Source: Roseburia faecis
GTDB lineage: Bacteria; Bacillota; Clostridia; Lachnospirales; Lachnospiraceae
NCBI RefSeq assembly: GCF_001406815.1
Contig: NZ_CVRR01000048.1
Span: 62,001-126,000 of the forward strand
DNA length: 64,000 nt
Reading direction: 5' to 3'
Shown here: positions 1-64,000 of the stretch, in pieces
Layout of the letters: each line of letters begins with the position of its first letter
How positions within the stretch are numbered: the stretch's first letter is position 1
Notes under the pieces: generated by a model
The model's database searches: none
Told to the model about the DNA's origin: nothing
The model's input: the letters and a program-made list of their open reading frames with translations, nothing else
Translations under genes and position numbers: made by a program

Positions 1-660
1 TCTGCATTTGAAGGTGCGGAGATGGCGATGGGAATGCCGGCAGCGGCCGGAGCGATATCCCATGTCTGGCTCGACCAGCGAAGAATCCGGGTGCAGGTAA
101 TCGGAGACGAGGAGGCGTGTGGTATTTGCGGTTCCGGTCTGATTGATGCACTTGCGGTAATTTTAGAGATGGGGCTTCTCGATCACACAGGATTGTTAAA
201 GCAGAAACAGTCGGTTTCGGTTGCCTATCGGAAATACCTGGGAGAATATGCAGGGCAGCCATGTGTCTGGCTGGCGCATAAGGTATGTGTGACGCAGGAA
301 GATATCCGGGGACTACAGCTTGCAAAGGCAGCATTTGCAGCCGGAATGCGGATTCTGCTACAGGACAGTCATACTTCTTATGAACAGCTGGATCATGTCA
401 TTCTCGCAGGTGGTTTTGGCAGCTATCTGAAAAAAGAATCGGCAGCGGCGATTGGACTGATCCCAAAGGAATTACTTCCGATTACGGATTCAGTTGGAAA
501 TGCAGCCGGAGAAGGCGCAGTATCAGCAGCTATTTCAAAAAAAGCAAGAGAGCAGCTTTCCATAATTCAGAAAAGTATGCATTATATAGAACTGTCTACC
601 CATCCGGATTTTTCACAGGAATATATGAACCAGATGGATTTTGATGGAAGCGAGCGATAG
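1..660 (+). CDS. Corrinoid-protein reactivator, ASKHA/DUF4445 domain (C-terminal part)
   Basis: The frame is open from the first base of the window, so only the C-terminal ~219 residues are present. GICGSGLIDAL and VILAGGFGSYL followed by GNAAGEGA are phosphate- and adenosine-binding motifs of the ASKHA ATPase fold found in the C-terminal part of RACo/RamA-type proteins. These use a 2Fe-2S ferredoxin and ATP to reduce cob(II)alamin back to the active state; the ferredoxin part would lie upstream, outside the window. metF lies 2 kb downstream on the same strand, which fits a role in reactivating a B12-dependent methionine synthase, but that partner is inference. Family call firm, substrate protein unknown. 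Confidence 0.8.
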   Translation, partial: SAFEGAEMAMGMPAAAGAISHVWLDQRRIRVQVIGDEEACGICGSGLIDALAVILEMGLLDHTGLLKQKQSVSVAYRKYLGEYAGQPCVWLAHKVCVTQEDIRGLQLAKAAFAAGMRILLQDSHTSYEQLDHVILAGGFGSYLKKESAAAIGLIPKELLPITDSVGNAAGEGAVSAAISKKAREQLSIIQKSMHYIELSTHPDFSQEYMNQMDFDGSER

Positions 661-671
661 AAAGGGAAAAA

Positions 672-1541
672 ATGATAGAACTGATAGAGGTATTAAAAGC
701 CGTATTATTTGGAATTGTGGAAGGCGTGACCGAGTGGCTTCCCATCAGCAGTACCGGGCATCTGATTCTGCTGAATGAAGTGGTCAAACTGAAAGTAAGT
801 GATGAATTTTACAGCATGTTCGAGGTCGTGATCCAGCTGGGAGCGATTCTTGCGGTCGTTGTTCTGTTCTGGAGCCAGATCTGGCCGTTTGGAAGAAAAA
901 ACAATGTAGCACCTTTGACAAAACGGGGACCGGGCGCATGGATCAAAACAGATATTTTTAAATTGTGGTTTCATATTCTGGTTTCTACCATTCCGGCAGC
1001 GGTGATCGGTGTTCTTGCGGATGACTGGGTGGAGGAACATTTTTACAATTACCAGATGGTATCTGTCATGCTGATTCTGTTTGGTATTGCGTTTATTCTG
1101 ATTGAGAATTCCCATAAAGGGAAAAATTCCAGAATCAATTCGCTTGCAGATATCGGTTACGACACGGCACTTTTTATCGGTCTGTTTCAGCTGATCGCTG
1201 CAATCTTTCCGGGAACCTCCCGGTCTGGTGCAACGATTGTCGGAGCACTTTTGATCGGAGTGTCCAGAACCGTTGCGGCAGAGTATACGTTTTTCCTTGC
1301 CATTCCGGTTATGTTTGGTGCCAGTATCTTAAAGATTGCGAAGTTTGGACTGGATTTTTCGACATCCGAGGTCGTTATCCTGTTTGTGGGATGTGTCATT
1401 GCATTTGCGGTTTCCCTGATTGTTATCCGTTTTCTGATGGGATATATTAAAAAACATGATTTCAAGGTGTTTGGATATTACCGGATCATTCTTGGCATTT
1501 TTGTGCTGGCGTGTGGATTTTTAGGAGCATTACATGCTTAA
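672..1541 (+). CDS. uppP: Undecaprenyl-diphosphatase UppP (BacA)
   Basis: A 289-residue polytopic membrane protein that dephosphorylates undecaprenyl pyrophosphate so that the lipid carrier of peptidoglycan synthesis is recycled; overproduction in this family gives bacitracin resistance. Both signature motifs are visible: EGVTEWLPISSTGH (residues 17-30, with Glu17, Glu21 and His30) and PGTSRSG (180-186, with the catalytic Arg184). The length is normal for the family (about 270-290). It starts 11 bases after the preceding stop, and its last 8 bases overlap the start of the phosphopantetheinyl transferase, so the genes are probably co-transcribed. Confidence 0.96.
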   Translation: MIELIEVLKAVLFGIVEGVTEWLPISSTGHLILLNEVVKLKVSDEFYSMFEVVIQLGAILAVVVLFWSQIWPFGRKNNVAPLTKRGPGAWIKTDIFKLWFHILVSTIPAAVIGVLADDWVEEHFYNYQMVSVMLILFGIAFILIENSHKGKNSRINSLADIGYDTALFIGLFQLIAAIFPGTSRSGATIVGALLIGVSRTVAAEYTFFLAIPVMFGASILKIAKFGLDFSTSEVVILFVGCVIAFAVSLIVIRFLMGYIKKHDFKVFGYYRIILGIFVLACGFLGALHA

Positions 1542-2163
1542 ACTATATATCCGGCCGGTCTGTTTCCAGCGTCCGGAAGAAGAGGAGAATTCACTGTCTC
1601 TTCTTGTGGAGAGCCGCAGGGAGAAAGTAAGAACAATAAAAGGAAAAGAAAACCGCAGCAGATCCATTGCGGCGGGTCTTCTGCTCCGGCATATGCTGCT
1701 GGAAGAACAGATCCCTTATGCCGAAGAATCTTTTGGGCTGGAAGGACATGGAAAGCCGCGTCTGAAAAAAGATGGGGTTTTCTTTAATTTAAGCCATGCG
1801 GGAGCATATGCAGTGGGAGCACTGTCGGATGTCCCGGTAGGTGTGGATGTGGAACAGCAGAACCGTTTTTGGCAGGAAGCCCGCAATCAGAAGCTGGCAA
1901 AGCGGATATTAACGGAAGCGGAAAGGAACTGGTGGAAAGATGCCGGGGATGATCCGCAGGAACTGCTCCGGTTCTGGACAAGAAAAGAAAGCTATGTGAA
2001 AATGACCGGGGAAGGAATGACAAAGGCATTTCATACCGTGGATACCCTGCATGGGAAATACTATAAAGAAATTCCGCTGGGAACCATAAAAGACAGATAT
2101 CTGATCAGTGTCTGTACGCAGGAAGATAGGACTTGCGATTTTGTATGTAAAATGTTAGATTAA
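1534..2163 (+). CDS. 4'-phosphopantetheinyl transferase, Sfp type
   Basis: A 209-residue enzyme of the Sfp superfamily, which moves phosphopantetheine from coenzyme A onto a serine of carrier proteins. The Mg-binding GVDVEQ (residues 103-108, Asp105 and Glu107) and the RKES motif (150-153, Glu152) are present, as is the upstream NLSHAG motif. The length matches Sfp-like rather than the ~120-residue AcpS type. No polyketide, peptide-synthetase or acyl carrier protein gene is in the window, so its substrate is unknown. The start overlaps uppP by 8 bases, suggesting translational coupling. Confidence 0.93.
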   Translation: MLKLYIRPVCFQRPEEEENSLSLLVESRREKVRTIKGKENRSRSIAAGLLLRHMLLEEQIPYAEESFGLEGHGKPRLKKDGVFFNLSHAGAYAVGALSDVPVGVDVEQQNRFWQEARNQKLAKRILTEAERNWWKDAGDDPQELLRFWTRKESYVKMTGEGMTKAFHTVDTLHGKYYKEIPLGTIKDRYLISVCTQEDRTCDFVCKMLD

Positions 2164-2179
2164 TATCTGGAGGCAGAAT

Positions 2180-2683
2180 ATGCATGATGAATTAACAAAA
2201 AAGGATATTGAAAAAATGGAGGCAGAGATTGAGCACCGGAAGCTGGTGGTTCGGAAGGAAGCCCTCGAAGATGTAAAAGAAGCACGTGCCCAGGGAGACC
2301 TGAGCGAAAATTTTGAATATAAGGCAGCCAAAAAGTTTAAAAACGAAAATGAAAGCCGTATCCGTTATCTGGAAAAAATGATCAAGACAGCAGTGATTGT
2401 TTCTGAAGATTCTCCGGAAGATGAAGTTGGAATGAACAATACCGTCGATATTTATTTTGAAGAGGACGATGTGACGGAAACATATAAACTGGTGACAACA
2501 GTCAGAAGTAATTCACTGAAAAATCTGATCAGCAGGGAATCACCGCTTGGCGCAGCTATTTTCGGGCATAAAGTCGGAGATCGCTGTGAAGTTCATGTAA
2601 ATGATAATTATTCCTATTTTGTGCAGATTAAGCGTATTGTCAATACTATGGATGACGGCACAGATGAGCTTCGAAAATTTTAA
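2180..2683 (+). CDS. GreA/GreB-family transcription elongation factor
   Basis: A 167-residue protein with the two-domain Gre layout: an N-terminal coiled-coil hairpin carrying the acidic tip (GDLSENFEY, residues about 39-47) and a C-terminal FKBP-like domain with the typical SPLG-AIFGHKVGD segment. Gre factors enter the RNA polymerase secondary channel and stimulate cleavage of backtracked RNA. It is slightly longer than the common 157-160 residues and is probably a GreA paralogue, because clostridial genomes often have several. An AGGCAG-type ribosome site lies 8 bases before the ATG, and the gene sits in the same run as metF. Confidence 0.9.
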   Translation: MHDELTKKDIEKMEAEIEHRKLVVRKEALEDVKEARAQGDLSENFEYKAAKKFKNENESRIRYLEKMIKTAVIVSEDSPEDEVGMNNTVDIYFEEDDVTETYKLVTTVRSNSLKNLISRESPLGAAIFGHKVGDRCEVHVNDNYSYFVQIKRIVNTMDDGTDELRKF

Positions 2684-2698
2684 CAACAGGAGAAAAAT

Positions 2699-3574
2699 AT
2701 GAAAGTATCGGAAATTTTAAAGAAGAATGAGGTGACAATCTCATGTGAGATTTTCCCGCCAAAACAGGGAGCACAGCTGCAGAATTACAAGGCAATCGCA
2801 GCAGAAATCGCAAAGCTGAAACCGGCATATATCAGCTGTACATATGGAGCAACCGGCGGAACGAGTGATTATACCGTAGAGATCGCAGATGCGATCAACT
2901 CTTATGGGGTGCCGGCAATCGCACATCTGACCTGCGTCTCTTCCACAAGAGAAAAGGTACATACTGTAATCCATGAGCTGAAAGAGCGCGGAATCGAAAA
3001 CATCCTTGCACTTCGCGGGGATATTCCGACAAACACGGATTTTCCGCTTCCGGATCAGTATCACCATGCGATTGAGCTGATTCGTGAGATCAAAGAGGCA
3101 GGAGACTTCTGTATCGGCGGTGCATGTTATCCGGAGGGACATCCGGAGGCTGCCAATATGAATGAAGATCTGGATCATCTGAAAGAAAAAGTGGATGCAG
3201 GCTGTGAATATCTGACCACACAGATGTTTTTCGACAATAACATTTATTATCGTTTCCTATATAAGGCACTTGCTAAAGGAATTGATGTTCCGGTGACTGC
3301 CGGAATCATGCCGGTTACCAATGCAGCACAGGTGAAGAGAACGATTTCCCTGACCGGAAATCTGGTTCCTGCCAAATTTTTAAGCATTGTGGATCGGTTT
3401 GGGGACAACCCTGCAGCCATGAAGCAGGCAGGAATTGCCTATGCAACCGAGCAGATCATTGATCTGATTGCCAATGGAGTCAACCACATTCATATTTATT
3501 CCATGAATAAACCGGATGTCGCAGCGGCGATCATGAATAATCTGTCACAGATTTATGTGAGAGAGCAGGCATAA
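2699..3574 (+). CDS. metF: Methylenetetrahydrofolate reductase [NAD(P)H]
   Basis: A 291-residue TIM-barrel flavoprotein that reduces 5,10-methylene-THF to 5-methyl-THF, the methyl donor for methionine synthesis. SCEIFPPK near the N-terminus, GATGGTSDYT and LRGD match MetF. The length agrees with the bacterial enzyme (~290). A clear AGGAGA site precedes the ATG. The corrinoid-reactivase gene at the left edge of the window and metF would act in consecutive parts of one-carbon metabolism. Confidence 0.95.
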   Translation: MKVSEILKKNEVTISCEIFPPKQGAQLQNYKAIAAEIAKLKPAYISCTYGATGGTSDYTVEIADAINSYGVPAIAHLTCVSSTREKVHTVIHELKERGIENILALRGDIPTNTDFPLPDQYHHAIELIREIKEAGDFCIGGACYPEGHPEAANMNEDLDHLKEKVDAGCEYLTTQMFFDNNIYYRFLYKALAKGIDVPVTAGIMPVTNAAQVKRTISLTGNLVPAKFLSIVDRFGDNPAAMKQAGIAYATEQIIDLIANGVNHIHIYSMNKPDVAAAIMNNLSQIYVREQA

Positions 3575-3576
3575 GA

Positions 3577-4032
3577 ATGAAGAAAAAGGAAGAACAGTTG
3601 GTCCGTAAAGTGACCGATATGATACAAAAAACGCGGGAAGGAAAACTGCACTGGGATATTCAGTGCCAGACTACCGAGTACAACGATCCGGCGAAGAAAC
3701 CAGTGGAAACCGAAGAGGGAGAGACATGGGTGATTGATGAGTGTTTTGTTTCCTATCACTGTATGGATCAGGAAAAAGAATTTCTATTGGTTTCTTATGA
3801 GCAGATCTACACCTGCGGAGAGAAAAAGAAGTCCTGCAATTTGATTTTTCTGCCACCGCTTGGCATCCGCTTCTTCGATGTGGATGTTTTAGCTCCGTAT
3901 GCAGTGGAGGCGGATCAGATGCTGATCTACGAAGTACATATGCTGTGGCTGACCGTGCTTGAGCAGTATAAAAAAGATCCACAGAGCATGGAGCTGGATG
4001 TGACAGGGCGCGAGCTGGTACTGCAGCAATAA
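3577..4032 (+). CDS. Conserved-looking protein of unknown function after metF
   Basis: 151 residues beginning two bases after the metF stop, with the ribosome site inside the end of metF, so it is probably translated with it. The sequence is soluble: a lysine-rich N-terminal helix, then beta-rich stretches with aromatic and acidic residues and single cysteines in QIYTCGEKKK and LHWDIQC. No signal peptide or membrane segment is seen, and I recognise no family. It ends the operon just before a strong terminator. Confidence 0.75.
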   Translation: MKKKEEQLVRKVTDMIQKTREGKLHWDIQCQTTEYNDPAKKPVETEEGETWVIDECFVSYHCMDQEKEFLLVSYEQIYTCGEKKKSCNLIFLPPLGIRFFDVDVLAPYAVEADQMLIYEVHMLWLTVLEQYKKDPQSMELDVTGRELVLQQ

Positions 4033-4061
4033 ACATGAATATACAATGTGTATAATAAGTT

Positions 4062-4106
4062 AAAAAAACCTCTGGAATTTTTAGACAAAATTTCCAGAGG
4101 TTTTTT
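4062..4106 (+). terminator. Rho-independent terminator after the metF operon
   Basis: Arms AAAACCTCTGGAA and TTCCAGAGGTTTT pair around a short TTTTTAGACAAAA loop region, with A-rich and T-rich flanks. It could work in both directions, but there is no opposing gene. Confidence 0.9.
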
Positions 4107-4193
4107 GGCAGTTTTTCCAACTTTATTTCGTATACATTTTCAAGTATAATGAAAACCGAAAAAACCCGAAATATCATTCAAAAGGAGGAAAAA

Positions 4194-7100
4194 ATGGGAG
4201 AGAGAAGGTTTTCAACAAAGAACCGTTTTGTAAGTTTTTTACTTGCAATTGCGATGGTTCTGACACTTTTGCCGATTGGGGCGGTACAGGCAAAAGCAGA
4301 AGGCAGCAGACAAATTATTATGCACTTCAAAAATTCTACAAATTGGGAGGCTGTTTATACGAAAATAGCCGAAGGAAAGAGCTGGACGGCTGTTGATGGT
4401 TATGGTTATGCAAATAGCTGGCCAGGAGCTGAAGTAGAAGAAGATTCAGAAAATGAAGGCTGGTATAGCTTTACAATTAGCACAAATTCAGATGAGGAAT
4501 TCCATTGTATATTTAATAATAAAGGAAATGGAAAACAAACAGATAATATTGGATTTACGGAAAATGGTTCTAAAGTAGAAAAGTGGGTTACTGGCGAAAA
4601 AGGGGAAACGGTAATCAGTGAAAAGAAACCGGAAGGGTGGACGGAATCTACAAGCAGCGCACCAGTAAAACCGGTTATAAAAGTACAGAGTCCGGTTGTA
4701 AATGAGGACCGTACCGTTACATTTAATCTGGATGCAACAGGCGAATATAAAGATGCAGAAGATGTTCGGCTTATGGGAACTGTCGCAGGAACGAACTGGG
4801 ATAATGGATTATCAATGGAAAAGGAAGGAGATAAATTCACAGTAACAGTTCAAAAACAAAATCCAGGAATATATGGGTATAAGTATAAAATTGGGACTAG
4901 CTGGATCACAGACCCTGCAAATGATGCCATGACAGATGGCAATAGTAGATTAGTAGTTCCGGGACTTGAATCAAAAAATATGGAAGCTTTGGCTGGTAAG
5001 GATCTCGAACTTCCGAAAACATTAAAGCTTTATGGCGATGATGGAACAAGCAGTGATGAAACAGTTTCATATACATTAAAAGACCCTTCTTTAAGTGATA
5101 AGGTTACATTGAAAGATGAAACAATCAATGTGAAAAAAGGCAGTGGAATAAAAACTGTTGAGTTAACCGCAACTGCTGGTAATGAAACGTCAGATGTTAT
5201 TGTTAATGTTGTGGAAAAACAGTATAAAGTAACGATTTATATGTATTCTCCAGATTTTGAAATGAAAGCTGGTGTATCTGATGTATATATATATAATAAA
5301 AAGGGTGCTGAAAAGGAATTTGTTCCTTTAAATAATACGATAGAAGACACAGAAAATAATGTGACTTGGTTACAGGGAACAACTTATGTTTCGTTTAATT
5401 CGCTTGGAATTATTGGAAAACCAGTGGCGGGATCAACTTCATGGAATGGACAGGACGGAAATAGGTATTACGTTATTGACGAGAAAGAATCAGAGGTAAC
5501 ATTATGGTATGTGTTTGGAAAGACTCCAGTTACCGAAAAACCTACCATTACCAAAGAAGATCCAAGATATTTTTATCTGGAATATGAAAATGATACTTTA
5601 ACAACCAATCCGGAGTTTTATTCGTGGACTACTGGTTTTGCGGCAGAATTGAAAAAATTTGAATCCGCAGGAGCTGGAAAATGGAAAATTAAGGTTCCGG
5701 TAAAATCAAGCTGCACAAAAGTTGATTTCGTTATTGCACTGGATTCTTCTGGTAAGGACTGGGTCAAGGATGGTGGAGATCATTCTATTGCATTTCCAGA
5801 GGATCAGAATGTTGTATGTGCGAACATGAAACAGGGCGAAGAACCTGTATTAGGTGCTCCATACAATAAGGGATATGAAGTCCTTCCAAAAGAAAATAAG
5901 ATTGCATTTTATTATCGGGATGATAACGCCTTAATTGATGATAAGCTTGCAGATATGAAGGTATCTGTAGATATCAATGGTACGGAATATGAAATGACTT
6001 ATAATGCTGGGAATAAGCGTTTTGAGTATAACTATAACAAACTAGAAAGCGGATGTACATATTATCGTTATAAAGTCGGGGATGAATATATTTTAGATAA
6101 ATATAACGATAAGCAGGAACAAAAAGCGGGAAACGATTATTCTTATATTGAGTATTATAAACTGAATGCTTCTATTCAGGCAGAAGTAATGAACGCTTCA
6201 TTTAATTATAACGAGAATAATGTTGTAAAATTCACGGTAAATCAGGACAAGAATGATACGAAGAAATTAGAAGTTGCATCTGCAAGCATTGATGTTTCTT
6301 CTTTAGGTGGAAGTAGTGCATTAGCAATTGTACCAGATTTACAGGCTGTAACAATTTCAGCTACAACTGATACAACATTAGGAAAAAAGACATTGCCAAT
6401 TGTTGTAACAGATCAGTATGGAAATGAGTATACCACAAGTGTACAGGTGGAAGTTGCTGCACGTAACAAGAAGAATGCAGATGATTTTGACTGGGATGAA
6501 TCAGTTATTTATTTTATGGTAACGGATCGTTTCTTTGATGGAAATGAATCAAACAATACAGCAAGCGGAGCAAAGACTTACGGAAAGGATAATGCAGGTC
6601 TGTATCATGGTGGTGATTTCGCAGGAATTACACAAAAGTTAGACTATTTAGAGGATTTGGGAATTAATACAATCTGGATTACTCCTATTGTAGAAAATAT
6701 TCCGGGAGTTACGGTAACTGACACGGGAAAAGAAGATGTTCCGTACAATGCTGCATACCATGGATATTGGGCAAGCGATTTTACAAAGCTGAACCCAACG
6801 CTTGGAACAGAAGAAGAATTCCAGACATTGATCGATCAGGCACATAACCGCGGTATTCGTATTATGGTAGATATTGTGGTTAACCATGCAGGATATGATA
6901 CGGATTTTGGTGATATGATCCGAAGCGGAGACGATATTGTATCCGGAAGTGACCAGAAAGATTCCTTAAGTAATTTACCAGATTTTAGAACAGAAGATCC
7001 TGCGGTCAGCGCACAGCTTGTCAAGTGGCAGACCCAGTGGGTGAAAGATTTTGGCATCGACTATTTCCGTGTTGATACAGTTAAACATGTGGAAAACGAT

Positions 7101-8678
7101 ACTTGGGCAGAATTAAAAAATGCTCTGACGGAAGTAGATTCAGATTTTAAGATGATTGGAGAGTATGCAGGAGGAGGCTATGCTTCTAATGGCAATACTT
7201 TAGGAACCGGAGAAATGGATTCGGATCTGGATTTTGATTTTAATGATCAGGCAACTAATTTTGTAAAGGGAAATATTTCTTCCGTAGAAAGTTTCCTGAC
7301 ATCCAGAAATAGTGGATTAAACAATACATATATGACAGGTCAGTTCCTTGGAAGTCATGACGAGGATGGATTTAAGAAGAAACTTTTGGATGGTGGAATG
7401 GCTGAAGATGCAGCAACTGCGGCATCCATGGTAGCCGCAAGCCTGCAGATTACTGCAAAAGGACAGCCGGTTATTTACTATGGGGAAGAGATCGGTCTGA
7501 CGGGATTAAATAATTATCCATATCAGACAAACCGTTATGATTTTGACTGGACAATGGTAAACAGTGACAATAAGACCTATCAGCATTATAAGAAGATGCT
7601 TTCCATCCGTAATGCATATACAGATGTATTCGCAAGGGGTGACAGAAAAACAATTTTAGCATCTGATGAAAATGGTTATGATATTGTATCCAGAAGCTAC
7701 AAAGGAACAAAATTATATGTTGGTTTAAATATCAAAGATGTTGCACAGACTGTAGAAATTCCGGTTAGTGAAAATAATGGAACTGTTTTGAAGAATCTGT
7801 ATTCTGGAAAAACATATACGGTAAGTAACGGAAAGATTAAAGTGATCATTCCAGCGGCAACAGATGGTGGTACCGTTGTTCTGAAAAATAATTCAAGTAT
7901 CAACGGCGGTTCTTCCAGCGGAAGCACAACAACCGAAACCAAGCCTTCTGAAGATACCAAAAAGGATACAACAACGACAGAGATTGTTATTCCTGCAGAA
8001 AAACTTCCGGAAGGAACGACTGCAACCGTAATAGTCACAAAGGATGCAAGCGGAAAAGTAACCGCAGAGGCAGCAGTAGCAGCAACTGGAAAGGCAAGCA
8101 AAACAGGCGTGAAAGCAACCGTAAATGCCGATGTGATCCAAGCTGTAACAGAAGCTGCCGGAACGAAAGACGTAACCATCACACAGGAAGTCAAGAAAGC
8201 AGATGGAACCACTGCATACACCGTACAGGTAAATGCAGCAGACGTCAAAGCAGGTGCAAAACTTGCAGTCATGAAGAAAGACGAAAAGACCGGAGAACTG
8301 GTTCTTGTGAATAAGAAATCGTATAAGGTTACAAAGGACGGTTCCGTATCACTGACTTTCAAAGACCGTGGCGTATACGTCTTAAAGACACAGGCAGAAG
8401 TTAAGGCAGCTGCAAAGCAGATTGCAAAGACTATCGCATCTGCAAAGAGCACAGTAAATATTGGTGTAAAAAAGACAACCGTATTCCAGTGGAGCAAGAA
8501 ACTGAATATGGAAAATGTTGCAAAGATTACCTATAAGTCTTCCAAGAAGTCTGTGGTTTCCGTAAATAAAAACGGAAAGATTAAAGGAAAGAAGAAGGGA
8601 ACCGGAAAAGTAACGGCAACCGTTACCTTAAAAGATGGAACAAAGAAAATCGTAACCATTAAGGTAACTGTAAAGTAA
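4194..8678 (+). CDS. Secreted multi-module alpha-amylase (GH13 with starch-binding modules)
   Basis: The ATG at 4194 follows AAGGAGG by 6 bases and starts a signal peptide (cleavage probably after VQAKA, about residue 32); an in-frame ATG at 4149 has no ribosome site. The product has 1494 residues. Order seen: signal peptide; CBM26-like module (about 35-115); several beta-sandwich modules resembling CBM48/CBM41/X25 starch-binding or E-set domains (about 150-760); GH13 barrel (about 765-1130); Thr/Ser-rich linker; a lysine-rich C-terminal region ending in a BIg2-like Ig domain. Barrel motifs are intact: DIVVNHAG, FRVDTVKH (nucleophile Asp961), GEYAGG (acid/base Glu990) and GSHDED (Asp1056). 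There is no LPXTG sorting signal, so the basic tail may hold it to the wall. Likely role: extracellular starch breakdown. Confidence 0.93.
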   Translation: MGERRFSTKNRFVSFLLAIAMVLTLLPIGAVQAKAEGSRQIIMHFKNSTNWEAVYTKIAEGKSWTAVDGYGYANSWPGAEVEEDSENEGWYSFTISTNSDEEFHCIFNNKGNGKQTDNIGFTENGSKVEKWVTGEKGETVISEKKPEGWTESTSSAPVKPVIKVQSPVVNEDRTVTFNLDATGEYKDAEDVRLMGTVAGTNWDNGLSMEKEGDKFTVTVQKQNPGIYGYKYKIGTSWITDPANDAMTDGNSRLVVPGLESKNMEALAGKDLELPKTLKLYGDDGTSSDETVSYTLKDPSLSDKVTLKDETINVKKGSGIKTVELTATAGNETSDVIVNVVEKQYKVTIYMYSPDFEMKAGVSDVYIYNKKGAEKEFVPLNNTIEDTENNVTWLQGTTYVSFNSLGIIGKPVAGSTSWNGQDGNRYYVIDEKESEVTLWYVFGKTPVTEKPTITKEDPRYFYLEYENDTLTTNPEFYSWTTGFAAELKKFESAGAGKWKIKVPVKSSCTKVDFVIALDSSGKDWVKDGGDHSIAFPEDQNVVCANMKQGEEPVLGAPYNKGYEVLPKENKIAFYYRDDNALIDDKLADMKVSVDINGTEYEMTYNAGNKRFEYNYNKLESGCTYYRYKVGDEYILDKYNDKQEQKAGNDYSYIEYYKLNASIQAEVMNASFNYNENNVVKFTVNQDKNDTKKLEVASASIDVSSLGGSSALAIVPDLQAVTISATTDTTLGKKTLPIVVTDQYGNEYTTSVQVEVAARNKKNADDFDWDESVIYFMVTDRFFDGNESNNTASGAKTYGKDNAGLYHGGDFAGITQKLDYLEDLGINTIWITPIVENIPGVTVTDTGKEDVPYNAAYHGYWASDFTKLNPTLGTEEEFQTLIDQAHNRGIRIMVDIVVNHAGYDTDFGDMIRSGDDIVSGSDQKDSLSNLPDFRTEDPAVSAQLVKWQTQWVKDFGIDYFRVDTVKHVENDTWAELKNALTEVDSDFKMIGEYAGGGYASNGNTLGTGEMDSDLDFDFNDQATNFVKGNISSVESFLTSRNSGLNNTYMTGQFLGSHDEDGFKKKLLDGGMAEDAATAASMVAASLQITAKGQPVIYYGEEIGLTGLNNYPYQTNRYDFDWTMVNSDNKTYQHYKKMLSIRNAYTDVFARGDRKTILASDENGYDIVSRSYKGTKLYVGLNIKDVAQTVEIPVSENNGTVLKNLYSGKTYTVSNGKIKVIIPAATDGGTVVLKNNSSINGGSSSGSTTTETKPSEDTKKDTTTTEIVIPAEKLPEGTTATVIVTKDASGKVTAEAAVAATGKASKTGVKATVNADVIQAVTEAAGTKDVTITQEVKKADGTTAYTVQVNAADVKAGAKLAVMKKDEKTGELVLVNKKSYKVTKDGSVSLTFKDRGVYVLKTQAEVKAAAKQIAKTIASAKSTVNIGVKKTTVFQWSKKLNMENVAKITYKSSKKSVVSVNKNGKIKGKKKGTGKVTATVTLKDGTKKIVTIKVTVK

Positions 8679-8709
8679 GAAAATATCAATAAATTACTCA
8701 TTATCTGCT

Positions 8710-8753
8710 ATCGGGGCTTATGGAGGGAGAACCTCTGTAAGCCCTGATTTTTA
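8710..8753 (+). terminator. Terminator after the amylase gene
   Basis: ATCGGGGCTTA and TAAGCCCTGAT pair (one G-U), extended by AGG/CCT inside, and are followed by TTTTTATT. Confidence 0.8.
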
Positions 8754-8783
8754 TTGGACTTTCATGTGTCACTGTGCTATACT
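8754..8783 (+). promoter_or_regulatory. Sigma-A-type promoter for the SDR gene
   Basis: TTGGAC at 8754-8759 and TATACT at 8778-8783 are separated by 18 bases. They lie directly after the amylase terminator and 25 bases before the SDR start codon. Confidence 0.6.
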
Positions 8784-8808
8784 CGTGATACATTAAGGAG
8801 GAGGCAAA

Positions 8809-9597
8809 ATGAAGAAATCATATGCAGTGATCACAGGGGCAAGCTCCGGAATCGGTATGGCGTTTGCACGGCAGCTTGCAGCAGAGGGGTATCGTCTGGT
8901 ACTGGTTGCACGCAGAGAGGACCGGTTACAGGAACTGGCGCAGGAATTACAAAAGAAGGGAACCGAGAGCATCGTGATATCGGCGGATTTGTCACAAAAA
9001 GAAGCCTGTTATCACCTGATGCAGCAGATCGAGAAGCTGCCAGTCGGGATATTGATTAACGATGCGGGATTCGGTGACTGTGGCAGCTTTCTGGAGACGG
9101 ACGCAGATAAGGAAATGCAGATGATTGATGTAAATGTTAAGGCTATGCATCTTCTTATGAAGCTGATGCTTCGCCGTATGGAGAAGCAGGAGGGCGGTTA
9201 CATCTTAAATGTGGCTTCCTCGGCGGGACTTCTTCCGGCAGGGCCTTATATGGCCGCCTATTATGCGACCAAAGCTTATATAGCCAGCCTGACACGTGCC
9301 GTGGCACTCGAACTGAAACAGAGAGGCAGCCGCGTGTATGTGGGGGCATTATGTCCCGGACCGGTGAATACAGAATTTAATGCCGTTGCAAATGTAGAGT
9401 TTGCACTGGCAGGAATTACTCCGGAATATTGTGTTAGATATGCTTTAAAGCAGATGAAAAGGCGCAAAGTAGTGATTGTTCCTACGTTGACGCTAAAAGC
9501 CGTGACAACCTGTGGAAGATTTATACCACAAAAAGTGCTGATTGCAATTACCGCACATCAGCAGAAAAAAAAGCTCAGAGCAGAGGATATATCATAA
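8809..9597 (+). CDS. Short-chain dehydrogenase/reductase (SDR family)
   Basis: A 262-residue classical SDR enzyme. The dinucleotide-binding TGASSGIG is at residues 9-16, followed by VARRED, which suggests NADP preference. The active-site Tyr151 and Lys155 lie in YYATK, preceded by the serine of NVASSAG. INDAGFG replaces the usual NNAG. The basic C-terminal region ([13 protein letters not shown]) resembles the DltE/YqjQ-like group. Ribosome site AAGGAGG is 6-7 bases before the ATG. Only 1 base separates its stop from the next gene. Substrate unknown. Confidence 0.88.
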
Positions 9598-9598
9598 G

Positions 9599-10468
9599 AT
9601 GGAAGAAATTAAAATCGGTTCCCATGTGAGAATGGCAGGAAAAGAGATGTTTTTAGCGTCCGTAAAGGAGGCAGAAAGCTACGGAGCAAATGTGTTGATG
9701 CTCTATACGGGTGCACCACAGAATACCCGCAGAAAAGAAATCAAAGATCTGAATATTGAGGCAGGATGGGCCTATGCAAAACAGGCCGGAATCCGGGAGA
9801 TTGTGGTTCATGCGCCTTATATCATCAATCTGGCAAATACCGTAAAGCCGGAGACATTTGAACTGGCTGTACAGTTTCTGGAAAAGGAGATCCGGCGCAC
9901 GGCTGCTATGCGAAGTCATATCCTGGTGTTACATCCGGGGTCCGCGCTGGATGCGGGTGCAGAGGCCGGAATTGCACAGACTGTCCGCGGGCTGAATATG
10001 GTGCTGGATGAGAACGAGGATGAGGTATTTATTGCTCTGGAAACGATGGCAGGAAAGGGCAGTGAGATTGGAAGAACCTTTGAAGAAATTAAGGCAATCT
10101 ATGATGGAGTGAACAAAAAGGAGCGGTTGAGAGTCTGTTTTGATACCTGTCATGTAAACGATGCCGGGTATGATCTGGTGCATGATTACGATGGTGTTTT
10201 TAAACATTTTGATCAGGTGATCGGACTCGACCAGATTGCGGTCTTTCATATCAATGACAGTTTAAATCCACTTGGGGCACACAAAGACCGTCATGCCAAT
10301 ATCGGGCAGGGAACCATTGGATTTGAGACGTTGCATCGTCTGGTTCATGATCCACGTTTTATGGAAATTCCAAAGATTTTGGAAACGCCATGGCTTTGTG
10401 CAGAGGGGGAGACAAAAAAGACGATTCCTCCATATAAAGAAGAAATTCAACAGCTTCTTGCAAAATAA
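9599..10468 (+). CDS. nfo: Endonuclease IV (AP endonuclease family 2)
   Basis: A 289-residue TIM-barrel enzyme that cuts DNA 5' of abasic sites in base-excision repair. The start chosen is the ATG at 9599, giving [18 protein letters not shown], the standard N-terminus; the longer reading frame from 9542 lies inside the SDR gene. Zinc-site motifs are clear: [13 protein letters not shown] and [20 protein letters not shown], with family signature spacing. The length fits Nfo (about 280-290). It is placed 1 base after the SDR stop and overlaps or abuts the TraX-like gene, so the three are likely one transcript. Confidence 0.95.
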
Positions 10469-10488
10469 TGACAAAAAGGAGAATGGTT

Positions 10489-11220
10489 ATGGAAACAAAA
10501 CAACCGGGGATTTCCGGCTATTGGTTAAAGCTGATTGCTGTAATTTCCATGCTGATTGATCACACGTCAGCCGTTATTTTAGAACAGATTCCGGGACTGG
10601 AAGCCCCCGCATTTTTCATGCGCATTATTGGAAGAGCTGCGTTTCCGATTTACTGTTTTCTTCTGGTAGAGGGATTTTACCATACACGCAGCAGGGCAAA
10701 ATATGCGGGAAGGCTTTTTTTGTTTGCACTGATTTCCGAGGTTCCGTTTGACCTGGCATTCAGCAGGAGAATGTGGGATTTTTCCAGCAACAATGTCTTT
10801 TTTACTTTGCTGTTCGGACTTTTGGTGATCTGGGGTGTTGAAGGGATAAAACAGAAGTTTGTGGCGGATGTTTACGGGGAAAAAGCAGCAGCCATCCGTG
10901 TGATTCTTATCATTGTGACAGTTGCGGCCGGGGGATTTCTGGCACTTCTTTTCCGTACAGATTACGATTTGTCGGGAATTGTGACAATTTTTGCAATTTA
11001 CATGTTTTATCCGAAGAAAGTGAAGGGAATGGGGATCGGTGTTCTTGTTTTAACCCTGCTGGCAAGTATCATTGAAGCGGCAGCATTTTTAGATATGATA
11101 CCGATTTATTTTTACGATGGAACCAGGGGAAAACAGATGAAGTATTTCTTTTATATATTCTATCCGGCACACCTGTTTCTTCTTGCCATGATCGCACGGG
11201 CAATGGGACTTTGGGCTTAA
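10489..11220 (+). CDS. TraX-like integral membrane protein (acyltransferase-type)
   Basis: The ATG at 10489 is 6 bases after AAAAAGGAGA; in-frame ATGs at 10483 and 10468 are alternatives, the latter overlapping the nfo stop. About 243 residues with 7-8 hydrophobic segments and the TraX pattern: a first helix with LIAVISMLIDHTSAV, then RIIGRAAFPIYCFLLVEGF and RLFLFALISEVPFDLAF. The founding member acetylates F-pilin, but chromosomal copies in Firmicutes have no known substrate. No conjugation genes are nearby. Confidence 0.85.
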   Translation: METKQPGISGYWLKLIAVISMLIDHTSAVILEQIPGLEAPAFFMRIIGRAAFPIYCFLLVEGFYHTRSRAKYAGRLFLFALISEVPFDLAFSRRMWDFSSNNVFFTLLFGLLVIWGVEGIKQKFVADVYGEKAAAIRVILIIVTVAAGGFLALLFRTDYDLSGIVTIFAIYMFYPKKVKGMGIGVLVLTLLASIIEAAAFLDMIPIYFYDGTRGKQMKYFFYIFYPAHLFLLAMIARAMGLWA

Positions 11221-11275
11221 TATTTTAAGAAGATGTTACGATTCTTATGAAATTCTTATCTTTTTCAGATACAGC

Positions 11276-11304
11276 TTGCGTTCCTGAAAAAGCGGGAGTA
11301 CAAT
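11276..11304 (+). promoter_or_regulatory. Candidate promoter for the secreted protein gene
   Basis: TTGCGT (11276-11281) and TACAAT (11299-11304) are 17 bases apart, about 40 bases before the start codon. The -35 is imperfect. Confidence 0.45.
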
Positions 11305-11343
11305 GCAGACGAAATGAAAGACAGATAGGAATGGAGGTCTTGG

Positions 11344-12423
11344 ATGATGAGACAAAAATCTTGGAATCAGTTTAAAAAAACAATGGCTGCCTCGACACTG
11401 GCAGGAGCGATCACTTTTACAGGGTGTGCGGTGATGCCTTCGGTTACAGCTTTTGCAGATACAACGGAACAGACCGGTCAGGTATCGTATGATAATGAGG
11501 TGATGCCGATCCACACGGACGTGCAGACGGAGGCAAAACCGTTGATGAAGGGTACGTCATGTACGGTTTCGGATGGAAAGAACCTGTATTATGCGTTTGA
11601 AATGATGGGTGTGCGTATGGGAATTATGAAATACAACACCAAAACAGGCAAAAAGAGTGAGGTATATTCCTACAAAATAGGGAAAAACAAAAAGGGAAGC
11701 AATGGTTTTTCCCAGTTATCTGTGGATAAGAAATATATTTATGCAACCTGGGACCGTTACTATGGAACCGATGCAACGAAAGAATATATTTACCGGATCG
11801 CTAAAGACGGGAAATCCGCAAAGAAACTTGCGATCGGACGTGATCCACAGCTTGTAGATGGACGGATTTATTATCTGGCACTGAAAAGTAAAAGTGAAGA
11901 TGGCATGAATTATTCGGAAGATACCGGAACCGTTATGAGCATGAAGACGGACGGAACGGATAAAAAGAAAGTTGCACAGATTGTAAACAGCGGAGATGCT
12001 TATCGGTATTCCCTGTTTCAGAGTGAGGGAAAGATTTACTATACCAAGGAAAACGAGAACAAGACATTTTATGATCTGGAGGGAAACAGTTATCAGAGAG
12101 AGGCCTTTGCGGTTAAGGATGAAAATTATCTGAGTGTTTCACTGGAAGCTGTCAATGATGGAACATATACCTATAGTACGACAGGAAAGGATCGGTACAT
12201 GCAGACGAAACTCTACCGGACAGATAACAGGACGGGAAAGAAAAACCTTGTGGCATCCTTTAAACTTGGCATTGAAAAATACTCGGTTTGTGGAAATTAT
12301 GTATTCGTGGAAGCAAATGTTCCGTACAAGGGAGCTGATGTGACTGAGAAACTTGCAGTTTACTGCTATAAGGCAGATGGCAGCAGCAAAGTAAAGCTTG
12401 CTTCCTGGTTTCCGGCAGAATAA
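11344..12423 (+). CDS. Secreted or lipid-anchored protein, beta-propeller-like (DUF5050-type)
   Basis: 359 residues. The N-terminal signal (basic MMRQKSWNQFKK, then a hydrophobic core) could be cleaved by lipoprotein signal peptidase at FTG-C or by type I peptidase at AFA-D. The mature part is made of repeating short beta units such as DGKNLYYAFE, DKKYIYATWD, DGRIYYLALK, EGKIYYTKEN and NDGTYTYSTTG. This is the pattern of DUF5050 or other beta-propeller surface proteins. No catalytic motif is seen. ATG at 11344 or 11347 after GGAGG. It ends at a shared terminator with argG. Confidence 0.75.
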   Translation: MMRQKSWNQFKKTMAASTLAGAITFTGCAVMPSVTAFADTTEQTGQVSYDNEVMPIHTDVQTEAKPLMKGTSCTVSDGKNLYYAFEMMGVRMGIMKYNTKTGKKSEVYSYKIGKNKKGSNGFSQLSVDKKYIYATWDRYYGTDATKEYIYRIAKDGKSAKKLAIGRDPQLVDGRIYYLALKSKSEDGMNYSEDTGTVMSMKTDGTDKKKVAQIVNSGDAYRYSLFQSEGKIYYTKENENKTFYDLEGNSYQREAFAVKDENYLSVSLEAVNDGTYTYSTTGKDRYMQTKLYRTDNRTGKKNLVASFKLGIEKYSVCGNYVFVEANVPYKGADVTEKLAVYCYKADGSSKVKLASWFPAE

Positions 12424-12448
12424 AATCCGGGTAACAATCGAAAAAATA

Positions 12449-12480
12449 AAAGAAGCACCGCGACTGCGGTGCTTCTTTTA
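12449..12480. terminator. Bidirectional terminator between convergent genes
   Basis: Perfect 11-base arms AGAAGCACCGC/GCGGTGCTTCT with a four-base loop, A-run on the left and T-run on the right, between the plus-strand secreted protein and minus-strand argG. Confidence 0.93.
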
Positions 12481-12490
12481 TTCTGGGGAT

Positions 12491-13720
12491 TTATTTATCC
12501 AGATCTTTTTTATCTACATTCTGCAGCATCATTGCACGAACTTTCAGAGGAAGTCCGAACAGTGTGATGAATCCGTCTGCATCGTGATGATCGTACTGAT
12601 CACCGGTTGTGAAACTTGCCAGAGACTCACTGTAGAGAGAGTATGGAGAAGTTGTGCCGGCTTTGATGATGTTTCCTTTGTAGAGCTTGAATTTTACTTC
12701 ACCGGTGACATACTTCTGGGTAGAAGTAACAAATGCCTGGATTGCTTCGCGAAGAGGAGTGAACCATTTTCCTTCGTATACAACATTGGCAAGACGGTTG
12801 CCCATCTCTTTCTTTGCAGATAAGGTATCGCGGTCGAGAACCAATTCTTCCAGCTGGTCATGTGCTTCCATAAGGATCGTTCCGCCAGGAGTCTCATATA
12901 CACCACGGGATTTCATACCAACGACACGGTTTTCTACGATATCGATGATGCCGACACCGTGCTTTCCACCGAGACGGTTTAATTCACGGATGATATCGGA
13001 AACTTTCATTTCTTTTCCGTTTACAGTTTTTGGAACACCCTTTTCAAATGTCATGGTTACATATTCGCCTTCGTCCGGAGCTTTCTCAGGGGAAACACCA
13101 AGAACCAGAAGATGATCATAATTTGGCTCGTTTGCAGGATTCTCCAGCTCAAGTCCTTCATGGCTGATATGCCATAAGTTACGGTCACGGCTGTAACTCT
13201 GGTCTGTGCCGAATGGAAGATCGATTCCGTGTGCTTTGCAGTATGCGATCTCTGCCTCACGGGAATCCATCTGCCACTTGTCATCACGCCAAGGAGCAAT
13301 GATTTTGATATCCGGAGCAAGTGCTTTGATACCAAGCTCGAAACGGATCTGGTCATTTCCTTTTCCGGTAGCACCGTGGCAGATTGCAACAGCGTTTTCT
13401 TTTCTGGCGATCTCTACCAGTTTCTTTGCGATACCAGGACGTGCCATGGCAGTACCTAATAAGTATTTGTGCTCATATACAGCACCAGCCTGTACACAAG
13501 GTACGATGTAATCGTCACAGAACTCATCTGTGATATCTTCGATATATAATTTAGAAGCGCCGGATAATTTGGCTCTTTCTTCCAGTCCGTCTAATTCTTC
13601 GCCCTGTCCGCAGTTGATACAGCAGCAGACAACCTCATAACCATAAGTCTCCTTTAACCAAGGGATAATAGCGGTAGTATCGAGTCCGCCGGAGTAAGCT
13701 AAAACAACTTTTTCTTTCAT
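12491..13720 (-). CDS. argG: Argininosuccinate synthase
   Basis: 409 residues on the minus strand. The N-terminus VVLAYSGGLDTTAI carries the ATP-pyrophosphatase P-loop (SGGLDT), and GTDQSYSRDRNLWHISHEG is the citrulline/aspartate-binding region. It joins citrulline and aspartate, using ATP, to give argininosuccinate. Ribosome site AAGGAT lies before the ATG on the minus strand. No argH follows in the window. It is divergent from argC, with a shared 211-base control region. Confidence 0.97.
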   Translation of the reverse strand: MKEKVVLAYSGGLDTTAIIPWLKETYGYEVVCCCINCGQGEELDGLEERAKLSGASKLYIEDITDEFCDDYIVPCVQAGAVYEHKYLLGTAMARPGIAKKLVEIARKENAVAICHGATGKGNDQIRFELGIKALAPDIKIIAPWRDDKWQMDSREAEIAYCKAHGIDLPFGTDQSYSRDRNLWHISHEGLELENPANEPNYDHLLVLGVSPEKAPDEGEYVTMTFEKGVPKTVNGKEMKVSDIIRELNRLGGKHGVGIIDIVENRVVGMKSRGVYETPGGTILMEAHDQLEELVLDRDTLSAKKEMGNRLANVVYEGKWFTPLREAIQAFVTSTQKYVTGEVKFKLYKGNIIKAGTTSPYSLYSESLASFTTGDQYDHHDADGFITLFGLPLKVRAMMLQNVDKKDLDK

Positions 13721-13751
13721 AAGATTGTATCCTTTCTTTCTATATGGAATT

Positions 13752-13811
13752 GTACGCTCTCGTACGACTAACCCTACTATACATCAATCCAAATGAAAAC
13801 ACAAGTGAAAA
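13752..13811 (-). promoter_or_regulatory. Candidate argG promoter and leader hairpin
   Basis: On the minus strand, TTGTGT and TATAGT (complement of 13780-13785) are 17 bases apart. The leader then contains a perfect GTACG-CTCT-CGTAC hairpin at 13752-13765, between promoter and start codon. No riboswitch is recognised. Confidence 0.45.
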
Positions 13812-13861
13812 AATATACATAAAATTGCATAAATATACATAAATTTGTGAATATTTGCTAT
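13811..13861. promoter_or_regulatory. Probable ArgR/AhrC operator region
   Basis: A very AT-rich stretch between argG and argC contains ARG-box-like half-sites: TGCATAAATATACATA (13826-13841), TGTGAATATTTG (13846-13857) and an upstream AAATATACATAAA. The known box consensus in Bacillus and E. coli is close to TGTGAATAAATATTCA. Position between divergent arginine genes supports joint repression by arginine. Confidence 0.55.
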
Positions 13862-13889
13862 TTACGGATGGAAAAAGATGGACTATTAT
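13861..13889 (+). promoter_or_regulatory. Candidate promoter of the argC operon
   Basis: TTTACG (13861-13866) and TATTAT (13884-13889) are 17 bases apart, directly next to the putative ARG boxes and 42 bases before the argC start. Confidence 0.5.
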
Positions 13890-13931
13890 AGGATAGAATC
13901 ATATTTTTAAAAGAAAGAAAAGGTAAGAAAC

Positions 13932-14990
13932 ATGGTAAAGGTAGGAATTATCGGAGCGACCGGTTATGCAGGAGCAGAACTGGTGCGTATTTTATTGAAT
14001 CATAAAGAGGCACAGATCGAATGGTTTGGATCAAGAAGCTATATCGATGAAAATTATGCAGATATTTACAGAAACTTTTTTGAACTTATCGATGCAGACT
14101 GTCTGGGTGATAACATGGATGAGCTTGCTTCCCGCGTGGATGTGATTTTCACGGCAACACCACAGGGATTTCTGGCAGGTGTGCTGAATGAGGATATTTT
14201 AAATAAGGTAAAGATCATTGATCTGAGTGCGGATTTTCGAATCAAAGATGTTGCTACCTATGAAAAATGGTATAAGATTGAGCATAAAAGCCCACAGTTT
14301 ATTAAGGAAGCCGTTTACGGACTCTGTGAGATTAACCGTGATAAGGTGACCACCCAGACCCGTCTGATTGCAAATCCGGGATGTTATACGACCTGTTCCA
14401 TTCTGACAGCATATCCGCTGGTAAAAGAGGGACTGATTGATCCGGATACATTGATTATTGATGCAAAATCCGGTACTTCCGGAGCGGGACGTGGGGCAAA
14501 GACACCGAACCTGTTCTGCGAAGTGAACGAGAGCATGAAAGCATACGGTGTGACAACACACAGACATACACCGGAGATTGAGGAGCAGCTCGGCTATGCG
14601 GCAGGAAAAGAGATTACCGTGAATTTTACACCGCATCTGGTTCCGATGAACCGCGGAATTCTTGCGACAGAGTATGCAACCCTGATCAAAAAGCCGGATG
14701 GTACCTATCCTTCCTATGAGGAACTGAAGGCTGCTTACGATAAATATTATGCAAAGGAACGTTTCGTGCGTGTATTAAAGAAAGGTGTCTGCCCGGAGAC
14801 CAAGTGGGTAGAGGGCAGCAATTACGTGGACGTAAACTTTGTCATTGATGAGCGTACCGGCAGAGTTGTGATGATGGGTGCACTGGACAATCTGGTCAAG
14901 GGTGCAGCCGGACAGGCCGTACAGAACATGAATCTGCTGTTCGGATTTGATGAGGCAGAAGGACTTTCCATGGTTCCGATGTTTCCATAA
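13932..14990 (+). CDS. argC: N-acetyl-gamma-glutamyl-phosphate reductase
   Basis: 352 residues, the long form. It reduces N-acetylglutamyl phosphate to the semialdehyde using NADPH. GATGYAGAELVRIL at the N-terminus is the cofactor loop, and IANPGCYTT carries the catalytic cysteine. HRHTPEIEEQLG and PHLVPMNRGI also fit the family. First gene of the argC-GNAT-argB-argD cluster. Confidence 0.97.
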   Translation: MVKVGIIGATGYAGAELVRILLNHKEAQIEWFGSRSYIDENYADIYRNFFELIDADCLGDNMDELASRVDVIFTATPQGFLAGVLNEDILNKVKIIDLSADFRIKDVATYEKWYKIEHKSPQFIKEAVYGLCEINRDKVTTQTRLIANPGCYTTCSILTAYPLVKEGLIDPDTLIIDAKSGTSGAGRGAKTPNLFCEVNESMKAYGVTTHRHTPEIEEQLGYAAGKEITVNFTPHLVPMNRGILATEYATLIKKPDGTYPSYEELKAAYDKYYAKERFVRVLKKGVCPETKWVEGSNYVDVNFVIDERTGRVVMMGALDNLVKGAAGQAVQNMNLLFGFDEAEGLSMVPMFP

Positions 14991-15021
14991 TGAAAGGCAT
15001 CTGTTTGATGCATTTCCTACG

Positions 15022-15060
15022 CTCATTGTTTCCGCGTAAGCGGAACTTTCATACAATGAG
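15022..15060 (+). other. Stem-loop in the argC-GNAT spacer
   Basis: Outer arms CTCATTGT/ACAATGAG enclose an inner perfect hairpin TTCCGC-GTAA-GCGGAA (15030-15045). No T-run follows, so it is more likely an RNA-processing or stability element, or an attenuation site, than a terminator. It ends 19 bases before the GNAT start codon. Confidence 0.6.
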
Positions 15061-15079
15061 CTCTATAATGAGGTGAATA

Positions 15080-15538
15080 ATGAGTAAAGAATATACAATC
15101 CGTGTGATGACGCTGGAAGATTATGATGAGGTGTATGCGTTGTGGATGGGCATCCACGGTTTTGGAATCCGTTCCATCGATGATTCCAAAGAAGGAGTGG
15201 AGCGGTTTTTAAAAAGAAATCCGACCACGAGTATGGTAGCGGTAGCAGATGGAAAGATCGTGGGAGCCATTCTCTGCGGACATGACGGGAGACGCGGATG
15301 TCTGTATCATGTCTGTGTGCATGAAGATTACCGGAAGAACGGAATCGGAAAAGCCATGGCAGTCGCATGTATGCGCGCCCTGCAGAAAGAAAAAATCAAC
15401 AAGGTCAGCCTGATCGCATTTAAGAGCAATGAGCTGGGAAATCATTTCTGGAAAGATGCCGGCTGGTGTTTCCGGGAAGACTTAAACTATTACGATTTTA
15501 CATTGAACGAAGCAAATATTACGAGATTTAATCAGTAA
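15080..15538 (+). CDS. GNAT-family N-acetyltransferase inside the arginine operon
   Basis: A 152-residue single-domain GNAT. The acetyl-CoA pyrophosphate loop is [14 protein letters not shown] (R/Q-x-x-G-x-G/A pattern), preceded by the beta-4 segment [17 protein letters not shown] resembles the YpeA-like group. It lies between argC and argB, 10 bases before argB, where other clusters often carry argJ, which is absent here. It may supply N-acetylglutamate as a short synthase, but this is inference; a different acceptor such as another small metabolite is possible. Confidence 0.88.
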
Positions 15539-15548
15539 GGAGAATGTT

Positions 15549-16442
15549 ATGAGTGAGAATTTAAACGCATTGGAAAAAGCACAGGTGCTGATTGAGGCAT
15601 TGCCTTATATCCAGCGTTTTAACCGCAAGATTATCGTTGTAAAATACGGTGGATCAGCGATGGTAGATGAGAAACTGAAAAAACAGGTCATCCAGGATGT
15701 CACCCTGTTAAAGCTGGTTGGATTCAAACCGATCATTGTGCATGGCGGTGGCAAGGAGATCAGCAAATGGGTTGCCAAAGCAGGAATGGAACCGGAATTT
15801 ATCAATGGACTGCGTAAGACGGATGCGCCTACCATGGAGATTGCAGAGATGGTGTTAAACCGTGTCAATAAATCACTTGTATCCATGGTGCAGGAACTTG
15901 GGGTGCAGGCGGTCGGCATCAGTGGAAAAGACGGTGGTCTGTTAAAGGTGGAAAAGAAATTGTCGGATGGTCAGGACATCGGATATGTAGGAGAAGTAAA
16001 GGAAGTGAATCCAAAGATTCTGTATGATCTGCTGGAGAAAGATTTCCTTCCGATTATCTGCCCGATCGGTCTTGATGACAATTATGATACATATAATATC
16101 AATGCGGATGATGCGGCATGTGCGATTGCCCGTGCGGTTTCCGCAGAGAAACTGGCATTCTTAACCAATATCGAGGGAGTATACAAAGATCCGGAAGATC
16201 CGTCCACTCTGATTTCCGAACTTACGGTTTCCGATGCAAGAAAACTGATTACAGACGGATATATCGGCGGCGGTATGCTTCCGAAGCTGAATAACTGCAT
16301 TGACGCTATTGAAAACGGAGTATCCCGTGTGCATATTCTCGATGGAAGAATCGCACATTGTCTGCTTTTGGAAATCTTCACCAATCGCGGAATCGGTACT
16401 GCAATTTTGGGTGATGAAGAACATCATTTTTACAATGAATAA
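15549..16442 (+). CDS. argB: Acetylglutamate kinase
   Basis: 297 residues of the amino-acid kinase fold. VVKYGGSAM at the N-terminus binds ATP phosphates, [11 protein letters not shown] binds the substrate, and [12 protein letters not shown] and [13 protein letters not shown] are standard ArgB segments. It phosphorylates N-acetylglutamate. An N-terminal helix (residues 1-24) precedes the kinase core, as in arginine-inhibited hexameric forms, so feedback control is likely but not proven. Ribosome site AAGGAG 5 bases before the ATG. Confidence 0.97.
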
Positions 16443-16465
16443 GAGATAAGAGGTGTGGATAAACA

Positions 16466-17665
16466 ATGAATAAACAGGAATATATTGATACCGCGGAGCA
16501 GGAACTGCTGCATACCTACAATCGTTTTTCACTTGTACTTGATCATGGTGAGGGCGTATACCTTTACGATACAGACAAAAAAGCGTATCTGGATTTCGCA
16601 GCCGGAATCGCCGTATGTGCGCTGGGCTATAGCAATGAGGCGTATAAAAATGCGCTGAAGGATCAGGTGGATAAACTGCTGCATACGTCAAATCTTTATT
16701 ACAATGTCCCGACCATTGAGGCGGCAAAGAAAGCACTAAAAGCCAGCGGAATGGATCGTATTTTCTTTACCAACAGCGGTACGGAGGCCATTGAGGGAGC
16801 CATCAAAGCTGCAAAAAAATATGCATATACCAGAGACGGACATGCCGGCCATGAAATCATTGCCATGAAACATTCTTTCCACGGAAGAAGTATCGGAGCA
16901 CTTTCCGTAACCGGAAATGCCCATTATCAGGAACCGTTTGCTCCGCTCATGCCGGGTGTGAAATTTGCAGAGTATAACAATTTAGAAAGTGTAAAAGAAC
17001 TGGTAACGGACAAGACCTGTGCGGTTATTATGGAGACGGTACAGGGAGAAGGCGGAATTTATCCGGCCGATCCTGCATTTATCGAGGGCGTGCGCAGGCT
17101 CTGTGATGAAAAGGATATTCTGTTAATCTTAGATGAGATCCAGTGTGGCATGGGACGTACCGGCGAGATGTTCGCATGGCAGAATTACGGAGTAAAACCG
17201 GATATCATGACCTGTGCAAAAGCACTCGGATGTGGAGTGCCGGTCGGTGCATTTTTCCTGACACAGCGTGTGGCAGACAAATCGCTGGCACCGGGAGACC
17301 ACGGAACGACCTATGGTGGAAACCCATTTGTCGGAGCAGCCGTTTCGGCAGTATTTGATCAGTTTAAAGCCTGTGACATTTTAGGTCATGTAAAGGAAGT
17401 AGCGCCTTATCTGGAACAGAAACTGGATGAGCTGGTAGAAAAATATGACTTCCTTATAACACGCAGAGGCAAAGGTCTGATGCAGGGTGTGGTTTGCAAG
17501 CTTCCAGTTGGAAAAGTGGCAGCCGCAGCACTTGAGCAGGGACTGATCGTGATCACAGCGGGAGCGGATGTCCTTCGTTTTGTTCCACCGCTTGTCATCG
17601 AAAAACAGCATGTGGATGAAATGATTGAAAAGCTGGAAAAAGCATTACTTTCTGTGCAGGAATAA
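16466..17665 (+). CDS. argD: Acetylornithine aminotransferase
   Basis: 399 residues, a fold-type I, class III PLP aminotransferase. The PLP lysine is in TCAKALGCGVPVGAF, the cofactor-binding aspartate in ILDEIQCGMGRTG, and SGTEAIEGAIKAAK is the phosphate loop. It converts N-acetylglutamate semialdehyde to N-acetylornithine. It lies 23 bases after argB and ends the operon; no clear terminator hairpin follows before the next promoter. Confidence 0.96.
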   Translation: MNKQEYIDTAEQELLHTYNRFSLVLDHGEGVYLYDTDKKAYLDFAAGIAVCALGYSNEAYKNALKDQVDKLLHTSNLYYNVPTIEAAKKALKASGMDRIFFTNSGTEAIEGAIKAAKKYAYTRDGHAGHEIIAMKHSFHGRSIGALSVTGNAHYQEPFAPLMPGVKFAEYNNLESVKELVTDKTCAVIMETVQGEGGIYPADPAFIEGVRRLCDEKDILLILDEIQCGMGRTGEMFAWQNYGVKPDIMTCAKALGCGVPVGAFFLTQRVADKSLAPGDHGTTYGGNPFVGAAVSAVFDQFKACDILGHVKEVAPYLEQKLDELVEKYDFLITRRGKGLMQGVVCKLPVGKVAAAALEQGLIVITAGADVLRFVPPLVIEKQHVDEMIEKLEKALLSVQE

Positions 17666-17672
17666 CTTACAC

Positions 17673-17701
17673 TTGTAAAAGTAACAAAAAATCGTTAAAA
17701 T
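17673..17701 (+). promoter_or_regulatory. Promoter ahead of the comEA-like operon
   Basis: TTGTAA (17673-17678), 17-base spacer, TAAAAT (17696-17701); 45 bases before the start codon and 8 bases after the argD stop. Confidence 0.55.
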
Positions 17702-17746
17702 AGAAATGCATTGAGACTCGTTTCGCCCCGGAAAGGGAGAAATGAG

Positions 17747-18346
17747 ATGAAAAAACATTGGATAAAAAAGTGCTGTATGATTCTGACATGCCTGTATCTG
17801 ACGGGATGTGGCAGGGAGGAAGTGCCATATCTGGATACCACTCAGACACAGGAGCAGACGGTGGAAACGGAACGAACGGAACAAAAAGAAACATTAAAAT
17901 CCGACCAGACGGTACAGGTATATGTATGCGGGGAGGTAGCAGCTCCCGGTGTCTATCAGCTGAAAGACGGTATGCGCATCTGCGATGCGGTGGAGGCGGC
18001 AGGAGGACTGACCAAAGCTGCCAGCCGCGAATACTGGAATCTTGCTGAGAAGCTTTCGGACGGACAGATGATTTATTTTCCCACAGAGGAAGAGGCAAGG
18101 GAGAGGAAAGCATCGGCAGAGGCAGCCGGTGCCACTGTGGAAGAATCGGATGGGCGGATTGATATCAATACGGCGGATGCCACGCAGCTTGTGACCATTC
18201 CGGGAATCGGAGAGACACGGGCGGCGGCAATTCTTGCATACCGGGAGAAAAACGGGCCGTTTGCGAAAGTCGAAGATATCATGCAGGTATCCGGAATCAA
18301 AAGCGCACTTTTTGAGAAAATGAAAGATTATATAACGATTCGTTGA
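17747..18346 (+). CDS. comEA: ComEA-family DNA-binding lipoprotein (SLBB plus helix-hairpin-helix)
   Basis: 199 residues from the ATG at 17747, which follows AAAGGGAGAAATGAG. The N-terminus is a lipoprotein signal ending LTG-Cys21. An SLBB domain (about 60-115, VYVCGEVAAPGVYQL) is followed by a low-complexity linker and a C-terminal (HhH)2 domain (about 138-198: INTADATQLVTIPGIG and FAKVEDIMQVSGIK). ComEA binds incoming double-stranded DNA at the outer membrane face during transformation. Anchoring by lipid rather than a transmembrane helix is a variation. comEC lies 3.1 kb downstream on the same strand. Confidence 0.92.
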   Translation: MKKHWIKKCCMILTCLYLTGCGREEVPYLDTTQTQEQTVETERTEQKETLKSDQTVQVYVCGEVAAPGVYQLKDGMRICDAVEAAGGLTKAASREYWNLAEKLSDGQMIYFPTEEEARERKASAEAAGATVEESDGRIDINTADATQLVTIPGIGETRAAAILAYREKNGPFAKVEDIMQVSGIKSALFEKMKDYITIR

Positions 18347-18354
18347 GGTGTAAT

Positions 18355-19047
18355 ATGGCAAAGAAAGTTCTCGTAGTAGATGATGAGAAATTAATCGTAA
18401 AAGGAATCCGGTTCAGTCTTGAACAGGACGGGATGGAAGTGGATTGTGCATACGATGGAGAAGAAGCGCTGAATATGGCGAAAGCAAATGAGTATGATAT
18501 GATCCTTTTGGACATCATGCTTCCGAAGATGGACGGATTCGAAGTATGTCAGGCGATTCGTGAATTTTCTGATATGCCGATTGTTATGCTGACAGCGAAG
18601 GGCGACGATATGGATAAGATTCTGGGACTTGATTATGGTGCCGATGACTATATCACAAAGCCGTTTAATATTCTTGAGGTGAAAGCGCGTATCAAAGCGA
18701 TCATGCGTCGTACCGCAGGACCGAGAGAAAAGAAAGAAGTTTCTTCGATTGTGGAGAAAGGGGATCTGCGTCTGGACTGTGACAGCAGACGGCTGTTTAT
18801 TTCAGGCAGGGAAGTAAACCTTACCGCAAAAGAATTTGATTTGCTGGAACTTCTTGTGAAAAATGAAAATAAAGTATACAGCAGGGAAAATCTGCTCGGA
18901 CTGGTCTGGGGAAAAGATTATCCGGGAGACGTGCGTACAGTGGATGTGCATGTACGTCGTCTGCGTGAAAAGATCGAAACCAACCCAAGTGAACCGAAAT
19001 ACGTGCACACAAAATGGGGTGTGGGATATTATTATTACCAGAAATAG
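18355..19047 (+). CDS. Two-component response regulator, OmpR/PhoB family
   Basis: 230 residues from the ATG at 18355 (ribosome site GAGGTG). Receiver domain with the acidic pocket VVDDE, phospho-acceptor Asp53 in LLDIMLPKMDG, Thr80 and Lys102 in ITKPF. The C-terminal winged helix (LTAKEFDLLELLVKN; VDVHVRRLREKIE) binds DNA. It starts 8 bases after the comEA-like stop and precedes its kinase by 24 bases. Target genes are not evident; autoregulation of this operon is possible. Confidence 0.95.
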   Translation: MAKKVLVVDDEKLIVKGIRFSLEQDGMEVDCAYDGEEALNMAKANEYDMILLDIMLPKMDGFEVCQAIREFSDMPIVMLTAKGDDMDKILGLDYGADDYITKPFNILEVKARIKAIMRRTAGPREKKEVSSIVEKGDLRLDCDSRRLFISGREVNLTAKEFDLLELLVKNENKVYSRENLLGLVWGKDYPGDVRTVDVHVRRLREKIETNPSEPKYVHTKWGVGYYYYQK

Positions 19048-19071
19048 ACGAGAAGGCAGAAAGGTTTTTCC

Positions 19072-20523
19072 ATGCAGAAGAGTAAACAGTTTCTTCAGTT
19101 CTTAAAAAGTTTAAAATTTCGGTTGATTCTTTTGATCGTTGTGATTGCGGTCGTACCGAGTCTGATTCTTTCGGCAGCAGTTTTAAAATATTACGAAAAG
19201 CGTGCCGTTTCTATCCGGGAAAGTGAAATCTTAAGCCAGGCAAAAATTCTGGCAAATCAGATAGCGACAAGTGAATATATGAAGCTGGGGGCGGATGTAT
19301 CGTCCAGCAATATTCAGACACAGATTGATATGCTCACGACCATCTATGATGGTCGTGTCATTGTTGTGGATGACAACTGCAAAGTTTATTATGACACGTA
19401 TAATCTCGATGACCATAAGCTGATCATTGCAGAGGAGGTCATGCGCAGTTTCAAGGGCGAGGATATTGTGCATTATGATTCGGAGAACCATTACATTGAG
19501 ATGACGATCCCGATCAGCGATCCTGATGATAAAAGTGAAACGGTGATCGGAGTTATGCTGATCAGTGTTTCTACGGACAATATTGTGATCAACCAGTCAT
19601 ATATGCGACAGGTGGCGGTGATCGTTATGGTCATGGTCGGAATTGCAATTGTGTTTTTTGCAATCCTTCTGCTTTTGTATTTCCTGAAGCCGTTGCAGAA
19701 GATCGAAGAGGGAATCGCTGCAATCAAAAACGGATACGGAGAGTACAATCTTCAGGTCAATGATTACACGGAGACGGCGGGAATCTGTGAGAAGATCAAT
19801 CAGATGCTTGGCCGGATTAAAGTCATGGATGATTCCCGGCAGGAGTTTGTATCGAATGTGTCACATGAATTAAAGACACCGCTGACATCCATGAAGGTGC
19901 TGGCGGATTCGATCAATAGCATGCCGGATGCGCCGAAGGAACTGTATCAGGAATTTATGGAAGATATCACCAACGAGATTGAGCGTGAGACAAAGATCAT
20001 CAACGATCTGCTTTCTCTGGTGAAGATGGATAAGTCTGCAGCAGGGCTGAATGTATCTTCCGTCAATATCAATGAACTTTTAGAGCAGATTTTAAAACGT
20101 CTGCAGCCGATTGCGGATAAGCAGAAAGTGGAACTTGTCCTTGAGAGTTTCCGCCCGGTTACCGCAGAAGTGGATGAGGTAAAAATCACGCTTGCGATCA
20201 CAAATCTTGTGGAGAATGCAATCAAATATAACCGGAATGACGGAGAGGGCTGGGTACACGTATCGCTGAATGCGGATCACCAGTATTTCTACCTGAAAGT
20301 AGAAGATTCCGGAATCGGTATTCCGGAGGAGTCTCTGGATCATATTTACGAACGATTTTACCGGGTGGATAAATCCCATTCCCGTGAGATCGGAGGAACC
20401 GGACTGGGACTTGCGATTACAAGAAATTCCATACTGATGCATCGCGGCGCAATTAAAGTACATTCTGTGATGGGCGAGGGAACAACCTTTGATGTTCGTA
20501 TTCCGCTCAACTATATTGCATAG
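19072..20523 (+). CDS. Sensor histidine kinase with extracellular domain and HAMP
   Basis: 483 residues. TM1 at about 15-38, an extracellular sensor domain of about 135 residues, TM2 at about 178-203, HAMP, then HisKA with FVSNVSHELKTPLTS (His265) and HATPase_c with NLVENAIKYN, DSGIGIP and GGTGLGLAI. All catalytic boxes are intact. The layout resembles PhoR/WalK/MtrB kinases. The next gene encodes a GerMN lipoprotein 10 bases on, giving a kinase plus outer-surface partner arrangement. Confidence 0.95.
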   Translation: MQKSKQFLQFLKSLKFRLILLIVVIAVVPSLILSAAVLKYYEKRAVSIRESEILSQAKILANQIATSEYMKLGADVSSSNIQTQIDMLTTIYDGRVIVVDDNCKVYYDTYNLDDHKLIIAEEVMRSFKGEDIVHYDSENHYIEMTIPISDPDDKSETVIGVMLISVSTDNIVINQSYMRQVAVIVMVMVGIAIVFFAILLLLYFLKPLQKIEEGIAAIKNGYGEYNLQVNDYTETAGICEKINQMLGRIKVMDDSRQEFVSNVSHELKTPLTSMKVLADSINSMPDAPKELYQEFMEDITNEIERETKIINDLLSLVKMDKSAAGLNVSSVNINELLEQILKRLQPIADKQKVELVLESFRPVTAEVDEVKITLAITNLVENAIKYNRNDGEGWVHVSLNADHQYFYLKVEDSGIGIPEESLDHIYERFYRVDKSHSREIGGTGLGLAITRNSILMHRGAIKVHSVMGEGTTFDVRIPLNYIA

Positions 20524-20533
20524 GAGGAAAAAG

Positions 20534-21475
20534 ATGAGAAAAAAAATAATTTCAATCATACTCCTTGTGGCAATGGTACTCACAATGGCTGCCGGATGTG
20601 GAAAAAAAGAAGATAAAAAAGACTATTTTGTATTTTATGTAAACAATGAGCTGACAAAGGTTGTTGCGAAAAAGATTACCCTGCAGCATACTTCATCCGG
20701 CAAAGCACAGGTGAAGGAACTGCTCAAAGATCTGCAGACACAGCCGGAGGATGCAACGCTTCGAAGAACCATTCCACGCAAAGTAAAAATCCAGAATATA
20801 GATCTGATCTCTTATCAGATTACGGTGGATTTCAGCAAGGAATATTACGATATGAAACCGACGGAAGAGATTCTGACCAGGGCTGCAATTGCAAAGACAC
20901 TGTTGCAGCTGAGCCAGTATGTGACCTTTACTGTGGATGGAAAACCACTTGTGGATGCCTCGGGAGCAAATGTAGGTGCCATGAATCTGGACAGTTTTGT
21001 GGAAAATCCGGGAGAACAGATCAATTCCAGCCAGAAAGCAACACTGAAACTTTATTTTTCAAATAAGGCGGGTACCAGACTGGTTCCGGAAACCAGAGAG
21101 GTACATTACAGTTCCAACATTTCACTGGAAAAACTGGTGATGGAACAGCTGATTGAGGGACCAAGAAAAAGCGGACTCCTGGCAACGATTCCTTCGGAGA
21201 CGAAACTGATTACGATCACAGTGGTGGATGGGGTCTGCTATGTCAATCTGGATGAAATGTTTTTGAATCAGAATCAGGAAATCTCAGAACCTGTTGTTTT
21301 ATATTCTATCGTGGATTCCCTGACGGAACTGACGGGAATCGATAAAGTACAGATTTCCATCAACGGAGATACCAGTGGCAAATGCCGTTACACGTATAAA
21401 CTATCAAAGATGTACAAGGCAGATGACCGTCTGGTCACAAAAGAAAGCGATGAGAAAGTAGAATCTACGGAATAG
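20534..21475 (+). CDS. GerMN-domain lipoprotein (two GerMN repeats)
   Basis: 313 residues from the ATG at 20534, 8 bases after AGGAGG. Lipoprotein signal with MAAG-Cys22. Two GerMN domains follow, at about 32-150 and 165-290; the second holds the well-conserved TLKLYFSNKAG and RTGLL-like LIEGPRKSGLLATIPSETK segment. GerMN domains occur in spore GerM and in actinobacterial LpqB, the lipoprotein partner of the MtrB kinase. Position right after a kinase suggests it modulates that kinase (inference). Confidence 0.9.
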   Translation: MRKKIISIILLVAMVLTMAAGCGKKEDKKDYFVFYVNNELTKVVAKKITLQHTSSGKAQVKELLKDLQTQPEDATLRRTIPRKVKIQNIDLISYQITVDFSKEYYDMKPTEEILTRAAIAKTLLQLSQYVTFTVDGKPLVDASGANVGAMNLDSFVENPGEQINSSQKATLKLYFSNKAGTRLVPETREVHYSSNISLEKLVMEQLIEGPRKSGLLATIPSETKLITITVVDGVCYVNLDEMFLNQNQEISEPVVLYSIVDSLTELTGIDKVQISINGDTSGKCRYTYKLSKMYKADDRLVTKESDEKVESTE

Positions 21476-21486
21476 GAAAAGAAAGC

Positions 21487-23889
21487 GTGAGGAAAAGACC
21501 ATTTCTTTTGCTTGCCACAGAGTTTCTGCTGGGGATTGTGTGTGTCAGAGAGCAGCTGCCGGCATGGGGTGTGCTGGCAGTTCTGTTACTGGTATATACC
21601 ACTCCATGGAAGGAACGGGGGATGCGGAAAGTTCTGTTTGCGGCAGGACTTCCCGGTATGTTTCTTTTGGGGATGCTGCAGATGCAGCGACAGATCGATT
21701 TCAGGCAGCAGTACCTGCAGAAACTCACAGATGGCCAGGAGGTTCGCCTGGCGGGAAAGATTGATCGGATAGAACCGAAAACCAGATGCGTTTATTACTA
21801 TTTAAAAGATTGCACGGTGGAAGCAGAATCGCAGACACTGCCATGCAATGATGTAATCGCATATGTTTCTTCTGCCAGCCATTCGGCTGGACAAATCCTG
21901 AATATTGAGGGTACAATTTCATTATTTACAGAAGCATCCAATGAAGGGATGTTTGATGCCCGGCAGTTTTACCAGAGTCAGAAAATTGATTTCGGCATAT
22001 GGGTCACAAAGATCAGCCGGGTCTATGGAAAACCGGATCGTTACCGGTGCGCACTACAGAATATGAAAAAGCGTGCAAATGACGTGATCCGGTATTCTAT
22101 CCGGGACGATGGCGTGCTTTCTGCGATGCTGTTAGGGGAAAAGGGGGATCTGGATGCAGAGATAAAATCTTTGTATCAGAGAGCGGGGATCGCCCATGTG
22201 CTTGCTATTTCCGGACTTCATATTTCCCTTCTGGGGATGGGACTGTACCGCCTGCTGCGGAAACGACTGCATACCCAGTATGTGACAGCAGCGCTGGCAA
22301 CGACCGTTTTTTTGATTTCCTATGCGGTTTTAAGCGGAAACGGGGTATCTACACAGCGGGCGGTGGGCATGTGTCTGATTTATTTGTTTGCGGATGTGAC
22401 AGGATATGCCTATGACATGTTAAATGCGCTTGGAATTGTTGTGCTCGTACTTTTGTGGGAAAATCCGTTTCTGCTATCGTATTCCGGATTTGTGTTTTCC
22501 GTGATGGCGGTGATTGCCATCGGAGTGGGAGCCAATGTACTGCTGGAATGGGAACATTCATGGAAACGCAGACAGCAGGCCGGAGAGGAAAACATCAAAA
22601 AAACATTTTTCTCAAGACAAAAAGAAGGAATTCTGGTAAGTTTTGCAATCCAGTTGTTTACCATCCCGCTGGTCGCATATTCTTATTATGAAATTCCCGT
22701 GTACGCGATGCTGATAAACCTGTTTGTACTTGCGGTGGTCAACGGATTACTGGGGCTTACTGTGCTTGGGGTGATTGTGGGGATGGTGTTTTTGCCTGCG
22801 GGGAGTGTTCTGTTTGCGCCCTGTGGCTGGATGCTCGACAGTTACCGGTTTCTGTGTGAGGTTTCCTTAAAGATTCCGGGTGCGCAGAGGATCACAGGGA
22901 AACCTGCGCATATGCGGATCTTTTGGTATTACCTGGGGCTTGGAGTGTTTCTTCTGGCGATCTATGCCTGTGCACGCAGAAATGAAAAGCACAAAGACGG
23001 CAGGGAAACGGCAGATCTGTGTGTAAGCCGAAGAAAGAAACGACTGCAGGGCATAGTTTTTTCCTGTTTTATTGCGTTTCTTCTGCTTTTTCTTCTTTTT
23101 CCACAGAAGAAATCGTTTGAGATTGATTTCCTTGATGTGGGACAGGGAGACGGTATTTATCTGTGCACGGGCGGCGGGACTTCCATGTTTATTGATGGTG
23201 GGAGCACCGATGTGAAACAGGTGGGAAAGTACCGGATTCTGCCGTTTTTAAAGGCAAAAGGAGTGTCAGAGATTTCTTACTGGTTTGTCAGTCATACGGA
23301 TACCGATCATGTGTCCGGTCTTAAGGAGGTTCTTGTGTCCGGATACCGTGTGGAGTATCTGGTGTTTGCAAAAGCAGTGGAAAAAGAAGCAAAGACAAAA
23401 GAGCTGGCAGAACTGGCCCGCAGCCATGGAACGAAAGTGCTTTATATGCAGGCGGGGGATACGGTAAGAAGCAAACGTGCAGCCATGCGCTGTCTGTATC
23501 CCAAAGCTTCGGATAAAGCGGAGGATGTCAATGATCTGTGTCTGGTACTGCAATTTGAAGAGGGGGATATCCGCGCCCTGTTTGGTGGAGATATCTCCAC
23601 AGATGTGGAAGAGCAGCTGAGCCGCCGCGAAAAATGGGATAAGGTTTTGGTTTTTAAGGCGGATCATCATGGATCGCGCTATGCGAACGCAGAAGCGTTA
23701 TTGAAGTGTATCCGGCCGGAAATTACGGTTGCTTCAGCCGGAAAGGATAATCGTTACGGACATCCGAGCCCGGATGCCGTACAAAGGATCAAAGAGAGCG
23801 GCAGCAGATTTTTTTGCACCATCGAAGGCGGAAGGATACGGGTGCGCGTCATCGAAAATAAGCTGGTGTGTGAAACTTATGTGAAATAG
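21487..23889 (+). CDS. comEC: ComEC/Rec2 DNA-uptake channel
   Basis: 800 residues starting at GTG 21487 (ribosome site GGAAAAGAAAG is weak). Three regions are seen: N-terminal DUF4131/OB-like domain after two hydrophobic helices (to about 200), the Competence membrane domain with AISGLHISLLGMGLY and about 8 helices (about 215-535), and a C-terminal metallo-beta-lactamase domain with LDVGQGDGIYL, SHTDTDHVSGL and ADHHGSRYAN. It forms the inner-membrane channel for single-stranded DNA during transformation. It is full-length with intact metal motifs. Confidence 0.95.
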   Translation: MRKRPFLLLATEFLLGIVCVREQLPAWGVLAVLLLVYTTPWKERGMRKVLFAAGLPGMFLLGMLQMQRQIDFRQQYLQKLTDGQEVRLAGKIDRIEPKTRCVYYYLKDCTVEAESQTLPCNDVIAYVSSASHSAGQILNIEGTISLFTEASNEGMFDARQFYQSQKIDFGIWVTKISRVYGKPDRYRCALQNMKKRANDVIRYSIRDDGVLSAMLLGEKGDLDAEIKSLYQRAGIAHVLAISGLHISLLGMGLYRLLRKRLHTQYVTAALATTVFLISYAVLSGNGVSTQRAVGMCLIYLFADVTGYAYDMLNALGIVVLVLLWENPFLLSYSGFVFSVMAVIAIGVGANVLLEWEHSWKRRQQAGEENIKKTFFSRQKEGILVSFAIQLFTIPLVAYSYYEIPVYAMLINLFVLAVVNGLLGLTVLGVIVGMVFLPAGSVLFAPCGWMLDSYRFLCEVSLKIPGAQRITGKPAHMRIFWYYLGLGVFLLAIYACARRNEKHKDGRETADLCVSRRKKRLQGIVFSCFIAFLLLFLLFPQKKSFEIDFLDVGQGDGIYLCTGGGTSMFIDGGSTDVKQVGKYRILPFLKAKGVSEISYWFVSHTDTDHVSGLKEVLVSGYRVEYLVFAKAVEKEAKTKELAELARSHGTKVLYMQAGDTVRSKRAAMRCLYPKASDKAEDVNDLCLVLQFEEGDIRALFGGDISTDVEEQLSRREKWDKVLVFKADHHGSRYANAEALLKCIRPEITVASAGKDNRYGHPSPDAVQRIKESGSRFFCTIEGGRIRVRVIENKLVCETYVK

Positions 23890-23895
23890 AAAAAA

Positions 23896-24879
23896 TTATT
23901 TTCCGGCACTGTACTGTACCAGAAACAGTTCAACAGCCATCTGGTCATTCATATGTCCGGTCTTTACTGAAGTTTCGTATTCCACACCATCGCGGATTGC
24001 CTGTTTGAGCTGATCCATGGAAAAGGCACGGCTCTGCGACTGGTATTTGCGGACCGCCCACTCCGGGCAGCCGGCTTTTGAAGCAATTTCTTTGTTGCCA
24101 AATCCCTGATTGGTCATGGATTTGACAATCATCAGACGCTGAAACTGGCTGGAAAGCAGAAAAAGAATACGCATTGGGGCTTCTTTGAGGGCAAGAAGAT
24201 CATAATAAAGATCCAGTGCCTTTTTCTGCTGGTGCAGTGCCACTGCGTCAATCATGTCAAAGATTTTATTCTCAGTCTGTTCGGTGGTGATGGCGTTTAC
24301 ATCGGAGATATCGATGTAGTCCTTTTCCAGCGTGTAGCAGAGAAGTTTTTCCAGCTCTTTGTCGATATTTTCCATGTCATCACCGGTTTTACGGATAAAG
24401 AGCGCATAGGCATCTCTTGTAATATTTTTTCCGTTTCTGCGGATTCTTCCCTCGATCCAGCGGGAGAGAGTCGTCTCATTCTGACGCGGAAATTCCACGA
24501 TGCTTCCGTTTTTTTTCACCTGCTTGTACATCTTTGTTTTCTTGTCTATTTCTTTTTCCGCAAAGACAAAATAAGTGGTTTCCGGAATGAAAGACATGTA
24601 ATCGGCAAGTTCTTCGGCACTTTTTTTAAACAGACCGCTGTCTTCGATTAGAATGAGTCTGCGGTCGGCAAAAAAAGGCAGTGTCTCTGCCAGATCGATG
24701 ATCTCTTTCTGGTTGATGTCGCTGCCGGAGAAAGCAGAAAAGTTCATGGTATCATCATCGGCTGCCAGTGCATGCTTTAATTTGTCCCGGTACTGGCGGA
24801 TCAGATACTGTTCTTCTCCGTATAACAGATAAATCTGTTTGAATTGTCCTGTTTTGATGTCGTTATCAATCGTTTTCAT
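23896..24879 (-). CDS. holA: DNA polymerase III delta subunit
   Basis: 327 residues on the minus strand. IYLLYGEEQYLIRQY at the N-terminus, LIEDSGLFKK, and the C-terminal collar-type region with AGCPEWAVRKYQSQSRAFS identify HolA, the clamp-loader subunit that opens the beta clamp. The usual neighbours in Clostridia, comEC and rpsT, are both here. Its 3' end is 6 bases from the end of comEC, with no hairpin between them. Confidence 0.95.
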   Translation of the reverse strand: MKTIDNDIKTGQFKQIYLLYGEEQYLIRQYRDKLKHALAADDDTMNFSAFSGSDINQKEIIDLAETLPFFADRRLILIEDSGLFKKSAEELADYMSFIPETTYFVFAEKEIDKKTKMYKQVKKNGSIVEFPRQNETTLSRWIEGRIRRNGKNITRDAYALFIRKTGDDMENIDKELEKLLCYTLEKDYIDISDVNAITTEQTENKIFDMIDAVALHQQKKALDLYYDLLALKEAPMRILFLLSSQFQRLMIVKSMTNQGFGNKEIASKAGCPEWAVRKYQSQSRAFSMDQLKQAIRDGVEYETSVKTGHMNDQMAVELFLVQYSAGK

Positions 24880-24932
24880 GTCTACATTATATACATATTG
24901 GCAGGCTTTTACAACTTTTTTTCAATTACATC

Positions 24933-24961
24933 TTGACAGAAGGGACAGCTTGACATATTAT
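24933..24961 (+). promoter_or_regulatory. rpsT promoter
   Basis: TTGACA (24933-24938), 17 bases, TATTAT (24956-24961): near consensus. About 75 bases of leader follow, with a small GTTTC/GAAAC hairpin at 24997-25013. A second TTGACA at 24950 overlaps the spacer. Confidence 0.75.
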
Positions 24962-25042
24962 ATTCTAGTATGTTTGCGATGAAGCGTCCGTGTCTGTTTC
25001 ACCGCAGGAAACAAATTACAGTTTGATATGGAGGTGTACAGA

Positions 25043-25306
25043 TTGGCTAACATTAAATCTGCTAAGAAGAGAATTTTAGTTACAGAGACAAAGACTGCAA
25101 GAAATAAAGCAATCCGTTCTGAAGTTAAGACTTCAATCAAGAAGGTAGAGGCTGCTGTTGCTGCAAAGGATAAGGCTGCTGCAGAGGCTGCATATAAGGA
25201 TGCTTCTTCAGTTATCGAGAGTGCCTGCTCTAAGGGTGTATATCACAAGAACAACGCAGCTCGTAAAGTTTCCCGTTTAGCAAAATTAGTAAACGGAATC
25301 GCTTAA
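25043..25306 (+). CDS. rpsT: 30S ribosomal protein S20
   Basis: 87 residues beginning at TTG 25043, six bases after GGAGGTG, giving MANIKSAKKRI, the conserved N-terminus. The in-frame ATG at 25028 would overlap the ribosome site. S20 is a primary 16S rRNA binder in the 30S subunit. A UUG start is also used by E. coli rpsT, where it takes part in autoregulation. It is followed by a terminator. Confidence 0.97.
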   Translation: MANIKSAKKRILVTETKTARNKAIRSEVKTSIKKVEAAVAAKDKAAAEAAYKDASSVIESACSKGVYHKNNAARKVSRLAKLVNGIA

Positions 25307-25331
25307 GATCTGAATATTATAAAAGGAGAAG

Positions 25332-25365
25332 GACTGCCAGTACCGTCATGCTGGCAGTCTTTTTT
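25332..25365 (+). terminator. rpsT terminator
   Basis: GACTGCCAG and CTGGCAGTC (9 base pairs, 10-base loop) followed by TTTTTT. Confidence 0.93.
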
Positions 25366-25366
25366 G

Positions 25367-25395
25367 TTTACAAATACGTGGGAGAATGATACAAT
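25367..25395 (+). promoter_or_regulatory. Promoter of the coiled-coil protein gene
   Basis: TTTACA (25367-25372) and TACAAT (25390-25395), 17-base spacer, starting right after the rpsT terminator and 32 bases before the start codon. Confidence 0.65.
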
Positions 25396-25426
25396 AAACA
25401 GAGGAACTGATACAGCGGAGGAAAAA

Positions 25427-26197
25427 ATGTCTGGATTATTGTTGGAGCTGCGCAGACAGATTGCGCACAATCGTCGGAAAGCTGCATATGAAGAACGGAT
25501 GCGTGCATCTGCTCAGGAAAAACCGCAGGAGGTTTTTTCGCAGAAGACAAAAGAGACAAAGCCGGACACGGAAATACAGCCCGAAGTACAGGAAAGGAAA
25601 GTTAATGTTGTGAGCAGGGAAGATTTCTTACTTAGCCAGATTGATGAATTCAGAGAACGCGCCAAGCAGTTACAGTCATTGCTTGATTCCAGAGAGACGG
25701 AGGCACAGGAACTGCAGACGTTAGTGGATGAACGTCAGGAGAAAGCAGATGCTCTGGGGCAGATTCTCGAGGAGCGTCAGAAAAAAGCAGATGGATTCAC
25801 TGCGGAAGTGGAAAAGCAGATTGATCGTCTGATCGGCAAAGTGTCTGCCAAGATGGAAGAAATCGAAGTTTCCATGAAGGAAGATGTGGCAGACGGCAAA
25901 CGCTTAAATGAAGAAAAAGCAAAGGAACTGAAAGATTCTCTTGCGCAGATCGAAGAACAGCTGACCACGGCAAAAACAGAAATCTCCGAGAAAGTACATA
26001 CAGAAAATGTAAAATGCTACCGAAATATTTCGGATCTGTTCCGCAGCATGGATGAACGCCTGGACAAGCTTACCGTTATGGAAAGCAGAATGCATCCGGT
26101 CCGTATTTTTTCCCTGACGGGAATGATACTTGGAATCGTGAATCTGGTGGTGTTACTTTTGGTCCTGCTGGTTAGTGTGGGCGTGATTGCGTTTTAG
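25427..26197 (+). CDS. Tail-anchored coiled-coil protein of unknown function
   Basis: 256 residues from the ATG at 25427 (GGAGG 6 bases upstream). A basic N-terminus, a charged linker, then a long coiled coil (about 62-225) containing three tandem 14-residue repeats at 85-98, 99-112 and 113-126 of the type LLDSRETEAQELQT. A single C-terminal transmembrane helix (about 228-254) means most of the protein faces the cytoplasm. No enzyme motif. It may be a scaffold or membrane-linked structural protein; function not known. Confidence 0.8.
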   Translation: MSGLLLELRRQIAHNRRKAAYEERMRASAQEKPQEVFSQKTKETKPDTEIQPEVQERKVNVVSREDFLLSQIDEFRERAKQLQSLLDSRETEAQELQTLVDERQEKADALGQILEERQKKADGFTAEVEKQIDRLIGKVSAKMEEIEVSMKEDVADGKRLNEEKAKELKDSLAQIEEQLTTAKTEISEKVHTENVKCYRNISDLFRSMDERLDKLTVMESRMHPVRIFSLTGMILGIVNLVVLLLVLLVSVGVIAF

Positions 26198-26206
26198 AAT
26201 AAGGAT

Positions 26207-26241
26207 ATGCAATTCTCAAAAGAATGAGGATTGCATTTTTT
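26207..26241 (+). terminator. Terminator after the coiled-coil gene
   Basis: ATGCAATTCTCA pairs with TGAGGATTGCAT (one G-U) around AAAGAA, followed by TTTTTT. Confidence 0.85.
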
Positions 26242-26298
26242 GTCTCAAAAAAGAGATAGAACAATTCGAAAAGAGAAATGTGAATAGGAGAATCTGAT

Positions 26299-27972
26299 AT
26301 GGCAAAAAAGAAAGTTTGGGTTGTAGGACATAAGCATCCGGATACAGATTCCATATGTGCAGCGATTTCTTATGCAAACCTGAAAAATGAAATAGAAAAA
26401 AAGAATCCCAAAACAGCTACGGGAATGACCTATATTGCAAAGAGAGCCGGATCTGTAAATGCGGAGACGGCGTATGTTCTGGAAAGGTTTCATGCAGAGG
26501 CCCCGGCAATGATTTCGGATGTCGGAACACAGATCAAGGATATTCAGATACGCCGTACAGAGGGAGTAAACAGTCATATCTCTATGAAAAAGGCATGGGA
26601 GATGATGAAGATCCTCGGGGTTGTTACGCTTCCGGTGGTGCGGGAAAATAAGCTGGAAGGACTGATTGTAACAGGAGATATTGCAAAATCCTACATGGAT
26701 GTATATGATAATACCATCCTTTCTACCGCACGTACCCAGTACAAGAATATTGTAGAGACGCTGGACGGACAGCTGCTGACAGGAAATGAACATGCGTATT
26801 TTGTTCACGGCAAGGTGGTAATCGGAATCGGTACACCGGAAGGAGTGACTTCTGCCATAGACAAGGATGACTTGGTTATGATCGGGGACGGGGAAGAGTC
26901 GCAGATGCTTTCCATTGCATCAAACTGCAGCTGCATGATTGTCACTAACGGATATGAAATCAGTCAGGAAGTGATCGAGGCGGCAAAGGAACGCGAAGTC
27001 GTTCTGATCAGTACACCGTACGATACGTTTACCGCGGCCCGTCTGATCAACCAGAGTATGCCGATCAAGCATTTTATGACAAAAAATGGAATCATTCATT
27101 TTGATCTGGATGATTACGTGGATGAGGTAAGAGAGACCGTAGCCAATATACGGCATCGGGATTTCCCGGTTCTCGATGAAAACCAGAACTATGTGGGTAT
27201 GTTTTCCCGCAGAAATTTGATGAAAGCAGAGAAAAAGAAACTGATCCTTGTGGACCACAATGAAAAATCACAGGCAGTATCCAATATCGATGAGGCGGAA
27301 ATTTTAGAGATTATCGATCATCACCGGCTGGGCAGCCTTGAGACCATGTCTCCGGTGTATTTCCGCAATCAGCCGCTTGGATGTACATCCACCATCATTT
27401 ATCAGATGTATCTGGAAAAGGGAATTACGATCACCTCGCAGATGGCAGGACTGATGTGTGCAGCCATTTTATCTGACACGCTGATGTTCCGCTCACCGAC
27501 CTGTACACAGATAGACAGGGAAGCAGCACTCCGGCTGGCAGAGATTGCAGAGGTTAAGGTCGAGGAGCTTGCCTCAGCAATGTTTCAGGCGGGAAGCAAT
27601 TTTGATAATAAAACAGAAGAAGAAATTTTAAATCAGGATTTTAAAATTTTCCATGCCGAGGATGTGAGTTTTGGCGTGGCGCAGATCAGCGCGATGGGAC
27701 GCACCGAACTGGATAAGGTGCAGGAACGTATTGAGCCGAAACTGGAACAGATGATGGGAGAAAAACAGATCCAGATGATTTTTGTCATGCTGACGGATAT
27801 CTTAAATGAGTCTACTTATCTGATTTATCGCGGTGCGGATGCATCGCAGCTGGTTGCGGCAGCTTATAATTGCGAGCCTTCCGATCAGGGGATTATGCTG
27901 GAAAATGTGGTATCCAGAAAGAAACAGCTGATTCCTGCGCTGATCAACACCCTTGCAGAGCGCAAAATGTAA
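26299..27972 (+). CDS. ppaC: Manganese-dependent inorganic pyrophosphatase with CBS domains
   Basis: 557 residues, the long form of family II pyrophosphatase. The DHH catalytic part is split: VVGHKHPDTDSICAA at the N-terminus and IIDHHRLG (about 335) with the DHHA2 C-terminal domain (SDTLMFRSPTCT). Inserted at about 70-310 are a CBS pair with a DRTGG-type domain, which in characterised clostridial enzymes binds AMP/ADP as inhibitors and ATP or diadenosine polyphosphates as activators. It removes pyrophosphate in the cytoplasm. Its 3' end is 12 bases from that of the AraC gene on the other strand. Confidence 0.95.
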   Translation: MAKKKVWVVGHKHPDTDSICAAISYANLKNEIEKKNPKTATGMTYIAKRAGSVNAETAYVLERFHAEAPAMISDVGTQIKDIQIRRTEGVNSHISMKKAWEMMKILGVVTLPVVRENKLEGLIVTGDIAKSYMDVYDNTILSTARTQYKNIVETLDGQLLTGNEHAYFVHGKVVIGIGTPEGVTSAIDKDDLVMIGDGEESQMLSIASNCSCMIVTNGYEISQEVIEAAKEREVVLISTPYDTFTAARLINQSMPIKHFMTKNGIIHFDLDDYVDEVRETVANIRHRDFPVLDENQNYVGMFSRRNLMKAEKKKLILVDHNEKSQAVSNIDEAEILEIIDHHRLGSLETMSPVYFRNQPLGCTSTIIYQMYLEKGITITSQMAGLMCAAILSDTLMFRSPTCTQIDREAALRLAEIAEVKVEELASAMFQAGSNFDNKTEEEILNQDFKIFHAEDVSFGVAQISAMGRTELDKVQERIEPKLEQMMGEKQIQMIFVMLTDILNESTYLIYRGADASQLVAAAYNCEPSDQGIMLENVVSRKKQLIPALINTLAERKM

Positions 27973-27984
27973 CAGGCAGACAGA

Positions 27985-28827
27985 TCAATTGCGCTGTTCT
28001 CTGGGAGAACAGCCAAAATGTTTGCGGTATGCCCGGGAAAAGGTGGAATAATTGTGAAAACCACAGGCATAACATGCGGTGGTGATGGATTCCCCCTGGG
28101 CGATCTGATCTCTTGCCAGCAAAAGGCGCTTCGTGGTCAGATAGTTTCCGATCGTATAACCGGTTTCTTCCTTGAAGGCATGCATGAGATGATACCGGCT
28201 CAGATAGAAATGTTCGGCAAGAAAGTCGATGGTGATGTCATCTGTTAAATGTGCATTTAAATAATCTATCACATGGATCATTTTATGATTTGAGGCTGTG
28301 GTAGAAAGATATTCAATGCGGTTGGAGAGAGCTGCACGGTTTAACTGCACCATCAGCTCCAGAAAAAGAAGTTTATGATAAAGTTCGTTTGCGTATTCTC
28401 TGGAATCCAGAGATTGTTCCAGATCGTGGATAATTCTTGCAATCTGTGTTGTCTTCAGTGCCGGAATACGCAGTACATGCGATTTTTTCTGATGAGCTTC
28501 TTTTAAGCAGAGTGAGAGATCGTCGGAATCATGACAGGCATCCAGGTAGTGTCTGGAAATATAGATGATGATGCGCTCATAAATTTCAGAACTGTGCAGA
28601 ACCGGACGGTGGACCGTACCTGCGGGAACGAATACGATATCCCCCGGTATCAGATCATAGGTACGTCCTTCCACATTGTAAGAAATATTTCCTTTGCGAA
28701 AGATCAGAATTTTATGAAAATCGTGGTAATGAAAGTCAATCGGGCGCATAGAGGTATCTTTTAAGTGAAAAATCTTAAAATCGTCATGAAGATATCCTGT
28801 TTTTTCATAATGTGAGAGTTCTGACAT
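27985..28827 (-). CDS. AraC-family transcriptional regulator with cupin sensor
   Basis: 280 residues. The N-terminal cupin-like sensor (about 20-110: FRKGNISYNVEGRTYDLIPGDIVF in two parts) is followed by an AraC DNA-binding domain with two helix-turn-helix motifs: IDFLAEHFYLSRYHLMHAFK and ITTACYACGFHNYSTFSRAY, ending FGCSPREQ. The ligand is probably a small molecule or sugar. It is divergent from dapF; no sugar operon is adjacent, so the target is unknown. Confidence 0.92.
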   Translation of the reverse strand: MSELSHYEKTGYLHDDFKIFHLKDTSMRPIDFHYHDFHKILIFRKGNISYNVEGRTYDLIPGDIVFVPAGTVHRPVLHSSEIYERIIIYISRHYLDACHDSDDLSLCLKEAHQKKSHVLRIPALKTTQIARIIHDLEQSLDSREYANELYHKLLFLELMVQLNRAALSNRIEYLSTTASNHKMIHVIDYLNAHLTDDITIDFLAEHFYLSRYHLMHAFKEETGYTIGNYLTTKRLLLARDQIAQGESITTACYACGFHNYSTFSRAYRKHFGCSPREQRN

Positions 28828-28992
28828 TGCATAAATCTCCTGTAAATATTAATTAGATTCAGTGTACTATGTTTCCACACAATTTGCAATATAAAAAGCA
28901 CTGTAGTTGTTTTAGAAGACGGATCGTGCGGGTATACTTAGAATAGAAGCTCTGAATCGACAGGATGGAAAAGAAAAAAGGAGTGTAGAAAT

Positions 28993-29829
28993 ATGAAGTT
29001 TACAAAAATGCATGGGTGCGGAAATGATTATGTATATGTCAATTTGTTTGAGGAAAAGATAGCAGATCCTGCAAAGGTATCAATTGCAGTGAGTGACCGC
29101 CATTTTGGAATCGGATCGGATGGCCTGATCACTATTGGCCCATCGGATATCGCGGATTTCAGGATGCGGATTTACAATGCGGATGGCTCGGAGGCGGAGA
29201 TGTGTGGAAACGGAATCCGCTGTGTCGCAAAATATGTATATGATCATAAAATGACGGATAAGAAAGAGATTACGATTGAAACCGGAGCCGGGGTAAAAAC
29301 GTTGCAGCTGACGGTTGCGGATGGCAAGGTTTCGCTGGTTCGTGTGGATATGGGAGAACCAATATTAAAACCGGATTTAATTCCTGTAGATGCATCGGGA
29401 GAACAGGTGGTAGATGAGCCGATTGAAGTAGAGGGCAGAGAGTGGAAGATGACCTGCGTGTCGATGGGGAATCCACATGCGGTAATTTTTGTGGAGGACA
29501 CCGAACATTTTGAACTGGAAAAATACGGTCCGGAGTTTGAACATCATCCACGGTTTCCAAAACGGACCAACACAGAGTTCGTACACGTTATTTCTCCGAC
29601 GGAAGCATCCATGCGGGTGTGGGAACGCGGATCTGCGGAGACGCTTGCCTGTGGTACCGGAACCTGTGCCACGGTTATGGCATGTATCTTAAATCATAAG
29701 ACAGAAAATAAAGTTCTGGTGCATCTGCGGGGCGGAGATCTGACCATCGAGTATGATCCGGATAACAATCATATTTATATGACCGGACCAGCGACAGAAG
29801 TGTTTCATGGAATTTGGGAGGAAAATTAA
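28993..29829 (+). CDS. dapF: Diaminopimelate epimerase
   Basis: 278 residues. It converts LL- to meso-diaminopimelate through a two-cysteine mechanism; the two cysteines are in MCGNGIRC and [19 protein letters not shown] at the N-terminus is typical. Ribosome site AAGGAG precedes the ATG by about 8 bases. Its stop codon is directly followed by the ATG of murE. Confidence 0.96.
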
Positions 29830-31302
29830 ATGAAAATTAAAGAACTTATCAACGAAATGGAATATGAGATACTGGCGGGAAGCGAGGAGACAGAGATTAC
29901 GACTCTGGTATATGATTCCCGCAAGGTTGAAAAAGGTTCTGTGTTTGTGTGCATCAGCGGAAGTGTGCGTGATGCACATGAGTTTATTCCGGATGTGGCA
30001 GCAAAGGGAGCAGCGGCCATTGTCGTAGAAAAGGATGTAACGCCGATCGATGGAATTACATATATCAAGGTAGAGGACAGCCGTCTGGCACTTGCCTGCA
30101 TGTCTGCGGCGTATTTTGGGCATCCGGCAAAAAAATTAAAGACGATCGGTATTACCGGAACAAAAGGAAAAACAACGACAACCTATATGGTTCGTTCGAT
30201 TCTAGAGTCTGCGGGGATCAAAACCGGACTGATCGGCACGATCGAATCGATTGTTGGTTCTGAGCGTATTCCTTCTGCAAATACGACACCGGAATCTTAC
30301 CGGGTGCAGGAGCTTTTTGCAAAAATGGTAGATGCGGGACTCGATGCTGTTGTGATGGAAGTCTCTTCCCAGGCGCTGATGCTTCACCGCGTATCCGGAT
30401 TTGTGTTTGATATCGGCGTGTTTACCAATCTTGAACCGGATCATATCGGAGAAAATGAGCACAAGGATTTTGCAGATTATATGCACTGCAAGAGTCTTTT
30501 GTTCCAGCAGTGCAGGCATGGAATTTTTAATGGGGACAGCGAGCATCTGCAGGGCATTTTACAGGGACATACCTGTACGGTTGAGACGTTTGGGTATGGA
30601 GCAGAAAATGATCTGATTGCGCAGAAGGTAGAGTTAAAAAAGGAGCATGGGGCACTTGGTGTAAAATATCATGTGGGAGGTTCCATGGATTTTGATGTGG
30701 AAGTCAATGTGCCGGGAAAATTTTCGGTGTATAATTCCCTGACCGCCATTGCAATCTGTCATCATTTTGGTGTCAGTGTTGAAGAAATCAAAAAGGCGAT
30801 GCTTCATGTAAGTGTCAAGGGAAGAATTGAGATTGTACCGGTAACAAAGAGATATACGCTGATGATTGACTATGCACACAATGCCATGGCACTGGAGAGT
30901 CTGTTAACGACCTTGAAAGAGTATGAGCCGGGCAGACTGGTCTGCCTGTTCGGATGCGGAGGAAACCGTGCAAAATCCCGCCGTTATGAGATGGGAGAGG
31001 TATCTTCAAAACTGGCAGATCTGACGGTTGTCACATCGGATAATCCAAGAAATGAAGAACCAATGGATATCATCAACGATATTCTGGTCGGGGTACACAA
31101 AGCCGATGGCGCATATGTGACGATACCGGATCGGAAAGAAGCCATCAGGTATTGCATGGAACATGCCGAGGATGGCGATATCATCGTCCTTGCAGGAAAA
31201 GGGCACGAAGATTACCAGGAGATCAAGGGTGTGAAGCATCATATGGATGAGCGTGAACTGATCGCGGATATTATCCGGGAAAATACGGATCTGAAATTAT
31301 AA
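29830..31302 (+). CDS. murE: UDP-MurNAc-tripeptide synthetase (meso-DAP-adding MurE)
   Basis: 490 residues, Mur ligase with N-terminal UMP-binding domain, central ATPase (GITGTKGKTTTTYM P-loop, residues about 108-121) and C-terminal domain. TSDNPRNEEP contains the DNPR motif that marks enzymes adding meso-DAP rather than lysine. The carbamylated lysine region VKGRIE is present. The ATG follows the dapF stop with no gap, and GGGAGG in the end of dapF serves as ribosome site, so translation is probably coupled with the enzyme that makes its substrate. Confidence 0.95.
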   Translation: MKIKELINEMEYEILAGSEETEITTLVYDSRKVEKGSVFVCISGSVRDAHEFIPDVAAKGAAAIVVEKDVTPIDGITYIKVEDSRLALACMSAAYFGHPAKKLKTIGITGTKGKTTTTYMVRSILESAGIKTGLIGTIESIVGSERIPSANTTPESYRVQELFAKMVDAGLDAVVMEVSSQALMLHRVSGFVFDIGVFTNLEPDHIGENEHKDFADYMHCKSLLFQQCRHGIFNGDSEHLQGILQGHTCTVETFGYGAENDLIAQKVELKKEHGALGVKYHVGGSMDFDVEVNVPGKFSVYNSLTAIAICHHFGVSVEEIKKAMLHVSVKGRIEIVPVTKRYTLMIDYAHNAMALESLLTTLKEYEPGRLVCLFGCGGNRAKSRRYEMGEVSSKLADLTVVTSDNPRNEEPMDIINDILVGVHKADGAYVTIPDRKEAIRYCMEHAEDGDIIVLAGKGHEDYQEIKGVKHHMDERELIADIIRENTDLKL

Positions 31303-31343
31303 CAGGATTATAAATAACAGGAACAGGCAAAAGGAGTGGAAAA

Positions 31344-31913
31344 ATGGGAAAACAGAGTTGGAAAGCGGGAAATATGTTAAATCCGGTGCCGGCTGTGATG
31401 GTCAGTGTGGCGGATCAGAATCATCGGCCAAACATTATTACCGTGGCATGGGCAGGAACCGTCTGCACCAATCCGCCGATGGTTTCCATTTCCGTCCGCC
31501 CATCCCGTTATTCTTATGAGATCATAGAGAAAACCGGAGAATTTGTGATTAATCTGACCAACGAAAAACTGGCAAAGGCCTGTGATTACTGTGGCGTGGT
31601 CAGCGGAAGAGATGTGGATAAATTTAAAAAAACAGGACTTACACCGGTTCCGGTGGAGCATGTGAAAGCTCCGGCAATTGCGGAAAGTCCTGTAAATATT
31701 GCCTGCAGGGTGGTGGAGAGCCATCCGCTTGGCAGTCATACGATGTTTGTGGCGGAAGTACTTGGCGTGACGGTGGATGATGCGTATCTGGATGAAACAG
31801 GAAAATTTGACATCAACGGAACCGGGCTTATCATGTATTCTCACGGAGAATATTTTGCTCTGGGGAAAAAACTCGGCAAATTTGGATACAGCGTACAGAA
31901 AAAGAAAAAATGA
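31344..31913 (+). CDS. Flavin reductase family protein (FMN-binding split barrel)
   Basis: 189 residues. The family pattern is seen in PVPAVMVSVADQNHRPNIIT, WAGTVCTNPPMVSISVRP and GEFVINLTNE, with CDYCGVVSGRDVDKF. Such proteins bind FMN and either reduce flavin for a partner oxygenase or act as oxidoreductases in anaerobes. The basic tail GYSVQKKKK is unusual. Substrate unknown. Ribosome site AAGGAGTGG. The stop codon lies at the edge of the terminator of the opposing operon. Confidence 0.88.
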   Translation: MGKQSWKAGNMLNPVPAVMVSVADQNHRPNIITVAWAGTVCTNPPMVSISVRPSRYSYEIIEKTGEFVINLTNEKLAKACDYCGVVSGRDVDKFKKTGLTPVPVEHVKAPAIAESPVNIACRVVESHPLGSHTMFVAEVLGVTVDDAYLDETGKFDINGTGLIMYSHGEYFALGKKLGKFGYSVQKKKK

Positions 31914-31939
31914 CACGCGGCTTATTGCAGCAGCGTGTC
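31899..31939 (-). terminator. Terminator of the minus-strand malic enzyme operon
   Basis: GACACGC/GCGTGTC arms (31912-31918, 31933-31939) plus a GC extension, followed on the minus strand by a T-rich run (complement of AAAGAAAAAA). The hairpin overlaps the ends of both converging genes. Confidence 0.75.
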
Positions 31940-32437
31940 CATCAGTACAGCATATACATCTTCACTTTTCTTTTTCCAGTTATTGCAGATGGCTTCTGCC
32001 TGTTCTTTTGTAGTTACGCAAAGCGTCAGGTCGATCAGAGGATTGCCGTCAGACCGTACCTGACAGCGTACTGCGTATTTCTGATTGGTTGTCTTATAGT
32101 AATCTGCCAGAATGGAATTTTCCTGTCGGAATTCTAATTTATTCTTTTCAAAAAATCCCTGAACATCATTTTCAATTCCATCATTTAATTTATCTTTGAA
32201 AAATCCAAGTGTTTCTTTTCCCGCAGAAGTCAGAGAGTACTGTGTGTTGCTGTGCGTGGACTCTGCGTGGATTAAATTGGCATCGACCAGATCCCCGATT
32301 ACTTCCTGTACACGGAAATAGTCTGTGTATTCCTGTTCCAGAAAGAAATTGGAAATCTGGGTGTTGGAAAGCGGAAACCCTGCTTTGCTCAGCATATATA
32401 AGATCGTAAGTTTATAGATTGTAAATGGTTCAGCCAT
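31922..32437 (-). CDS. DUF4364 family protein
   Basis: 171 residues with a predicted winged-helix N-terminal half: TIYKLTILYMLSKAGFPLSN, then a recognition-helix-like region, and a HSNTQYSLTSAGKETL wing typical of PadR-like folds. This matches DUF4364, a clostridial family of putative regulators. Its start overlaps the radical SAM stop by 8 bases, so the two are translationally coupled. Role unknown. Confidence 0.85.
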   Translation of the reverse strand: MAEPFTIYKLTILYMLSKAGFPLSNTQISNFFLEQEYTDYFRVQEVIGDLVDANLIHAESTHSNTQYSLTSAGKETLGFFKDKLNDGIENDVQGFFEKNKLEFRQENSILADYYKTTNQKYAVRCQVRSDGNPLIDLTLCVTTKEQAEAICNNWKKKSEDVYAVLMDTLLQ

Positions 32438-33347
32438 AAAAATGTTCTCCTTGTCTGGTATTGCGTTCTTTGAGACGGCGATGAATGGTGTTTAAAATGC
32501 GTTTTTTGTCTGTGCTCCAGGAAGGGGCGAGTAATAGACTGCGGGGACCATCTCCCGTCAGACGGTGAACGACCATGTCCGGGGGAAGAAGTTCCAGGCA
32601 GTCGATCACAAAATCGCTGTATTCATCAAGTTCCATCATGGGAAACGGATGAAGCTGATACTGTTCTGCCAGTGCAGTGCCACGCAGGACATGCAGAAGC
32701 TGCAGCTTGATTCCCGAAACCGGAAGTGCGGCGACATGCCGGACGGTATCTTTCATCATTTCTTTTGTTTCACCGGGAAATCCTAAAATAACATGTGCGA
32801 TCACGGAGATTCCAAGGGCATGAAGTTTGGATACAGCGGCATCAAACTGTGCAACCGTGGTATGCGTGTTCATGGCAGACAGCGTCTTTGCATGGATGCT
32901 CTGCAGACCAAGCTCTATCCATATGGGTTTTTCCTGATTGAGATCGGAGAGGAGTTCTAAGGTTTCCGGAGGAAGGCAGTCACTTCTGGTTCCTATGGAA
33001 AGTGCAACGATTTCTTCCGGTGCCATTGCCTCGGAATAGAGCTGACGCAAAACGTCAACGGGGGCATAGGTGTTGGTAAATGACTGGAAATACGCAATGA
33101 ATTTCTGGCAGTGTGTTTTGGCGGCGATTTTCTGTCTGGCCTGTATGAACTGTTCAGAAACCGGCAGAAATGCATCCGCGGCAAAATCACCGGAGCCTCC
33201 GGCACTGCAGAATGCACATCCTCCGTAAGAGAGTGTTCCGTCGCGGTTGGGACACGTCATCCCACCGCTTAGACTGAGACGGTACACTTTTTCCCCGAAG
33301 ACCTCTTTACAGTAATCGTTCAGAGAATAGTAGCGATTAGCGGACAT
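32430..33347 (-). CDS. TIGR01212-family radical SAM protein (YhcC-like)
   Basis: 305 residues from the ATG at 33347 (MSANRYYSLNDYCKE); a GTG at 33365 would add six residues. The cluster motif is CPNRDGTLSYGGCAFC, i.e. the long CxxxxxxxxxCxxC spacing of the YhcC/TIGR01212 group. HTTVAQFDAAV and GFPGETKEMM also fit. E. coli YhcC has been linked to glutamate synthase biology but its reaction is not established. The start overlaps the malic enzyme gene by 11 bases. Confidence 0.9.
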   Translation of the reverse strand: MSANRYYSLNDYCKEVFGEKVYRLSLSGGMTCPNRDGTLSYGGCAFCSAGGSGDFAADAFLPVSEQFIQARQKIAAKTHCQKFIAYFQSFTNTYAPVDVLRQLYSEAMAPEEIVALSIGTRSDCLPPETLELLSDLNQEKPIWIELGLQSIHAKTLSAMNTHTTVAQFDAAVSKLHALGISVIAHVILGFPGETKEMMKDTVRHVAALPVSGIKLQLLHVLRGTALAEQYQLHPFPMMELDEYSDFVIDCLELLPPDMVVHRLTGDGPRSLLLAPSWSTDKKRILNTIHRRLKERNTRQGEHFYG

Positions 33348-34488
33348 GAGACTTGACTGCTTCACTTACAACTTCTGCCACACGTGGATCAAATGCTTCC
33401 GGCATAATGAAATCTTCATTTAATTCCTCGTCAGAAACTAGGGCTGCAAGTGCTTCTGCTGCTGCAAGTTTCATTTCTTCTGTGATCTGGGTGGCATGTG
33501 CCTCCAATGCACCGCGGAAAATACCAGGGAAAGCGATCACGTTGTTTACCTGATTTGGGAAATCGCTCCGTCCGGTTCCGACAACTTTTGCTCCGGCAGC
33601 TTTGGCCACATCCGGCATGATCTCCGGCACCGGATTTGCCATGGCAAACAGGATGGCATCTTTGTTCATGGAAGAAACCATTTCCGGAGTGACAATGTTT
33701 GGCGCAGAGACACCGACAAAGATATCCGCACCGCGCAGTGCGTCTGCCAGCGTTCCGGAGGCATTTTCGAGATTGGTAACCTCTGTCATTTTTTTCTGCA
33801 TCCAGTTTAAGTTCGGATAATCTTTTCCGATGATTCCTTCACGGTCACACATGGTCACGTGTTTGAAACCGTAAGTCAGAAGAAGTTTGGTGATTGCCAC
33901 ACCGGCAGATCCTGCACCGTTTACCACAACGCGGCAGTCTTCTTTTTTCTTGCCGGTCACACGCAGACCATTGATGATACCGGCCAAAACAACGATGGCG
34001 GTTCCGTGCTGGTCATCATGAAATACCGGGATATCAAGCATTTCTTTCAGACGTTCCTCGATTTCGAAACAACGCGGAGCGGAGATGTCTTCCAGATTGA
34101 TACCGCCGAATCCGGGAGCTATATTTTTCACAGCCTGAATGATCTCTTCGGTGTCCTGGGTGTCCAGACAGATCGGTACAGCGTTAACATTTCCAAATTC
34201 TTTGAATAATACACATTTTCCTTCCATGACCGGCATAGCGGCATAAGGACCGATATTTCCAAGGCCGAGAACGGCGCTTCCGTCGGAAACAACGGCAACC
34301 GTGTTGGCTTTCCAGGTGTATGTGTAGGCAGCAGTTTTATCTTCCGCAATTACTTTGCATGGTTCTGCAACACCCGGAGTGTATGCAATCGCGAGATCCT
34401 CGCGGGTTTTTACTTTTGATTTTGCAACGGTTTCGAGTTTTCCGTTCCATTCTTTGTGGCATAAAAGTGCCTTTTCTTTATTATCCAT
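33337..34488 (-). CDS. Malic enzyme, NAD(P)-dependent
   Basis: 383 residues from the ATG at 34488, seven bases after AAGGAG on the minus strand; the longer frame to 34542 has no ribosome site. It decarboxylates malate to pyruvate. AYTPGVAEPCK, VLGLGNIGPYAAMPVMEGK, DDQHGTAIVVLAGI and the Rossmann loop VVNGAGSAGVAI are all present. It is the short bacterial form without a phosphotransacetylase domain. First gene of the three-gene minus-strand operon. Confidence 0.95.
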   Translation of the reverse strand: MDNKEKALLCHKEWNGKLETVAKSKVKTREDLAIAYTPGVAEPCKVIAEDKTAAYTYTWKANTVAVVSDGSAVLGLGNIGPYAAMPVMEGKCVLFKEFGNVNAVPICLDTQDTEEIIQAVKNIAPGFGGINLEDISAPRCFEIEERLKEMLDIPVFHDDQHGTAIVVLAGIINGLRVTGKKKEDCRVVVNGAGSAGVAITKLLLTYGFKHVTMCDREGIIGKDYPNLNWMQKKMTEVTNLENASGTLADALRGADIFVGVSAPNIVTPEMVSSMNKDAILFAMANPVPEIMPDVAKAAGAKVVGTGRSDFPNQVNNVIAFPGIFRGALEAHATQITEEMKLAAAEALAALVSDEELNEDFIMPEAFDPRVAEVVSEAVKSHVR

Positions 34489-34554
34489 AGTAATTTTCTC
34501 CTTTACATACTCATACTTATTCACAATACCATTCTTGCGCATGAAAAAAAAGAC

Positions 34555-34583
34555 TTCCTATTTTACAGGAAATAGTGTATAAT
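34555..34583 (+). promoter_or_regulatory. Candidate rho promoter
   Basis: TTCCTA (34555-34560), 17 bases, perfect TATAAT (34578-34583). The leader before rho is about 120 bases with no clear hairpin. Confidence 0.45.
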
Positions 34584-34711
34584 AGCTGCATTAGATAATA
34601 TTTGAAATGATTCATAGTCGTTTCTGACTGATATCCCATGCAAATAAGTGTAATTTATGAAATGATTTACGGTACGAAACAAGTCTATATTTTTAAGAAG
34701 GAGCAGATGGA

Positions 34712-36214
34712 ATGAGGGAAAAATATGAGAGTCTTTCTTTGGTTGTGTTAAAAGACCTGGCGAAGGCACGCGGACTCAAAGGAATCTCAACAATGAAAAA
34801 GGGAGAACTGATTGATCGGATGCTGCAGGAAGATGAGCGGGAAAAAGAGGCAGCGCCGAAGGCAAAGACGGTATATACAGCGCGGACAGCTTCCGGACAG
34901 GAAGGAAGAAAGCATACACCAAAACCGCGAAGAGAAGAGCATTCGTCCCATACGGAGGATCACAGCCATCCGGAGCATGGAGAAAGCATGCATGCAGAAC
35001 ATGGAGCACATGCATCACAGGAACAGATCTATAAGGCACAGGAGGATAATGACAGTGCTGCGATCAAAGAAGATATCGTCAGCCTCGACAGTGGAAATAC
35101 AGCGAGCGGTATTCTGGAGGTTATGGCAGACGGATTCGGTTTTATCCGCTGTGAAAACTATCTGCCGGGGGAACATGACGTTTATGTGGCGCCGTCCCAG
35201 ATCCGCAGATTTAATCTAAAGACAGGAGATATTGTCTGTGGAAATACCAAAGTGAAATCCGAGCGGGAGAAATTTTCCGCCCTTTTGTATGTGACTTCGG
35301 TAAACGGATATCATCCTTCGGAAGCACAGAAGCGGACAAACTTTGAGGATCTGACCCCGATTTTTCCGAATGTGCGTCTGCGCATGGAACGTCCCGGCGG
35401 TTCGGTTGCAATGCGTGTGATGGATATTGTTTCCCCGATCGGTAAAGGGCAGCGTGGTATGATTGTATCCCCACCGAAAGCAGGTAAGACAACGCTTTTA
35501 AAGGAAGTCGCAAAGTCGGTAAAGGAAAATAACCCGGAGATGCATCTGATCATTCTGCTGATTGACGAGCGGCCGGAGGAAGTAACCGATATTAAAGAGG
35601 CAATTGAGGGAGAAAATGTAGAGGTCATTTATTCCACTTTCGATGAGACCGCAGAACACCATAAGCGGGTATCGGAAATGGTAATCGAGCGTGCAAAACG
35701 TCTGGTGGAACATAAAAAGGATGTGATGATTCTCCTCGACAGTATCACACGTCTGGCACGTGCCTACAACCTGACCTGTACGCCGAGCGGCCGTACACTT
35801 TCCGGTGGTCTTGATCCGGCGGCACTGCACATGCCGAAACGATTTTTTGGTGCAGCCCGGAATATGAGAGAAGGCGGAAGCCTGACCATTCTTGCCACGG
35901 CACTGGTCGATACCGGAAGCAAGATGGATGACGTGGTATTTGAGGAATTTAAGGGAACCGGTAACATGGAACTTGTTCTTGACCGGAAACTTTCCGAAAA
36001 GAGAATTTTCCCGGCGGTGGATATTGTAAAGTCCGGCACGCGAAGAGACGATCTGCTGCTTGATCCGCAGGAGCGTGAGGGCGTGGAGAATATGCGCCGG
36101 GCATTAAACGGCATGCGGTCGGATGAGGCTGTGGAGAATATTTTAAATATGTTTGCACACACGCGTACAAATGCTGATTTTATCAATCTTGTAAGAAAAA
36201 ACAGAATTCTTTAA
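34712..36214 (+). CDS. rho: Transcription termination factor Rho with His-rich insertion
   Basis: 500 residues, longer than the ~420 of simple Rho. Rho_N/SAP-like domain (1-45: VVLKDLAKARGLKGI), then an inserted charged region (about 45-125) with nine histidines between about 69 and 105, the RNA-binding cold-shock domain (EVMADGFGFIRC), and the RecA-like motor with the P-loop SPPKAGKTT (about 253-261), LIDERPEEVTD and the Q/R loops. It is a hexameric RNA helicase that ends transcription. N-terminal insertions are known in high-GC actinobacteria and some Clostridia; the His-rich sequence is unusual. Confidence 0.96.
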   Translation: MREKYESLSLVVLKDLAKARGLKGISTMKKGELIDRMLQEDEREKEAAPKAKTVYTARTASGQEGRKHTPKPRREEHSSHTEDHSHPEHGESMHAEHGAHASQEQIYKAQEDNDSAAIKEDIVSLDSGNTASGILEVMADGFGFIRCENYLPGEHDVYVAPSQIRRFNLKTGDIVCGNTKVKSEREKFSALLYVTSVNGYHPSEAQKRTNFEDLTPIFPNVRLRMERPGGSVAMRVMDIVSPIGKGQRGMIVSPPKAGKTTLLKEVAKSVKENNPEMHLIILLIDERPEEVTDIKEAIEGENVEVIYSTFDETAEHHKRVSEMVIERAKRLVEHKKDVMILLDSITRLARAYNLTCTPSGRTLSGGLDPAALHMPKRFFGAARNMREGGSLTILATALVDTGSKMDDVVFEEFKGTGNMELVLDRKLSEKRIFPAVDIVKSGTRRDDLLLDPQEREGVENMRRALNGMRSDEAVENILNMFAHTRTNADFINLVRKNRIL

Positions 36215-36221
36215 ATTTCTA

Positions 36222-36250
36222 TTGCATTTGCATGGACGCTATGTTACAAT
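36222..36250 (+). promoter_or_regulatory. rpmE promoter
   Basis: TTGCAT (36222-36227), 17 bases, TACAAT (36245-36250). Confidence 0.65.
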
Positions 36251-36256
36251 AATTAA

Positions 36257-36409
36257 GCTGTTTATCGGGATGTAAACGGACGAAAGTGTCGCTCTTGTAA
36301 CAAGTATCATATGCGGATCGGGCATACGGGTATAAAGAGTGTGACAGAAACCAGAATCAGCCGGAAGACTGATTACAGAAAACGATAAGAATATAAAGAG
36401 GTGAAAATC
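36257..36409 (+). promoter_or_regulatory. Structured leader of rpmE, possible L31 autoregulatory element
   Basis: About 150 bases of untranslated leader follow the promoter. Visible hairpins are GTTTA/TAAAC near 36260 and AATCAG/CTGATT at 36355-36374. Ribosomal-protein leaders of L31 are known in Firmicutes; assignment to that family is inference because I cannot fold or align it. Confidence 0.4.
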
Positions 36410-36610
36410 ATGAGAGAAGGAATCCATCCAGATTATTATCAGGCAACCGTTACCTGCAACTGTGGAAACACATTCGTTACAGGTTCTACAAAGCCGGAGA
36501 TCCACGTAGAAATCTGTTCTAAGTGTCATCCATTCTATACTGGACAGCAGAAGGCTAACCAGGCTCGTGGACGTATCGAACAGTTCAACAAGAAGTATGG
36601 CATGAAATAG
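36410..36610 (+). CDS. rpmE: 50S ribosomal protein L31
   Basis: 66 residues from the ATG at 36410, six bases after GAGGTG; GTG 36401 is an unlikely alternative because it is part of the ribosome site. [12 protein letters not shown] and the zinc-type CNCGN...[10 protein letters not shown] cysteines identify the zinc-containing (C+) L31. It sits at the junction of the two ribosomal subunits. A terminator separates it from the next gene. Confidence 0.97.
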
Positions 36611-36626
36611 AATTGATAAGTCACGT

Positions 36627-36663
36627 AAAAAGGTTGAGGCTGTGTATTGCCTCAACCTTTTTC
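36627..36663 (+). terminator. rpmE terminator
   Basis: AAAAGGTTGAGGC and GCCTCAACCTTTTT pair with a TGTGTATT loop, with T-run. Confidence 0.93.
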
Positions 36664-36679
36664 TCTTACAGGGGGAAAT

Positions 36680-37624
36680 ATGAAATATTCAGGAGTTGGC
36701 GGGCAGGCAGTCATGGAAGGTGTCATGATGAAAAACGAAGACCGTTATGCGGTTGCCGTTCGCAAGCCGGATCACACCATTGATGTAAAAGTTTCTACAT
36801 TTAAAGAAACGATTAAAAATAAAAAACTGCGGCGTCTGCCATTCATCCGTGGTGTCATTAATTTTATAGAATCACTGATCCTTGGCATGCAGACACTCAT
36901 GTATTCGGCTTCCTTTTTTGAAGACGATGAGGATGAAAAAAAGAAAAAAGAAGCCATGACGCAGGAGGAACGAAAGGCGCAGGAAGAGAAAGAAAAAAAG
37001 CAGGAGAAGGCAATGATGGGCGGAACCGTTGCATTTTCCGTTGTTTTTGCGCTGGGACTTTTCTTTTTCCTGCCATATTTTCTGTCCGGGATCTTTCATA
37101 AAGTTATTGCATCGGATACGGTGATTGCGTTGCTGGAGGGACTGATCCGTCTGGCGATTTTTATCGGATATATTGCGCTGATTTCCCTGACACCTGATAT
37201 TAAGAGAGTGTTTATGTACCACGGAGCGGAACATAAATGCATCAATTGCATCGAACACGGAATGGAACTGAATGTGGAAAATGTCCGGAAAAGTTCCCGG
37301 CAGCACAAGCGCTGCGGTACCAGTTTCCTGTTGATTGTAATGCTGATATCTATCGTGTTCTTTTTGTTTATCCGTGTGGATTCGCGTATTTTGCAGCTGG
37401 TGCTCAGACTTCTTCTTATTCCGGTGATCGCCGGAGTATCTTATGAGTTTATCCGTTTGGCGGGAAGATATGATAACTGGTTGGTGAATATACTGAGCAA
37501 ACCGGGACTCTGGATGCAGAAGATGACAACAAAAGAGCCGGATGATGAGATGATCGAAGTGGGAATCGCTTCGGTGGAAGCTGTGTTTGACTGGAGAAAG
37601 TGGCAGAAGGAAGAGAATGTATGA
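36680..37624 (+). CDS. DUF1385 family membrane protein
   Basis: 314 residues from the ATG at 36680, after AGGGGGAAAT. YSGVGGQAVMEGVMMKN at the start and MYHGAEHKCINCIE in the middle are DUF1385 signatures. Four hydrophobic segments are seen, with a long Lys/Glu-rich cytoplasmic loop at about 95-130. Its neighbours rpmE, prmC and prfA are conserved across Clostridia, suggesting a link with translation, but the function is unknown. The stop overlaps the prmC start (ATGA). Confidence 0.92.
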   Translation: MKYSGVGGQAVMEGVMMKNEDRYAVAVRKPDHTIDVKVSTFKETIKNKKLRRLPFIRGVINFIESLILGMQTLMYSASFFEDDEDEKKKKEAMTQEERKAQEEKEKKQEKAMMGGTVAFSVVFALGLFFFLPYFLSGIFHKVIASDTVIALLEGLIRLAIFIGYIALISLTPDIKRVFMYHGAEHKCINCIEHGMELNVENVRKSSRQHKRCGTSFLLIVMLISIVFFLFIRVDSRILQLVLRLLLIPVIAGVSYEFIRLAGRYDNWLVNILSKPGLWMQKMTTKEPDDEMIEVGIASVEAVFDWRKWQKEENV

Positions 37625-38472
37625 CCTATAGGGAAGCAATTGTTTCGGGAGAAAAAAGCCTGTGTGAGGCTGGCATTGCAGATGCCAGAAATGATGCATG
37701 GCTGCTTTTGACCATGGCATGTAAAATTGACCACACTTACTATTATATGCATATTGACGAAGAGATGCCGGAGGAACTGCAGCATGAATTTGAAGTGCTG
37801 ATTAAAAAGAGGGCAGAGCGAGTGCCTCTTCAGTATATCACCGGGGAACAGGAATTCATGGGGATGACATTTCATGTGAATTCCAATGTGCTGATTCCGC
37901 GACAGGATACGGAAACCCTGGTGGAGGAAGCACTGAAGGTTGTAAAACCGGGGATGAAGGTGCTGGATATGTGTACAGGTTCCGGATGTGTGCTGATCAG
38001 TATTTTGAAAAATGTACACGGTACCGGGGGATATGGATATGATATTTCCAAACAGGCGATCAATGTTGCAAAGGAAAATGCAAAATTAAATGATGTTCCT
38101 GCCATTTTCGAGAGAAGCAATCTGTTTGAGGATGTTGCGGATGAAACGTTTGATGTGATTGTGTCAAATCCACCATACATCCGCAGCGATGAAATTCCGT
38201 TTCTGATGCCGGAGGTGTCGGAATTTGAACCGCATGAGGCACTGGACGGAAAAGAAGATGGTCTGTTCTTCTACCGGAAGATCATCCAGGAAAGCCCGGA
38301 TTATCTGACCGATGGAGGGTATCTGCTGTTTGAGATCGGATATGACCAGGGATGGGCGGTATCATCTATGATGAAAGAGGCCGGATTTGAGGACGTCTGC
38401 GTGAAAAAAGATCTTGCGCGAAATGACCGTGTGGTCTGCGGACACAAACACCTATGTGAAAAGAGAGGATAG
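37621..38472 (+). CDS. prmC: Peptide chain release factor N5-glutamine methyltransferase
   Basis: 283 residues. It methylates the glutamine of the GGQ motif in release factors using S-adenosylmethionine. VLDMCTGSGCVLI is the SAM-binding loop and VSNPPYIRSDEI the catalytic NPPY motif. IPRQDTETLVE is also diagnostic. Start chosen at 37621, in a 4-base ATGA overlap with DUF1385. Its substrate prfA follows after 3 bases. Confidence 0.96.
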   Translation: MTYREAIVSGEKSLCEAGIADARNDAWLLLTMACKIDHTYYYMHIDEEMPEELQHEFEVLIKKRAERVPLQYITGEQEFMGMTFHVNSNVLIPRQDTETLVEEALKVVKPGMKVLDMCTGSGCVLISILKNVHGTGGYGYDISKQAINVAKENAKLNDVPAIFERSNLFEDVADETFDVIVSNPPYIRSDEIPFLMPEVSEFEPHEALDGKEDGLFFYRKIIQESPDYLTDGGYLLFEIGYDQGWAVSSMMKEAGFEDVCVKKDLARNDRVVCGHKHLCEKRG

Positions 38473-38475
38473 ATT

Positions 38476-39552
38476 ATGTTTGATAAATTAGAGGATTTAC
38501 TTCATCATTATGAGGAGTTAATGAATACATTGAGCGAGCCGGATGTGGCAAACGATCCGAACCGCTTTCGTAAACTGATGAAAGAGCAGAGTGATCTGCA
38601 GCCAATCGTGGATGCCTACAAGGAATACAAGGCATGTAAGCAGACAATAGAGGATTCCCTTGCAATTCTTGATGAGGAATCCGATGAGGAAATGCGCGAA
38701 CTGGCAAAGGAAGAATTAAATGAGGCAAAGAGCCGTTTGGGAGAGCTGGAACAGAAATTAAAGATTCTGCTTCTGCCAAAAGACCCGAACGACGACAAGA
38801 ACGTTATTGTGGAGATTCGTGCAGGTGCCGGTGGAGAGGAAGCTGCGCTTTTTGCGGCTGAAATTTACCGTATGTATGTACACTACGCAGAGCGTCGTGG
38901 CTGGAAAGTGGAGACACTTGAGGCGGATGAAACTGGAATCGGAGGCATGAAATCGGTCAACTTTATGGTGACTGGAGCAGGCGCATATTCCGTACTGAAA
39001 TACGAATCCGGTGTGCACCGTGTACAGCGTGTGCCGGAGACAGAATCCCAGGGACGTATTCAGACATCAACCTGCAGTGTTGCAGTTATGCCGGAGGCTG
39101 AGGATGTGGAAGTGCATATTGACGACAAAGACATCCGTATCGACGTTATGAGAGCGTCCGGAAATGGTGGACAGTGTGTCAATACGACGGACTCTGCTGT
39201 GCGTCTGACGCATTATCCGACCGGTATCGTGATTTACAGTCAGACCGAAAAATCACAGATCCAGAACAAGGAGAAAGCGTTTGCACTGCTGCGCACCAAG
39301 CTGTATGATCTCGAACTGCAGAAGAAGCAGGATGCAGAGTCTGAGGAACGACGCAGCCAGATCGGAACCGGAGACCGTTCGGAGAAGATCCGTACTTATA
39401 ATTTCCCACAGGGACGTGTGACGGATCACCGCATCAACCTGACATTATACAAGCTGGACAAGATTCTTGACGGAGATATCCAGGAGATTATCGATGCATG
39501 TATCGCGGCGGACCAGGCGAAGAAACTTGCAAAAATGCAGGATGAAAACTGA
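38476..39552 (+). CDS. prfA: Peptide chain release factor 1
   Basis: 358 residues. The GGQ motif is in [17 protein letters not shown] and the UAA/UAG-reading PxT-type tripeptide region lies in the domain 2 segment ([13 protein letters not shown]). Full-length relative to RF1. The position directly after prmC fits the enzyme-substrate pair. It is the last core gene before the decayed accessory segment. Confidence 0.97.
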
Positions 39553-39899
39553 TCTGTCCGGTTTATGATGTTCGTTTTGCTATAGGTATTAGCAGATAAA
39601 TGTAGTTGGTATTTTCCACCAGTTAGAGAATTATCAAAATAAATTGTAATATTGCTTGGAGTGGATCAGAGTCAGCTGAAAGGCTGGCTCTGATTTTTTG
39701 CTTTTTTTCGCAGTCTGGTGAATAATTGTATAGCCCATGAAATTTTTTGAGAAAATTAGTATAAGACAGCTTAAAGAAGAACAGACAACTCCATAATATT
39801 GATGAAATGGTTAGCGTTTTGTGATATAATTAACCTTAAGTTTTTATAACTAATATTAAGTACAAAATTTGAGAGAACATAGATGAAAGTACAGATTAT
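39553..39899. other. AT-rich intergenic stretch downstream of prfA
   Basis: Apart from the prfA terminator this holds no recognisable gene. The base composition becomes clearly more AT-rich from about 39710, with a TATAAT-like box at 39823. It marks the left side of the accessory segment. Confidence 0.6.
39665..39700 (+). terminator. Terminator after prfA
   Basis: ATCAGAGTCAGC pairs with GCTGGCTCTGAT (one G-U), loop TGAAAG, followed by TTTTTT. Confidence 0.9.
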
Positions 39900-40078
39900 T
39901 GGACACCTATTTTGAGATAATCAATAAGAACACAGCTAGAGAAAGTGTTCAGCAAGGAGTTGGCTGATATATGAATGCGATAAATTCCAATGAGCAGATG
40001 ATACAGAAAATTAATGAAGTTCTCCAGAACAAGAAGGATGCAATAGTTAATATTATTAAAGTAATTGTAAATTTATAG
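39900..40078 (+). pseudogene. Fragment of an unknown coding sequence, interrupted by a stop
   Basis: One frame reads LLDTYFEIINKNTARESV, QQGVG, a TGA stop at about 39965, then from ATG 39971 MNAINSNEQMIQKINEVLQN and on to a stop at 40078. The two parts continue in the same frame and look like one amphipathic helical protein end. The 35-residue part after the stop is the only openly startable piece. Likely the remnant of a gene of the restriction locus; family not recognised. Confidence 0.4.
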
Positions 40079-40665
40079 TAACACAAATACTGGAATTAAC
40101 GGATGATAACGGTACAGCGAGCAAAGCCGGTTATAAAAATATATGTGAAATAGGTAAAGAACGTATCCGTAGAGCAGGAGATAAAATCAGATCAGACCAT
40201 CCAGATGCAGACATCGATATTGGATTTAAAGTATTTAGAACTGCCGATACCAATATAAAGTGGAATTCCATCATGGATATGGGACAGATCAATGTTAATC
40301 AGCTTGAGTATGCACCAGACCTTGTTGACTTCATGCCAGGTGCCAACGACATAGATATCGTATATGAATTGATGCTTCGTCAGCGTGATGTAGCACTTTC
40401 AGAAACATTAGAGCAGTTATCCGATATTGGGAGTCGTACATATCTCTATGCAAGCAGTTATTTGGTATGCTTGGAAATAACAATCACAGAGGATTTAGTT
40501 TCAAAACTTGCAAAGCTTGACCCATTGCCAATTAAATTTATTTTCAGAGATTCGACATTTAAAGATGATATTTCTTTAAAGGATGAGACATTCAGAAAAC
40601 TGAAAGCTCTTATTGAAAAGAATGCAGGAGCTAGCAAACCTACATATACAGTGGAATTTATATAG
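40063..40665 (+). pseudogene. Type III restriction-modification methyltransferase (Mod), C-terminal remnant
   Basis: The frame from 40063 reads KFIVTQILELTDDNG, AGYKNICEIGKERIRRAG, DADIDIGFKVF, then from 40273 LMLRQRDVALSETLEQLSD and finally KAYTVEFI-like PTYTVEFI. This is the C-terminal third of Mod (target recognition to C-terminus). The N-terminal part with the SAM-binding and DPPY motifs is missing, and no start or ribosome site precedes the fragment. It cannot be an active methylase. Confidence 0.8.
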
Positions 40666-40709
40666 AAAATATGGCAGAGATGTATAATCTGCCGTAAGGA
40701 GGCAGGCAG

Positions 40710-41818
40710 ATGAATGAAGTTATGAATAGTGTAAATAATGTTATTATGGATAATTTTCATAAAACAGACAACATACTAAATGATGTTCAAACTATTATAG
40801 AAGTATCACAAAAAGAAGCTTATCGTTCAGTAAATACAATATTATCACAAAGAAATTGGTTGATTGGATATCGAATAGCAGTGGAAGAATTAGCTGGAGA
40901 AGAACGGGCTGAATATGGTGTAGAAATTATTAAAAATTTATCAAGGTACCTGACTCAAAAATATGGAAAGGGATATGACAGGAGTAATTTATATCACTGT
41001 TTAAGATTCTACAAGGCTTTTCCACAGATTGTCGACACAGCGTGTCGACAATCTGATATTAGACTCACATGGTCACATTATCGTACTCTTCTTCAAGTGC
41101 ATGATGAAACAGCTCGCAAATGGTATGAGAAAGAAGCCTATGAGCAGACATGGAGTGTTCGTACTTTACAGAGAAATATTGATAGCCAATATTATTATCG
41201 TATGCTTCAATCACAGGATAAAAAGCTGTAGAAGCTGAAATGAGAGAAAAGACATCCTCATATCAAAATGATAAGCTTGAATTTATAAAAAATCCTGTAG
41301 TAGTGGAGTTTTTGGGATTAACGCCAGATGCATCTTTTAACGAGACAAAACTTGAGTCAAGTATTATAACAAATCTGCAGAAATTTCTGATGGAAATGGG
41401 AAAAGGATATGCGTTTGTTGCGAGACAGCAACACATCCACACTGAGAAACAAGATTATTATATTGATTTGGTGTTTTATAATTATATTTTGAAATGTTTT
41501 GTATTAATTGATTTGAAGACAGAGAGGATTACGCATCAAGATGTTGGGCAAATGGACATGTATATTCGTATGTATGATGAATTAAAAAAAGCGCCAGATG
41601 ATAATCCAACACTTGGAATTGTATTATGTTCGGAAACGGATGAAGATATTGCAAGGTATTCTATATTACATGGAAATGAACAGCTATTTGCAAGTAAGTA
41701 CAAATTGTATTTGCCGACAGAAGAAGAATTGCGTGAGGAAATAGAGACACAAAAGGCTATTTTTTATTTGCAACAAAAAGATGCAGAAGAGGAAGCAGGA
41801 GGAGAGCCAAATGCCTAA
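40710..41818 (+). pseudogene. DUF1016/YhcG-type PDDEXK nuclease, split by a frameshift
   Basis: Two frames together give a complete protein. Part 1 (40710-41231, after AAGGAGG): the DUF1016 N-terminal domain with YLTQKYGKGYDRSNLYHCLRF and LTWSHYRTLLQV, ending SQDKKL-stop. Part 2 (from 41240): the PDDEXK domain with YAFVARQQHIH, YYIDLVFYNYILKCFVLIDL and LGIVLCSETDEDI. Five A bases at 41220-41224 are read GAT AAA AAG CTG TAG; six would give GAT AAA AAA GCT GTA GAA and join both parts. Nuclease residues (D and E/K around YYIDLVF and VLIDLK) are intact. Could be decay, a phase switch, or a sequencing error. Confidence 0.85.
41026..41054. repeat. Perfect inverted repeat within the DUF1016 gene
   Basis: AGATTGTCGACAC (41026-41038) and GTGTCGACAATCT (41042-41054) with a three-base AGC spacer. 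It lies in coding sequence, at the variable loop between the two motifs of the N-terminal domain. Confidence 0.85.
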
Positions 41819-42213
41819 GCGTATTATATTTCAATTTGAGGATGATCTGGATTATCAGATACAGGCGATTCATTCTACAGTGGAATTGTTCAGAGGGTTA
41901 TCAAGACATGTTGATGGAATTTACAGGCCGTCACGAACACGCAAATTTGGTGAGGGTGATCCTGTCAGAAACAATGACATTGTTGTTGGTAGCAGATTGT
42001 TGGAAAATTTGCGTAAGGTGCAGTTAGCAAATGGATTATTTGCTGATAATGTCCTTGCTGAAGGTAATAATGGGCTGACCTGACTGATGTGGAAAAAGCA
42101 AGATTCATTGCGGAGAACTTCATTTTAAAGCAGTATCCGATGATACGAAGTTTGATTGGGTAAATGGTTATGAGGATTTTGTAAATAAGTTTGGGGTTGC
42201 TGAGAGTGATTAA
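41811..42213 (+). pseudogene. Type III restriction endonuclease (Res), collapsed remnant
   Basis: An AGGAGG-preceded ATG at 41811 starts a normal Res N-terminus (IIFQFEDDLDYQIQAIHST, VDGIYRP, RLLENLRKVQLANGLF), which stops at 42083, just before the helicase motif I would begin. The helicase body (~800 residues) is absent. Two short frames then give the Res C-terminus: DLTDVEKA (frame 2) and KIHCGELHFKAVSDDTKFDW to FGVAESD (frame 1, stop at 42211-42213), separated by one missing A. So the gene has an internal deletion plus a frameshift and is dead. Confidence 0.8.
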
Positions 42214-42222
42214 GGAGTGCAT

Positions 42223-42648
42223 ATGCTTGAAATACCAGATGACTTTGAAATAAATAGAAGTGTCATTAAGGAAAATAGTTCCTTCCAAGAGTTGAATACA
42301 TTGCTAGAGGAAACAAGAAATTTCATGTATGAAATGAGTTTCTTAGCATATGGCAGAGATAACATAGTTTTACATAAAGTCGGAGTTATCAGTGGAAATC
42401 AGATTCTTGATTCTGTAAGTAGAACGGCAGAAAGTATTCGATATTGCTGCCTGAACGCTAATTTTGCAGATGCATATTCACTTTTGAGAAAATATAGGGA
42501 TAATGTCTTTTATTATATTTATATGCTGACAGTTGGAGATAAGACAGATTTTATGAAGTATGTTGAATTAAAAGACCTAGGCAAAGATGAAAGTAATATT
42601 TATGATTGGATCAGAAATCAACAAAACTCATTGTTTTTATATGAATAA
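42223..42648 (+). CDS. Orphan protein of unknown function at the end of the accessory segment
   Basis: 141 residues from the ATG at 42223, five bases after AAGGAG and ten after the Res stop. It is mostly helical (RNFMYEMSFLAYGRDN; SVSRTAESIRYCCLNANFAD; DNVFYYIYMLTVGDK). It may be the N-terminal part of a longer protein, because the sequence after the stop is AT-rich with repeated TAACCCTAA and no domain closure is evident. Family not recognised. Low GC like its neighbours. Confidence 0.6.
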   Translation: MLEIPDDFEINRSVIKENSSFQELNTLLEETRNFMYEMSFLAYGRDNIVLHKVGVISGNQILDSVSRTAESIRYCCLNANFADAYSLLRKYRDNVFYYIYMLTVGDKTDFMKYVELKDLGKDESNIYDWIRNQQNSLFLYE

Positions 42649-42652
42649 CCCT

Positions 42653-42680
42653 AAGCATAACCCTAATATGAATTGTGGAT
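42653..42680 (+). repeat. Short direct repeat
   Basis: TAACCCTAA occurs twice (near 42648 and 42659), separated by 2 bases, next to the orphan ORF stop. It may mark a deletion junction; meaning uncertain. Confidence 0.3.
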
Positions 42681-42814
42681 GAAAAGATTAGTAATATAAG
42701 TGATGAAGAAAAGGAGCAACATTAAATGTAGGAACTATAATTTGACGCGTGACAATAAAGTTCATAAACCCTATCTTGCAAAATTTGACAAAAACGGTAA
42801 TAAAGGAAGAAAAC

Positions 42815-43309
42815 ATGAGTAAGAAACACAAACATATTTCTGCAACGAAAACAACAGAACAAAAGGCAGTACAACAGTCACAGCAGCCACAGGAACTGAC
42901 ACCACAGAAGCTGAACCGGCTTTTGGAGAAAAATCCATTTGCACAGCTTCTGGGAATGGAACTGCTGGAAGTGCGGGAAGGCTATGCTTACGGAAGAATG
43001 CGCATGGATGAGCATTTTACGAATATTTACGGTGGAATGCATGGCGGATGTGCGTATGCGCTTGCTGATACGCTTGCTGGTTTGGCGGCATCCACCTATG
43101 GCAATTATGTTACAACGATTGACGGGAAAATGAATTATCTGGAGGCTGTGAAAGATACCGGCTATGTGTACGGTGAGGCAGAAGTACAAAGACAGGGAGG
43201 ACGGATCGGCGTATATACCGTGAAACTTATGGATGAGAATCAAAGAGTTCTGGTTACTGCTGATTTTACCTATTACCGGACAGGACAGGCGATTGACCAG
43301 CAGGGATAG
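42815..43309 (+). CDS. PaaI-family hotdog thioesterase
   Basis: 164 residues from the ATG at 42815 (AAGGAAG upstream); an in-frame ATG at 42749 has no ribosome site. After a charged, Gln-rich N-terminal extension (1-28) comes a hotdog domain with NPFAQLLGMELLEV, IYGGMHGGCAYALADTLAG and TIDGKMNYL, the PaaI/YbgC-like acyl-CoA thioesterase pattern. It presumably hydrolyses a small or aromatic acyl-CoA. Codon use is again core-like, so it marks the right border of the accessory segment. Confidence 0.85.
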   Translation: MSKKHKHISATKTTEQKAVQQSQQPQELTPQKLNRLLEKNPFAQLLGMELLEVREGYAYGRMRMDEHFTNIYGGMHGGCAYALADTLAGLAASTYGNYVTTIDGKMNYLEAVKDTGYVYGEAEVQRQGGRIGVYTVKLMDENQRVLVTADFTYYRTGQAIDQQG

Positions 43310-43318
43310 GGTGTTTTC

Positions 43319-43357
43319 AAGGTGTCTGATTTGGAAAAAATCAGATGCCTTTTTTCT
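43319..43357 (+). terminator. Terminator after the thioesterase gene
   Basis: AAGGTGTCTGATTT and AAATCAGATGCCTT pair with one mismatch, followed by TTTTTC. Confidence 0.8.
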
Positions 43358-43423
43358 TTTTACTTGTTTATCGCGTTAAAGTGCAGTAGTGTTAAAATAT
43401 AAAAATACCAAGGAGGAAAAGTT

Positions 43424-43474
43424 ATGGGAAAAGGTTTTGGACAGCATCGGAACATTGCAGCAGACGGTGAATGA
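43424..43474 (+). CDS. Possible 16-residue leader peptide upstream of gltB
   Basis: A perfect ribosome site AAGGAGG (43410-43416) lies 7 bases before an ATG that encodes MGKGFGQHRNIAADGE and stops. A second ATG overlaps its stop (ATGA) and encodes a 10-residue MNFRYKLFVK. A strong hairpin follows at 43526. The set could be a regulatory leader of gltBD or the start of a decayed gene; the peptide has no run of one amino acid that would point to classic attenuation. Confidence 0.4.
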   Translation: MGKGFGQHRNIAADGE

Positions 43475-43525
43475 ATTTCAGATATAAATTGTTTGTAAAA
43501 TAAAAACAACTTAATAAAAACAGAA

Positions 43526-43572
43526 AAAGCGGTCATATTTATGAAAAAATATTTCATGAATATGACCGCTTT
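43526..43572. terminator. Long hairpin in the gltB leader
   Basis: Twenty-base arms, 43526-43545 and 43553-43572, pair with a single G-U, loop AAAATAT. A short T-containing ATTGTTTG follows, and A-runs precede it, so it could end transcription in either direction or act as an attenuator. The only other content of the 43475-43764 gap is AT-rich sequence with a weak TAAAAT-type box. Confidence 0.75.
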
Positions 43573-43764
43573 ATTGTTTGAAAAACGGTTAATATAAAAG
43601 AAAAAACAAGATATTATCTGACAATACTGCGATAGATAAATAATAGACAAATTATCAGACAATAGAACGAAAAAAATGATTTACAAGCGGCGATTATAGG
43701 AGTAAAATGAGAATCAGTTAAGAAAAAGCAACTCATGAATGATTTACAACGAAAGGATAGTTCT

Positions 43765-46700
43765 ATGAAAGAGCAATGGAATGAGAGCACAGCAACCGCC
43801 AAAGGATTATATGATCCGAGTTTCGAACATGATAACTGCGGAATTGGTGCTGTGGTAAACATCAAAGGTATCAAGACCCACCAGACCGTGGAAAATGCCT
43901 TGAAAATTGTTGAGAACTTAAAGCATAGAGCCGGAAAAGATGCCGACGGAAAGACCGGAGATGGTGTTGGTATTCTTCTTCAGATTTCCCATAAGTTCTT
44001 TAAGAAAGCGACAGAGCCGCTTGGAATTAAGCTGGGAGAAGAGAGAGATTACGGCGTCGGAATGTTTTTCTTCCCACAGGATGAGTTAAAGACCAATCAG
44101 GCAAAGAAGATGTTTGAGGTAATTGTCGAGAAGGAAGGAATGGAATTCCTCGGATGGAGACAGGTACCGATTCATCCGGACAAGCTTTCCGACAAGGCCA
44201 GAGGATGTATGCCATGCATCATGCAGGCGTTCATCAAAAGACCGGAAGATGTGGAGAAGGGACTTGATTTTGACCGCAAGCTGTATGTGGCACGCCGTGT
44301 ATTCGAGCAGTCCAACGATGACAGCTACGTTGCTTCTCTTTCGAGCAGAACGATCGTATATAAAGGAATGTTCCTTGTAGAGCAGCTGCGTCAGTTCTTC
44401 TCCGATTTGCAGGATAAGGATTATGAGTCTGCAATTGCAACCGTACATTCCCGTTTTTCTACCAACACAAATCCAAGCTGGGAGAGAGCACATCCAAACC
44501 GTTTTATTGTACATAACGGTGAGATCAACACCATCCGTGGTAATGCAGACAAGATGCTTGCCCGGGAAGAGACGATGGCATCCGGCAAGCTGCGCGGGGA
44601 ATTCCAGAAGGTACTTCCGGTTGTCAACACCGAAGGATCTGACTCCGCAATGCTGGACAATACGTTGGAGTTTTTGGTGATGAGTGGCATGGATCTGCCA
44701 CTGGCAGTCATGATCATGATTCCGGAGCCATGGGCAAACAACGCCGTGATGACACAGAAAAAGAAAGATTTCTATCAGTATTATGCAACTATGATGGAGC
44801 CTTGGGACGGGCCTGCATCCATCCTGTTCTCCGATGGAGATATGATGGGAGCGGTTCTTGACCGTAACGGTCTGCGTCCATCCCGTTATTACATTACAGA
44901 CGATGATTATCTGATTCTTTCTTCCGAGGTCGGAGTTCTCGATATTGATCCGACCCATATCGTGACAAAAGACCGTCTGCGCCCTGGTAAAATGCTTCTT
45001 GTAGATACCGTGCAGGGCCGTGTGATCGATGACGATGAGTTAAAAGAAAGATATGCGGATAAGCGTCCGTATGGTGAGTGGCTTGACAGCAACATCGTCA
45101 TGTTAAAGGATTTAAAAATCCCGAATGAGCGTGTGCCGGAATACACACAGGAAGAACGCCAGAGAATGCAAAGGGCATTCGGTTACACGTATGAGTCCTT
45201 AAAGGATTCCATCCTGCCGATGGCAAAGAACGGCATTGAGGGTACCGCAGCAATGGGTACGGATACACCGCTTGCGGCGCTGTCCGGAAACCGTGAGCCG
45301 CTGTTTAACTATTTTAAGCAGCTGTTTGCACAGGTAACCAACCCGCCAATTGATTCCATCCGTGAGGAGGTTGTTACTTCTACGACGGTGTATATCGGAT
45401 CTGCCGGAAACCTCTTAGAGGAAAAGCCGGAGAACTGTAAAGTACTTCGGATCAACAATCCGATTCTGACCAACACAGACCTGATGAAAATCCGCAATAT
45501 GAAAGTAGACGGATTTAAGGTAGAAACCATTCCGATTATTTATTATAAGAATACCAGTCTTGAGAAAGCCGTAGATCGTCTCTTTATTGAGGCGGACCGT
45601 GCATACAGAGACGGAGCCAATATCCTGATCCTTTCCGACAGAGGCGTGGATGATAACCATGTGGCAATTCCTTCCCTGCTTGCCGTATCTGCATTGCAGC
45701 AGTATCTGGTAAAGACAAAGAAACGTACTTCCCTTTCCCTGATTCTCGAATCCGGAGAGCCGCGTGAGGTACATCATTTTGCAACACTGCTTGGTTTTGG
45801 TGCGAGTGCAATTAACCCATACCTGGCACTGGATACCGTAAAACAGCTGATCGACGAGCACATGTTAGACAAAGATTATTATGCCGCAGTTGATGATTAT
45901 AACCATGCAATTATCACCGGTATTGTAAAGATTGCAGCCAAGATGGGTATTTCTACGATCCAGTCGTATCAGGGTTCCAAGATTTTTGAGGCACTTGGTA
46001 TTGATAAAGATGTCATTGACAAGTATTTCACCAATACGGTCAGCCGCATCGGCGGAATTTCCATCAAGGATATCGAGAATGATGTCAATACGCTTCATTC
46101 CGCAGCCTATGATCCGCTGGGACTTGAAACCGATGTAACCCTTGACAGCAAGGGGCGCCACAAGATGAGAAGCGGAGCCGATGCGCATCTGTACAATCCG
46201 GCTACCATCCATCTGCTGCAGCAGTCTACCAAACGTGGGGACTATGAGATGTTCAAGCAGTATACGAGTCTGGTAGATGAAGAAGAAAAGCATACGAACC
46301 TGCGTGGACTGATGGATTTTGAGTACCCGAAGAAGGGTGTGAAGCTTGAGGAAGTGGAAAGCGTAGATTCTATTGTGACACGTTTTAAGACCGGAGCGAT
46401 GTCTTACGGTTCTATTTCGAAGGAAGCACATGAGACACTTGCCATTGCCATGAATCACTTACACGGTAAGTCAAACACCGGTGAAGGTGGTGAGGACAAG
46501 GATCGTCTGACCGTCGGACCGGACGGAAAGAACCGTTGTTCCGCAATCAAACAGGTTGCATCCGGACGTTTCGGTGTTACCAGCCGTTATCTGACCAGTG
46601 CGCAGGAGATCCAGATCAAAATGGCACAGGGAGCAAAGCCTGGTGAAGGTGGACATCTTCCGGGTAAGAAAGTATATCCATGGATTGCCAGGACAAGACT

Positions 46701-48318
46701 TTCCACACCGGGTGTATCTTTGATCTCCCCGCCACCACATCACGATATTTATTCCATCGAGGATCTTGAACAGCTGATCTTTGACTTAAAGAATGCAAAC
46801 CGCGATGCAAGAATTTCCGTAAAACTGGTTTCCGAGGCAGGTGTCGGTACCGTAGCAGCCGGTGTTGCAAAAGCCGGTGCACAGGTTGTCCTGATCTCCG
46901 GATATGACGGTGGTACAGGTGCTGCGCCAAGCAGTTCCATCCACAACGCAGGTCTTCCGTGGGAACTTGGTCTGGCAGAGACGCATCAGACACTGATTAT
47001 GAACGGACTGCGTAATAAAGTAAGAATTGAGACAGACGGAAAGCTGATGAGTGGTAAAGACGTGGCCATTGCTGCATGTCTTGGCGCGGAAGAGTTTGGT
47101 TTTGCAACCGCTCCGCTGGTAACCATGGGCTGTGTCATGATGCGTGTATGTAATCTGGATACCTGTCCGGCAGGTATTGCAACCCAGAATCCGGAGCTTC
47201 GTAAGCGTTTCGCAGGAAAACCGGAGTATGTTGAGAACTTCATGCGCTTTATCGCAGAAGAACTTCGGGAGTACATGGCAAAACTTGGTGTCCGCACAGT
47301 GGATGAACTCGTCGGACGAAGCGATTTCTTAAAGGTTCGCGGAGATCTGTCCGAGCGTGAAGCAAAGCTTGACCTGAGCAATATCTTAAATAATCCGTTT
47401 GCAGGAACAAAGCAGAAGGTTATTTTTGATCCGAAGCAGGTATATGATTTCGAACTGGATAAGACCAAAGATATCACGGAGTTCTTAAAACAGTTAAAGC
47501 CGGCACTTGATAAGAAGCAGAAGCGTATGATCGATACCGAAGTAACAAACGTAAACCGTTCGCTTGGAACAATCTTCGGATCAGAGATTACAAAGAAGTA
47601 CGACGATACACTCGATGAGGATACTTTCATTATTAAATGCAGCGGAGCCGGCGGACAGAGTTTTGGTGCCTTTATTCCAAAGGGACTGACACTCGAACTG
47701 GTGGGAGATTCCAACGATTATTTCGGAAAGGGACTTTCCGGCGGAAAGCTGATCGTTTATCCACCGGCAGGAGTAAACTTCAAAAAGGATGAGAACATCA
47801 TTATCGGTAACGTAGCACTGTACGGTGCGACAAGCGGTAAGGCATTCATCAATGGTGTGGCAGGAGAACGTTTCTGTGTCAGAAATTCCGGAGCTACTGC
47901 TGTTGTTGAGGGTGTCGGCGATCATGGATGTGAGTATATGACGGGCGGTCGTGTTGTTATCCTTGGTAAAACCGGAAAGAACTTTGCCGCAGGTATGAGC
48001 GGTGGTATCGCTTATGTACTGGATGAGGACAACGATCTGTACATGCGTACCAACAAGTCTATGGTATTCAGTGAGGAAGTCACCAATAAATATGACGTAT
48101 TAGAGCTCAAAGAAATGATCAAAGAACATGTTACACTGACCAATTCGGAAAAAGGTAAGGAAATTCTCGATCACTTCAGTGAGTATCTGCCGAAGTTTAA
48201 GAAAGTCATCCCATATGATTATAACCGTATGCAGATGGCAATCGTTCAGATGGAAGAAAAAGGTCTGAATGCAGAGCAGGCACAGATTGAGGCATTTTAT
48301 GCCAGCACGAGAGCATAA
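43765..48318 (+). CDS. gltB: Glutamate synthase large subunit
   Basis: 1517 residues from the ATG at 43765 (GAAAGGATAG upstream; the ATG at 43735 lacks a site). A 24-residue propeptide precedes the catalytic Cys25 of DNCGIGAV, which must be exposed by cleavage. Domains: class II glutamine amidotransferase (25 to about 420), central domain, FMN-binding synthase barrel with GGTGAAPSSSIHN, the 3Fe-4S motif VCNLDTCPAGIATQ, and the C-terminal GXGXG beta-helix. It makes two glutamates from glutamine and 2-oxoglutarate with gltD. Full length. Confidence 0.97.
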   Translation: MKEQWNESTATAKGLYDPSFEHDNCGIGAVVNIKGIKTHQTVENALKIVENLKHRAGKDADGKTGDGVGILLQISHKFFKKATEPLGIKLGEERDYGVGMFFFPQDELKTNQAKKMFEVIVEKEGMEFLGWRQVPIHPDKLSDKARGCMPCIMQAFIKRPEDVEKGLDFDRKLYVARRVFEQSNDDSYVASLSSRTIVYKGMFLVEQLRQFFSDLQDKDYESAIATVHSRFSTNTNPSWERAHPNRFIVHNGEINTIRGNADKMLAREETMASGKLRGEFQKVLPVVNTEGSDSAMLDNTLEFLVMSGMDLPLAVMIMIPEPWANNAVMTQKKKDFYQYYATMMEPWDGPASILFSDGDMMGAVLDRNGLRPSRYYITDDDYLILSSEVGVLDIDPTHIVTKDRLRPGKMLLVDTVQGRVIDDDELKERYADKRPYGEWLDSNIVMLKDLKIPNERVPEYTQEERQRMQRAFGYTYESLKDSILPMAKNGIEGTAAMGTDTPLAALSGNREPLFNYFKQLFAQVTNPPIDSIREEVVTSTTVYIGSAGNLLEEKPENCKVLRINNPILTNTDLMKIRNMKVDGFKVETIPIIYYKNTSLEKAVDRLFIEADRAYRDGANILILSDRGVDDNHVAIPSLLAVSALQQYLVKTKKRTSLSLILESGEPREVHHFATLLGFGASAINPYLALDTVKQLIDEHMLDKDYYAAVDDYNHAIITGIVKIAAKMGISTIQSYQGSKIFEALGIDKDVIDKYFTNTVSRIGGISIKDIENDVNTLHSAAYDPLGLETDVTLDSKGRHKMRSGADAHLYNPATIHLLQQSTKRGDYEMFKQYTSLVDEEEKHTNLRGLMDFEYPKKGVKLEEVESVDSIVTRFKTGAMSYGSISKEAHETLAIAMNHLHGKSNTGEGGEDKDRLTVGPDGKNRCSAIKQVASGRFGVTSRYLTSAQEIQIKMAQGAKPGEGGHLPGKKVYPWIARTRLSTPGVSLISPPPHHDIYSIEDLEQLIFDLKNANRDARISVKLVSEAGVGTVAAGVAKAGAQVVLISGYDGGTGAAPSSSIHNAGLPWELGLAETHQTLIMNGLRNKVRIETDGKLMSGKDVAIAACLGAEEFGFATAPLVTMGCVMMRVCNLDTCPAGIATQNPELRKRFAGKPEYVENFMRFIAEELREYMAKLGVRTVDELVGRSDFLKVRGDLSEREAKLDLSNILNNPFAGTKQKVIFDPKQVYDFELDKTKDITEFLKQLKPALDKKQKRMIDTEVTNVNRSLGTIFGSEITKKYDDTLDEDTFIIKCSGAGGQSFGAFIPKGLTLELVGDSNDYFGKGLSGGKLIVYPPAGVNFKKDENIIIGNVALYGATSGKAFINGVAGERFCVRNSGATAVVEGVGDHGCEYMTGGRVVILGKTGKNFAAGMSGGIAYVLDEDNDLYMRTNKSMVFSEEVTNKYDVLELKEMIKEHVTLTNSEKGKEILDHFSEYLPKFKKVIPYDYNRMQMAIVQMEEKGLNAEQAQIEAFYASTRA

Positions 48319-48332
48319 GGAGGGAAGAAACA

Positions 48333-49826
48333 ATGGGAAAGCCAACAGGATTTATGGAATACGACAGATGTGAGGCGCGTTCGGTGGAACCAAAGGAACG
48401 AATCAAAAATTTTGATGAATTCCACATCTTCCTTTCCAAAGAAAAACAAAGAGAGCAGGCAGCACGCTGTATGGATTGCGGTGTCCCGTTCTGTCAGTCG
48501 GGTATGACTGTTGCCGGAATGACTTCCGGCTGCCCGCTACACAATCTGGTACCGGAGTGGAACGATCTGCTTTATACCGGAAACTATCAGCAGGCATATA
48601 ACCGTCTGCACAAGACAAATAATTTCCCGGAGTTTACCTCCCGTGTATGTCCGGCTCTGTGTGAGAAGGCATGTACCTGTGGACACTGGGGAGATCCGGT
48701 ATCTGTCCGGGACAATGAGCATGGAATCATTGAGACGGCATACAAAGAAGGTTATGCCGGACCACATATTCCAAAGGTTCGTACCGGAAAGAAAGTTGCC
48801 ATCATCGGTTCCGGTCCTTCCGGACTGGCAGCAGCAGATCAGCTGAACCAGAGAGGACATGATGTTACGGTATATGAGAGAGATGACCGTGTCGGCGGAC
48901 TTCTGATGTATGGTATTCCGAATATGAAGCTCGAAAAGCAGATCATTGACCGTAAGATCAATGTTATGAAAGAAGAGGGCGTGAAGTTTATCACAGGCTG
49001 TAATGTCGGTGTGGATGTCAAGAGTGCAGAGCTGTTAAAAGAGTATGACAGAGTCATCCTCTGCTGTGGAGCAAAGCATGCGCGTGATATCAAGGCAGCA
49101 GGTCGTGATGCAGAAGGAATCTATTTTGCAGTCGATTATCTGTCACGCAACACAAAGAGCCTTTTGGATTCCAATTTTAAGGACAACAAATTTATTTCCG
49201 CAAAGGGAAAAAATGTTGTGATCATCGGTGGCGGTGATACCGGAAATGACTGTGTGGGAACGGCTATCCGTCAGGGTGCAAAGTCTGTAACCCAGCTGGA
49301 GATGATGCCATGTCCACCGGCAGAGCGGGCAGCAAATAACCCATGGCCGGAGTGGCCGAAGGTGTTAAAGACCGACTATGGCCAGGAAGAAGCGATTGCA
49401 TGTTTCGGTACAGATCCACGAATCTATCAGACAACCGTAAAGGAATTCCATAAGGATAAGAACGGCAAGTTGAATGGTCTGACAATCGTCAGACTTGAGA
49501 GCAAGGTGGATGAGAAGACCGGACGCAGAAATATGGTGGAGGTTTCCGGTTCCGAGAAGAAGATTCCGGCCGAACTGGTACTGATTGCTGCAGGATTCCT
49601 TGGAACAGAGGAATACATTGCAAAGGCATTCGGTGTAGAGCTGAACCAGAGAACAAATGTAGCTACAGAGCCTGGAACATATGCAACAAATGTAAAGAAC
49701 GTATTTGTTGCGGGAGATATGCACAGAGGACAGTCACTGGTTGTCTGGGCAATTCGTGAGGGCCGCGAGGTGGCACATGACGTGGATACAAGTCTGATGG
49801 GATATTCTTATCTGTCCGTACAGTAA
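48333..49826 (+). CDS. gltD: Glutamate synthase small subunit
   Basis: 497 residues, starting 14 bases after gltB with AAGGAGGG. The N-terminal 4Fe-4S region has CMDCGVPFCQSG and CPALCEKACTCG. IIGSGPSGLAAADQL binds FAD and IIGGGDTGNDCVG binds NADPH. GVELNQRTN and NVFVAGDMHRGQSLVV match the flavin-binding end. It passes electrons from NAD(P)H to the large subunit. Confidence 0.97.
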   Translation: MGKPTGFMEYDRCEARSVEPKERIKNFDEFHIFLSKEKQREQAARCMDCGVPFCQSGMTVAGMTSGCPLHNLVPEWNDLLYTGNYQQAYNRLHKTNNFPEFTSRVCPALCEKACTCGHWGDPVSVRDNEHGIIETAYKEGYAGPHIPKVRTGKKVAIIGSGPSGLAAADQLNQRGHDVTVYERDDRVGGLLMYGIPNMKLEKQIIDRKINVMKEEGVKFITGCNVGVDVKSAELLKEYDRVILCCGAKHARDIKAAGRDAEGIYFAVDYLSRNTKSLLDSNFKDNKFISAKGKNVVIIGGGDTGNDCVGTAIRQGAKSVTQLEMMPCPPAERAANNPWPEWPKVLKTDYGQEEAIACFGTDPRIYQTTVKEFHKDKNGKLNGLTIVRLESKVDEKTGRRNMVEVSGSEKKIPAELVLIAAGFLGTEEYIAKAFGVELNQRTNVATEPGTYATNVKNVFVAGDMHRGQSLVVWAIREGREVAHDVDTSLMGYSYLSVQ

Positions 49827-50105
49827 AATAGAGACTTATGGCTGGTGCATAGCCATATGATTTTTGGGAGTCATCTGAAACAGATGGCTCCTTTTTTACC
49901 TCTTGTGGGCTTCACGCAGTTATTCTTATTTTTATCGCAGTATATCTGGTGGCAAGCAAAATGCACATGATACTTTGAACACAGCAATGCAGGCGGACAT
50001 GTGGAATGTAAAGGTCAGGGCAGCAGTGATCCGGATGCTCCGTGTGTGGAACTGCAGATCTCAAGCAGTTTTGGACAGACTTGTATAATTTTTGGATAAT
50101 TCTGC
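49827..50105. other. Intergenic region between gltD and the chemotaxis receptor
   Basis: Contains the gltD terminator. From about 49960 to 50094 one frame reads YFEHSNAGGHVECKGQGSSD and on to QTCIIFG-stop, which looks protein-like but has no start or ribosome site; it may be a gene remnant. The overlapping 61-residue ATG frame at 49903 has no ribosome site and looks random. Confidence 0.4.
49867..49897 (+). terminator. Terminator after gltD
   Basis: GGAGTCATCTG/CAGATGGCTCC with AAA loop and TTTTTT; a second small ATGGCT/AGCCAT hairpin lies just upstream at 49841. Confidence 0.9.
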
Positions 50106-50134
50106 TTGATATTATGTACATTTTGATGTAGAAT
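50106..50134 (+). promoter_or_regulatory. Promoter of the chemotaxis receptor gene
   Basis: TTGATA (50106-50111), 17 bases, TAGAAT (50129-50134), 37 bases before the start codon. A motility-sigma (TAAA...GCCGATAA-type) box was not seen. Confidence 0.55.
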
Positions 50135-50171
50135 TATAGACAAATAGTATACGATACATAGGAGGAAACGT

Positions 50172-51431
50172 ATGCGTAAGAATTACTTTCAAAATGTGAA
50201 AATTGCGGATAAGCTGAAAATGGTTATGAAAGCAATTTTTGCAATTTTACTGGTGAACAATATTCTGTTTGCAATTTTAATGCTTGTATTTGGACATCCG
50301 GTATGGATTATCATTCCTGTCATTGCAGTAGTTGGTATGCCATTGCTTTCCAAAATGATCATTCAGGAACTGACAGAAAATATTCTTGAACCGTTAGACC
50401 AGATAGAAAAGGCCGCAGATGACATGGCACACGGAAATCTCGAAATTGATATTTCTTATCAGGGGGAAGATGAACTGGGAAAGCTTGCAGAAAGTTTCCG
50501 CAATACATCTTTTTATTTAAGGGGTGTTGTGGACGATATCAATCAGCTCCTTACAGAGTTTGCAAAAGGAAACTTTGATGCGAGATCCCATGATATTGAA
50601 GCCTATCAGGGAAATTTCGGTGAAATTTTAAAGAAACTGGAAGCGACAGAAAATAATCTGAGCCAGACGATCAAAAATGTACAGGAATCTTCCAATCAGG
50701 TATCCGCAGGAGCTGACCAGCTGGCACAGAGTGCGCAGGGACTGGCAGAGGGAGCTACCGATCAGGCAGCGGCAGTACAGCAGCTGACATCTTCGGTTGC
50801 CGAGGTTGCTACACATATCGAAGAAAATACAAAGTCTACAGACAGTGTACATGACCAGGCAAAGCGGGTTGCAATCAAGGCAGACAGCGGAAGTGCAAAG
50901 ATGAAAGAACTGGTCGAAGCCATGCAGCATATTTCAGAGACCACCAATGATATCCAGGTTGTCATCGGAAAGATTGAAAGCATTGCCAGCCAGACAAACC
51001 TGTTGTCTTTAAATGCATCCATTGAGGCTGCGCGTGCCGGTGAAGCAGGAAAAGGATTTGCGGTTGTTGCAGAACAGATTAAAAACCTTGCGGAAGAGAG
51101 TGCTTCTTCGGCAGAAGAAACCCGTGTCATGCTGACAAACAGTCTGAATCAGGTGGGTGTCGGAAGCTCTGTTGCAGATGAGACTTCCCAGTTTATGTCG
51201 GAAATGATCGAACAGCTGGATGCGGTTGTTATGGAGGTGGCTAAGATCCGTCAGATTTCTGATCAGCAGGCAGAATCGGTAAAGCAGATTTCCGCTGCTG
51301 TTGAGCAGGTAAACGGGGTTGTGCAGTCTAATTCTGCTACTTCTGAAGAAGTATCTGCAACCAGTGAAGAACTTTCTGCATCTGCTGAAAGTCTGGATGA
51401 GATGGTATCTGATTTTGTTCTTCGTAAATAA
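50172..51431 (+). CDS. Methyl-accepting chemotaxis protein without extracellular sensor domain
   Basis: 419 residues. Two hydrophobic segments (about 18-43 and 47-66) are separated by only a few residues, so there is almost no extracellular sensor. A HAMP domain (about 70-125) and the signalling domain follow; the CheA/CheW hairpin tip holds [21 protein letters not shown]. Flanking heptads carry the methylation sites. It probably senses a cytoplasmic or membrane cue. It has its own promoter; no other chemotaxis gene is next to it. Ribosome site GGAGG. Confidence 0.93.
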
Positions 51432-51475
51432 GATACGAACAGATGACTGGCACATTGTACAGATGAGGTGATTTT

Positions 51476-51934
51476 ATGCCGTCGATCATGGTGTATACGG
51501 AAGAAACATTTTATTATACAGACGGAATCCGTGTTGTTGCGCGGGAAGAATATATGCGGCCGGATGTTACGGAACTGAGTTTCTACCGGAAAGAAGGTTT
51601 CTGGTTTGGATTTGAAGCTCCGTATTCTATTTATACCATGCAGGGAATCCGGGCATTGATTGAGTTGAAACTCAGACAATACGATTGTACACCGGAATTT
51701 CGCTATACGCGTAAGAAAATTGAATATAGTTACAGTGAAAAAAAGATTCTCGATTCCGTGATTTTTTATATCACGAAATCCGATCAGCCGGGAGTTTTGT
51801 CTGTGATGGAGGAAATTAATCATTCCACTCATCTGTGTTTCTGGAACATGAAAGTGCCATACCATGATTTTGGGGAAATCCGTAAACATACCGATGCGGT
51901 ATTTTACGGAATGTTTCAACAAAAAGCGCAATAG
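51476..51934 (+). CDS. Hypothetical protein between receptor and acyltransferase
   Basis: 152 residues, ATG after GAGGTGATTTT. Rich in aromatic residues and alternating charge (TEETFYYTDGIRVV; YRKEGFWFGFEAP; IFYITKSDQPG), suggesting a compact beta/alpha fold. No signal peptide or membrane segment, and I recognise no family. It is 44 bases after the chemotaxis gene and may share its transcript. Confidence 0.65.
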   Translation: MPSIMVYTEETFYYTDGIRVVAREEYMRPDVTELSFYRKEGFWFGFEAPYSIYTMQGIRALIELKLRQYDCTPEFRYTRKKIEYSYSEKKILDSVIFYITKSDQPGVLSVMEEINHSTHLCFWNMKVPYHDFGEIRKHTDAVFYGMFQQKAQ

Positions 51935-51937
51935 TTC

Positions 51938-51965
51938 TTGACTTTTTCGGCAAAAGTTCTATAAT
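51938..51965 (+). promoter_or_regulatory. Promoter of the acyltransferase gene
   Basis: TTGACT (51938-51943), 16 bases, perfect TATAAT (51960-51965), 29 bases before the start codon. Confidence 0.65.
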
Positions 51966-51993
51966 ACATTCTCGGTAATAGAGGATGTGTCGA

Positions 51994-53019
51994 ATGAATA
52001 AAGAGAGAGATTATTTTTTTGATAATTTGAAAGCGGTATTGATATTCTTGGTCGTGCTGGGACATTTTTTGCTCCCTATCCACGGAGAAAGTGTTCTTGT
52101 GGTGGTAAAGCGCCTGATCTATGTATTTCATATGCCGCTTTTTGTATTTGTGTCAGGTTATTTTGCAAAGAAAATATATAAAAACGGGCAGTATAATTTT
52201 AAAAAAATATTGTATCTGATCAAGGCGTACATCATATTTGTTATTGCAATTCAGATAGTATATGCACTGTGTGGATTCCGGGATTTCTCAGAGATTAATT
52301 TTTTCTCGCAGAGTGGGGCGCCGTGGTATCTGTTTGCCATGATTGTGTGGTATCTTACCATTCCTGTCATCCGGAAGTACAAAGAGATACCGGTATTAAT
52401 CGTGACGGTTGCGCTGGCCCTGATCGCCGGATATTTCAAAAATATCGGCGATTTTTTGTGCATGTCCCGTATTCTGGTATTTGGTCCGTTCTTTTATCTG
52501 GGATATTATATGGAACAACCGGTGCTTGAACGGGCATTGCGACCGGTTTACCGGAGAGTTGTTGTACCGGCTGCTGTGGCAATCTGTGCGGGGATTCTGG
52601 CGTTTGGCTCAAAGTTAAAAGATGAGCTTGGCATGGTCTATGAAAACATTTCCTATTATGAACTGGATGATGTGTGGGAAGGACCGTTTGTCCGTCTGGC
52701 ACTGATGATTGCCGCGTTTCTGATTTCGTGGGCGATTATGTTTTTTGTGCCGCGTGGGAAAACCTGTCTGTCAGTGATTGGACAGAATACGATGCCGGTA
52801 TATATGCTGCACCGGATCCTGCGGGATATCCTGATGTTTGCGGGAATCTATGACTATCTCGGAGACTGGGGATGGTTTGCGCTGTTTGTTCTGATTTGTC
52901 TGAGTATCTGCGTGATTTACCTGCTTATTAATCCAAAGGTAGTAAATCAGGTAAATAAGATTCTGACACTGTATACCCCGCGGCTGTGGGGCAGAATACG
53001 CCGGAATCAGGAGATATAA
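51994..53019 (+). CDS. Membrane-bound acyltransferase (OafA/WecH family)
   Basis: 341 residues from ATG 51994, about 8 bases after GAGGA; ATG 51985 is an alternative overlapping that site. DYFFDNLKAVLIFLVVLGHF with the catalytic-type His, and about ten membrane helices, fit the acyltransferase-3 family (O-acetylation of sugars or peptidoglycan). YVFHMPLFVFVSGYF is the second typical motif. The target is unknown; a surface polysaccharide or wall glycan is likely from the family. Confidence 0.88.
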   Translation: MNKERDYFFDNLKAVLIFLVVLGHFLLPIHGESVLVVVKRLIYVFHMPLFVFVSGYFAKKIYKNGQYNFKKILYLIKAYIIFVIAIQIVYALCGFRDFSEINFFSQSGAPWYLFAMIVWYLTIPVIRKYKEIPVLIVTVALALIAGYFKNIGDFLCMSRILVFGPFFYLGYYMEQPVLERALRPVYRRVVVPAAVAICAGILAFGSKLKDELGMVYENISYYELDDVWEGPFVRLALMIAAFLISWAIMFFVPRGKTCLSVIGQNTMPVYMLHRILRDILMFAGIYDYLGDWGWFALFVLICLSICVIYLLINPKVVNQVNKILTLYTPRLWGRIRRNQEI

Positions 53020-53038
53020 AGGAATCGTAGATTGACGT

Positions 53039-53092
53039 TTCCTCCTATATTTTCTAAGCTTAGAACCAGAAAGATATAGGAGGAATTTTTTT
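53039..53092 (+). terminator. Terminator-like hairpin that also hides a ribosome site
   Basis: TTCCTCCTATAT (53039-53050) pairs perfectly with ATATAGGAGGAA (53074-53085); TTTC/GAAA extends the stem inside. Seven T bases follow. It ends the acyltransferase transcript, and its right arm contains AGGAGG placed 8 bases before the ATG at 53093. Confidence 0.8.
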
Positions 53093-53197
53093 ATGGATGC
53101 AAAAAAGTTTGGAGTACTCTGGTATTATGGAGAAATGTCTGCACGGATACTTAATGGTGTAACGGCACAGCGTATGATAGAAGTAATTCGTATTTGA
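53093..53197 (+). CDS. Possible 34-residue ORF with hairpin-masked ribosome site
   Basis: Starts eight bases after AGGAGG; begins MDAKKFGVLWYYGEMSARIL and ends at a TGA that overlaps the -35 box of the next promoter. No similarity recognised. It may be a remnant or a small regulated peptide; the perfect ribosome site inside the stem is the main argument that it is real. Confidence 0.35.
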   Translation: MDAKKFGVLWYYGEMSARILNGVTAQRMIEVIRI

Positions 53198-53222
53198 CAA
53201 TTCCAAAAAATGATTATATAGT
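53194..53222 (+). promoter_or_regulatory. Promoter of the tandem hemerythrin gene
   Basis: Consensus TTGACA (53194-53199), 17 bases, TATAGT (53217-53222), 57 bases before the start codon. Confidence 0.8.
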
Positions 53223-53278
53223 GGCAGAAAAGAACTTTTGTTTTCACAGAGAAAATACACTGAGGGAGGAACGTAATA

Positions 53279-54082
53279 ATGTACGAATTTACGCAGGATT
53301 GTCTGACGGGCATCGACCAGATCGATGAAGAGCACCGAAAACTGTTTTCGCTGATCAATGAAGCGGTTGAACTGCCGAAAGAAGCACGCACACCACAGAC
53401 GGTAAAAAATATACTGGAACATTTAAGTGATTATGCCGTAAACCATTTTGCACACGAAGAAGCCTATATGGAGGCACAGAACGATCCGGAACTGCCGTTG
53501 CAGAAAAAAGAGCATCAGGCATTTGCCGATCACGTAAAACTTCTGGAAAAGCAGCCACTCACCGGGGAGAATGCATCGGCGATGCTCGATGAGATTCTGA
53601 CCTATCTGGTACGCTGGCTGTACCGGCATATTTTAAGCAGTGACATGATGATCGGGAAAATGCAGAAAGAAGATCCGTTTGTGTTTACCGCGAAATATTA
53701 TACGGGAATTGAACTGGTAGACAGGGAACACCGGAAGCTGTTTGAGATTATCGGAGAGGTAAATGCACTGATCCATAACGACCTGCTTCATGACAAATAC
53801 GATGAAATTGTACGTCTGCTGGATGAACTCCGGGAATATACCAAGTTTCATTTTGAAGATGAAGAGGCCTATATGCAGAAAATCAACAGCCCGATGCTTG
53901 AAGCGCAAAAGAGGGCGCATCAGGCATTTGTGGACAAGCTGATGAGTATCGATCTGGATAAGCTGGAAGAAATTGATGACAACCAGCAGGAATATCTGCA
54001 TGAGCTGATCGAGTTCCTCGGCGGATGGCTGATCAATCATATTTTAAAGATGGATACGCAGATTGAAAAGACAGAGCAGTAA
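53279..54082 (+). CDS. Tandem bacteriohemerythrin-like protein (two domains)
   Basis: 267 residues made of two hemerythrin domains (about 1-125 and 135-262). Each has the first His (IDEEHRKLF; VDREHRKLF), the HxxxE pair (HFAHEEAYM; HFEDEEAYM), a later His (KKEHQAF; KRAHQAF) and HxxxxD (HILSSD; HILKMD). In both, the position four before the later His is Gln instead of the usual ligand His of HxxxH. Hemerythrins bind O2 at a di-iron site; in a strict anaerobe this suggests oxygen or NO sensing or scavenging. Own promoter and terminator. Confidence 0.9.
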   Translation: MYEFTQDCLTGIDQIDEEHRKLFSLINEAVELPKEARTPQTVKNILEHLSDYAVNHFAHEEAYMEAQNDPELPLQKKEHQAFADHVKLLEKQPLTGENASAMLDEILTYLVRWLYRHILSSDMMIGKMQKEDPFVFTAKYYTGIELVDREHRKLFEIIGEVNALIHNDLLHDKYDEIVRLLDELREYTKFHFEDEEAYMQKINSPMLEAQKRAHQAFVDKLMSIDLDKLEEIDDNQQEYLHELIEFLGGWLINHILKMDTQIEKTEQ

Positions 54083-54090
54083 GTATTATG

Positions 54091-54121
54091 TGCGGTGAAA
54101 GGATTATTTTCACCGCATTTT
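54091..54121 (+). terminator. Terminator after the hemerythrin gene
   Basis: TGCGGTGAAA/TTTCACCGCA, loop GGATTAT with following TTTT. Confidence 0.85.
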
Positions 54122-54160
54122 AATATGTCAATTTAATATGAAACTTATATAGAAAATACG

Positions 54161-54189
54161 TTATCCTTTTTAAAAATATTCTTTATAAT
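54161..54189 (+). promoter_or_regulatory. Candidate promoter of the gene at 54227
   Basis: TTATCC (54161-54166), 17 bases, perfect TATAAT (54184-54189). Confidence 0.5.
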
Positions 54190-54226
54190 AAAAGATAGCG
54201 AGATTGAGAAAAGGAAGTGTATTTTT

Positions 54227-54979
54227 ATGGCAACAATTTTTCCAAGGGAACAGAAGGCAAAAATGCTTTTTGAAAAGATTAAAGAGAATCCGCAGGCATG
54301 TGAGCGCCTGATGGAAACGTTTTATGATGCGCTCGGAGTGGGCGATGATTATGAGGGCAACGGTCTTTCTGCGGAGCAGTTCGCAACCGCACTGTTTCGT
54401 TCTTATGAGGAAAAGGATCTGACGGCGTTTCTGATGGCAATCTGCCAGAACAGTATGTTTGATCTGCTGCGGAATTCGTTTCTGGCTCCGTTTCGTTTTA
54501 ATGCCAATGGTCAGACAAATCCCTATATCCTGACGGATGAGGATGGAAAATTAATTCCGGATATCAAATTTCATGTCAGTGACAAAAATTATGAGCAGTT
54601 TTTTAAGGTATTTCAAAAGAGTGAACAGGTGAAGATGTATCTGGCATACGGATTCCGTAAACGGCATTGTTATGACAGAGATACCATGGAAGCACAGGAA
54701 ATCCGTATGGGAGAGCATATCGGAGTGCTGCTTGTCTATGAAATGCCGGATACGGTAAAAATACAGGAGACAGAAGCGCAGGCATATGCGGCCATCTGGG
54801 ATATCCTGATGGATCTGCAGAAATCCCTGCCACGTTCGGTCGTTTATTACGGACAGGATTCCATGGAAAATAAGGGAAACCGTTACGATGCACTTGGGGT
54901 GTTTTTGCCGATGTACCATTTTCGGAAGGCATTGGAGAAAAACATTGATATTGCAAACAAAATTGTATTGATGCATTAA
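54227..54979 (+). CDS. Hypothetical cytoplasmic protein
   Basis: 250 residues with no signal or membrane segment. MATIFPREQKAKMLFEKI and LMETFYDALGVG start an alpha-helical N-terminal part (1-90); the rest alternates beta and alpha (VYYGQDSMENKGNRYDALGV). No motif I recognise. It has its own promoter and lies 18 bases before the ThrE-like exporter, so it may belong to that transcript. AAGGAAG precedes the ATG. Confidence 0.65.
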   Translation: MATIFPREQKAKMLFEKIKENPQACERLMETFYDALGVGDDYEGNGLSAEQFATALFRSYEEKDLTAFLMAICQNSMFDLLRNSFLAPFRFNANGQTNPYILTDEDGKLIPDIKFHVSDKNYEQFFKVFQKSEQVKMYLAYGFRKRHCYDRDTMEAQEIRMGEHIGVLLVYEMPDTVKIQETEAQAYAAIWDILMDLQKSLPRSVVYYGQDSMENKGNRYDALGVFLPMYHFRKALEKNIDIANKIVLMH

Positions 54980-54997
54980 GAAAGAGGATGATGATTC

Positions 54998-56323
54998 ATG
55001 CAAACCACTGCAATACCTAAAAATCACATGGATATCCCATGGCATGAGTACAGCGGCCACGGAAATTGTCCGATTACAGAGGCAGACCTGACCGAAAAAG
55101 CTTCAATCGTCGGCCGTGTCGGCCTGATGCTGTTATCCTGTGGAACGGGAGCCTGGCGTGTCCGCAGTTCCATGAATACGATTTCACAAAATCTCGGAAT
55201 TACATGTTCGACAGATATCGGTCTGATGTCGATTGAATATACCTGTTTTGATGGAACGAGTGGATTTTCCCAGTCTCTTTGCCTGACCAATACCGGAGTC
55301 AACACATCAAAACTGAACCGGCTGGAGCGTTTTATCGGTGAATTTTCAACCGTAGGGAAAACCATGACGGGCGAACAGCTCCATGATCATCTGGATGAGA
55401 TCGACCGGATTCATGGACTCTATTCCCCGGTGGCTTTGGGATTTGCCGCGGCACTGGCATGCGGCGCATTCACATTTTTGCTTGGCGGAGGACCCGTGGA
55501 AATGCTGTTTGCTTTTTGCGGGGCAGGACTTGGAAACTTTGTCCGCTGCAAACTGACAAAGCATCATCTGACACTGTTTCTCGGGATTGTGGCATCCGTT
55601 GCCTCGGCGTGCGTTACCTATACCATTCTGCTTCGGATCGCAGAGCTGATTGCCGGGGTTTCCCTGCAGCATGAGGCGGGATATATCTGTTCCATGCTTT
55701 TTATCATTCCGGGCTTTCCGTTTATTACAAGCGGAATTGACCTTGCCAAGCTGGATATGCGTTCCGGGCTGGAGAGGCTGACCTATGCGATCATTATCAT
55801 TGTTGTTGCGACCATTACGGCATGGCTGATGGCACTGCTTTTGCATCTGCATCCGGTGGATTTTCCGGCGCTTTCCATGTCCGTTCCCATGCATATCATA
55901 CTGCGTCTGGTCTTCAGTTTCTGCGGCGTGTTCGGATTTTCGATTATGTTTAACAGTCCGTGGAAACTGGCGGCAACGGCAGCACTGATCGGAGCAGTGG
56001 CCAACACCCTCCGGCTGGAGCTGGTGGATCTTGCTTCATTTCCTCCGGCTGCGGCTGCTTTTGTGGGAGCACTTTTGGCAGGAATCCTTGCATCATTGAT
56101 CAAAAACCAGGCGGGATATCCAAGGATTTCACTTACGGTTCCGTCGATTGTCATTATGGTACCGGGACTGTATCTGTACCGGGCAATTTACAATCTGGGG
56201 GCGATGTCTTTGAATACCTCTGCATCCTGGTTTGCTTCTGCAATTTTAATTATTGTGGCACTGCCGCTTGGTCTGATCTTTGCAAGAATTCTGACCGACC
56301 GGACATTCCGGTATTGTACATAG
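54998..56323 (+). CDS. Threonine/serine exporter family protein (ThrE, fused two-domain form)
   Basis: 441 residues. An N-terminal soluble domain with GLMLLSCGTGAWRVRSSMN, MSIEYTCFDGT is the ThrE/DUF1212 region; then about ten helices with IIPGFPFITSGIDLAKLDM, and a second DUF3815-like membrane part with GALLAGILASLIK and PSIVIMVPGLYLYRAIYN. The family exports threonine and serine in Corynebacterium; in clostridia this fused form is common but untested. Ribosome site AAGAGG upstream. Confidence 0.88.
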   Translation: MQTTAIPKNHMDIPWHEYSGHGNCPITEADLTEKASIVGRVGLMLLSCGTGAWRVRSSMNTISQNLGITCSTDIGLMSIEYTCFDGTSGFSQSLCLTNTGVNTSKLNRLERFIGEFSTVGKTMTGEQLHDHLDEIDRIHGLYSPVALGFAAALACGAFTFLLGGGPVEMLFAFCGAGLGNFVRCKLTKHHLTLFLGIVASVASACVTYTILLRIAELIAGVSLQHEAGYICSMLFIIPGFPFITSGIDLAKLDMRSGLERLTYAIIIIVVATITAWLMALLLHLHPVDFPALSMSVPMHIILRLVFSFCGVFGFSIMFNSPWKLAATAALIGAVANTLRLELVDLASFPPAAAAFVGALLAGILASLIKNQAGYPRISLTVPSIVIMVPGLYLYRAIYNLGAMSLNTSASWFASAILIIVALPLGLIFARILTDRTFRYCT

Positions 56324-56447
56324 AAATACGTCTGTTTCCTTACGGCTCCACAAATCCCGGAAAGATACTGACACCTCTTTATTTTAGAAAAGACTTGCAA
56401 AAACAGACCAATTGAAGTAAGATAAGATACACAAAACAGGATGTCTG

Positions 56448-56506
56448 AAAAAGACTATAGATTTTACGGTTTCTGATTCAAACCGTCGGTCTATAGTCTT
56501 TTTTTG
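56448..56506 (+). terminator. Two-part terminator after the exporter
   Basis: Outer arms AAAAGACTATAGA/TCTATAGTCTTTT enclose an inner ACGGTTT/AAACCGT hairpin, followed by TTTTT. Confidence 0.9.
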
Positions 56507-56536
56507 CGGAACATCCGGCAGAAAAGAGGAGTTTGT

Positions 56537-57874
56537 ATGAATCAGGAGTACATGAAAACAAGAAAAATCCTGCCGCTGGTGCTTTCCATGTCACTTCCCA
56601 TGGTCATATCCATGGCAGTGAATGCATTGTATAACATTGTGGACAGTTATTTTGTGGCAAAGATCAGTGAAGATGCGATGACGGCGCTTGCCCTTGTGTT
56701 TCCGATGCAAAATCTCGTCAATGCCATTGTTATCGGATTTGCGATCGGAATCAATGCAAGGGTAGCCTTTTATCTGGGAGCAAAAGAAGAGAAAATGGCG
56801 GATGAGTCGGCATCCGTGGGGCTTTTGTTAAATTTGATCCACGGTCTGGTGCTGGCACTGCTTTGTTCTGTCATTATGCCATCGTTTCTTCGGATGTTTA
56901 CAGGCGATACACAGGTGATCGCACTGGCATGCACGTATTCCACGCGGGTATTTGCGTTTGCACCCGTGATCGGTCTGGGACTTGCATATGAAAAGATCTT
57001 TCAGGCAGTCGGGCGGATGAAGGTGTCGATGATCTGTATGATGCTCGGATGTGTAACCAATATTATTTTAGATCCGGTTATGATCTTTGGTCTGGGATCG
57101 GTACCGAAGCTTGGAATTGCGGGTGCGGCTTATGCCACGGGAATCGGTCAGTGTGTGACGCTGGCGGGGTATCTGCTGTTTTATTTTGCACGTCCGATGC
57201 ATGTAAAGGTCAACGTCGCAAATATGAAGACAACCGGAAACGTAATGAAAAATATTTATACCATCGGAATTCCGGCAACTTTAAATCTTGCACTTCCTTC
57301 CATTCAGGTGTCCGCATTAAATGCAATCCTTGCGCCGTTTCCGGGAAGTTATATTCTGGTGCTCGGAGTTTATTATAAACTGCAGACATTTATTTATCTG
57401 ACGGCAAACGGAATTGTGCAGGGAATCCGGCCGCTCGTTGGATATAATTATGGAGCGGGAGAATATGACAGGGTGAAAAAGATTACGCACACCTCCATGG
57501 GATTGATCGCACTGGTTATGGTTATGGGAATGGCAATTTCCTGTGCAATTCCGCAGCAGCTGATGGGATTGTTTACCACAAGCCGCGCAACAATGGAAAT
57601 CGGAGGTGCGGCACTCAGAATCATCAGTTTTGGATTCGTGGTATCCTCGGTTTCCGTTACATTTTCCGGAGTCCTGGAGGGACTGGGAAAGGGCATGCCA
57701 TCACTTTTGATTTCTCTTGCGCGCTATATCGTTGTGATGCTGCCGGTTTCTTTTGTGCTCAGCCGGTTGTTACAGGCATCGGGTGTGTGGTACGGATTTG
57801 CCGTTACCGAGTATATCGTAGCGGTTCTTTCCTATTATATATACAAATTCCATATGAGAGATATAAAAGGGTAA
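56537..57874 (+). CDS. MATE-family efflux transporter
   Basis: 445 residues from the ATG at 56537, after AGAGGAG; a longer frame to 56504 has no site. Twelve predicted helices in two homologous halves. PLVLSMSLPMVISMAVNALYNIVDSYF, LGLAYEKIFQAVGRM and NGIVQGIRPLVGYNYG fit the MATE family (Na+/H+ driven export of drugs or metabolites). It is followed at 70 bases by a TetR gene, the usual kind of regulator for such pumps. Confidence 0.93.
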   Translation: MNQEYMKTRKILPLVLSMSLPMVISMAVNALYNIVDSYFVAKISEDAMTALALVFPMQNLVNAIVIGFAIGINARVAFYLGAKEEKMADESASVGLLLNLIHGLVLALLCSVIMPSFLRMFTGDTQVIALACTYSTRVFAFAPVIGLGLAYEKIFQAVGRMKVSMICMMLGCVTNIILDPVMIFGLGSVPKLGIAGAAYATGIGQCVTLAGYLLFYFARPMHVKVNVANMKTTGNVMKNIYTIGIPATLNLALPSIQVSALNAILAPFPGSYILVLGVYYKLQTFIYLTANGIVQGIRPLVGYNYGAGEYDRVKKITHTSMGLIALVMVMGMAISCAIPQQLMGLFTTSRATMEIGGAALRIISFGFVVSSVSVTFSGVLEGLGKGMPSLLISLARYIVVMLPVSFVLSRLLQASGVWYGFAVTEYIVAVLSYYIYKFHMRDIKG

Positions 57875-57943
57875 CAAAATAAAAAAAGTGTGGTACAATA
57901 GTTAAAATATGGATAAGAGAAAAGGAATAAGGAGGAGTCGGTT

Positions 57944-58501
57944 ATGCCATACTCAAACGCCACCAAACAGGCATTTGCAGATGCTCTTCGAAAACTGTTG
58001 GAACAGAAACCTTTTGCGAAGATCAGTGTATCACACATTTGCGAAGAATGCGGAATGAACCGCAAAAGTTTTTATTATCATTTTAAAGATAAATATGATC
58101 TGGTCAACTGGATTTTTGACACTGAAATTACAAAGATTTTTTCAGAAGAAGAATGGAAAAATGCCGGCTTTACATGGGATATACTGGAAAAAATCTGTGA
58201 GTATTTTTATAAACACCGGACATTCTATTCGAAAGTACTGCAGATTGAGGGGCAGAACTCTTTTACAGAACATTTCCGGGATATTTTAGTCCCTGTCAAT
58301 CGTAAATTTCTTGCGATGGTAGAGGAAGAGGAAAAAGGAGAGCATGAGGAATTTTATATTCATTTCTTTTCGGATGCATTTCTGGCAGCACTGGTGAGAT
58401 GGCTTGAGGACAGGGAATGTGTGTCCCCGCAGGAATTCAGTGCACTGTTGCGTTCGAGTGTGGAAATGATTGCAAAGTATGTGCTGCAGAGTCAGAAATA
58501 A
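57944..58501 (+). CDS. TetR/AcrR-family regulator
   Basis: 185 residues. The N-terminal helix-turn-helix is ISVSHICEECGMNRKSFYYHF (about 26-46), then a helical effector domain of the DhaS/TetR_C type. Ribosome site GGAGG. It is downstream of the MATE gene and upstream of the radical SAM gene; which it controls is not certain. A perfect 7-base inverted repeat in the next promoter region could be its operator. Confidence 0.9.
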   Translation: MPYSNATKQAFADALRKLLEQKPFAKISVSHICEECGMNRKSFYYHFKDKYDLVNWIFDTEITKIFSEEEWKNAGFTWDILEKICEYFYKHRTFYSKVLQIEGQNSFTEHFRDILVPVNRKFLAMVEEEEKGEHEEFYIHFFSDAFLAALVRWLEDRECVSPQEFSALLRSSVEMIAKYVLQSQK

Positions 58502-58567
58502 GGGCAGAAGCATTCTGTAATCTGGCAAAATTCGACAAATTTTACCCACATTCGTGCATTTGTCCAC

Positions 58568-58595
58568 TTGAATTTGAGAAGAGAAAAGATATAAT
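58568..58595 (+). promoter_or_regulatory. Promoter of the radical SAM gene
   Basis: TTGAAT (58568-58573), 16 bases, perfect TATAAT (58590-58595). Confidence 0.55.
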
Positions 58596-58619
58596 ACTTT
58601 TCAGATTACACAAAAACAT

Positions 58620-58643
58620 TTCTGTCATGTTATGGCGACAGAA
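58620..58643. promoter_or_regulatory. Inverted repeat in the radical SAM leader
   Basis: TTCTGTC (58620-58626) and GACAGAA (58637-58643), 10-base spacer, located 25-48 bases after the -10 box. It could be a repressor operator, for example for the TetR protein upstream. Confidence 0.45.
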
Positions 58644-58661
58644 TGAAAGGAAGTTGAGATT

Positions 58662-60038
58662 ATGAATAAAATGTCATTACAGAAGAGTATTCAGAACTTT
58701 GGAATCAAGCAGGCCTTAAAGTATATGGAGAAAGATCCGGAGGAGAATATTCCGAAACTGATGGATATGGTTGACAAATTTGCACCGGACGGATGGTATG
58801 AGGCACAGAGAAATATGATCCGCAAGGTGATTCAGGAGAGGGGAAACTGGTACCAGCTGATTCTTCGCATTTATCAGCTGAATCCGGAAGTCCGTAAGGC
58901 ATTCTTCCAGAATTTCATTTTCAATGCAAGCTTAAAAGGCAGCGCACTGCAGGAGCAGCTTGCTGAAGAAAACAACTGTAACATTCCGTGGGCAATTCTG
59001 TTAGACCCTACCTCTGCATGTAATTTACACTGTACCGGATGCTGGGCAGCAGAGTATGGCCATCAGCTGAATCTGGATTTGGATACGATTGATTCTATCG
59101 TACGTCAGGGTAAGGAGCTTGGTACCTATATGTATATTTATACAGGTGGAGAACCATTGGTACGTAAAAAAGACCTGATCAAGATCTGTGAGATGCATCC
59201 GGATTGTGAATTCCTTTCTTTCACAAACGGTACTTTGATTGATGAAGAGTTCTGCCAGGAAATGCTTCGTGTCAAGAACTTTGTTCCGGCGATCAGTCTG
59301 GAAGGATTCGAGACAGCCAACGATGGACGAAGAGGCGAAGGTGTATTTGATAAAGTACAGCATGCCATGAGCCTGTTAAAGAGCCATGGTTTACCATTTG
59401 GTATTTCCACCTGCTATACCAGAAAGAATTTAGATGATGTAACCAGCGAAAAATTCTTTGATATGCTGGTTGAGAGTGGTGCATTATTTGTATGGTTCTT
59501 CCACTATATGCCGGTTGGAAATGATGCAGCAGTGGAACTTCTGCCTACACCTGAGCAGCGTGAGGAAATTTTCCATCGTATCCGTAAGTTCCGTCAGACA
59601 AAGGCAATATTTAGCATGGATTTCCAGAATGACGCACAGTTTGTCGGCGGATGTATCGCCGGTGGACGAAGATATTTACATATCAATGCCAAGGGTGATG
59701 TGGAGCCATGCGTATTTATTCATTATTCCAATGCAAATATTCATGACTGCAGCCTGCTGGATGCTTTAAAGAGCCCATTATTCCAGGCATATCATGACAA
59801 CCAGCCGTTTAATGACAATATGCTTCGTCCGTGTCCGATGCTTGAGAACCCGGATAAGCTTGGAGAGATGGTAAAAGAGTCAAAGGCAGTAAATACCGAT
59901 TATCAGTCACCGGAGACACCGGAACATCTGAAAGAAAAGGCTGCTCCTTATGCCGAGAACTGGACACCTACCGCAGAAAAACTCTGGAACAAAGAAAAAG
60001 AAAAGATTGCAGCAGGAAAAGCCGGCGTGGAACAGTAA
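58662..60038 (+). CDS. Radical SAM protein with SPASM-like C-terminus
   Basis: 458 residues. The 4Fe-4S/SAM motif is Cys120-x3-Cys124-x2-Cys127 (SACNLHCTGC). YIYTGGEPLVRKKDL and a SPASM-like end with GGCIAGGRRYLHINAKGDVE, PCVFIHY and PMLENPDK (three further cysteines) suggest an additional cluster, as in peptide- or protein-modifying enzymes. The N-terminal 110 residues form a helical domain not part of the radical SAM core. It is next to the DUF6110 and ATPase genes; no precursor peptide is obvious. Ribosome site AAGG. Confidence 0.88.
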   Translation: MNKMSLQKSIQNFGIKQALKYMEKDPEENIPKLMDMVDKFAPDGWYEAQRNMIRKVIQERGNWYQLILRIYQLNPEVRKAFFQNFIFNASLKGSALQEQLAEENNCNIPWAILLDPTSACNLHCTGCWAAEYGHQLNLDLDTIDSIVRQGKELGTYMYIYTGGEPLVRKKDLIKICEMHPDCEFLSFTNGTLIDEEFCQEMLRVKNFVPAISLEGFETANDGRRGEGVFDKVQHAMSLLKSHGLPFGISTCYTRKNLDDVTSEKFFDMLVESGALFVWFFHYMPVGNDAAVELLPTPEQREEIFHRIRKFRQTKAIFSMDFQNDAQFVGGCIAGGRRYLHINAKGDVEPCVFIHYSNANIHDCSLLDALKSPLFQAYHDNQPFNDNMLRPCPMLENPDKLGEMVKESKAVNTDYQSPETPEHLKEKAAPYAENWTPTAEKLWNKEKEKIAAGKAGVEQ

Positions 60039-60088
60039 TGATAAGTTTTCTCAATAAGTACAGCCGGATTGTTGTTGCATAAAGTGTG

Positions 60089-60134
60089 GGACTCCGCTAT
60101 TTATCGGATGATAGATGGTGTGAGTCCTTTTTTT
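60089..60134 (+). terminator. Terminator after the radical SAM gene
   Basis: GGACTC/GAGTCC arms with a long loop, followed by seven T bases. Confidence 0.7.
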
Positions 60135-60253
60135 ATACTCTTTTTTGCACGCCGTGGTGACTAAAAAAATACTTGCAAATTGGAAAAATGGGGCATAAAA
60201 TACGTTTTTAAACAGGAAGACAAAATTATAAATCAGTTACTAAGGAGGAAACA

Positions 60254-60586
60254 ATGATGTTAAAGTGTTTCAAAAATTTTGATGCAAAGAAAACCGGACT
60301 TTTTGCAGCAGGTGTACTGTTTGGTACCGCAGGAATCAAGATTCTTTCCAGCAAGGATGCAAAGAAACTTTATACAAATTGTACAGCAGCCGTACTCCGT
60401 GCAAAGGAAGTTGTTTTAAAGACCGCTACAAAGGTACAGGAGAATGCAGAGGATATCTATGCAGAGGCTAAGCAGATCAACGAAGACCGTGCAGCAAAAG
60501 AAGAGGAAGTATTTGACGGTGAGGAAGTAACCGAAGAGACAACTGCCGAAGAGACAGAAACTACCGAAGAGACAGCAGAGGCATAA
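60254..60586 (+). CDS. DUF6110-like small membrane protein
   Basis: 110 residues; ATG at 60254 or 60257 after AAGGAGG. One predicted membrane helix near the N-terminus (TGLFAAGVLFGTAGIKIL, about 12-29), then an amphipathic helix and an acidic Glu/Thr-rich tail (ETTAEETETTEETAE). KNFDAKKTGLF and LSSKDAKKLYTNCTAAVLRA look like the DUF6110 family, which is found beside P-type ATPases in Clostridia (recalled from general knowledge, not checked). It may be an accessory or regulatory subunit of the ATPase. Confidence 0.7.
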   Translation: MMLKCFKNFDAKKTGLFAAGVLFGTAGIKILSSKDAKKLYTNCTAAVLRAKEVVLKTATKVQENAEDIYAEAKQINEDRAAKEEEVFDGEEVTEETTAEETETTEETAEA

Positions 60587-60595
60587 AAACGCATG

Positions 60596-60629
60596 AAAGA
60601 GATGTTACGCAATAAGTAACATCTCTTTT
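60596..60629 (+). terminator. Hairpin between the DUF6110 and ATPase genes
   Basis: AAAGAGATGTTAC/GTAACATCTCTTT with a GCAATAA loop, followed by TTTT. Placed in an apparent operon, it probably lowers read-through into the ATPase gene. Confidence 0.75.
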
Positions 60630-60649
60630 ATCGAAAGCAGGTTAAAGAT

Positions 60650-62770
60650 ATGAAATTTCAAATCAGACATGAGATAAGAGGAAGAATGAGAATTCACGTG
60701 ATCCAGAGCCGTATGTCATTTGCACAGGCAGATACATTACAGTATTATCTGGAACAGTGTGAATCTGTGATTTCCGCAAAAATTCAAAATCGTACCGAAG
60801 ATGTGACCATTTGTTATGAAGGAAGCAAAGATGCAATCCTTGAAGTGTTAAAGGCATTTTCGTATGAAAAGACGGATGTTCCGGATACCTATATTAAAAA
60901 TTCCGGAAGAGAAATGAATCAGCATTACTGGGATCAGCTGGTGGAGCAGACGTTCTGGCATTTCGGTAACAAACTGTTTCTGCCGTTTTCCGTTCGTGCA
61001 GTAATCACAACGGTGAAATCCGTGAAGTATATCTGGAAAGGGCTTCAGACTCTGTTTCAGGGTAAGATCGAGGTTCCGGTACTGGATGCAACTGCCATTG
61101 GTGTTTCCATTATCCGTGGTGATTTTGCGACCGCAGGATCTGTGATGTATCTGCTTGGTATCGGAGAGACGCTGGAAGAATGGACACATAAGAAATCCGT
61201 GGGAGATCTGGCACGCAGTATGTCACTCAACATCAGCAAGGTATGGATGATGTGTGATGGACAGGAAATACTCGTTTCCGCAGACAACGTGCAGTCCGGA
61301 GATGAAGTGCGCATTCATATGGGAAATGTGATCCCGTTTGACGGAACGGTAACGGATGGAGAGGCAATGGTAAATCAGGCATCTTTAACCGGAGAATCGG
61401 TTCCGGTCCGCAAAGTACCTGATGGCGTGGTATATGCCGGAACGGTTGTCGAGGAAGGCGAGATTACGATCCGCGTCAGAGAAGTAAACGGATCAAGCAA
61501 GTATGAAAAGATCATGGCGATGATCGAGGAATCAGAGAAACTGAAATCCTCACTGGAAGGAAAAGCCGAACATTTAGCAGATAAACTGGTGCCATATACC
61601 TTCCTGGGAACAGGGCTTGTATGGCTGTTTACCAGAAATGTGACAAAGGCAGTTTCTGTACTTATGGTAGATTTCTCCTGTGCACTGAAACTTGCAATGC
61701 CATTGTCCGTGCTCTCTGCAATCCGGGAAGCAAGTACCTATAACATTACCGTAAAGGGAGGCAAGTATCTGGAAGCTATGGCGGAAGCGGATACCATCGT
61801 CTTTGATAAGACCGGTACACTGACCAAGGCACAGCCGACAGTGGCAAAGATTGTTTCCTTCAATGATCAGTCCGAGGATGAACTGCTTCGTATTGCTGCC
61901 TGTTTAGAGGAACATTTTCCACATTCCATGGCAAAGGCTGTGGTACGTGAGGCAGTAAACCGGAATCTGGTACATGAGGAACTTCACTCAAAGGTAGAGT
62001 ACATTGTCGCACACGGTATTTCTTCCAAGATCGGGGAGAAACATATTGTGATCGGAAGCTATCATTTCGTATTTGAGGATGAGAATGCTACAATTCCGGA
62101 GGGAAAGAAAGAGATATTTGAGCAGCTTCCGGAGCAGTATTCACACCTGTATATGGCGATTGACGGAGTGCTTGTGGCAGTTATCTGCATCGAAGATCCA
62201 CTTCGTCCGGAAGCGGTTGAGGTTATTGCAAAGTTAAAGAAACTCGGAATCTCCAAGGTTGTTATGATGACCGGAGACAGTGACCGCGTGGCATCTGCGA
62301 TTGCGAAAAAAGTCGGTGTGGATGAGTATCATTCCGAGGTATTGCCGGAAGATAAAGCAAGCTTTGTTGAGGCAGAAAAGAATGCCGGAAGAAAGGTGAT
62401 CATGGTCGGTGACGGTATCAATGATTCTCCGGCATTGTCTGCAGCGGATGTCGGCATTGCCATCAGTGATGGCGCAGAGATTGCACGCGAGATTGCAGAT
62501 GTGACGGTGGGTGCAGATGATCTCCATGAGCTTGTTACTTTAAAGAAGATCAGTAATGGGCTGATGGAGCGGATTCACAGAAATTACCGTCTGATTGTAG
62601 GCATTAACACCTCATTGATCGTTCTTGGCGTGGCAGGGGCATTTCCACCAACCACATCGGCATTGCTTCACAACACGTCCACACTTCTGATCAGCTTAAA
62701 GAGCATGAACAATCTGCTCGATGAAAAGGAAGAAGTAACAGAAGAAAATGTAGCAGAAGCATTTGCATAA
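60650..62770 (+). CDS. Heavy-metal-type P-type ATPase with degenerate metal motifs
   Basis: 706 residues. N-terminal HMA_2-like domain (1-75, RGRMRIHVI) lacking CxxC; then membrane segments, A-domain with TGES (LTGESVPVRK), the phosphorylated Asp386 in FDKTGTLT, HFPHSMAKAV in the nucleotide domain and GDGINDSPALSAADVGI. In TM6 the typical CPC/CPH/SPC is replaced by FSCALKLAMP (Cys344). That resembles the CtpC-like group linked to manganese or other metals in mycobacteria. The substrate metal is unknown. Confidence 0.9.
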   Translation: MKFQIRHEIRGRMRIHVIQSRMSFAQADTLQYYLEQCESVISAKIQNRTEDVTICYEGSKDAILEVLKAFSYEKTDVPDTYIKNSGREMNQHYWDQLVEQTFWHFGNKLFLPFSVRAVITTVKSVKYIWKGLQTLFQGKIEVPVLDATAIGVSIIRGDFATAGSVMYLLGIGETLEEWTHKKSVGDLARSMSLNISKVWMMCDGQEILVSADNVQSGDEVRIHMGNVIPFDGTVTDGEAMVNQASLTGESVPVRKVPDGVVYAGTVVEEGEITIRVREVNGSSKYEKIMAMIEESEKLKSSLEGKAEHLADKLVPYTFLGTGLVWLFTRNVTKAVSVLMVDFSCALKLAMPLSVLSAIREASTYNITVKGGKYLEAMAEADTIVFDKTGTLTKAQPTVAKIVSFNDQSEDELLRIAACLEEHFPHSMAKAVVREAVNRNLVHEELHSKVEYIVAHGISSKIGEKHIVIGSYHFVFEDENATIPEGKKEIFEQLPEQYSHLYMAIDGVLVAVICIEDPLRPEAVEVIAKLKKLGISKVVMMTGDSDRVASAIAKKVGVDEYHSEVLPEDKASFVEAEKNAGRKVIMVGDGINDSPALSAADVGIAISDGAEIAREIADVTVGADDLHELVTLKKISNGLMERIHRNYRLIVGINTSLIVLGVAGAFPPTTSALLHNTSTLLISLKSMNNLLDEKEEVTEENVAEAFA

Positions 62771-62830
62771 TGGAAACAAAACTGTCTGATTCTCATAAAA
62801 TAAAAAGAATGAGAATAAGGCAGGAACAAA

Positions 62831-64000
62831 ATGAAAGAATTATATCCTGGGGATCAGGGAATCTGGGTACAATATCTGCAGCTGGCATTGCAGCGTGCAG
62901 GACAGCAGGTGATGCTGGATGGAATTTTTGGATCAAAGACCTGTGCAGCCGTGGAAAAAGTAATGGGCAGCAGCGGAAAGTGTGCGGTAAAAGAAGCACA
63001 GTGGAACCGTCTACTGCCCTTTTTACGTGGGTATATCACACACGAGGTAAAAGCAGGAGATACCTTTTTCTCCATTGCGAAAATGTATGATACAACGATG
63101 GAGCGAGTGATGCATGCAAATCCCGGAACGGATGCCGGAGCATTACAGATTGGAAGTACGGTTGTTGTACCACTTAATTTTCCGTTGGTTTCCGGAGAAG
63201 TTCCATACACTTCCCTGCTTACCGGGTGGATCATTGAGGGCTTGCAGGCACGTTATCCCTATCTGCAGGTGGGAACGATCGGAAGAAGTGTTATGGGAAC
63301 ACCCCTGTGGTCGTTGCAGTTGGGAAATGGTCCGGTAGAGGTGGGGTACAATGCTTCCTTTCATGCAAATGAGAGTATTACCACACCGGTACTTTTAAAG
63401 TTTGTGGAGCGGCTGCTGGAGGCATATGCAGACGAACATATGTATGAAGAACTGTACCCGGAGCGGCTGTTTGAAGAATATTCCCTGTATCTTGTACCAT
63501 TGGTCAATCCGGATGGTGTGGATCTGGTAAATGGGCTTTTGACGGAAGGATTTTATTATCGCCGTGCGGTCCGCATTGCGTCCGGATTCCCGGATATTCC
63601 GTTTCCGGACGGATGGAAGGCAAATATCCAGGGAGTTGATCTGAATCTGCAGTTTCCGGCAGGATGGGATATGGCAAAGAAAATAAAATTTGAACAGGGG
63701 TATAACCGTCCGGCACCGAGGGATTACGTGGGACAGACACCGCTCAGCGTCCCGGAGAGTATTGCCATGTTTGATTTTACGAGAAACCATGATTTTTCCC
63801 TGATTCTTGCATATCACACACAGGGAGAAGTGATTTATTGGAAGTATCTGGATGAGGAACCGGAAGGCGCCCGCCGCATTGCGGAATATTTTGAAAAAGT
63901 GAGCGGTTACCGGATCGAGGAAACACCGGCGGCGTCCGGGTATGCCGGATACAAAGACTGGTTTATCAATTTTTATGACCGTCCGGGATATACCATCGAG
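62831..64000 (+). CDS. M14-family peptidoglycan carboxypeptidase, 3' end outside the window
   Basis: 390 residues are present from ATG 62831; the frame runs off the right edge. Order: PG_binding_1-like domain (1-60, PGDQGIWVQYLQLAL), LysM (about 68-118, HEVKAGDTFFSIAKMY), and M14 carboxypeptidase with zinc ligands His178 and Glu181 (HANE), GVDLNLQFPAGW, His329 in YHTQGE. The catalytic Glu is the last residue seen (TIE, Glu390). It resembles gamma-D-glutamyl-L-diamino-acid endopeptidase I, which trims peptidoglycan peptides, often in spores. The ribosome site (GGAAC) is weak. Confidence 0.88.
   Translation, partial: MKELYPGDQGIWVQYLQLALQRAGQQVMLDGIFGSKTCAAVEKVMGSSGKCAVKEAQWNRLLPFLRGYITHEVKAGDTFFSIAKMYDTTMERVMHANPGTDAGALQIGSTVVVPLNFPLVSGEVPYTSLLTGWIIEGLQARYPYLQVGTIGRSVMGTPLWSLQLGNGPVEVGYNASFHANESITTPVLLKFVERLLEAYADEHMYEELYPERLFEEYSLYLVPLVNPDGVDLVNGLLTEGFYYRRAVRIASGFPDIPFPDGWKANIQGVDLNLQFPAGWDMAKKIKFEQGYNRPAPRDYVGQTPLSVPESIAMFDFTRNHDFSLILAYHTQGEVIYWKYLDEEPEGARRIAEYFEKVSGYRIEETPAASGYAGYKDWFINFYDRPGYTIE

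Follow-up and report, generated by a model that had tools for sequence, protein, structure and literature searches.

A GerMN lipoprotein gene joined to a histidine kinase gene in Roseburia and other Lachnospiraceae: a putative three-component envelope-sensing system

In the window studied here, a stretch of 64,000 nucleotides from Roseburia faecis, a two-component system and a lipoprotein gene are found between two genes of DNA uptake. Does the lipoprotein act with the kinase, or are they only neighbours? GerMN domains, of which this lipoprotein has two, are familiar chiefly through GerM and LpqB, and among the matches listed from the open-licence literature we found no paper on Firmicutes which describes a GerMN gene next to a kinase gene. 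We consider it probable (about 70%) that the response regulator (RR), the histidine kinase (HK) and the lipoprotein are a three-component envelope-sensing system, in which the GerMN protein would be the extracytoplasmic partner of the Cache-like sensor of the kinase and the signal would pass to the RR.

The gene block and its conservation

All five genes of the block are on the + strand. The first one, 17747..18346, codes for a comEA-like lipoprotein with a lipobox-like LYLTGC, an SLBB domain and a helix-hairpin-helix (Pfam SLBB and HHH_3); it scores above the threshold of TIGR00426, a model of ComEA repeats, and below that of TIGR01259. The OmpR-family RR follows at 18355..19047, with an ATG start at 18355 and the domains Response_reg and Trans_reg_C. 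The HK (19072..20523) has a transmembrane segment, an extracytoplasmic Cache-like domain, a second transmembrane segment, HisKA and HATPase_c. Its sensor domain, residues 36–178 (19177..19605, + strand), is the predicted partner surface for GerMN, as suggested by a structural model, by covariation and by its absence from the HK of G050, a genome without GerMN. The GerMN lipoprotein (20534..21475) has two stretches which match PF10646 (1.9e-42), and its gene is the only one with this domain found in the assembly. The block ends with comEC/Rec2, the DNA-uptake channel (21487..23889, GTG start, Pfam Competence and DUF4131), which scores above the TIGR00361 cut-off. The open reading frames and the sequence reproduce exactly the order and the gaps of 8, 24, 10 and 11 bases given by the sequence-only reading, which had also called the host correctly a Firmicute: its nearest named relatives are Agathobacter and Roseburia, in the Lachnospiraceae. 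The order is far beyond chance, since it recurs across this family.

The conservation of the block was surveyed in one genome for each of 120 Lachnospiraceae genera; the counts of junctions refer to evaluable loci only. HK is joined directly to GerMN in 111 of 112 loci and comEA to RR in 90 of 91; GerMN and comEC are joined in 105 of 110, RR and HK in 92 of 109. The only broken comEA–RR junction, in L077, has a comEA match just below the score limit used. In all 80 named loci, some truncated at contig ends, HK is upstream of GerMN. The lipoprotein gene is thus not often apart from the kinase in related genomes, an outcome which would have spoken against the proposal; it is fixed to the kinase gene, as in accessory-lipoprotein (three-component) systems. 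In 15 genomes the block is split between RR and HK, with comEA-RR and HK-GerMN at separate sites. All 15 have an RR, 66–78% identical, which adjoins comEA elsewhere, and all keep HK-GerMN; they share descent and therefore represent fewer than 15 independent events.

A few loci depart from this organization and speak against a fixed partnership. Three genes intervene between HK and GerMN in G035, while G171 has RR-HK at one place and GerMN-comEC at another. The locus of G069 reads comEA-RR-HK-comEC, with the sensor kept and GerMN missing; its genome has a weak PF10646 match (E 7e-8). In G050 there is no GerMN, and the HK is a frame of 356 amino acids with 29 residues between transmembrane centres, too short for a sensor domain. 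Among the 75 genomes for which frames of this HK were compared, G050 included, 72 have 449–533 amino acids, two are cut by contig ends and G050 alone is short. The combined loss of GerMN and sensor domain in G050 is one event.

In class Clostridia as a whole, HK is found immediately before a tandem GerMN gene in most of the loci read (42 of 50, eight of the 50 being Lachnospiraceae). Across the class there are HK-GerMN pairs which lack comEC, often with no comEA in view either; in the loci read, comEC comes after GerMN only within the same taxonomic order. Tandem GerMN genes with no adjoining kinase, which also speak against the proposal, are found in f20, f48 and f57 and, beyond these, outside Clostridia.

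A link of the system to DNA uptake had also been suggested. It is positional: comEA stays with the RR, but HK-GerMN is found in class Clostridia without comEC. A promoter-like element, TTGTAA-N17-TAAAAT, was located by pattern scan before comEA (17673..17701, + strand) and is conserved in relatives: the same hexamers, spaced by N16–18, precede comEA in 36 of 162 loci from relatives, which form two partly overlapping sets, versus 3 of 1620 background stretches. None of the 15 split genomes has them ahead of HK; a looser form is present there in two. WalR-box patterns before comEA are rare (8/163, versus 1/810 in the background) and give no clear clue to a regulon. No tie of the GerMN-kinase system to competence was found in the loci, domains and promoters examined; comEA and comEC are neighbours of the system by position.

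Covariation of the kinase sensor with the lipoprotein

The lipobox cysteine of the GerMN protein, Cys22, is invariant in alignments of 19 and of 57 rows. The fold look-up was carried out with the full-length HK and its list was filled by kinase cores, hence it is silent on the fold of the sensor. When evolutionary distances are compared (n=87), domain 2 of the lipoprotein (about 165–300) has a clearer signal with the sensor than domain 1: the partial r is 0.36 for sensor and GerMN2 (0 of 2000 permutations), 0.12 for GerMN1 (77/2000) and 0.19 for comEC (11/2000), and the comEC and comEA controls also beat most permutations. A replicate in a narrow clade (n=68) is not specific, with values of 0.48 for GerMN2, 0.47 for comEA and 0.30 for comEC.

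Individual columns were compared in 162 sequences. Pairs above 3 sd amount to 1.00% for sensor and GerMN2, 0.76% for sensor and GerMN1 and 0.59% between the two GerMN domains; the sensor gives 0.92% with the kinase, 0.34% with comEC and 0.23% with comEA. Covariation of the sensor with GerMN is two to five times that of these last two controls. Pairs between the kinase core and GerMN2 are also raised in the mixed sample, to 0.70%, versus 0.34% in the sample limited to the family. When GerMN is exchanged between nearest neighbours of the kinase, the value for sensor and GerMN2 falls only from 1.00 to 0.84%. The sensor and the lipoprotein appear to show signs of partner evolution. Together with the conserved HK–GerMN junction, this covariation supports the unit of RR, kinase and lipoprotein proposed from the window, the narrow-clade replicate being the one which is not specific.

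Known systems and other explanations

Could the block be simply WalRK, or MtrAB-LpqB, in another gene order? Among the family models the RR fits YycF/WalR best, with 270 bits; it is the most WalR-like RR of its genome, and the kinase is followed, like that of MtrAB-LpqB, by a GerMN lipoprotein. Nevertheless we find this very improbable. The score is below the 340 bits required by the curated WalR model NF040534, and 28 of 34 Clostridia outside Lachnospiraceae which have HK-GerMN hold a separate WalR-like RR of at least 310 bits. The RRs of HK-GerMN loci form a single clade (support 100/100), distinct from the curated WalR clade and placed next to it by a join with a support of only 82/69. No PAS domain was found in the HK with Pfam and curated family models, whereas the WalR-linked kinase L411 has one; this difference is not decisive, since the C. 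difficile WalK is also described without PAS, which is present in the B. subtilis kinase (PMC9210968). On the MtrA model the RR reaches 231 bits (cut-off 300) and three other GerMN-linked RRs 225–237; two canonical WalRs score higher (248 and 271), as does an RR of the same genome which adjoins a mutS2-like gene (264 bits). The HK has 184 bits on the MtrB model (cut-off 450), three relatives 192–243, and the GerMN protein 20 bits on that of LpqB (cut-off 602). We reject a true MtrAB or WalRK identity on the strength of the scores, the tree and the presence of a separate WalR in other Clostridia. A similar fate awaits the explanation of the lipoprotein as an orthologue of GerM, a mother-cell sporulation protein which merely adjoins a two-component system. 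The tandem GerMN fold and the lipoprotein anchoring by a lipobox are shared with GerM of Bacillus subtilis, but here the gene adjoins a kinase, covaries with its sensor and persists without sigma-E. No sigma-E match (threshold E 1e-60) is found in 38 of the 120 genera; PF10646 is matched in 36 of these and strongly in 34, all 34 with HK upstream within 400 bases. Thus GerMN is not a sporulation gene: at least 34 of the 38 genomes with no sigma-E match retain it, and we reject the GerM reading as highly unlikely.

Two other explanations accept the gene order but not a contact. In one of them, the com genes are the targets of the two-component system, and the lipoprotein has its role in DNA uptake or in the envelope and makes no contact with the kinase, the conserved gene order being that of one operon. 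The whole com block is indeed conserved, comEA adjoins the RR even where HK has moved away, the promoter-like element before comEA is also conserved, and in the narrow clade the distance signal of the sensor was about equal for ComEA and GerMN2. Yet outside the taxonomic order HK-GerMN dispenses with comEC and often with comEA in view, HK accompanies GerMN when the block breaks, and at the level of columns the sensor covaries more with GerMN than with ComEC or ComEA, so that we hold this explanation unlikely. Somewhat less likely still is a common pathway with no contact, in which GerMN would help to assemble the envelope and the kinase would sense the state of GerMN indirectly. B. subtilis GerM is described as an assembly factor (PMC6934232, PMC7924749), and joint loss and covariation fall short of proving contact; but the column covariation is of about the strength found within a protein, for which a shared surface is the easier explanation.

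The system resembles MtrA-MtrB-LpqB of Actinobacteria in the order RR-HK-lipoprotein and in the GerMN domain of the lipoprotein, and the underlying logic, a lipoprotein which acts on the kinase from outside the cytoplasm, is likely shared. It differs in that its RR and HK are not MtrA and MtrB by the curated models, and in having two GerMN domains; no propeller of the LpqB type was found by Pfam, fold and model search, while LpqB is described as a beta-propeller protein (PMC13068155). The likeness drawn from the window to MtrAB-LpqB is therefore fair as a functional analogy and fails as kinship: the GerMN-kinase system may function in the manner of MtrAB-LpqB, to which it does not belong, and the pairing likely arose independently. 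With the WalRK of Firmicutes it has in common the Cache-like sensor and an RR which is the nearest relative of WalR in this genome; a further likeness is that the C. difficile operon walA-walR-walK-truA2, with its WalK without PAS, is reported to include an accessory lipoprotein (PMC9210968). The RR of the GerMN loci is a separate lineage, however, which coexists with WalR, and the GerMN lipoprotein is downstream, in contrast to WalRK, where either WalA, a propeller lipoprotein, is found upstream or YycHI is present. A precedent for a lipoprotein acting on a kinase is found in enterobacteria, where QseG is reported to bind and activate QseE (PMC12691602). QseG is in the outer membrane, and kinship of the proteins is not expected.

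A candidate regulator of the cell envelope

We favour the three-component unit because of its gene content, the kept junctions and the splits between RR and HK in which HK-GerMN is kept, and also because of the joint loss in G050, the covariation above controls and the independence from sporulation. The tandem-GerMN lipoprotein would be tethered outside the membrane and would dock on the Cache-like sensor, mainly through domain 2. Once docked it may set the balance of kinase and phosphatase activities; the kinase would then relay the signal to an RR of the clade adjacent to WalR, which most likely controls genes of the cell envelope.

The action of a periplasmic signal on MtrB, its existence as well as its mechanism, is described as an open matter, for which LpqB is mentioned as a likely modulator (PMC12338722). 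Natural GerMN-kinase pairs throughout a family, split operons and one kinase without a sensor make the question of GerMN-to-kinase signalling testable. WalRK has been described as present in all Firmicutes (PMC9210968). None of the 120 Lachnospiraceae genomes has a WalR recognisable by NF040534 at 340 bits, the best score being 283.9. It is a tentative idea, which we would not yet favour, that this family lost the canonical WalRK and that regulation of the cell wall passed mainly to the GerMN-coupled paralogue, which may even be essential. This would be a design of the MtrAB-LpqB kind which evolved independently, with the GerMN pair as the input of the kinase from outside. The apparent absence of a recognisable WalR in a major gut family, together with a GerMN-coupled relative, provides a concrete candidate for the control of wall growth there.

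The block and its junctions in Lachnospiraceae

The block is found in contig C48 of a 3.33-Mb draft assembly. It has five genes on the forward strand: comEA (17747–18346), an OmpR-family response regulator (RR, 18355–19047), a histidine kinase (HK, 19072–20523), a lipoprotein with two tandem PF10646 domains, GerMN1 and GerMN2 (20534–21475), and comEC (21487–23889). Open reading frames and sequence confirm this order; the domain assignments and gaps of 8, 24, 10 and 11 bases given in the sequence-only reading are also correct. No PF10646 gene other than that of the lipoprotein was found in the assembly. Among named relatives, Agathobacter and Roseburia (Lachnospiraceae) are the closest. A promoter-like element 5' of comEA (17673–17701) is conserved in 36/162 loci vs 3/1620 in the background. 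Several relatives have in it a second TTGTAA-like copy 9–10 bases 3' of the first, which is possibly a regulator site.

Elsewhere in the window, the argC–argB interval (14990–15549) contains a single 152-aa GNAT gene. A frame of 406–437 aa, which we take to be argJ by its size and place, occupies this interval in 29 of the 31 relatives for which argC and argB could both be seen; in L127 the frame is short, like that of the window, and L142 has no frame.

PF10646 is present in 117 of the 120 genera sampled in the family, with one genome each. We have retrieved the surroundings of the 114 with a clear GerMN frame, which excludes the genome of the window itself as well as G069 and G100, where the match is weak. 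An HK is found 5' of GerMN, in the same strand and within 400 bases, in 113 of them. Counting only loci with sufficient contig, the HK–GerMN junction is kept in 111/112, so that gene order in the family agrees with the unit proposed earlier. The comEA–RR junction is kept in 90/91 (the exception, L077, falls narrowly under the score limit), GerMN–comEC in 105/110 and RR–HK in 92/109. In a second set of named loci, which partially overlaps the family sample, HK lies 5' of GerMN in 80/80. The sole evaluable family locus with genes between HK and GerMN, three in number, is L146 (genome G035).

In 15 genomes RR is absent beside HK–GerMN; the gene 5' of the pair is a presumably DegV-like one or another. 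All 15 keep RR elsewhere, directly adjoining comEA, with 66–78% identity; the next paralogue, where one is listed, is well below (43–49%). Thus the break point is exactly between RR and HK: RR stays with comEA, while HK travels with GerMN. As the genomes in question are related to one another, the events number fewer than 15. The same junction is disturbed in three further loci: L102 has an inversion, L112 an insertion and L073 a wide gap.

GerMN could also be read as a sporulation gene. Sigma-E (TIGR02835, E 1e-60) is found in 82 of the 120 genomes, and the window's genome has it. Among the 38 genomes without sigma-E, 36 have a PF10646 match, strong in 34, and in all these 34 an HK lies within 400 bases 5' of GerMN. 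Since 34/38 keep HK–GerMN without sigma-E, a sporulation gene is ruled out for those genomes.

Covariation of the kinase sensor with GerMN

One genome, G050, has the order comEA-RR-HK-comEC without GerMN. Its HK frame has 356 aa, with 29 residues between the two membrane helices; the median distance is 161 among those of 112 family HKs that had two helices called, although the hydropathy scan clearly misjudged some long frames (distances of 11). By frame length, 72 of the 75 genomes that carry this HK (a count which includes G050) have frames of 449–533 aa, and two are cut by the contig. Thus the only kinase with no room for a sensor domain belongs to a genome without GerMN. There is a counter-case, however: in G069 the locus has lost GerMN, yet the sensor is retained. 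G030 and G075 have neither an RR orthologue nor GerMN.

Distances of the sensor (HK residues 36–178, a Cache-like extracytoplasmic domain) were compared by partial correlation, controlling for the distances of RR and kinase. Sensor and GerMN2 give r = 0.36 (n = 87; 0/2000 permutations), compared with 0.19 for the control ComEC (11/2000) and 0.12 for GerMN1 (77/2000). The two GerMN domains correlate less with each other (0.09). In subsets the values are 0.37 and 0.31 for GerMN2, 0.25 (n = 83) and 0.10 (n = 56) for ComEC and 0.17 for ComEA.

At the column level we have used APC-corrected mutual information, as the percentage of column pairs over 3 sd. Sensor–GerMN2 reaches 1.25% (N = 184) and 1.00% (N = 162), about the frequency of sensor–kinase pairs inside HK (0.92%, N = 162); the controls give 0.27–0.34% (ComEC) and 0.23% (ComEA). 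Sensor–GerMN1 has 0.83% and 0.76% in the same two samples. In the family-only sample (N = 91) the values are 0.78% for GerMN2, 0.32% for ComEC and 0.29% for ComEA. Deep shared history contributes to this signal, as it is apparent from four results: sensor–ComEA equals sensor–GerMN2 in a narrow-clade set; GerMN1–ComEC reaches up to 0.55% (N = 184); kinase core–GerMN2 has 0.70% in the mixed sample and 0.34% in the family; and swapping GerMN among nearest kinase neighbours lowers sensor–GerMN2 only from 1.00 to 0.84%.

Clostridia and related systems

Among the best 50 strong tandem-GerMN loci of the class, 8 of them from Lachnospiraceae, HK lies directly 5' in 42. The order comEA-RR-HK-GerMN is also found beyond the order Lachnospirales (L336, L343, L348, L352). 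In a quick tree most of the unlinked tandem GerMNs (14/18) group in a single clade, together with one linked row. In L335 and L347 tandem GerMN directly follows comEA, with neither RR nor HK between; in families f48 and f57 GerMN may have a role without the kinase. In L339 and L341 a pair of GerMN genes comes after RR-HK, and the second of them has a longer frame (474 aa). Three HK-linked GerMN proteins (L170, L171, L188) have no standard lipobox and N-termini which look TM-anchored; the lipid anchor may thus be dispensable.

The sequence-only reading compared the system with MtrAB-LpqB. As kinship this is not supported: the scores stay under the cut-offs of the MtrA, MtrB and LpqB models. A second RR–HK pair of the same genome (L148, 1492–3626, contig C5) adjoins a gene which we take to be mutS2-like. 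Of the RRs scored for the genome, that of this pair is the most MtrA-like, with 264 bits, and RRs with a similar score on the WalR model are present in many Clostridia.

In a tree, the 20 rows of GerMN-linked RRs, some from the family, some from other Clostridia and some from three split genomes, form one clade (100/100), which joins the curated WalR clade with weak support (82/69). A separate WalR-like RR of at least 310 bits is found in 28 of the 34 Clostridia outside the family with HK–GerMN; six have none. In Lachnospiraceae 0/120 genomes pass the cut-off (best at most 284 bits) with a single model, which a very diverged WalR could escape. Thus most of the Clostridia tested have both this system and WalR; in Lachnospiraceae the system occurs without a recognisable WalR.

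Two papers offer a likeness in function: LpqB probably plays the outside-sensor part for MtrB (PMC12338722), and QseG plays it for QseE (PMC12691602). We propose the same for HK and GerMN. The kinship of RR with WalR suggests a role in the envelope. The GerMN lipoprotein is most likely the outer half of the HK sensor.
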